DNA from: a virus
Strand: one strand, 5' to 3'
Length of the DNA stretch: 21,872 nt
Virus record (IMG/VR): IMGVR_UViG_3300027734_000341
Span: 1-21,872 of that record
Shown: positions 1-21,872 of the stretch, piece after piece
Position numbering within the stretch: position 1 is the first letter of the stretch
Layout: each line of letters begins with the position of its first letter
Notes under the pieces: generated by a model
Seen by the model: only the letters and a program-made list of their open reading frames with translations
Database searches by the model: none
Told to the model about the DNA's origin: nothing
Position numbers and translations under genes: made by a program

Positions 1-1726
1 AGGCACTATTTGCATAGTTACCTGTAGAGTTTTGACTTAGATAAGAACTGTTAGCTTGTAGATAAGCGCTGTTAGCATATGAACCAGATGTTACTGCTCT
101 CTGATCGGCAGTATTTGCAGCAGTAAATGCAGTATTAGTATGACTAATAGGATCATATCCACGAATTGATACTACATCAGATGTTAAATTTGCTTTAAGT
201 GTTGCAATAGTAAATTGATTATTTGCAATATCAATTGTATTTGTAGTTGGATCCAGTGGATATTTTTCAAACAAATAGTAAGTGTCATCTGAAGCATGTC
301 TAATAAGACCAGTATGCCAATTATTTGCATCATAATGTCCAACAAAACCAATATCAACTGTATCCAATAAATTATCTTTAGCTAATTGTATCATTGAATC
401 TTCAACGGCTAAAGTATTTACATTAACAGTTACAGTATTACCTTGAACAATTAAGTTACCTGTAATAGTTAAATCACCACTAAATGTTCCTGTTGCATTT
501 GCAAGTGCATTATTTGCTTTTGTAAATGCAGAGTTAGCATATGAACCGGCACTATTTGCAAATTGTAATCCTGTATTAGCATAACTACCTGCACTATTAG
601 CAAACTGTAATCCTGTATTTGCATAACTACCTGCACTATTAGCAAACTGTAATCCTGTATTTGCATATGAGGCAGCGCTGTTAGCAGTTTGATATGCAGA
701 GTTAGCATATGATGAGGCACTATTAGCAGTACCAATTTGAACATAATTATATACTGCATTGGCAACTAAAAATGCACTGTTAGCATATGAACCAGATGTT
801 ACTGCTCTCTGATCGGCAGTATTGGCGGCAACAAATGCACTATTAGAATATGACCCTGCACTATTTGCTGCTTGATATCCACTATTTGCATATGATGAAG
901 CACTATTAGCAGTACCAATTTGAACATAATTATATACTGCATTGGCAACTAAAAATGCACTGTTAGCATAACTAGATGCACTATTAGCAACACCATATGC
1001 AGCATTAGCATATTGACCAGAACTATTTTGACTTAGATAAGAAGCATTTGCATGAAGATAAGCACTATTAGCATATGAACTTGCACTGTTGGCAGTACCA
1101 ATCTGCGTAAAATTATTTACACTATTAGCAACTAAAAATGCAGAGTTGGCATATGAACCAGATGTTACTGCTCTTTGATCTGCGGTATTGGCAGCAACAA
1201 ATGCACTGTTAGCATAAGACCCTGCACTATTGGCATATTGATATGCACCATTAGCAAATATACCTGTTGCATTTTGACTTAAGTAAGAACTATTTGCGTG
1301 TAGATAGGCACTGTTGGCATAATCGCCAGATGTAACGGCACGTTGGTCTGCAGTTGCTGCGGCAGTAGTTGCAGTATTTGCTTTAGTAAATGCACTATTG
1401 GCATAATCGCCAGTTGTATTTTGACTTAGATAAGATGCATTGGCATGAAGATAAGCACTATTGGCATAATTACCTGTAGAGTTTTGACTTAAATAGGCAC
1501 TGTTGGCTTGTAGATAAGAACTATTAGCATATGATGAAGCAGCAGAAGCATTGGATGTTGTTACACCTAATGAAGATTCAAGAGCAAGAGGAAAACCACC
1601 TTGAGTAGAACCATCGTGAACAACTATAGTATGTTTGGTAACATCTATTGTAGCTTCAGCATACGCACCCGTGAAGGTCGATGTTTGTGCTGTATTACCT
1701 CTTCTAAATTGAACTCTTATTGACAT
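1..1726 (-). CDS. Tail fibre protein, N-terminal 575 residues (3' end outside window)
   Basis: This frame is open from an ATG at 1726 to the left edge; reading every codon found no stop. The product starts MSIRVQFRRGNTAQ and continues with an acidic 'VVHDGSTQGG' stretch, resembling the N-terminal domain of phage fibres and of the Mtd tropism protein (RRGT...GE...GDG type), which usually anchors a fibre to the virion. From about residue 60 it becomes heptad repeats (YANSAY, LHANASY, LSQNTTG, TADQRAV), interrupted at about residues 413-512 by a beta module beginning GDLTITGNLIVQGN and containing a 'VEDSMIQLAKDN...DIGFVGHYDANNWHTGL' type segment that the other fibres lack; heptads then resume to the edge. 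The ATG lies 25 bases after the previous stop, with only a weak GCGAG ribosome site. It is probably a trimeric adhesin; its receptor-binding tip is not visible. Confidence 0.88.
   Translation of the reverse strand, partial: MSIRVQFRRGNTAQTSTFTGAYAEATIDVTKHTIVVHDGSTQGGFPLALESSLGVTTSNASAASSYANSSYLQANSAYLSQNSTGNYANSAYLHANASYLSQNTTGDYANSAFTKANTATTAAATADQRAVTSGDYANSAYLHANSSYLSQNATGIFANGAYQYANSAGSYANSAFVAANTADQRAVTSGSYANSAFLVANSVNNFTQIGTANSASSYANSAYLHANASYLSQNSSGQYANAAYGVANSASSYANSAFLVANAVYNYVQIGTANSASSYANSGYQAANSAGSYSNSAFVAANTADQRAVTSGSYANSAFLVANAVYNYVQIGTANSASSYANSAYQTANSAASYANTGLQFANSAGSYANTGLQFANSAGSYANTGLQFANSAGSYANSAFTKANNALANATGTFSGDLTITGNLIVQGNTVTVNVNTLAVEDSMIQLAKDNLLDTVDIGFVGHYDANNWHTGLIRHASDDTYYLFEKYPLDPTTNTIDIANNQFTIATLKANLTSDVVSIRGYDPISHTNTAFTAANTADQRAVTSGSYANSAYLQANSSYLSQNSTGNYANSA
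717..1143 (-). repeat. Three copies of a 183-bp (61-codon) repeat in the partial fibre gene
   Basis: Copies start at 717, 900 and 1083. The first 71 bases of the first two copies (717-787 and 900-970) are identical; the third is diverged. The repeat encodes a 19-residue element (AVYNYVQIGTANSASSYAN) set among heptads. All copies stay in frame. Confidence 0.88.
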
Positions 1727-1748
1727 TTATATCTCGCTTAGTTTATTG

Positions 1749-1756
1749 TATTTATG
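1749..1756 (-). promoter_or_regulatory. Candidate T4-type late promoter (CATAAATA)
   Basis: CATAAATA on the minus strand matches the T4 late consensus TATAAATA at seven of eight bases. It overlaps the TAA stop of the 483-residue gene and lies 22 bases before the ATG of the last fibre gene. The spacing is right for a late start with a short leader. The sequence is AT-rich, so such strings also occur by chance. Confidence 0.35.
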
Positions 1757-3203
1757 AAACAAATCCATAGTCATACCTAATTGCATCAGTAAAATAGTCT
1801 AATGTTCCATAATCTAAAGTGATATCTTGAGCACCAACATACATATTACCAATAACTATTTTATTGGTTGTAGGATCAAGTCCAACTACAATACCACTTT
1901 CACCAGTTATTGTTAATACTGAATCGGCTGCAGTTGCAATAATATTTGAATAACCACTACCTGGGGTAGTAGCAATAACACTGAATGAATTTCCACTGCC
2001 ACCACCACCTGTATTTGCTTTATCATATGCAGCTTGTGCTAAAGTATTTGCAGTATTAGCTTGATTGAACGCACCATTCGCATAACTAGATGCACTATTT
2101 GCTGCGGTTCTTACCCATGTATCGGTTGCATTATTAGCGGCATTGTATGCACTGTTAGCATATGATCCAGCACTGTTTGCTGCTTGATATGCACTATTAG
2201 CATATGAACCATCGGACTCAGAACCAATATAGAATGAAGTGTTTCCATTATTTGCAGACCATTTACCAGCAGATTCAATCCATAAAAATTGTGCATTAGG
2301 TTGTATACCACGTTCAATCTCAATACCAGAATTTTCTGTTGGTGTTCCTGATTGACCTAAGTCTGCATTTAAAGTTATTATGTTATCGCCAAGATTAACT
2401 GTTATAGTATTTGCGTATACTACATTTCCTGAAACAGTTAAATTCCCCGTAATTGTGGTATCACCAGATATCGTACCACCAGAAGAATTAAATTTAGTAT
2501 TTGCCGCAGCAAAGGCACCATTGGCATAAGAACTTGCGGATGTTATGTTTGTATTTTGTTGAGCATTTACACCATAAAAATACCCATTAGCAGTATTGGC
2601 AAAAGTAAATGCCGCATTGGCTTGTATGTAAGATGAATTTGCTTGTGCAAATGAACCATCAACATTATAACCAAATTCACCAATATATCTATAACCTGCA
2701 ATAAAAATTACTTTGCTGGAAGTTAGTGATGCAGGTATCGCAGAACTACCTACAAAATTTAAAACACCTGCTTGATAATCAAACCACCATTCACCAACAC
2801 CACCAGAACCAGAATCAAATATTTGAGTTCCAGTTGATGCAGGATTTGAAGCACCAGAATTATCTACATAAACTTTTACAAAATACGTTGAACCAAATTC
2901 AGGTGGAATCCAATCAGTTAAATTTGTTTTCCAAGTAGGATATACACTACTAATTGGTGTTGATGTAGTATCTGCGGTACATTGAACTGAAGCAGTTGTT
3001 TGATATGATTGAACAATGTTTGCAACAGCCGCAGCAGTTGCGGGAATACTAGAAGCACTTTTCCATATTTTATCTGCACGATTAATTAATGGACTTGCAA
3101 TTGATTCATTACTAACACCTTTATTTGTGCTAGTTTCAGTTTTAGCAACACCAAATAATTTTTTATATAATAGATCAACTTTTTGTGCATCAGTAAAAGC
3201 CAT
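1752..3203 (-). CDS. Short tail fibre-like structural protein (483 aa)
   Basis: The N-terminus (MAFTDAQKVDLLYKKLFGVAKT, then 'SNESIASPLINRADKIWKSA') and the segment 'WIPPEFGSTYFVKVYVD...GVLNFVG...YRYIGEFG' (about residues 95-175) match an N-terminal domain I know from structural proteins of marine myophages, taken here as a virion-attachment domain. Residues about 185-240 are YANGAF-type heptads. Residues about 241-333 are the shared beta module (GDTTITGNLTVSGN ... GIEIERG ... FLWIESAGKW), followed by more heptads. A Gly/Ser linker near residue 400 leads to a small C-terminal domain of about 80 residues ending DYFTDAIRYDYGFVS. The ATG follows the previous gene's TAA directly (TAAATG), which suggests translational coupling; a GCGAG stretch lies upstream. 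With no S74 domain or large tip it may be a connector or short fibre. The fibre role is solid; partners are inferred. Confidence 0.88.
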   Translation of the reverse strand: MAFTDAQKVDLLYKKLFGVAKTETSTNKGVSNESIASPLINRADKIWKSASSIPATAAAVANIVQSYQTTASVQCTADTTSTPISSVYPTWKTNLTDWIPPEFGSTYFVKVYVDNSGASNPASTGTQIFDSGSGGVGEWWFDYQAGVLNFVGSSAIPASLTSSKVIFIAGYRYIGEFGYNVDGSFAQANSSYIQANAAFTFANTANGYFYGVNAQQNTNITSASSYANGAFAAANTKFNSSGGTISGDTTITGNLTVSGNVVYANTITVNLGDNIITLNADLGQSGTPTENSGIEIERGIQPNAQFLWIESAGKWSANNGNTSFYIGSESDGSYANSAYQAANSAGSYANSAYNAANNATDTWVRTAANSASSYANGAFNQANTANTLAQAAYDKANTGGGGSGNSFSVIATTPGSGYSNIIATAADSVLTITGESGIVVGLDPTTNKIVIGNMYVGAQDITLDYGTLDYFTDAIRYDYGFVS

Positions 3204-6200
3204 TTAATTACTCGCAGTTTCTAAGGATAAAGCAGTTACAGTTTGTCCACTAGTAAGTTTAATGCGAACATATATTTCGTTAGTTGATGTATCAGAACTT
3301 GAAACTGTACCAAATGTGCATGTCTTGCTATGTGCAGTTACGGCAGAATTTAAAGTTACAACACCACCCAAAGCGCATCCATTACTTCCATTACCTGGAC
3401 TATTTATGCCAGGTATACCTGAACCTGCATATGCAATTGACATATCTAACCATCCATTTAAAGATGATGTGGAGTCAATAGTGCTTCCAGGTAATGCAAC
3501 CCAAAGACCCGCAATTGTTCCAGTAAATTTAATATTGAATTTAGATACAGATGTTCTAATAAATCTAAACGTGAAATATTGAGAACCTGTTCTTCCAGAA
3601 CTTAAATTTGGACCTACTGGTAAATAACCAGATGAATAATTTGTTTGATCGTGTTTTAAAACAGCAGCAACAATAGTAGCACAATTTGAAGTCAACGTAC
3701 CACTTTGACTATTAAATAATGATGCACTGGCAGTATATGTTGGATTATCTGTAGTACCTGGATTTACAATTCTTGCAGCTAATCCAGAACCAGTACCTAC
3801 AGTTGAACCAAATGTAATTGTAGTTTCTTCCATTGAACTAGCGGTACCTGTTTTATATAAAACAGTATTTGCTAATGCAGTTGTAAATACTTGTGAACCA
3901 GTTAAATAACTATTGTCTACTGTTACACTTGGTCCAGTAGAAGATGAACCAAATCCTGTTGTAATAGATGATGATGTATTTACAGTTACACTACCACTTG
4001 AAACATAAAGATTTTGTGCTAATGGATATGTAATACCCACTGCAGGATATGTATTACTTGAAGGTGCTAAAAATGCACCACCAGCAGTTCCAGTAAAGAA
4101 TGTATTACTTGCTGGAAATGTATTACCACTTAGTTTAGATACGGCAACACTTAATCTAAATGTTGTTGAACTATTATAATGTGGTATCGTGCTTGAATAT
4201 GTAAATGATTCTGATAATGGTGCTATACTTGCAGATGCAAATGTTGGTGTACCTGGTGCTGCATTATCATAGAACCACGAAACAGTTGAAGTATTTGATG
4301 CACCAGAGTGTGCAATAAAAATTTCATTCCAACCTTGTGATACTGATCCAGAACCTTGGCAATCAAAACTTCTCCAAAAACCTGATGCTGCACCAGTTAT
4401 TAACGCATAGTCTTTACTATCACTGACAATTAAATCACTATATGTTCCGTTTGCAGAAGAACCTGTAAATGTAATTGCACCTGTAGCTACATTATTTTTA
4501 AATAAAGTTAATGTACCAGAATCACCTGGACCAAAATTATCAAAAGTATTTGTCGTATATGATGCCGCTCTACGAAGAGCAGTTACAACTGAACCTGCAG
4601 CAAGAGTTTTACTAGCAGTTGTAGTGTTATCTGGTTGAGTATAGTTTGTTATACGATAGGTTGTTGTCAAACTACTAATGGATAATGATGTTGCACCTGG
4701 AAATGGTGTTGGTGATGCAGGCACTAATTTACCCAATACGTTATTCAATAGAGCAAGACCATCTGTTACTTTAGTTGTTGTTGTAAGTGTAACTGCATTA
4801 CTAACTAATAATCCAACAGTATTGGATCCTAAATTAATTGTATTGCCAGTTAAACTAATACTATTGGCAGCATCATAAGCGGCTTGTGCTAAAGTGTTTG
4901 CAGTATTGGCTTTAGTAAATGCAGAGTTAGCATATGAACCCGCTGATTGTGAATATGTGCAAGCAGAATTGGCTTGTGCAAAAGCACTATTAGCATAACT
5001 AGAAGCACTATTGACAGATGTTCTTGCCCATGAATCTACAGAACCCGCTGCGGCAGTATTAGCAATATCAAATGCGGCTTGTGCTAAAGTGTTGGCAGTA
5101 TTAGCAGCAGTAAAGGCACCATTGGCATATGATGATGCAGATGTTATATTTGTATTTTGTAAATCATTAACACCATAACTATAAGTATTAATTGTATTAG
5201 CAAATGCATATGCGGAATTAGCATAACTACCTGCACTTATGGCATTTGTATTAGCTGTGTTTGCTTGAACAAAACCACTATTAGCATATGAAGAAGCAGC
5301 GTTGGTTGCATTTCTTGCCCATGCATCTACAGAACCCGCAGCAGCACTATTAGCAAGAGCAAAAGCAGAATTCGCATATGAACCAGCACTTATAGCATTT
5401 GTGTTGGCAGTATTAGCAGCAGTAAAGGCACCATTTGCATAACTAGATGAACTGTTAGCAACACCAAATGAAGAGTTAGCATAAGAACCTGATGTTACTG
5501 CTCTTTGATCTGCAGTTGCCGCATTAGTAGTTGCAGTATTGGCTTGAGTATATGCAGAGTTAGCATATGAACCAGAAGTAACGGCACGTTGATCGGCAGT
5601 ATTAGCCGCAGTAAATGCGCCGTTGGCATAACTAGATGCACTATTGGCAATACCAAATGCACCATTGGCATATGAACCTGCACTAACACCTTTTTGATCT
5701 GCAGTATTAGCAGCAGTAAAGGCACCATTGGCATAACTAGATGCACTATTAGCAACCCCATATGCAGAGTTAGCATAATTACCTGTAGAATTTTGACTCA
5801 GATAAGCAGAGTTGGCTTGAAGATATGCACTATTGGCATATGAACCATCAGACTCAGCGCCAATATAAAATAAAGTATTACCGTTGTTTGCTGACCATTT
5901 ACCCGCAGATTCAATCCATAAAAATTGAGCATTAGGTTGTGCGCCACGTTCAATTTCAATACCAGAATTTTCTGATGGTTGTGATGCTTGTGGTAAATCT
6001 GCATTAAGGGTGATAATATTATCACCAAGAGTTACTGTTATAGTATTAGCATATGTTACATTACCAGAAACAGTTAAATTACCAGTGATTGTAGTATCAC
6101 CAGATATCGTACCACCAGATGAAGAAAACTTTGTATTTGCCGCAGCAAAAGCACCATTAGCATAAGAACCTGCACTATTAGCAAACTGATAAGCGCCATT

Positions 6201-7538
6201 GGCATATGAACCTGCACTAACACCTTTTTGATCGGCAGTATTTGCAGCAGTAAAGGCACCATTCGCATAACTACTTGCACTGTTAGCAACACCATACGCA
6301 CCATTAGCATAAGAACCGGCACTTACACCTTTTTGATCGGCAGTATTAGCGGCCGCAAATGCACCATTGGCATAACTTGAAGCTGATGTTATGTTGGTAT
6401 TCTGTAACGCATTAACACCATAGAAATAACTATTGGAAGTATTAGCAAAAGAATATGCATTAGAAGAATATACATTTACTGTATTGGCAGATGCAAATGC
6501 ACCATTCGCATAACTACTTGCACTGTTAGCAACACCATATGCACTATTTGCATAAGACCCAGCATTTACACCTTTTTGGTCTGCAGTATTAGCGGCAGTA
6601 AAAGCACCATTTGCATAACTTGAAGCTGATGTTATGTTGGTATTTTGTAACGCATTAACACCATAGAAATAACCATTAGCAGTGTTAGCAAACGTAAATG
6701 CACCGTTGGCATATGAACTAGCCGATGTTATATTGGTATTTTGTAGAGCATTAACACCATAAAAATACCCATTAGCAGTATTGGCAAAAGTAAATGCACC
6801 ATTGGCATATGATGATGCAGATGTTATATTGGTATTTTGTAGAGCATTAACACCATAAAAATACCCATTAGCAGTATTGGCAAAAGTAAAGGCACCATTG
6901 GCATATGATGATGCGGATGTTATATTTGTATTCTGTAAGGCATTGACACCATAACCATACGTATTTGATGTATTGGCAAAAGTATATGCACTATATGCGT
7001 AAGTATTTACCGTGTTTGCAAATGTAAAAGCACCATTGGCATATGATGATGCGGATGTTATATTTGTATTTTGTAAATCATTAACACCATAACCATACGT
7101 ATTAGCTGTATTTGCAAAAGCATATGCACTATAAGCATATGTGTTTACAGTATTTGCAAATGTATAAGAACTATTAGCATAAGAACTTGCACTATTAGCC
7201 GCATTTCTTACCCATGTATCGGTAGCATTATTAGCAGCATTAAATGCACTATTAGCATAAGAACTTGCACTATTGGCAGCACTTCTTACCCAAGTATCTA
7301 CAGCATTATTAGCAGCATTATTAGCAGCATTAAATGCTGCATTAGCTTGTATATAAGAACTATTTGAACGATCAATATATAATTTACCACCAATAATTAT
7401 AGCACTATTAGTTGTGTTACCAATAAAAAGTGTATTACTAACGTAAGAATAAGCTAACTCTGCAACATTTAATGTAACAGGTGCAGAATTTGCTTCTGAA
7501 AATTTTATCTGTATTACTGTATTTTCGGTAGTTGCCAT
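3204..7538 (-). CDS. Large repetitive tail fibre with candidate receptor-binding C-terminal region (1444 aa)
   Basis: The N-terminus has the 'APVTLNVAELAYSYVSNTLFIGN' pattern of phage fibre attachment domains (L..GELAY.....LFIG type). Residues about 60-470 are Ala/Asn/Tyr-rich repeats, mostly of exact 7-residue period, including a 32-residue unit (GAFTFAN ... TNITSASSYAN) in near-identical tandem copies. Residues about 473-566 are the shared beta module, very similar to that of the 483-residue neighbour. More heptads follow to about 890. The last 550 or so residues are non-repetitive, rich in Ser/Thr/Gly and predicted beta, with no recognisable enzyme motif, and end in a segment containing 'FRFIRTSVSKFNIKFTG'. 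This is the best candidate in the window for host binding. No S74 domain is present. The start overlaps the upstream stop by one base (TAATG), with AAGGTGG as ribosome site. Fibre assignment is firm; the receptor role is inferred. Confidence 0.9.
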   Translation of the reverse strand: MATTENTVIQIKFSEANSAPVTLNVAELAYSYVSNTLFIGNTTNSAIIIGGKLYIDRSNSSYIQANAAFNAANNAANNAVDTWVRSAANSASSYANSAFNAANNATDTWVRNAANSASSYANSSYTFANTVNTYAYSAYAFANTANTYGYGVNDLQNTNITSASSYANGAFTFANTVNTYAYSAYTFANTSNTYGYGVNALQNTNITSASSYANGAFTFANTANGYFYGVNALQNTNITSASSYANGAFTFANTANGYFYGVNALQNTNITSASSYANGAFTFANTANGYFYGVNALQNTNITSASSYANGAFTAANTADQKGVNAGSYANSAYGVANSASSYANGAFASANTVNVYSSNAYSFANTSNSYFYGVNALQNTNITSASSYANGAFAAANTADQKGVSAGSYANGAYGVANSASSYANGAFTAANTADQKGVSAGSYANGAYQFANSAGSYANGAFAAANTKFSSSGGTISGDTTITGNLTVSGNVTYANTITVTLGDNIITLNADLPQASQPSENSGIEIERGAQPNAQFLWIESAGKWSANNGNTLFYIGAESDGSYANSAYLQANSAYLSQNSTGNYANSAYGVANSASSYANGAFTAANTADQKGVSAGSYANGAFGIANSASSYANGAFTAANTADQRAVTSGSYANSAYTQANTATTNAATADQRAVTSGSYANSSFGVANSSSSYANGAFTAANTANTNAISAGSYANSAFALANSAAAGSVDAWARNATNAASSYANSGFVQANTANTNAISAGSYANSAYAFANTINTYSYGVNDLQNTNITSASSYANGAFTAANTANTLAQAAFDIANTAAAGSVDSWARTSVNSASSYANSAFAQANSACTYSQSAGSYANSAFTKANTANTLAQAAYDAANSISLTGNTINLGSNTVGLLVSNAVTLTTTTKVTDGLALLNNVLGKLVPASPTPFPGATSLSISSLTTTYRITNYTQPDNTTTASKTLAAGSVVTALRRAASYTTNTFDNFGPGDSGTLTLFKNNVATGAITFTGSSANGTYSDLIVSDSKDYALITGAASGFWRSFDCQGSGSVSQGWNEIFIAHSGASNTSTVSWFYDNAAPGTPTFASASIAPLSESFTYSSTIPHYNSSTTFRLSVAVSKLSGNTFPASNTFFTGTAGGAFLAPSSNTYPAVGITYPLAQNLYVSSGSVTVNTSSSITTGFGSSSTGPSVTVDNSYLTGSQVFTTALANTVLYKTGTASSMEETTITFGSTVGTGSGLAARIVNPGTTDNPTYTASASLFNSQSGTLTSNCATIVAAVLKHDQTNYSSGYLPVGPNLSSGRTGSQYFTFRFIRTSVSKFNIKFTGTIAGLWVALPGSTIDSTSSLNGWLDMSIAYAGSGIPGINSPGNGSNGCALGGVVTLNSAVTAHSKTCTFGTVSSSDTSTNEIYVRIKLTSGQTVTALSLETASN
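4870..7360 (-). repeat. Heptad-repeat shaft coding region of the 1444-residue fibre
   Basis: Apart from the beta module at about 5840-6118, this stretch encodes Ala/Asn/Tyr-rich units with a 21-base (7-residue) period, such as SASSYAN, GAFTAAN, TADQKGV and SAGSYAN. Synonymous codon choice varies from unit to unit. Similar blocks lie at about 490-1550, 2020-2210, 8750-9310 and 9610-9990 in the other fibre genes. Confidence 0.85.
6658..6945 (-). repeat. 96-bp (32-codon) tandem repeats in the 1444-residue fibre gene
   Basis: Units begin at 6658, 6754 and 6850 and encode GVNALQN...SASSYAN with the adjoining TFANTANGYFY. The second and third units differ at only about seven of 96 bases; the first is more diverged. 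Related but altered units continue to about 7090, and single related elements recur near 6390 and 5150. Confidence 0.88.
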
Positions 7539-7765
7539 TAAAAAGTTCCACCTTTAATACTAGTAATTGATATTGCACCAGCACTAAGTGGTGATGATAT
7601 GTAATTGTCTGTATTTGCATCATACACTAAAACATCACCTTGAGTTTTGGTTGTTATATTAACTCCATTTAATTCAGATATGGCAACATTTGGTTTTGGT
7701 TTATAATTTGGATCTGCTATAGTTGTTCTTACAGCAGGTGTTATTCTTACACGACCTATATCCAT
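7538..7765 (-). CDS. Small tail-associated structural protein (75 aa)
   Basis: This short protein starts MDIGRVRITPAVRTT and contains 'ISELNGVNITTKTQGDVLVYDANTDNYIS'. The pattern GDVLVYDA....Y resembles the repeated 'dGdvLvyds..kW' element in phage tail fibres and baseplate-rim proteins, here as a stand-alone copy. It has no signal peptide or membrane segment. The gene is wedged between the 110-residue gene (2-base gap) and the 1444-residue fibre, whose ATG overlaps this TAA. That tight coupling suggests it is made together with the fibre, perhaps as an attachment or connector piece. I do not recognise a named T4 counterpart; the structural role rests on context and motif resemblance. Confidence 0.78.
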   Translation of the reverse strand: MDIGRVRITPAVRTTIADPNYKPKPNVAISELNGVNITTKTQGDVLVYDANTDNYISSPLSAGAISITSIKGGTF

Positions 7766-7767
7766 TA

Positions 7768-8100
7768 TTATCTCGTTACTGAAGGCAATACTGTGGCGAT
7801 TCCTTCAACAACTCTTGTCACAATATTGGTGGGTGAAGTTATTTTTAAATCATAAACATAACGACCAGCACTCAAATTTGCGGTATTAGCTGCAGTCATG
7901 CTTAAAGTAATTTCACCATTTGCTGTTCCAGTAACACTAGAATTAATTGTATATGCAGTAGAAGAATAATATGATTTTCTCATTTGAGAATTGGCACTAT
8001 ATGCATATAAATTTATAGCATTTCCTGAACTATCATCAACATTGATAGTTGTGCTAAATGTTGCACCTTGTTCTATAGTAATTTCTGAAAAAGCAGCCAA
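7768..8100 (-). CDS. Small beta-sandwich tail/baseplate protein with TTG start (110 aa)
   Basis: The product begins (M)AAFSEITIEQGATFSTTINVDD and ends VTRVVEGIATVLPSVTR. The pattern 'ITIEQGATFSTTI..DDSSGNAINL' then 'GEITLSMTAANTANLSAGRYVYDLKIT' matches a small all-beta domain common next to fibre genes in marine phages and similar in layout to the N-terminal domain of phage baseplate upper proteins (BppU-like). The start codon is TTG at 8100-8098: an in-frame stop lies four codons upstream (8113-8115), the next ATG is about 38 codons in and would delete the conserved N-terminus, and an AAGGAA ribosome site sits about six bases before the TTG. It lies 15 bases after the S74 fibre gene and just before the 75-residue gene. 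It probably forms a tail accessory or connector; no catalytic motif is visible. Confidence 0.82.
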   Translation of the reverse strand: MAAFSEITIEQGATFSTTINVDDSSGNAINLYAYSANSQMRKSYYSSTAYTINSSVTGTANGEITLSMTAANTANLSAGRYVYDLKITSPTNIVTRVVEGIATVLPSVTR

Positions 8101-8115
8101 GATTGTTTCCTTTTA

Positions 8116-11100
8116 TTATTTATTTATCTTTGATTCAAGTTCACTTACCTTGGCAGTTAATTCTTTTATTGCCTCAATTAATAATGGAACAATCTTTTCA
8201 TATTGAACAGTTTTATAATTTTCTCCAGATATACTATTACCTTCTTTATCAGTATCAAATGGAGCGGGTACGACAACTTGTGGTAATACTTTTTCTAAAT
8301 CTTGTGCAATAACACCAACTTTTATTTTGGTATCAGTATATCCATAAGATTCAGCAATTTCATTTCCTTGATACAATACACCTCTTAAAGTATTAACTTT
8401 TGATAATGCATCTGTAATTGGTGTAATATTTTTCTTTAATCTTTGATCTGAATAAAATGCAGTAACATCACCAGTAGCGGTTAAATTACCTGTGATTGCA
8501 AAATCACCAGTATATGAACCAGACATTGTTAATGTGCCAGTAGTTGTAATTGTTCCACCACTTAGTCCATTACCTGTAGCAACTGAAGTTACAGTACCTG
8601 GTTGAGCACTCGCAGCAATACCATCCAACTTACTTGCATAGGTACTTGTCATATAACCATTGACGGTTGAAGTTGCAGCTGCCATTGAAATTGCTGGTGT
8701 TAGACCACCCGATGATACAACAGGTGCAGTTCCTGTTACTGAAGTAACCGCAGTATTTGCTTTTGCATATGCACTGTTAGCATAAGAACCGGATGTTACT
8801 GCACGTTGATCGGCAGTTGCGGCATTTGTTGTTGCAGTATTAGCTTGCACAAAAGCACCATTAGCATAACTTCTTGCCGCAGTATCATTTGTATTAACGG
8901 TATTAGCCAATGCATATGCAGAGTTAGCGTATGAACCAGATGTTACTGCTCTTTGGTCTGCAGTAGCAGCATTAGTAGTTGCAGTATTTGCCTGTGTATA
9001 TGCAGAATTGGCATATGAACCAGATGTTACTGCTCTTTGATCGGCAGTATTGGCAGCAACAAAAGCACCATTAGCATAACTTCTTGAGGCAGTATCATTC
9101 GTATTAACTGTATTTGCTAATGCAAAAGCGGCATTAGCATAAGACCCCGCACTATTGGCATATTGATATGCACCGTTAGCAAATATTCCAGTTGCATTTT
9201 GACTCAAATAAGAACTATTAGCATGTAGATAAGCACTGTTGGCATATTGACCAGAACTGTTTTGAGACAAATAAGAACTATTTGCATGTAGATAGGCACT
9301 GTTAGAATATGTTTCAGAAGCAGCAGAACCTATATTACTATAGATGGTACCATCATTAGTAAATGTCCATTTATCTGTCGTTTCATTCCAAATGATAGCA
9401 GCGTTATCTGAAGTTCCTCTTTCAACTTCGATACCTGCATTTTCAGTTGGTGCAGATATTTGTGGTAAATCTGCATTTAATGTGATGATAGAATCACCAA
9501 CTTTTAATTCTGTTGTATTTACATATGTTGTTAAACCAGAAATAGTTAAATTACCAGTAACTACAACATCACCAGATACAGTACCACCAGCAGATGCAAA
9601 CTTTGTATTTGCTAATGTGTATGCTGCATTGGCATAATTGCCTGTAGAATTTTGACTTAAGTAAGCCGCATTAGCATGTAAGTATGCACTGTTGGCATAA
9701 TTGCCTGTAGAGTTTTGACTTAAATAAGCACTATTTGCATGTAAATACCCACTATTGGCATATTGACCAGAACTATTCTGTGATAAGTAAGAACTATTAG
9801 CATGTAGATATGCACTGTTGGCATAATTGCCTGTAGAGTTTTGACTTAAATAAGCAGCGTTGGCATGTAAGTATGCAGTATTAGCATATACACCTGTAGT
9901 ATTTTGACTTAGATAAGCAGCATTGGCATATGCACCACTTGTGTTTTGACTTAAGTATGCAGCATTAGCATATACACCAGCAGATGTTGCACGATTGTTT
10001 AATGTGTTTGCAGCAGATGCAGTTGCAATAATTGTTGTTGAAGTATTTGTTAAATCACTACTTAAACGACCAGAATCTAAGATTTGAAAATAAACAGTAT
10101 TTGCTGGGTCAGTTGTTAAGTCAAAATATTTAGTTGATTCATTCCAACGAATAGATGCATTTTGAGAAACTGAATTTGCTAAACTTAAACTATTGTTTGT
10201 TCTATAGATACTAAATTTACCGTCTTGATTTGGTGTTGCAATACTTAATGTTAATGCGGGTGAATTGTATACCGTATTACCATTAATTGTAAAATCACCA
10301 GCAACAGAGAAATTACCGGTAACTTGTCCAGATGTAAATGTTACTGCGCCTGCAGTTAGTGCTCCACCAACATCTGCACGACCTGTTGTTCTTAATGTTC
10401 CAGCATATACTAATCCAGTAGTATTTAAATTACCTACATCAGTATTACCTGTAACTTGTAATGTGCTATCAAGATTTGCAATACCAACAACACGTAATGC
10501 ACTATCTAAATTAGCAGTACCAGTTACTCTTAAGGTACTATCAAGGTTTGCAGCACCAGTTACTCTTAAGGTACTTGCTAAGTTTGATGCACCGGTGACT
10601 CTTAATGTGCTATCTAAATTGGCTGAATCAGTTACTCTTAAGGTACTTTCTAAATTAGCTGCACCAGTTGTTCTTAATGTTCCACTATGAGTAAGACCTG
10701 TGGTTACAAAATTAGCTGCAGTTGTATTAGAACTTGAATCTACAGTAGAGAAATCAGCACGACCTGTTGTTCTTAATGTTCCTGTATGAGTTAATCCTGT
10801 AGTCACGAAGTTACCAGAAGTTGTATTACTTGTAACATCTACAGTTGATGCAAAATCAGCACGACCTGTGCTTCTTACAGTTCCAGTGTGAACTAATCCT
10901 GCAGTTACTACATTACCTGGATTTACGTTTCCTGTTACATTAACTATTGTAGCAAAGTCAGCTTGACCAGTAGAACGTAATGTGCCTGTGTGTGTTAATC
11001 CTGCAGTTACTACATTACCCGAAGTTGTGTTACCAACAACATCCACTGTGGTTGCAAAGTCAGCACGACCAGTAGAACGTAATGTTGCAGTATGTGTAAG

Positions 11101-12123
11101 TCCAAGTGTATTGAGATTACCTGAAGTTGTATTTGCAACAACATTTAACGTGCTATCTAAATTAGCAGTACCAGTAACTCTCAAGGTACTATCTAGATTT
11201 GCACCACCAGTTACTTTTAAGGTACTTGCTAAGTTTGATGCACCGGTGACTCTCAAGGTACTATCTAAGTTAGCACCACCGGTTACTCTCAAGGTACTAT
11301 CTAAGTTAGCTGCGCCAGTTGTTCTTAAGGTACTATCTAAATTAGCACCACCAGTTACTCTAAGTGTACCATCAACATTAGCAGCAGTAGTTACTCTTAG
11401 ATTGCCTGTTTGTGTTGTATTTGTAGTTACAGTATTACCTGTATTTAAGTTACCAAATACTGTACCATTTGTTCTAACATTTAATGTAAGTGTATTAGCA
11501 ACAGCACTTAAATTTAAACTTGTACCAACAATATTTGAAGAATATGTTGCAACACCAACAACATCTAAAGTATCATAGATTGTTGATCTTGTTGATTTTG
11601 AATTTGTTGTTACCATATCTGTCAAGTATGCAGTATTAATACTTGCAGAACCTACATTGACAAATACTACATTACCAGTACCTGTCATACTTAGTTTGTT
11701 TACAATAGATGCATTTCTACCTATTGCAATATCATTATTTGTTGAAATATTACTTGTTGTAATATTATTAGTTACTTGTAGATTTAAGTTTGCTAAAACA
11801 TTGTTAGCAACGTAGAGTGCAGTTCCTTTACCATATATGAAAGTATTTGCACCGACAGTTAAATTACCAGTTTGTGAAGATTGAGAACCAAGTGTTATAC
11901 TTTTACCAACTTCAAGATCAGTAGAAAATAAAACTGCATTAGCAACTGTTAATGCAGTACCATTTGCAGTAATTGATAAATTAGAATTACCTGAAAGTGT
12001 AAAAGTACCATTTGTCTTTGAATAGTTGCCAGTTTCTATCGTATTTAATGCATTAGCAGACAGATTGGTTTGAATTCGCCATTCATCTATTGTATTATTT
12101 TTGGTGATATTAGTTATTGCCAT
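8116..12123 (-). CDS. Tail fibre with C-terminal Peptidase_S74 intramolecular chaperone (1335 aa)
   Basis: The N-terminus contains 'TIDEWRIQTNLSANALNTIETGNY', a pattern seen at the start of T4-like cyanophage fibres. Residues about 245-330 and 478-561 are 12-residue repeats (TLRVTGGANLDS type); between them are five 33-34-residue repeats (TLRSTGRADFAT ... GLTHTG). These look like beta-helical shaft. A beta domain at about 600-710 is followed by YANSAY/LHANAAY/LSQNSTG heptads, the shared GDVVVTGNLTISG beta module (about 845-938), and further heptads. Residues 1225-1335 are a Peptidase_S74-type domain: SDQRLKKNI, then GVIAQDLEKVLPQVV, ending in a coiled coil (LIEAIKELTAKVSELESK). In this family the domain assists trimer folding and then cleaves itself off just before the Ser of SDxRLK, using a Ser-Lys pair; both residues are present. 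The start has only a weak ribosome site. Confidence 0.92.
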   Translation of the reverse strand: MAITNITKNNTIDEWRIQTNLSANALNTIETGNYSKTNGTFTLSGNSNLSITANGTALTVANAVLFSTDLEVGKSITLGSQSSQTGNLTVGANTFIYGKGTALYVANNVLANLNLQVTNNITTSNISTNNDIAIGRNASIVNKLSMTGTGNVVFVNVGSASINTAYLTDMVTTNSKSTRSTIYDTLDVVGVATYSSNIVGTSLNLSAVANTLTLNVRTNGTVFGNLNTGNTVTTNTTQTGNLRVTTAANVDGTLRVTGGANLDSTLRTTGAANLDSTLRVTGGANLDSTLRVTGASNLASTLKVTGGANLDSTLRVTGTANLDSTLNVVANTTSGNLNTLGLTHTATLRSTGRADFATTVDVVGNTTSGNVVTAGLTHTGTLRSTGQADFATIVNVTGNVNPGNVVTAGLVHTGTVRSTGRADFASTVDVTSNTTSGNFVTTGLTHTGTLRTTGRADFSTVDSSSNTTAANFVTTGLTHSGTLRTTGAANLESTLRVTDSANLDSTLRVTGASNLASTLRVTGAANLDSTLRVTGTANLDSALRVVGIANLDSTLQVTGNTDVGNLNTTGLVYAGTLRTTGRADVGGALTAGAVTFTSGQVTGNFSVAGDFTINGNTVYNSPALTLSIATPNQDGKFSIYRTNNSLSLANSVSQNASIRWNESTKYFDLTTDPANTVYFQILDSGRLSSDLTNTSTTIIATASAANTLNNRATSAGVYANAAYLSQNTSGAYANAAYLSQNTTGVYANTAYLHANAAYLSQNSTGNYANSAYLHANSSYLSQNSSGQYANSGYLHANSAYLSQNSTGNYANSAYLHANAAYLSQNSTGNYANAAYTLANTKFASAGGTVSGDVVVTGNLTISGLTTYVNTTELKVGDSIITLNADLPQISAPTENAGIEVERGTSDNAAIIWNETTDKWTFTNDGTIYSNIGSAASETYSNSAYLHANSSYLSQNSSGQYANSAYLHANSSYLSQNATGIFANGAYQYANSAGSYANAAFALANTVNTNDTASRSYANGAFVAANTADQRAVTSGSYANSAYTQANTATTNAATADQRAVTSGSYANSAYALANTVNTNDTAARSYANGAFVQANTATTNAATADQRAVTSGSYANSAYAKANTAVTSVTGTAPVVSSGGLTPAISMAAATSTVNGYMTSTYASKLDGIAASAQPGTVTSVATGNGLSGGTITTTGTLTMSGSYTGDFAITGNLTATGDVTAFYSDQRLKKNITPITDALSKVNTLRGVLYQGNEIAESYGYTDTKIKVGVIAQDLEKVLPQVVVPAPFDTDKEGNSISGENYKTVQYEKIVPLLIEAIKELTAKVSELESKINK
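8119..8451 (-). other. Peptidase_S74-type self-cleaving chaperone domain
   Basis: Codons 1225-1335 of the fibre gene encode SDQRLKKNI, where the first Ser and a following Lys correspond to the family's cleavage and catalytic pair, then a core with 'KVGVIAQDLEKVLP' and 'YEKIVPLLIEAIKEL', and a C-terminal heptad coil. The expected cut lies between Tyr1224 and Ser1225, giving a mature fibre chain of about 1224 residues and a released chaperone of about 12 kDa. Assignment by motif is strong; cleavage itself is inferred from the family. Confidence 0.9.
8121..8128 (-). promoter_or_regulatory. Candidate T4-type late promoter (GATAAATA)
   Basis: GATAAATA matches seven of eight bases of the T4 late consensus. 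It lies in the last codons of the S74 fibre gene, 20 bases before the TTG start of the 110-residue gene. A transcript starting about six bases downstream would still contain the AAGGAA ribosome site. This is plausible but unproven in an AT-rich context. Confidence 0.33.
10440..10700 (-). repeat. 36-bp (12-codon) beta repeats, second block of the S74 fibre
   Basis: About seven tandem copies encode TLRVTGAANLDS-type units. In fibre proteins such short repeats with alternating hydrophobic and small residues usually form a beta-helical shaft. One 37-base stretch (10566-10602) is identical to 11217-11253 in the first block. Confidence 0.87.
10658..11164 (-). repeat. 102-bp (34-codon) repeats between the two 36-bp blocks
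   Basis: The GRADF-type element recurs with matching points at 10757, 10859, 10961 and 11063, exactly 102 bases apart. A shorter 99-base unit lies at the low-coordinate end, where the protein reads 'FSTVDSSSN'. Each unit encodes TLR.TGRADFA...V.GNTTSGN.VT.GL.HTG. Confidence 0.88.
11145..11390 (-). repeat. 36-bp (12-codon) beta repeats, first block of the S74 fibre
   Basis: About seven to eight tandem copies encode TLRVTGGANLDS-type units at residues about 245-330. The order of variant units (ASNLAS, then GANLDS, then TANLDS) is the same as in the second block, pointing to duplication of a multi-unit segment. Confidence 0.87.
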
Positions 12124-12126
12124 TTA

Positions 12127-12357
12127 TTATCTACTTTTTTCTAATAGTTGATTTAACAACGACTTGACTTCTTTCATATCGGATGACATTTCTTCAACTT
12201 GATTCTTCAATCTATTTATTTCATTATTTTTCTCAGTTATACTTTTACTAAGTTTTTTTCGTGCTTCATTTTCCTGTATTAAAGACCTATTAGTCGCCAA
12301 TAATGCATGACTATTAGTGTCTTTAGAATAAGGTGTTCCTTCAACTTTTAATAACAT
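12127..12357 (-). CDS. Small coiled-coil virion-associated protein (76 aa)
   Basis: The product begins MLLKVEGTPYSKDTNSHALLATN, followed from about residue 30 by a highly charged helix (KKLSKSITEKNNEINRLKNQ ... MKEVKSLLNQLLEKSR) with Leu/Ile/Val/Met at coiled-coil spacing. Small proteins of this shape (K-V-E-G-x-P-Y-x-x-D start, coiled-coil tail) occur in the structural clusters of marine T4-like phages; I know no proven function. It sits between the DUF4815 protein (2-base gap) and the S74 fibre (3-base gap). Its own ribosome site is good: GGAG five bases before ATG, inside the end of the preceding gene. A trimeric plug, adaptor or fibre-assembly helper is plausible but inferred. The gene itself is well supported by spacing and codon structure. 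Confidence 0.85.
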   Translation of the reverse strand: MLLKVEGTPYSKDTNSHALLATNRSLIQENEARKKLSKSITEKNNEINRLKNQVEEMSSDMKEVKSLLNQLLEKSR

Positions 12358-12359
12358 AA

Positions 12360-15300
12360 TTACTCCGCAGGCAATGCAATTACACGTAAATCTTTAACTC
12401 TTGGTAAAATTGTAGGATCACCCGATCTCATTACAATCTTAATTGATAAAGTTATAAATGTATTATATGTTACGCCATTAGATGAAGTATAGGTAATAAA
12501 ATTATCAGTTGCCGATGGACAATATTCATAATCAGTAAATTCATATTGTGTCAATGATGGTACTGGATTTGGATTAATATTAACCAATTTTTGATATCTT
12601 CTATCTTTAAATTGAGTACCATCAGAACCAGATAATAATTTACAGAATACATCAACTGAAGTACCTAAAGGTTTATTTGCAGTTAAGAATACACGTAAAT
12701 CACCCGCATCAAATCCTGGTGCCAATTGAATCTGTCTTGTAATATATCTTGCAAGACATGGACCACCACTTGAATCATATTCAGTATTCAATACTACACT
12801 ACCATTTGTACCTGATGCGGCAACAGCAGGATAGTTTGTATTTGCACCGATAGTTATAGTATAGTCATCAATGTAACCAGAACCAACAGCAGAAACATAC
12901 ACACTAAGAATATTGCCACTTGCATCACATGAAAGATTACCACTAAAACCTGTACCAGTATTACTGCTAATAACGATAACATTAGAATTTCCATAACCAG
13001 TTCCCGAAGCAACAATTGTAAAATCTTCTGAATTTATTTCTGCATCATCAACATAATTTTCCCAAATATTTAATTGAGATTTTTCTACAGAAACAATAGG
13101 TGAAACTGCTTCATCTGTAGTTGATAATTCAGTTATAATAGTAAAGTCACCTTTATAACCTAAAGTTTTTCTTCTGTAACCAACTGCATACAAGTCATCA
13201 TTCTCAAAAGATATTACTGCTTGTGGTACAATTGGGCGATAACTTGTTTCCATTGTACCACTAATTGTATTTGCTTTTACTGAATAATTAACTGAAGTAC
13301 CTGTTGGAACAATAGATGTTTCTAATAATCTAAATTTATCAACATTATAGATTACACTCTGTTCTTCACTCTGCATTACTATTTGTGCAGCTGCAGTTGA
13401 GAATGAACAACGATTTAATCTGAACATTAAATCTTCATTAATATATGGTACATACTCCATAGAATTTTGTGAACGATATAATGTTCCGATATATGGATTA
13501 ATACCAATATATTGATTACTTGTTGATACTTGACCTTTTTCTGCTTCCCATAAAATGTAATCTGGTGAATCAGTTAATACAACAACTGCATATAAACCTG
13601 GTTTTAAGAATATAGGAGTATAGAATTGGAAATTAGTAATTGTTGTAGCATCGTCAACTGATGGAGTTTCTGAAATATTAACTTGAGATGGCACTTTAGT
13701 TACAACTGATTCTGGATACCAAAAATCAGATGATGGTGTTCCATTTACAGTTGGGCGAATTTGAATCCAAACAGGTAAACTATCATCTTTTGCTTTGAAG
13801 AATAAATCTACACTATTCAAGTAAATACCGTATGGATATCTTGCCGGATCAACATAAAATGTTTCTGCTAAAGGATCATGATTGTATGTGTATAATAGAT
13901 TAGCACCAGCAAATCTAGATGATACTAATTTATCGGATGTAGTCGTTCCAATAATTTTAGAATCTACATCATAGTTATAAACAGTATCAACTAATTCTGT
14001 TTTAGATACACTTAATCCTGATGCAACATATAATTTATCTGCAAATGATATTGAATCACCATCATATGTATTATTAAATGATTCTGTTACACGGAAATTT
14101 CTTTGACCTGAACGGAATGTTGCAGTTGGGATATAAAATGCACCACCTGCTTGGCCATATTTGTTAGTTTTATTAGTTCCAATACTATAAACAACAGAAC
14201 CTTGTGTTGTTGGTGTAGCACTTAATGTTGCTGTTTTTGTAGAGCCAACATAAGAACTAATTGTAAATTGTTCACCAATACCAACTTCTGAAGTTGAAGT
14301 ATGAACTATTGATATTGTATTGCCATTATAGTAATCATTAGTTGTAGATGCATTTCCATCCAATACAATAGTTGCACCTGATACAGTGCCTACACCCGAT
14401 CTATGGTCATTCACTGAAGATACTGTTAATGTTACACCACTATCTAAACCATAAACATATTTACCAACAAGTGATAACCCGGTTTGATTAATAATGGAAA
14501 CATTAGCACTACCAGTCTCACTAACAGCAATGTCACCTAATTTATATGATGAACCACCACTTAACAATGATACTAGATTCGCTACTAAATCTGCAGTTGA
14601 ACTCGCAATTAATACTGGTTCTCCAGCAATCAATGTTGTATTGGCATTCATTGTAACTTTATTAGGTACAACAACATATTTGTTTACATTTACATCATCA
14701 AAAAATGAATATACAGTTGTTGATGGGCGTAAACCATTTGTTGTAAATAATACTTGTTTTGACTTCATGTATGGTTGAATTGCTAAATCAGTTACAAACT
14801 CTCCAGAACTTTGTTGTGATGCCGATGTTGTTATTTGTTTTTGATTTAGATCAGCACCAGCAGTTAAATAAGTATTATCATTATATGCTCGATAAACACC
14901 CCATTGGCCGCCTTGTGTATTTTTACCTTGTCTAGGATCCCAAAATTCACCATGTCCAAAACCACCAGTACCTAAATATTTGTAAACTGTACCACCTTCT
15001 TCGGTTCTAGTTTGGTACCATTTTGAATCTGCTATTTGTGCAAATGGACTATCTTTATCATCTGCCCATTGTTTTACATTATCAGCAATATACTTAAATG
15101 CATCATTAACAAAATTAAATGCATTTTCAATGCCTTGAGTAGAATTTAATATTACTTTTGCTGTGGTTTGTGAATCTACATCACCAGTAAATTCTGGGAA
15201 CAAACGCATTGTTCCTTTAAATGTGCCATATAATGCACCAGCAACTGGTGATGATTTTGTTGCATACGGTTGTTGTGCAAGAACAGATGTTGTATAACTC

Positions 15301-18300
15301 AACATCATGATCTTTTGTTCATTTACACCATAAAGTTCACCAGTAGATAAAGTTGTATTTGCTTTAAGATTAATTGTTCTCATTAATGATGCGGGTTTTA
15401 ATTCGCCACCATCAATTAAACATCTATTGTCAAATCCAATTTGATTTGGTGGTGCTTTGATAGAATCTGAAGTAAAGTTATCAGTTAAGATACCATACTT
15501 GGATCTTTCTAAACCATTTGCATCTGTAATTTTTGTTGATGTTGCATCTCTTTCTAATGAATTTAATGTAACATAATACTCTAATTGTTTAATACGATTT
15601 TCAAATGCACCAATATCTTGCATTGTATATCTACGATGATTCTGAAAATCAGCACGAATTTCTTTAACATTTTCTGTATATGCTGGTATTGCCAATGTAT
15701 AGATTAACATATCACCAAGATTTACATTTGGTGCAATAGGTTTAATTGCAGATGTACCGGTCAATACTTCAAAATCTCTTGACTGTTTAACCACAACACG
15801 ATCAATTCTACTTAAGTAATAATCAAAATTACTTGTCAATGATTGATTTGGTAATGGATTAACTGCACCAGATATTGTTGTTGTACCAACACCTCTTGTT
15901 GGTCTAAAGTCAAATGCAGACCGTAACGATACTAATTTGTTATCTTCTTTATTATTGAAATAGAAGATTTCATCATATGTAAAATTAGAACCTGCTTTTA
16001 AATAAGAATCAACAGTGAACAATCCATCATTTTGTGGAGATGGTGCAGATTGATGACTTAGATATTTGTAAGTAACATAAACTTTACCACGTGGCGCACT
16101 ATACCCACGTTTCAGTGTAATAGTGGCATGGTCATAATGTGTTTTACGTTGACCATTATCAAAATCATAATTACTAGTAACATCATATGTTGAACTTGAT
16201 AACATTGCAGTTGTTACATTTGATGCAGGACTTCTAGAATCGGTAATTCTAACAATCTCTAATACATCAGGTACTTGTAAACTTACTGCTTTACCTGGTG
16301 TTCTTAAATTTGTTAATTCGGTAGTATTGTCAAAGAATGTTGAACCAATAGTAGGAAATACATATCCTGTTCCACTTACTGCAGTCACTCCAGTTGAATT
16401 TGCAGAATATAAAATATCAGTACCTTGTGTACCTGCAGTATTTAATTCATATGGAATCTTAGTATGTAGATTTAAACCAGTTGTTGCTGGTATTAATTGT
16501 TTACCACGAATTGCACCAGAAGATGCATTTTCTGCATTATTAACTTTTGTATTAATTAACAAATCTACTTTTGCGCCTGCAGTATTTAAATCAATCTCAA
16601 AATTTGTTGAACTGATCGCAGTTACAGTAAATAAGTTATTTGCTAATCCAAGAACAGCATTTGCAGCAATACCAGATGTGGCATTTGCAGTAGTATCATA
16701 ACGAACCATACAAATAATATTATCTCTGATATTTGAATCGGAAATAACACCAACAGAACCGCAGAATGAGAATGTATCTGTACCTTCTGCACTAATACTA
16801 ACTACACCACCAGCATCTGCAGTTTTGTTACCATAAAACTTTTTAGCATAGAAATCCATATTTGTTAATGTAGATGGTTTCATTGCAGGAAATGGTACAT
16901 CAAATACTAATGATGATCTTTGTGGTTCTGTAATTAATGCAAATCCAGTTGCAGTATCTTTTGAATCACTATTAATACTACCACCAAATGTTTTTGTAGT
17001 TCCACTTTTAATTACAAATGATTCTGCATTTTTAAAATCAGAATCAATAGAGAATGTATTTGATGCAGGAACAATTGGCCATGCGGATGACAAATAGATA
17101 TGTGTTGCATTAGACGATTCAATTAATACTGGAGAAATTGCAGTACCACCCGCATCAGTAACTCTAAAATACATATTTGCATATGCATCGGTACTCCGTG
17201 TAGCAGAAAAACTTGCGGGCATATTGATTAATCTTGTATTTGATCCCGATGCTTGAGTTGTACCAGTAATTGATACGCCATTAGCGGCAAATGTGTGAAC
17301 AGTAAATGAATGTGTAGTGCCAAGTTCTAAAGTTGTTGAGTCATTATAATCCATCATATTGGCACGAATTTCACCAATCTTTGTAGAATTATATGCCGCA
17401 GTGGTTGTTGTATTAACACTTGTGTGTGCAACACTATGCACATCTAATAATGGATAACTTGTAATATCTAATGTACCATATACATTATCCAATACAACAT
17501 AACTTTCGTAATTTGTTGATACATCATAACCTTCAGTATTTGCTACTTCTCTAGCACGACTTAATTCAATTGTTGTTGGTGCAATAGTTTGAAATTCATA
17601 ACCACCAACATATGCTTTACCTGGATCAAGAACAATATTAAACATACCATTGGCAGAATCACCTTCTTCAATAGAAATAACAAATGGGTCTACTGTATAA
17701 TTACCAGACTCATCATATGTTCTACGTGCCAACATCTTTTCAATTTCGCTGTAGATTGGGTAATCAATTTCTTTTGTCTTTACACCATCTACTAAACGAA
17801 TAACTTCAAAGAATGAAGATACATCTGCAGAATCTAATGATCGTTTTGATAATGAAGTATTAATTACAAATCGTTCTGCACCCGGTGCTTGATAGTTAAA
17901 TGCACCTTGTGCTGGATCTAATAGTGAAGTATCATCAATTTCATCTACAATAGTTGATTCAAATTCAACACCAATCTTATATGATGGTTGTTTATTAATT
18001 GTTGTAGAAGTACCTATTCTATAAAATAACTCTATTACTAAAAATTGTGGAGTAACTTTTACAAATTGACCTTTAAAATAATATACACCATCTTGAATAC
18101 TGGCAATATATGAAGAACCATATGCATCTGTATCTCTTAATTGTGCAAAGATATTTTGTCCATAAATCTTTAATTCATCAGTTTCAACAAAACGATCACC
18201 ACTTAGATATTTAATAACTAAAACAGGATATGTACCAATACTATCAACAGCAACAACTTTAGCACGTGCTAATTTTGTAGAATTATAAGATACGATTGTT

Positions 18301-18581
18301 TTGTCTAGATAATCTGAAGGAACAATATCTGCATTATTATATTGTGCATTTAAGATAATATAATTGGCCGCAGTATCTAATGAAATTTTACCACCAATAA
18401 TTGGACTACCACTTTTGAATATATTATTACCAAATTTTTCTATTTGATTAGATAAAATTGTTTGCAGTTGAGTAAGTTCTCTTGCTTGAACTGAATATCC
18501 AGGACGAAAAAGAACACGCATGAAATTTTTATCTTCATTGAAATCATCGTAATATGGATCGTAATTGAATAGGGTAGTCAT
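12360..18581 (-). CDS. Very large baseplate/tail structural protein with DUF4815-like N-terminus (2073 aa)
   Basis: The N-terminus (NYDPYYDDFNEDKNFMRVLF, then 'RPGYSVQARELTQLQTILSNQ' and 'FKSGSPIIGG') matches DUF4815, a domain of T4-like cyanophage and other marine phage structural proteins. A second conserved part at about 980-1010 reads YTMQDIGAFENRIKQLEYYV, with 'GILTDNF' soon after. From about residue 1565 a third conserved region reads HDPLAETFYVDP ... 'LNSVDLFFKAKDDSLPVWIQIRP', found in many large marine-phage tail proteins. Residues about 1855-1935 carry two GxGY beta modules (ASGTGYGNSN, VGSGYIDDY). It lies directly after gp8, where T4 has gp9-gp10-gp11, so it may replace those rim proteins and carry the fibres; that is inferred from position. 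A strong GAGGA ribosome site lies five bases before ATG, and the gap to gp8 is ten bases. Confidence 0.9.
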   Translation of the reverse strand: MTTLFNYDPYYDDFNEDKNFMRVLFRPGYSVQARELTQLQTILSNQIEKFGNNIFKSGSPIIGGKISLDTAANYIILNAQYNNADIVPSDYLDKTIVSYNSTKLARAKVVAVDSIGTYPVLVIKYLSGDRFVETDELKIYGQNIFAQLRDTDAYGSSYIASIQDGVYYFKGQFVKVTPQFLVIELFYRIGTSTTINKQPSYKIGVEFESTIVDEIDDTSLLDPAQGAFNYQAPGAERFVINTSLSKRSLDSADVSSFFEVIRLVDGVKTKEIDYPIYSEIEKMLARRTYDESGNYTVDPFVISIEEGDSANGMFNIVLDPGKAYVGGYEFQTIAPTTIELSRAREVANTEGYDVSTNYESYVVLDNVYGTLDITSYPLLDVHSVAHTSVNTTTTAAYNSTKIGEIRANMMDYNDSTTLELGTTHSFTVHTFAANGVSITGTTQASGSNTRLINMPASFSATRSTDAYANMYFRVTDAGGTAISPVLIESSNATHIYLSSAWPIVPASNTFSIDSDFKNAESFVIKSGTTKTFGGSINSDSKDTATGFALITEPQRSSLVFDVPFPAMKPSTLTNMDFYAKKFYGNKTADAGGVVSISAEGTDTFSFCGSVGVISDSNIRDNIICMVRYDTTANATSGIAANAVLGLANNLFTVTAISSTNFEIDLNTAGAKVDLLINTKVNNAENASSGAIRGKQLIPATTGLNLHTKIPYELNTAGTQGTDILYSANSTGVTAVSGTGYVFPTIGSTFFDNTTELTNLRTPGKAVSLQVPDVLEIVRITDSRSPASNVTTAMLSSSTYDVTSNYDFDNGQRKTHYDHATITLKRGYSAPRGKVYVTYKYLSHQSAPSPQNDGLFTVDSYLKAGSNFTYDEIFYFNNKEDNKLVSLRSAFDFRPTRGVGTTTISGAVNPLPNQSLTSNFDYYLSRIDRVVVKQSRDFEVLTGTSAIKPIAPNVNLGDMLIYTLAIPAYTENVKEIRADFQNHRRYTMQDIGAFENRIKQLEYYVTLNSLERDATSTKITDANGLERSKYGILTDNFTSDSIKAPPNQIGFDNRCLIDGGELKPASLMRTINLKANTTLSTGELYGVNEQKIMMLSYTTSVLAQQPYATKSSPVAGALYGTFKGTMRLFPEFTGDVDSQTTAKVILNSTQGIENAFNFVNDAFKYIADNVKQWADDKDSPFAQIADSKWYQTRTEEGGTVYKYLGTGGFGHGEFWDPRQGKNTQGGQWGVYRAYNDNTYLTAGADLNQKQITTSASQQSSGEFVTDLAIQPYMKSKQVLFTTNGLRPSTTVYSFFDDVNVNKYVVVPNKVTMNANTTLIAGEPVLIASSTADLVANLVSLLSGGSSYKLGDIAVSETGSANVSIINQTGLSLVGKYVYGLDSGVTLTVSSVNDHRSGVGTVSGATIVLDGNASTTNDYYNGNTISIVHTSTSEVGIGEQFTISSYVGSTKTATLSATPTTQGSVVYSIGTNKTNKYGQAGGAFYIPTATFRSGQRNFRVTESFNNTYDGDSISFADKLYVASGLSVSKTELVDTVYNYDVDSKIIGTTTSDKLVSSRFAGANLLYTYNHDPLAETFYVDPARYPYGIYLNSVDLFFKAKDDSLPVWIQIRPTVNGTPSSDFWYPESVVTKVPSQVNISETPSVDDATTITNFQFYTPIFLKPGLYAVVVLTDSPDYILWEAEKGQVSTSNQYIGINPYIGTLYRSQNSMEYVPYINEDLMFRLNRCSFSTAAAQIVMQSEEQSVIYNVDKFRLLETSIVPTGTSVNYSVKANTISGTMETSYRPIVPQAVISFENDDLYAVGYRRKTLGYKGDFTIITELSTTDEAVSPIVSVEKSQLNIWENYVDDAEINSEDFTIVASGTGYGNSNVIVISSNTGTGFSGNLSCDASGNILSVYVSAVGSGYIDDYTITIGANTNYPAVAASGTNGSVVLNTEYDSSGGPCLARYITRQIQLAPGFDAGDLRVFLTANKPLGTSVDVFCKLLSGSDGTQFKDRRYQKLVNINPNPVPSLTQYEFTDYEYCPSATDNFITYTSSNGVTYNTFITLSIKIVMRSGDPTILPRVKDLRVIALPAE

Positions 18582-18591
18582 TTATTCCTCG

Positions 18592-19917
18592 TTAAAAACT
18601 CAGTATAAAACGGATTCGTTCGGTTTGTGCATCATCACGGGTTATTGGTGTTTTACTAGTTATGTATAATATCTGTCCTGAATACAAATCAAGTGTTGGA
18701 TTCTGTATTGCATTTACAACACGAATTGCACCTGTATCTCGGCCTTTAATTGCAGAATTTACTGACAAAATGCCACGAACATTATTTACATAAAGATGAT
18801 TTTCTACGGTGTCAAAAGATATAACGTCCGCAGTAAATGTTGAATCTGCATAAGTTGCACCTTGATAAACAACCTCATCAATACCAAAATCACCTACACC
18901 TGGCGATGTTGTTATTCTTGTATATAAACTATATGATTGACCTGTTGCTGGAGTTGATGTGTCATTTAAAAATGGATTATGTAATAATACTACTTGTCTA
19001 AAATCATTATCAGTAGGTAGTATACCTGATTCATCTTGATTAAATTCAACATTAAACATTAAATTAGATGCAGCTAATTCATATAAAGGATCATATCCAT
19101 GCCCATCATGTGGCGCAATAGAAACTGTAGCAGTTGCGGCTGTTCCAGTACCACCAGCAACATCTGTAAATGTTAAATCTGCATAGGTATATTGCATTCC
19201 TCTATCTTGAATAATAACATTAACAACACGGCCACCCGTTACATTTGCTTTTAATACCGCACCAGTACCATCACCATCTATTGATATAATACTCTGTGTT
19301 GCGCCATTAGTATAATTATTTCCAGCATTAGTAATAGTAACAATATCAATACCACCCGGAACTGCAGATGCAGTAACAAATTTATTATTAACTACTGGCA
19401 TCCAATCTGCAGTTAAAAATCTTTGTTTTTGTACCGATGAAATAGTATACAAATATTTCCACTTATAACCATCTGCAGTTAAAACATATGGTTCTTCTAA
19501 TGAAGTTGTAGATAATGATAGTGCGGGTTCAACTGTAGAATTTGCACTTGCGTTATTTGCTAAACACTTAAATACTTGATCACTACTATTTAATATATAA
19601 AAATTAGTATTTGCTTCATAAGTGTTATATTTTGTGTTTGCAGTCCAATTATTTCTATCTACGACCAAAGATGCATTGGTATAAGATAATTGTTTTGCCA
19701 ATATACCATACCGATAGTAGTCATTAATCACAGAATCGGTTTCTGTAGGGGTAACTGGAACTTCAGTACCAGCATTCCAAGGTAATTGTTTACCTATAAA
19801 TGCATACATGTATGATCTTCTTGTTGTAGGAAGATATGAATTTGCCGTTAAATCCAATAGATTATATAACTGTTTGGCAAGTAATACTTTGAAATTTTTT
19901 GTTATGAGTGATGACAT
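18592..19917 (-). CDS. 8: Baseplate wedge subunit, T4 gp8-like (441 aa)
   Basis: Recognised as the T4 gp8 family from the N-terminal half: 'TRRSYMYAFIGKQLPWNAGTE', 'NWTANTKYNTYEANTNFYIL', 'FKCLANNASANSTVEPA', 'TADGYKWKYLYTISSVQKQ' and 'DWMPVVNN'. In T4, gp8 dimers form part of each baseplate wedge between gp7, gp6 and gp10. At 441 residues it is longer than T4 gp8 (about 334), and the extra length includes a glycine-rich beta insertion at about residues 185-266 (NAGNNYTNGA ... DGDGTGAVLKA ... GGTGTAATATV). Its position after the gp7-like gene matches T4 order. The start is limited to the ATG at 19917 because an in-frame stop lies five codons upstream (19930-19932). There is no clear Shine-Dalgarno sequence; an AATAAATA late-promoter-like string overlaps the previous stop. 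Confidence 0.87.
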   Translation of the reverse strand: MSSLITKNFKVLLAKQLYNLLDLTANSYLPTTRRSYMYAFIGKQLPWNAGTEVPVTPTETDSVINDYYRYGILAKQLSYTNASLVVDRNNWTANTKYNTYEANTNFYILNSSDQVFKCLANNASANSTVEPALSLSTTSLEEPYVLTADGYKWKYLYTISSVQKQRFLTADWMPVVNNKFVTASAVPGGIDIVTITNAGNNYTNGATQSIISIDGDGTGAVLKANVTGGRVVNVIIQDRGMQYTYADLTFTDVAGGTGTAATATVSIAPHDGHGYDPLYELAASNLMFNVEFNQDESGILPTDNDFRQVVLLHNPFLNDTSTPATGQSYSLYTRITTSPGVGDFGIDEVVYQGATYADSTFTADVISFDTVENHLYVNNVRGILSVNSAIKGRDTGAIRVVNAIQNPTLDLYSGQILYITSKTPITRDDAQTERIRFILSF

Positions 19918-19922
19918 AATTG

Positions 19923-19930
19923 TATTTATT
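19923..19930 (-). promoter_or_regulatory. Candidate T4-type late promoter (AATAAATA)
   Basis: AATAAATA overlaps the TAA of the gp7-like gene and sits five bases before the gp8 ATG. If used as a late promoter, the transcript would start at or near the ATG and be almost leaderless, so this is weaker than the other two candidates. Confidence 0.22.
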
Positions 19931-21872
19931 TAACTTTTAAGACGTTTGTGACAATATTTAAAGTATTTGAAGTAAATGCTGTAGCTACTTTAATGGTATT
20001 AGCATTTACAAAAGTAACAGTTTTAGTCTCATCAAAATAGAGATTAATAGTTACATTATTTGCAGTAACACCAAGAGTATTTTGAGTAATTAGATATTTG
20101 CTATTTGATACACTTAATACGGTTTCTGTATTGCCAGTTGATAAGTAAATAATATCACCATCAAGAATATCATTAATAAAGTTACAAGTATTACCAAATA
20201 CTGTATTAGAACCAAGTGATATATTAACTGTATTTGCAACATGTCGATATACGCCAGTAAATATTACAACATCACCAACATTTACATAATTCATTAAATT
20301 GGCAGTTGTATTCGTAGTTGCATTAGCACCATATACAATATTAAACTTAGTTGGTAAAGTTGTTACCGTAATACTTTGATTAATGTCATTTGCAGAAACA
20401 TTTTCTTGATTGTTGTCAATTCTTGTGACAAATGTTTTTGTACCTAATGGATGAACAATATCATTTAATGGTTTCTTAAATTTATTGTAATCTGTTTGTG
20501 AATTAATCACATATGAGAAATTATGAAATTTATTTCCATCTTGTAAAAACTTATCTTCACTTATATGTCCATCAGTATTCAGATAGATACCAGGATATCT
20601 AATCAATCCATTTTCAAAGTTTGCAGTTGCCTTAGCACGACCATCACCATATACCGTTGTGCTACCTAAAACAACATTACCAGAAACTGTTCCATCATCC
20701 GATTTAATTGTTTTAGTTACATCAAATGTTCCTATATAATCAAACAACCTAATAAATCCAGTAGATTGAGTAAAGTTATCAACATATGCAGAGAATGTTG
20801 TTGATGTATTGGATGTACCTTGATATACTTTTGTATTTGATACAAATAGTTGTCCAGATGTTACATTCTGTAAAGTTAAATCCATATTTCTTAAAGATAT
20901 CGTAGGCACTTCAACATAATCATATCCATAACTAATTATACGTAAAGAAGTTACAGAACCAATTCTTGATGTAGTTAATGAATATGATTCACCATCACCA
21001 AGAACTTCACTAACATAAACATTAGCGCCAGTACCAGAAACTGTGTTTATTGTGATTGTTGGTAATGCATCTCTAGTATAACCTTCACCACCTAATACAT
21101 ATGCATTTGATGAATGATTGTTAATTGTTATTGTTTTAATACCACTGTTACCGGCATGTATTGCACTCACATATGCATTAGCACCATATCCAGAACCACC
21201 AGTAAATGTTAATGTTTGATTAACTGCATAATTACTACCACCATTTGCAGTAACAATTCTACCTAATGAACCTATCTTATATAAATCATTTCTTACAATT
21301 TTATATACAGAAACACCAGAAACATCATTTGCAAAAGTATTGGCAAAAGAAATTGTATGAGTAGTAACTCCTGTAATTTCAAATATATCTTCCATCTTAT
21401 TTACAATGTATAATCTTACATAGTTACCAACTTCAAATGAAGTAGTTAAATCTTGTGTTAAATCTGTTATTATACTGGTATCTTTAACAATGTTACATGA
21501 TGATATAACAAGAACATCTGAATTAGTTTCATTATAAAAACTATAAGTATCTACTGTTGGTTTTGCTCTGTATCCACCACCACCCTGATCTAATGTAACA
21601 AATGAAATTGGGTAAACATTAAATGATTGATATGAACCAATATTAGAAATTGTAATAGCATTCGCAACATTGATATTTGCATATAGACCATTCAAAGTTT
21701 CAATGGACATATTTCTTAAATTTATTTTGCGAACAGTTGAAGTATCTAATAAATTTATAGATGCCTTTGCTTCTGAACCATAAGGTGCATTTTCAAATCC
21801 ACCTTTAAAATCTATAGTTGTAACATATGTGTCATATGATGAACTTATTTCGCTCGATTTTCTAAATCCAAA
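19926..21872 (-). CDS. Baseplate wedge protein, gp7-like, C-terminal 649 residues (5' end outside window)
   Basis: The frame is open to the right edge. The ATG at 21710 is internal: 54 further codons upstream stay open and read like continuous protein (FGFRKSSEISSSYDTYVTT ... NLLDTSTVRKINLRN). The visible part is beta-rich, with glycine modules of the form GG.NY....TLTFTGGSGYGANAYV (visible residues about 205-330). A later segment, about residues 432-475, reads 'SEDKFLQDGNKFHNFSYVI' and then 'NDIVHPLGTKTF', a pattern I know from large baseplate proteins of marine T4-like phages. The gene immediately precedes gp8, the place of gene 7 in T4, so gp7 is the best guess. Similarity to T4 gp7 itself cannot be judged from this fragment, and another baseplate protein sharing these modules remains possible. 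Confidence 0.72.
   Translation of the reverse strand, partial: FGFRKSSEISSSYDTYVTTIDFKGGFENAPYGSEAKASINLLDTSTVRKINLRNMSIETLNGLYANINVANAITISNIGSYQSFNVYPISFVTLDQGGGGYRAKPTVDTYSFYNETNSDVLVISSCNIVKDTSIITDLTQDLTTSFEVGNYVRLYIVNKMEDIFEITGVTTHTISFANTFANDVSGVSVYKIVRNDLYKIGSLGRIVTANGGSNYAVNQTLTFTGGSGYGANAYVSAIHAGNSGIKTITINNHSSNAYVLGGEGYTRDALPTITINTVSGTGANVYVSEVLGDGESYSLTTSRIGSVTSLRIISYGYDYVEVPTISLRNMDLTLQNVTSGQLFVSNTKVYQGTSNTSTTFSAYVDNFTQSTGFIRLFDYIGTFDVTKTIKSDDGTVSGNVVLGSTTVYGDGRAKATANFENGLIRYPGIYLNTDGHISEDKFLQDGNKFHNFSYVINSQTDYNKFKKPLNDIVHPLGTKTFVTRIDNNQENVSANDINQSITVTTLPTKFNIVYGANATTNTTANLMNYVNVGDVVIFTGVYRHVANTVNISLGSNTVFGNTCNFINDILDGDIIYLSTGNTETVLSVSNSKYLITQNTLGVTANNVTINLYFDETKTVTFVNANTIKVATAFTSNTLNIVTNVLKVK

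Follow-up and report, generated by a model that had tools for sequence, protein, structure and literature searches.

The long tail fibre of T4 is described as a serial structure of gp34, gp35, gp36 and gp37, in which gp34 is proximal and gp37 distal (PMC5537660). In BPP-1, Mtd is located at the distal end of the fibres, presumably through its beta-prism (PMC10743442; also PMC3567102), and the fibre gene bbp9, directly upstream of mtd, was found to encode a product ending in ..ADLGGIA. In Pelagibacter phage HTVC008M, the region gp056-gp066 includes gp8, a DUF4815/VrlC protein, a protein of about 75 aa, an S74-type fibre, a 112-aa protein and several fibres.

The DNA analysed here (the window, 21,872 bases) is one entire virus record with every gene on the minus strand. 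The genes are arranged in the order 648-aa open frame, gp8 (441 aa; phrog_438, E 2.7e-92), 2073-aa DUF4815 protein (E 6e-51), 76-aa coiled coil, P0004 (1335 aa), P0009 (110 aa), P0008 (75 aa), P0003 (1444 aa), P0002 (483 aa) and P0001, which is partial in the window (Table 1) and whose homologue is complete in the near-identical contig L010 (909 aa). A further gene follows the P0001 counterpart in that contig (L010:14238-14432), beginning fibre-like with collagen-like G-x-y repeats, which brings the cluster to at least five fibre genes. No relatives at the nucleotide level were found among cultured phages. As gp8 is about 31% identical to its cyanophage and pelagiphage homologues and the layout equals that of HTVC008M, the virus appears to be a distant T4-like myovirus of the Kyanoviridae/HTVC008M kind, an assignment made from homology and gene order. 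HTVC008M differs in that its gp8 is only 31% identical and in carrying neither the conserved domain pair nor the A-class anchors described below. A P0009-type gene is present in HTVC008M and in all close relatives; the relatives L011 and L014 carry gp13-18 in order, with gp13-14-15-terminase-sheath after the fibre genes.

Table 1 Features of the fibre gene cluster in the window.
Feature	Coordinates	Strand	Remarks
P0004, 1335-aa fibre gene	8116..12123	-	Peptidase_S74 and module A matches
Module A copy in P0004, about residues 851-940	9304..9573	-	
P0009, 110-aa gene	7768..8100	-	phrog_3304/phrog_1084 type (L-shaped tail fibre assembly); starts fibre cassette
P0008, 75-aa adaptor gene	7538..7765	-	ends in tag ..IKGGTF
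GGTF C-terminal tag of P0008	7541..7552	-	
P0003, 1444-aa fibre gene	3204..7538	-	
A-class N-terminal anchor of P0003	7383..7538	-	NTVIQIKFSEANSAPVTLNVAELAYSY..
Module A cassette in P0003, residues 459-578	5805..6164	-	almost the same as P0002 copy
C-terminal domain of P0003, residues 905-1444	3207..4826	-	phrog_8578; conserved, proposed joint half
P0002, 483-aa fibre gene	1752..3203	-	
N-terminal A1 domain of P0002, residues 1-178	2670..3203	-	phrog_9417; conserved, other proposed joint half
Module A cassette in P0002, residues 226-345	2169..2528	-	
C-terminal tag of P0002, ..RYDYGFVS	1755..1772	-	DYG class
P0001, partial fibre gene	2..1726	-	cut by window end
B-class N-terminal anchor of P0001	1577..1726	-	Mtd N-terminal beta-prism family (Pfam Mtd_N)
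Module in P0001	167..478	-	first half common, second half is variant B

The initial annotation of the window had recognised four fibre genes in one cluster and described them as a kit sharing heptad shafts and a beta module, and all of this was borne out. With P0002 as query, the module of about 90-120 residues was recovered where it had been placed in P0003 (81% identity, E 5e-70), P0004 (51%, E 3e-37) and P0001 (51% over 61 residues, E 6e-10); the match to P0001 covers the first half only, the second half being a different variant, here designated module B (DIGF.G.Y). Sequence searches with module A gave no convincing solved structure, and a hit to ATP synthase alpha (E 0.1) was taken as chance. 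The cassette of about 120 residues in P0002 and P0003 has a DNA identity of about 83% (73-96%) inside and of 20-40% on either side, and so is a recombination cassette with sharp edges and not a product of slow divergence of the whole gene. The autocorrelation of alanine at lag 7 was 0.37, 0.22, 0.37 and 0.13 for P0001, P0002, P0003 and P0004, above the maxima of 500 shuffles (0.14, 0.13, 0.09 and 0.09, respectively) in every case. Pfam Alanine_zipper matches two of the four proteins, and the model of P0002 has helices at 333-357 and 362-397. P0004 is composed of its own N-terminus, 12-residue beta repeats, an alanine-heptad shaft, module A and a C-terminal S74 intramolecular chaperone (Peptidase_S74 at residues 1225-1284, Pfam E 5.5e-15), and it is mainly through this end that it matches gp37-type PHROGs. 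The 12-residue repeats (VTGAANLDSTLR type) are numerous, precede the heptad shaft at about 10324-11436, and represent a second type of shaft within one fibre.

Four scans, with P0002, an alignment of A1 and two anchor alignments, returned over 240 loci. Among the 168 unique fibre-like ORFs at the loci of the P0002 and A1 scans, a single module A accompanies an A-class anchor in 19 cases and a single module B in 24; for B-class anchors the counts are 7 with module A and 7 with module B, and for the A1 domain 6 and 9, respectively. These counts support a kit in which the same modules stand behind every type of anchor. In close relatives the A1 domain forms a stand-alone gene of 186-187 aa; in L014 it is a 186-aa gene devoid of a shaft, and the C-terminal part of a 346-aa gene of the same cluster (..DYGFITDSTNVIYDYGTI) resembles that of P0002. 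P0002 is therefore a chimaera, in which the 186-aa stand-alone gene is combined with a shaft, a module and a tail that come from another fibre gene. Four to five fibre genes at this position are the norm of the family (HTVC008M), and the kit reading is correct but ordinary for it. In one relative, L072, a fibre gene of 3308 aa or more contains four modules and about 131 heptad motifs.

It had also been stated that anchors and tips differ among the four genes. Their N- and C-termini do differ, but the C-terminal domain of P0003, which is its most conserved part, and the N-terminal A1 domain of P0002 are conserved and constantly adjacent. Each of the two matches 52 isolate records with an identical organism breakdown, covering Caulobacter, Brevundimonas, Agrobacterium, Sinorhizobium and Salicola phages, and in the isolate pairs inspected the two types of domain lie in neighbouring genes, even in jumbo phages and in siphophages of the phiCbK type, which are unrelated. 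In the IMG/VR loci (80+ partly redundant viral contigs) the domains are neighbours without exception, with a constant order and a gap of -1 to 24 nt, and in the window the phrog_8578/phrog_9417 pair is likewise present and adjacent. In CcrColossus, gp087 carries the P0003-type domain (tip), gp088 A1 followed by a tip and gp089 A1, so that the domains alternate and are fused like dominoes, and Atu_ph07 has alternation and fusion of the same pattern. As the two domains are conserved, constantly adjacent and chainable, they look like the halves of a joint; a tip that varies and an anchor to the baseplate would not be expected to look like this.

A confident beta-rich AlphaFold model was obtained for the P0003 domain (pLDDT 91.7). 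Compared with PDB folds it gave weak, partial Ig-type matches only, with no close solved fold, and among viral models it matched its own family and, at 13-16% identity, a small number of remote families. No PDB match was found for the P0002 model, and no convincing solved structure was found by sequence for the P0003 domain, the A1 domain or the A anchor. The adjacent homologues in phiCbK and its relatives (Dolichocephalovirinae) are gp73 and gp74 (32% and 35%); these phages are siphophages, and the genes of the pair are short, without alanine shafts and beside the capsid genes. Neither gp73 nor gp74 is among the eight virion proteins detected in phiCbK. The pair (L056:11533-14184) stands between the capsid genes and gp76, a proposed head filament, and may represent its attachment parts.

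At the remaining junctions, short motifs at the very end of one protein were found to go with the class of anchor that begins the next. GG[TS][FY] ends occur in 73 unique proteins of four to five non-homologous families, against 0.16 expected from the internal frequency of the motif. The codons of this tag vary synonymously, and the next gene may lie up to 143 nt away with its own ribosome site. In a first set, GGTF preceded an A-class anchor in 53 cases and a B-class anchor in none, and DYG preceded a B-class anchor in 10 and an A-class anchor in none. In an independent set, consisting of loci fetched by the anchor alone, 55 of 56 distinct ends upstream of A-class anchors ('NTVIQLK'-type) were GGxF; upstream of B-class anchors 42 of 69 were D[YFLWC]G and none GGxF. 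Of the 27 B-class ends off the strict pattern, 9 finish in DGGTY plus one or two residues and about 4 have a D.G motif nearby. After clustering of the upstream proteins, by which alone kinship was treated, the association has p 1e-22 at 60% and 1e-4 at 40%, and fully collapsed families leave a small sample for the test. Within the A1 family an anchored gene comes next after 28 of 32 tagged genes and after none of 16 untagged ones (p 2e-9), and where A1 proteins are extended to 464-1237 aa the tag is still at the very end. In the sequences compared, the class of the end-tag is statistically tied, at the protein level, to the class of the next anchor.

Cultured isolates illustrate the B-class side of the rule, with DFGSI in CRP-3, DFGTL in S-TIP37, NLGGLA in AH02, DYGSVA in Vibrio 1.021.A, DLGEL in Minorna and DLGSVA in HTVC008M, where gp063 bears this end ahead of the B-anchored gp064. 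D69 (DDGGLS) fits weakly, and S-SSM7, S-CAM1, S-CAM3 and K437b do not fit. A-class anchors, common in environmental viral contigs, were matched by none of 50,697 cultured phage records. No clear case of a fused tag-plus-anchor protein (Rosetta stone) was found; the search yielded only long phiCbK-like genes with internal anchors. Other terminal motifs were noticed along the way. Ends of the type ..A(F/M)AIALG, seen at L011:8036-8620, L066, L078, L038 and others, close fibre genes that stand directly before gp13-like genes or genes of about 110 aa of the MANTFKNSF..VG type, and are perhaps a third tag class. Downstream of the untagged A1 genes in L096, L098 and L099 the fibres start with MAVTRIKNNQITDSTIT; this may be a further class of anchor, for which ..TWKR..GGY would be the partner ends.

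All junctions in the window agree with the tag-anchor rule. P0004 has an untagged end and P0009 no A or B anchor; P0009 is untagged and P0008 is without such an anchor. P0008 ends in GGTF ahead of the A anchor of P0003, the tip of P0003 meets the A1 domain of P0002, and P0002 ends in DYGFVS ahead of the B anchor of P0001, while the complete P0001 of L010 has an untagged end and is followed by a gene with neither anchor. Given this fit at each junction, it is on balance probable that the cluster specifies one separate S74 fibre (P0004) and one serial fibre, P0008-P0003-P0002-P0001, joined at the ends. The 75-aa adaptor P0008 would bear the 1444-aa P0003, which would bear the 483-aa P0002, and this in turn the 909-aa P0001 as the outermost part. 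At one kind of joint the conserved C-terminal domain of P0003 would bind the A1 domain of P0002; at the other the short C-terminal tag of one protein would dock in the anchor at the N-terminus of the following one: ..GG(T/S)F would enter an A-class anchor where P0008 meets P0003, and ..D(Y/F/L)G(S/T)(L/I/V) a B-class anchor of the Mtd beta-prism type where P0002 meets P0001. The shafts and modules between the joints would act as interchangeable spacers. From the statistical tie we infer both the physical docking and the order within the particle; the tail of P0002 has low confidence in the single-chain model.

The proposed structure is like the T4 long tail fibre in that different proteins are joined serially end to end. 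It is unlike it in that P0001-P0003 have no sequence relation to it (no match to the gp34-gp37 family in Pfam or PHROGs), and in that its joints would be a large conserved domain pair and short C-terminal tags, its bodies alanine-zipper shafts with reusable modules. The B-class anchor links it to BPP-1: the N-terminus of P0001 matches Pfam Mtd_N (E 4e-10; Mtd residues 1-50), the B-class profile matches the Mtd N-terminal beta-prism in PDB 1yu0 (E 2.2e-25), and the end of Bbp9 (..DLGGIA) is of the same tag type as that of P0002. What the anchor carries here, unlike in Mtd, is a long fibre with a shaft and not a C-type lectin; no C-type lectin match was found in P0001 or its 909-aa form, and no DGR was seen in the window. 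P0001 thus shares only the anchor with Mtd and is not an Mtd.

The initial annotation had suggested that several related fibres could widen host range or build a branched fibre, each presumably held by its own N-terminus. Parallel, partly redundant fibres of this kind on the baseplate would suit the four distinct N- and C-termini within one cluster, the shafts and modules they have in common, and the several fibre genes carried by relatives and HTVC008M; the inseparable P0003 and P0002 domains, the prediction of the next anchor by the end-tag and the occurrence of P0002 as a 186-aa shaftless gene in close relatives make the arrangement unlikely. No evidence for alternative fibres that widen host range was found here, and the junction rule favours one serial fibre of three beside the separate S74 fibre. 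The association of tags with anchors might also arise without docking, if recombination at gene ends moved the end of one gene together with the start of the next and the tag had another job, such as a trimer cap or a chaperone signal. Mosaicism is strong, as this would require, and the sample shrinks on family collapse. We nevertheless regard linkage of this sort as quite improbable, given that the tags occur on non-homologous bodies and keep their terminal place when the body changes, that synonymous codon variation shows selection on the protein, and that the BPP-1 fibre known to bear Mtd has the tag. The tight packing of the genes raises the question of whether GGTF is merely an embedded Shine-Dalgarno sequence (GGAGG) of the next gene; this is effectively ruled out by codons that are mostly GGC/GGT then GGN, and by the separate AAGGAG-like sites present in gaps that reach 143 nt.

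A different matter is where on the particle a serial structure would be placed. In relatives the cassette directly precedes T4 gp13-14-15-like genes, which is the position of wac in T4, and the homologues gp73 and gp74 of phiCbK have capsid genes on one side and the candidate head filament gp76 on the other; a fibre of the neck or head, similar to a whisker or head filament, is accordingly possible, with a probability a little lower still than that of linkage at gene ends. In the window, on the other hand, the cassette comes after gp8, DUF4815 and the S74 fibre, and P0009 resembles the L-shaped tail fibre assembly family. Judged from gene order, the baseplate is the most likely site for the serial fibre P0008-P0003-P0002-P0001.

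What is new here is the two joints, above all the tag-anchor rule; no description of a C-terminal docking tag or of such a rule was found in the open-licence literature. A wider proposition is plausible but tentative: in many tailed phages the next anchor may be specified by a limited repertoire of C-terminal peptide tags, among them GGxF/Y and DYGxL/I, so that the order of fibre subunits, Mtd-bearing fibres included, could be read from gene ends. Such a rule would account for the free exchange of bodies between fibres whose ends remain compatible, and would allow the composition of fibres to be predicted from metagenomic contigs. It also points to the residues by which Mtd of BPP-1 may attach to its fibre, for which the literature gives 'presumably the beta-prism' (PMC10743442).
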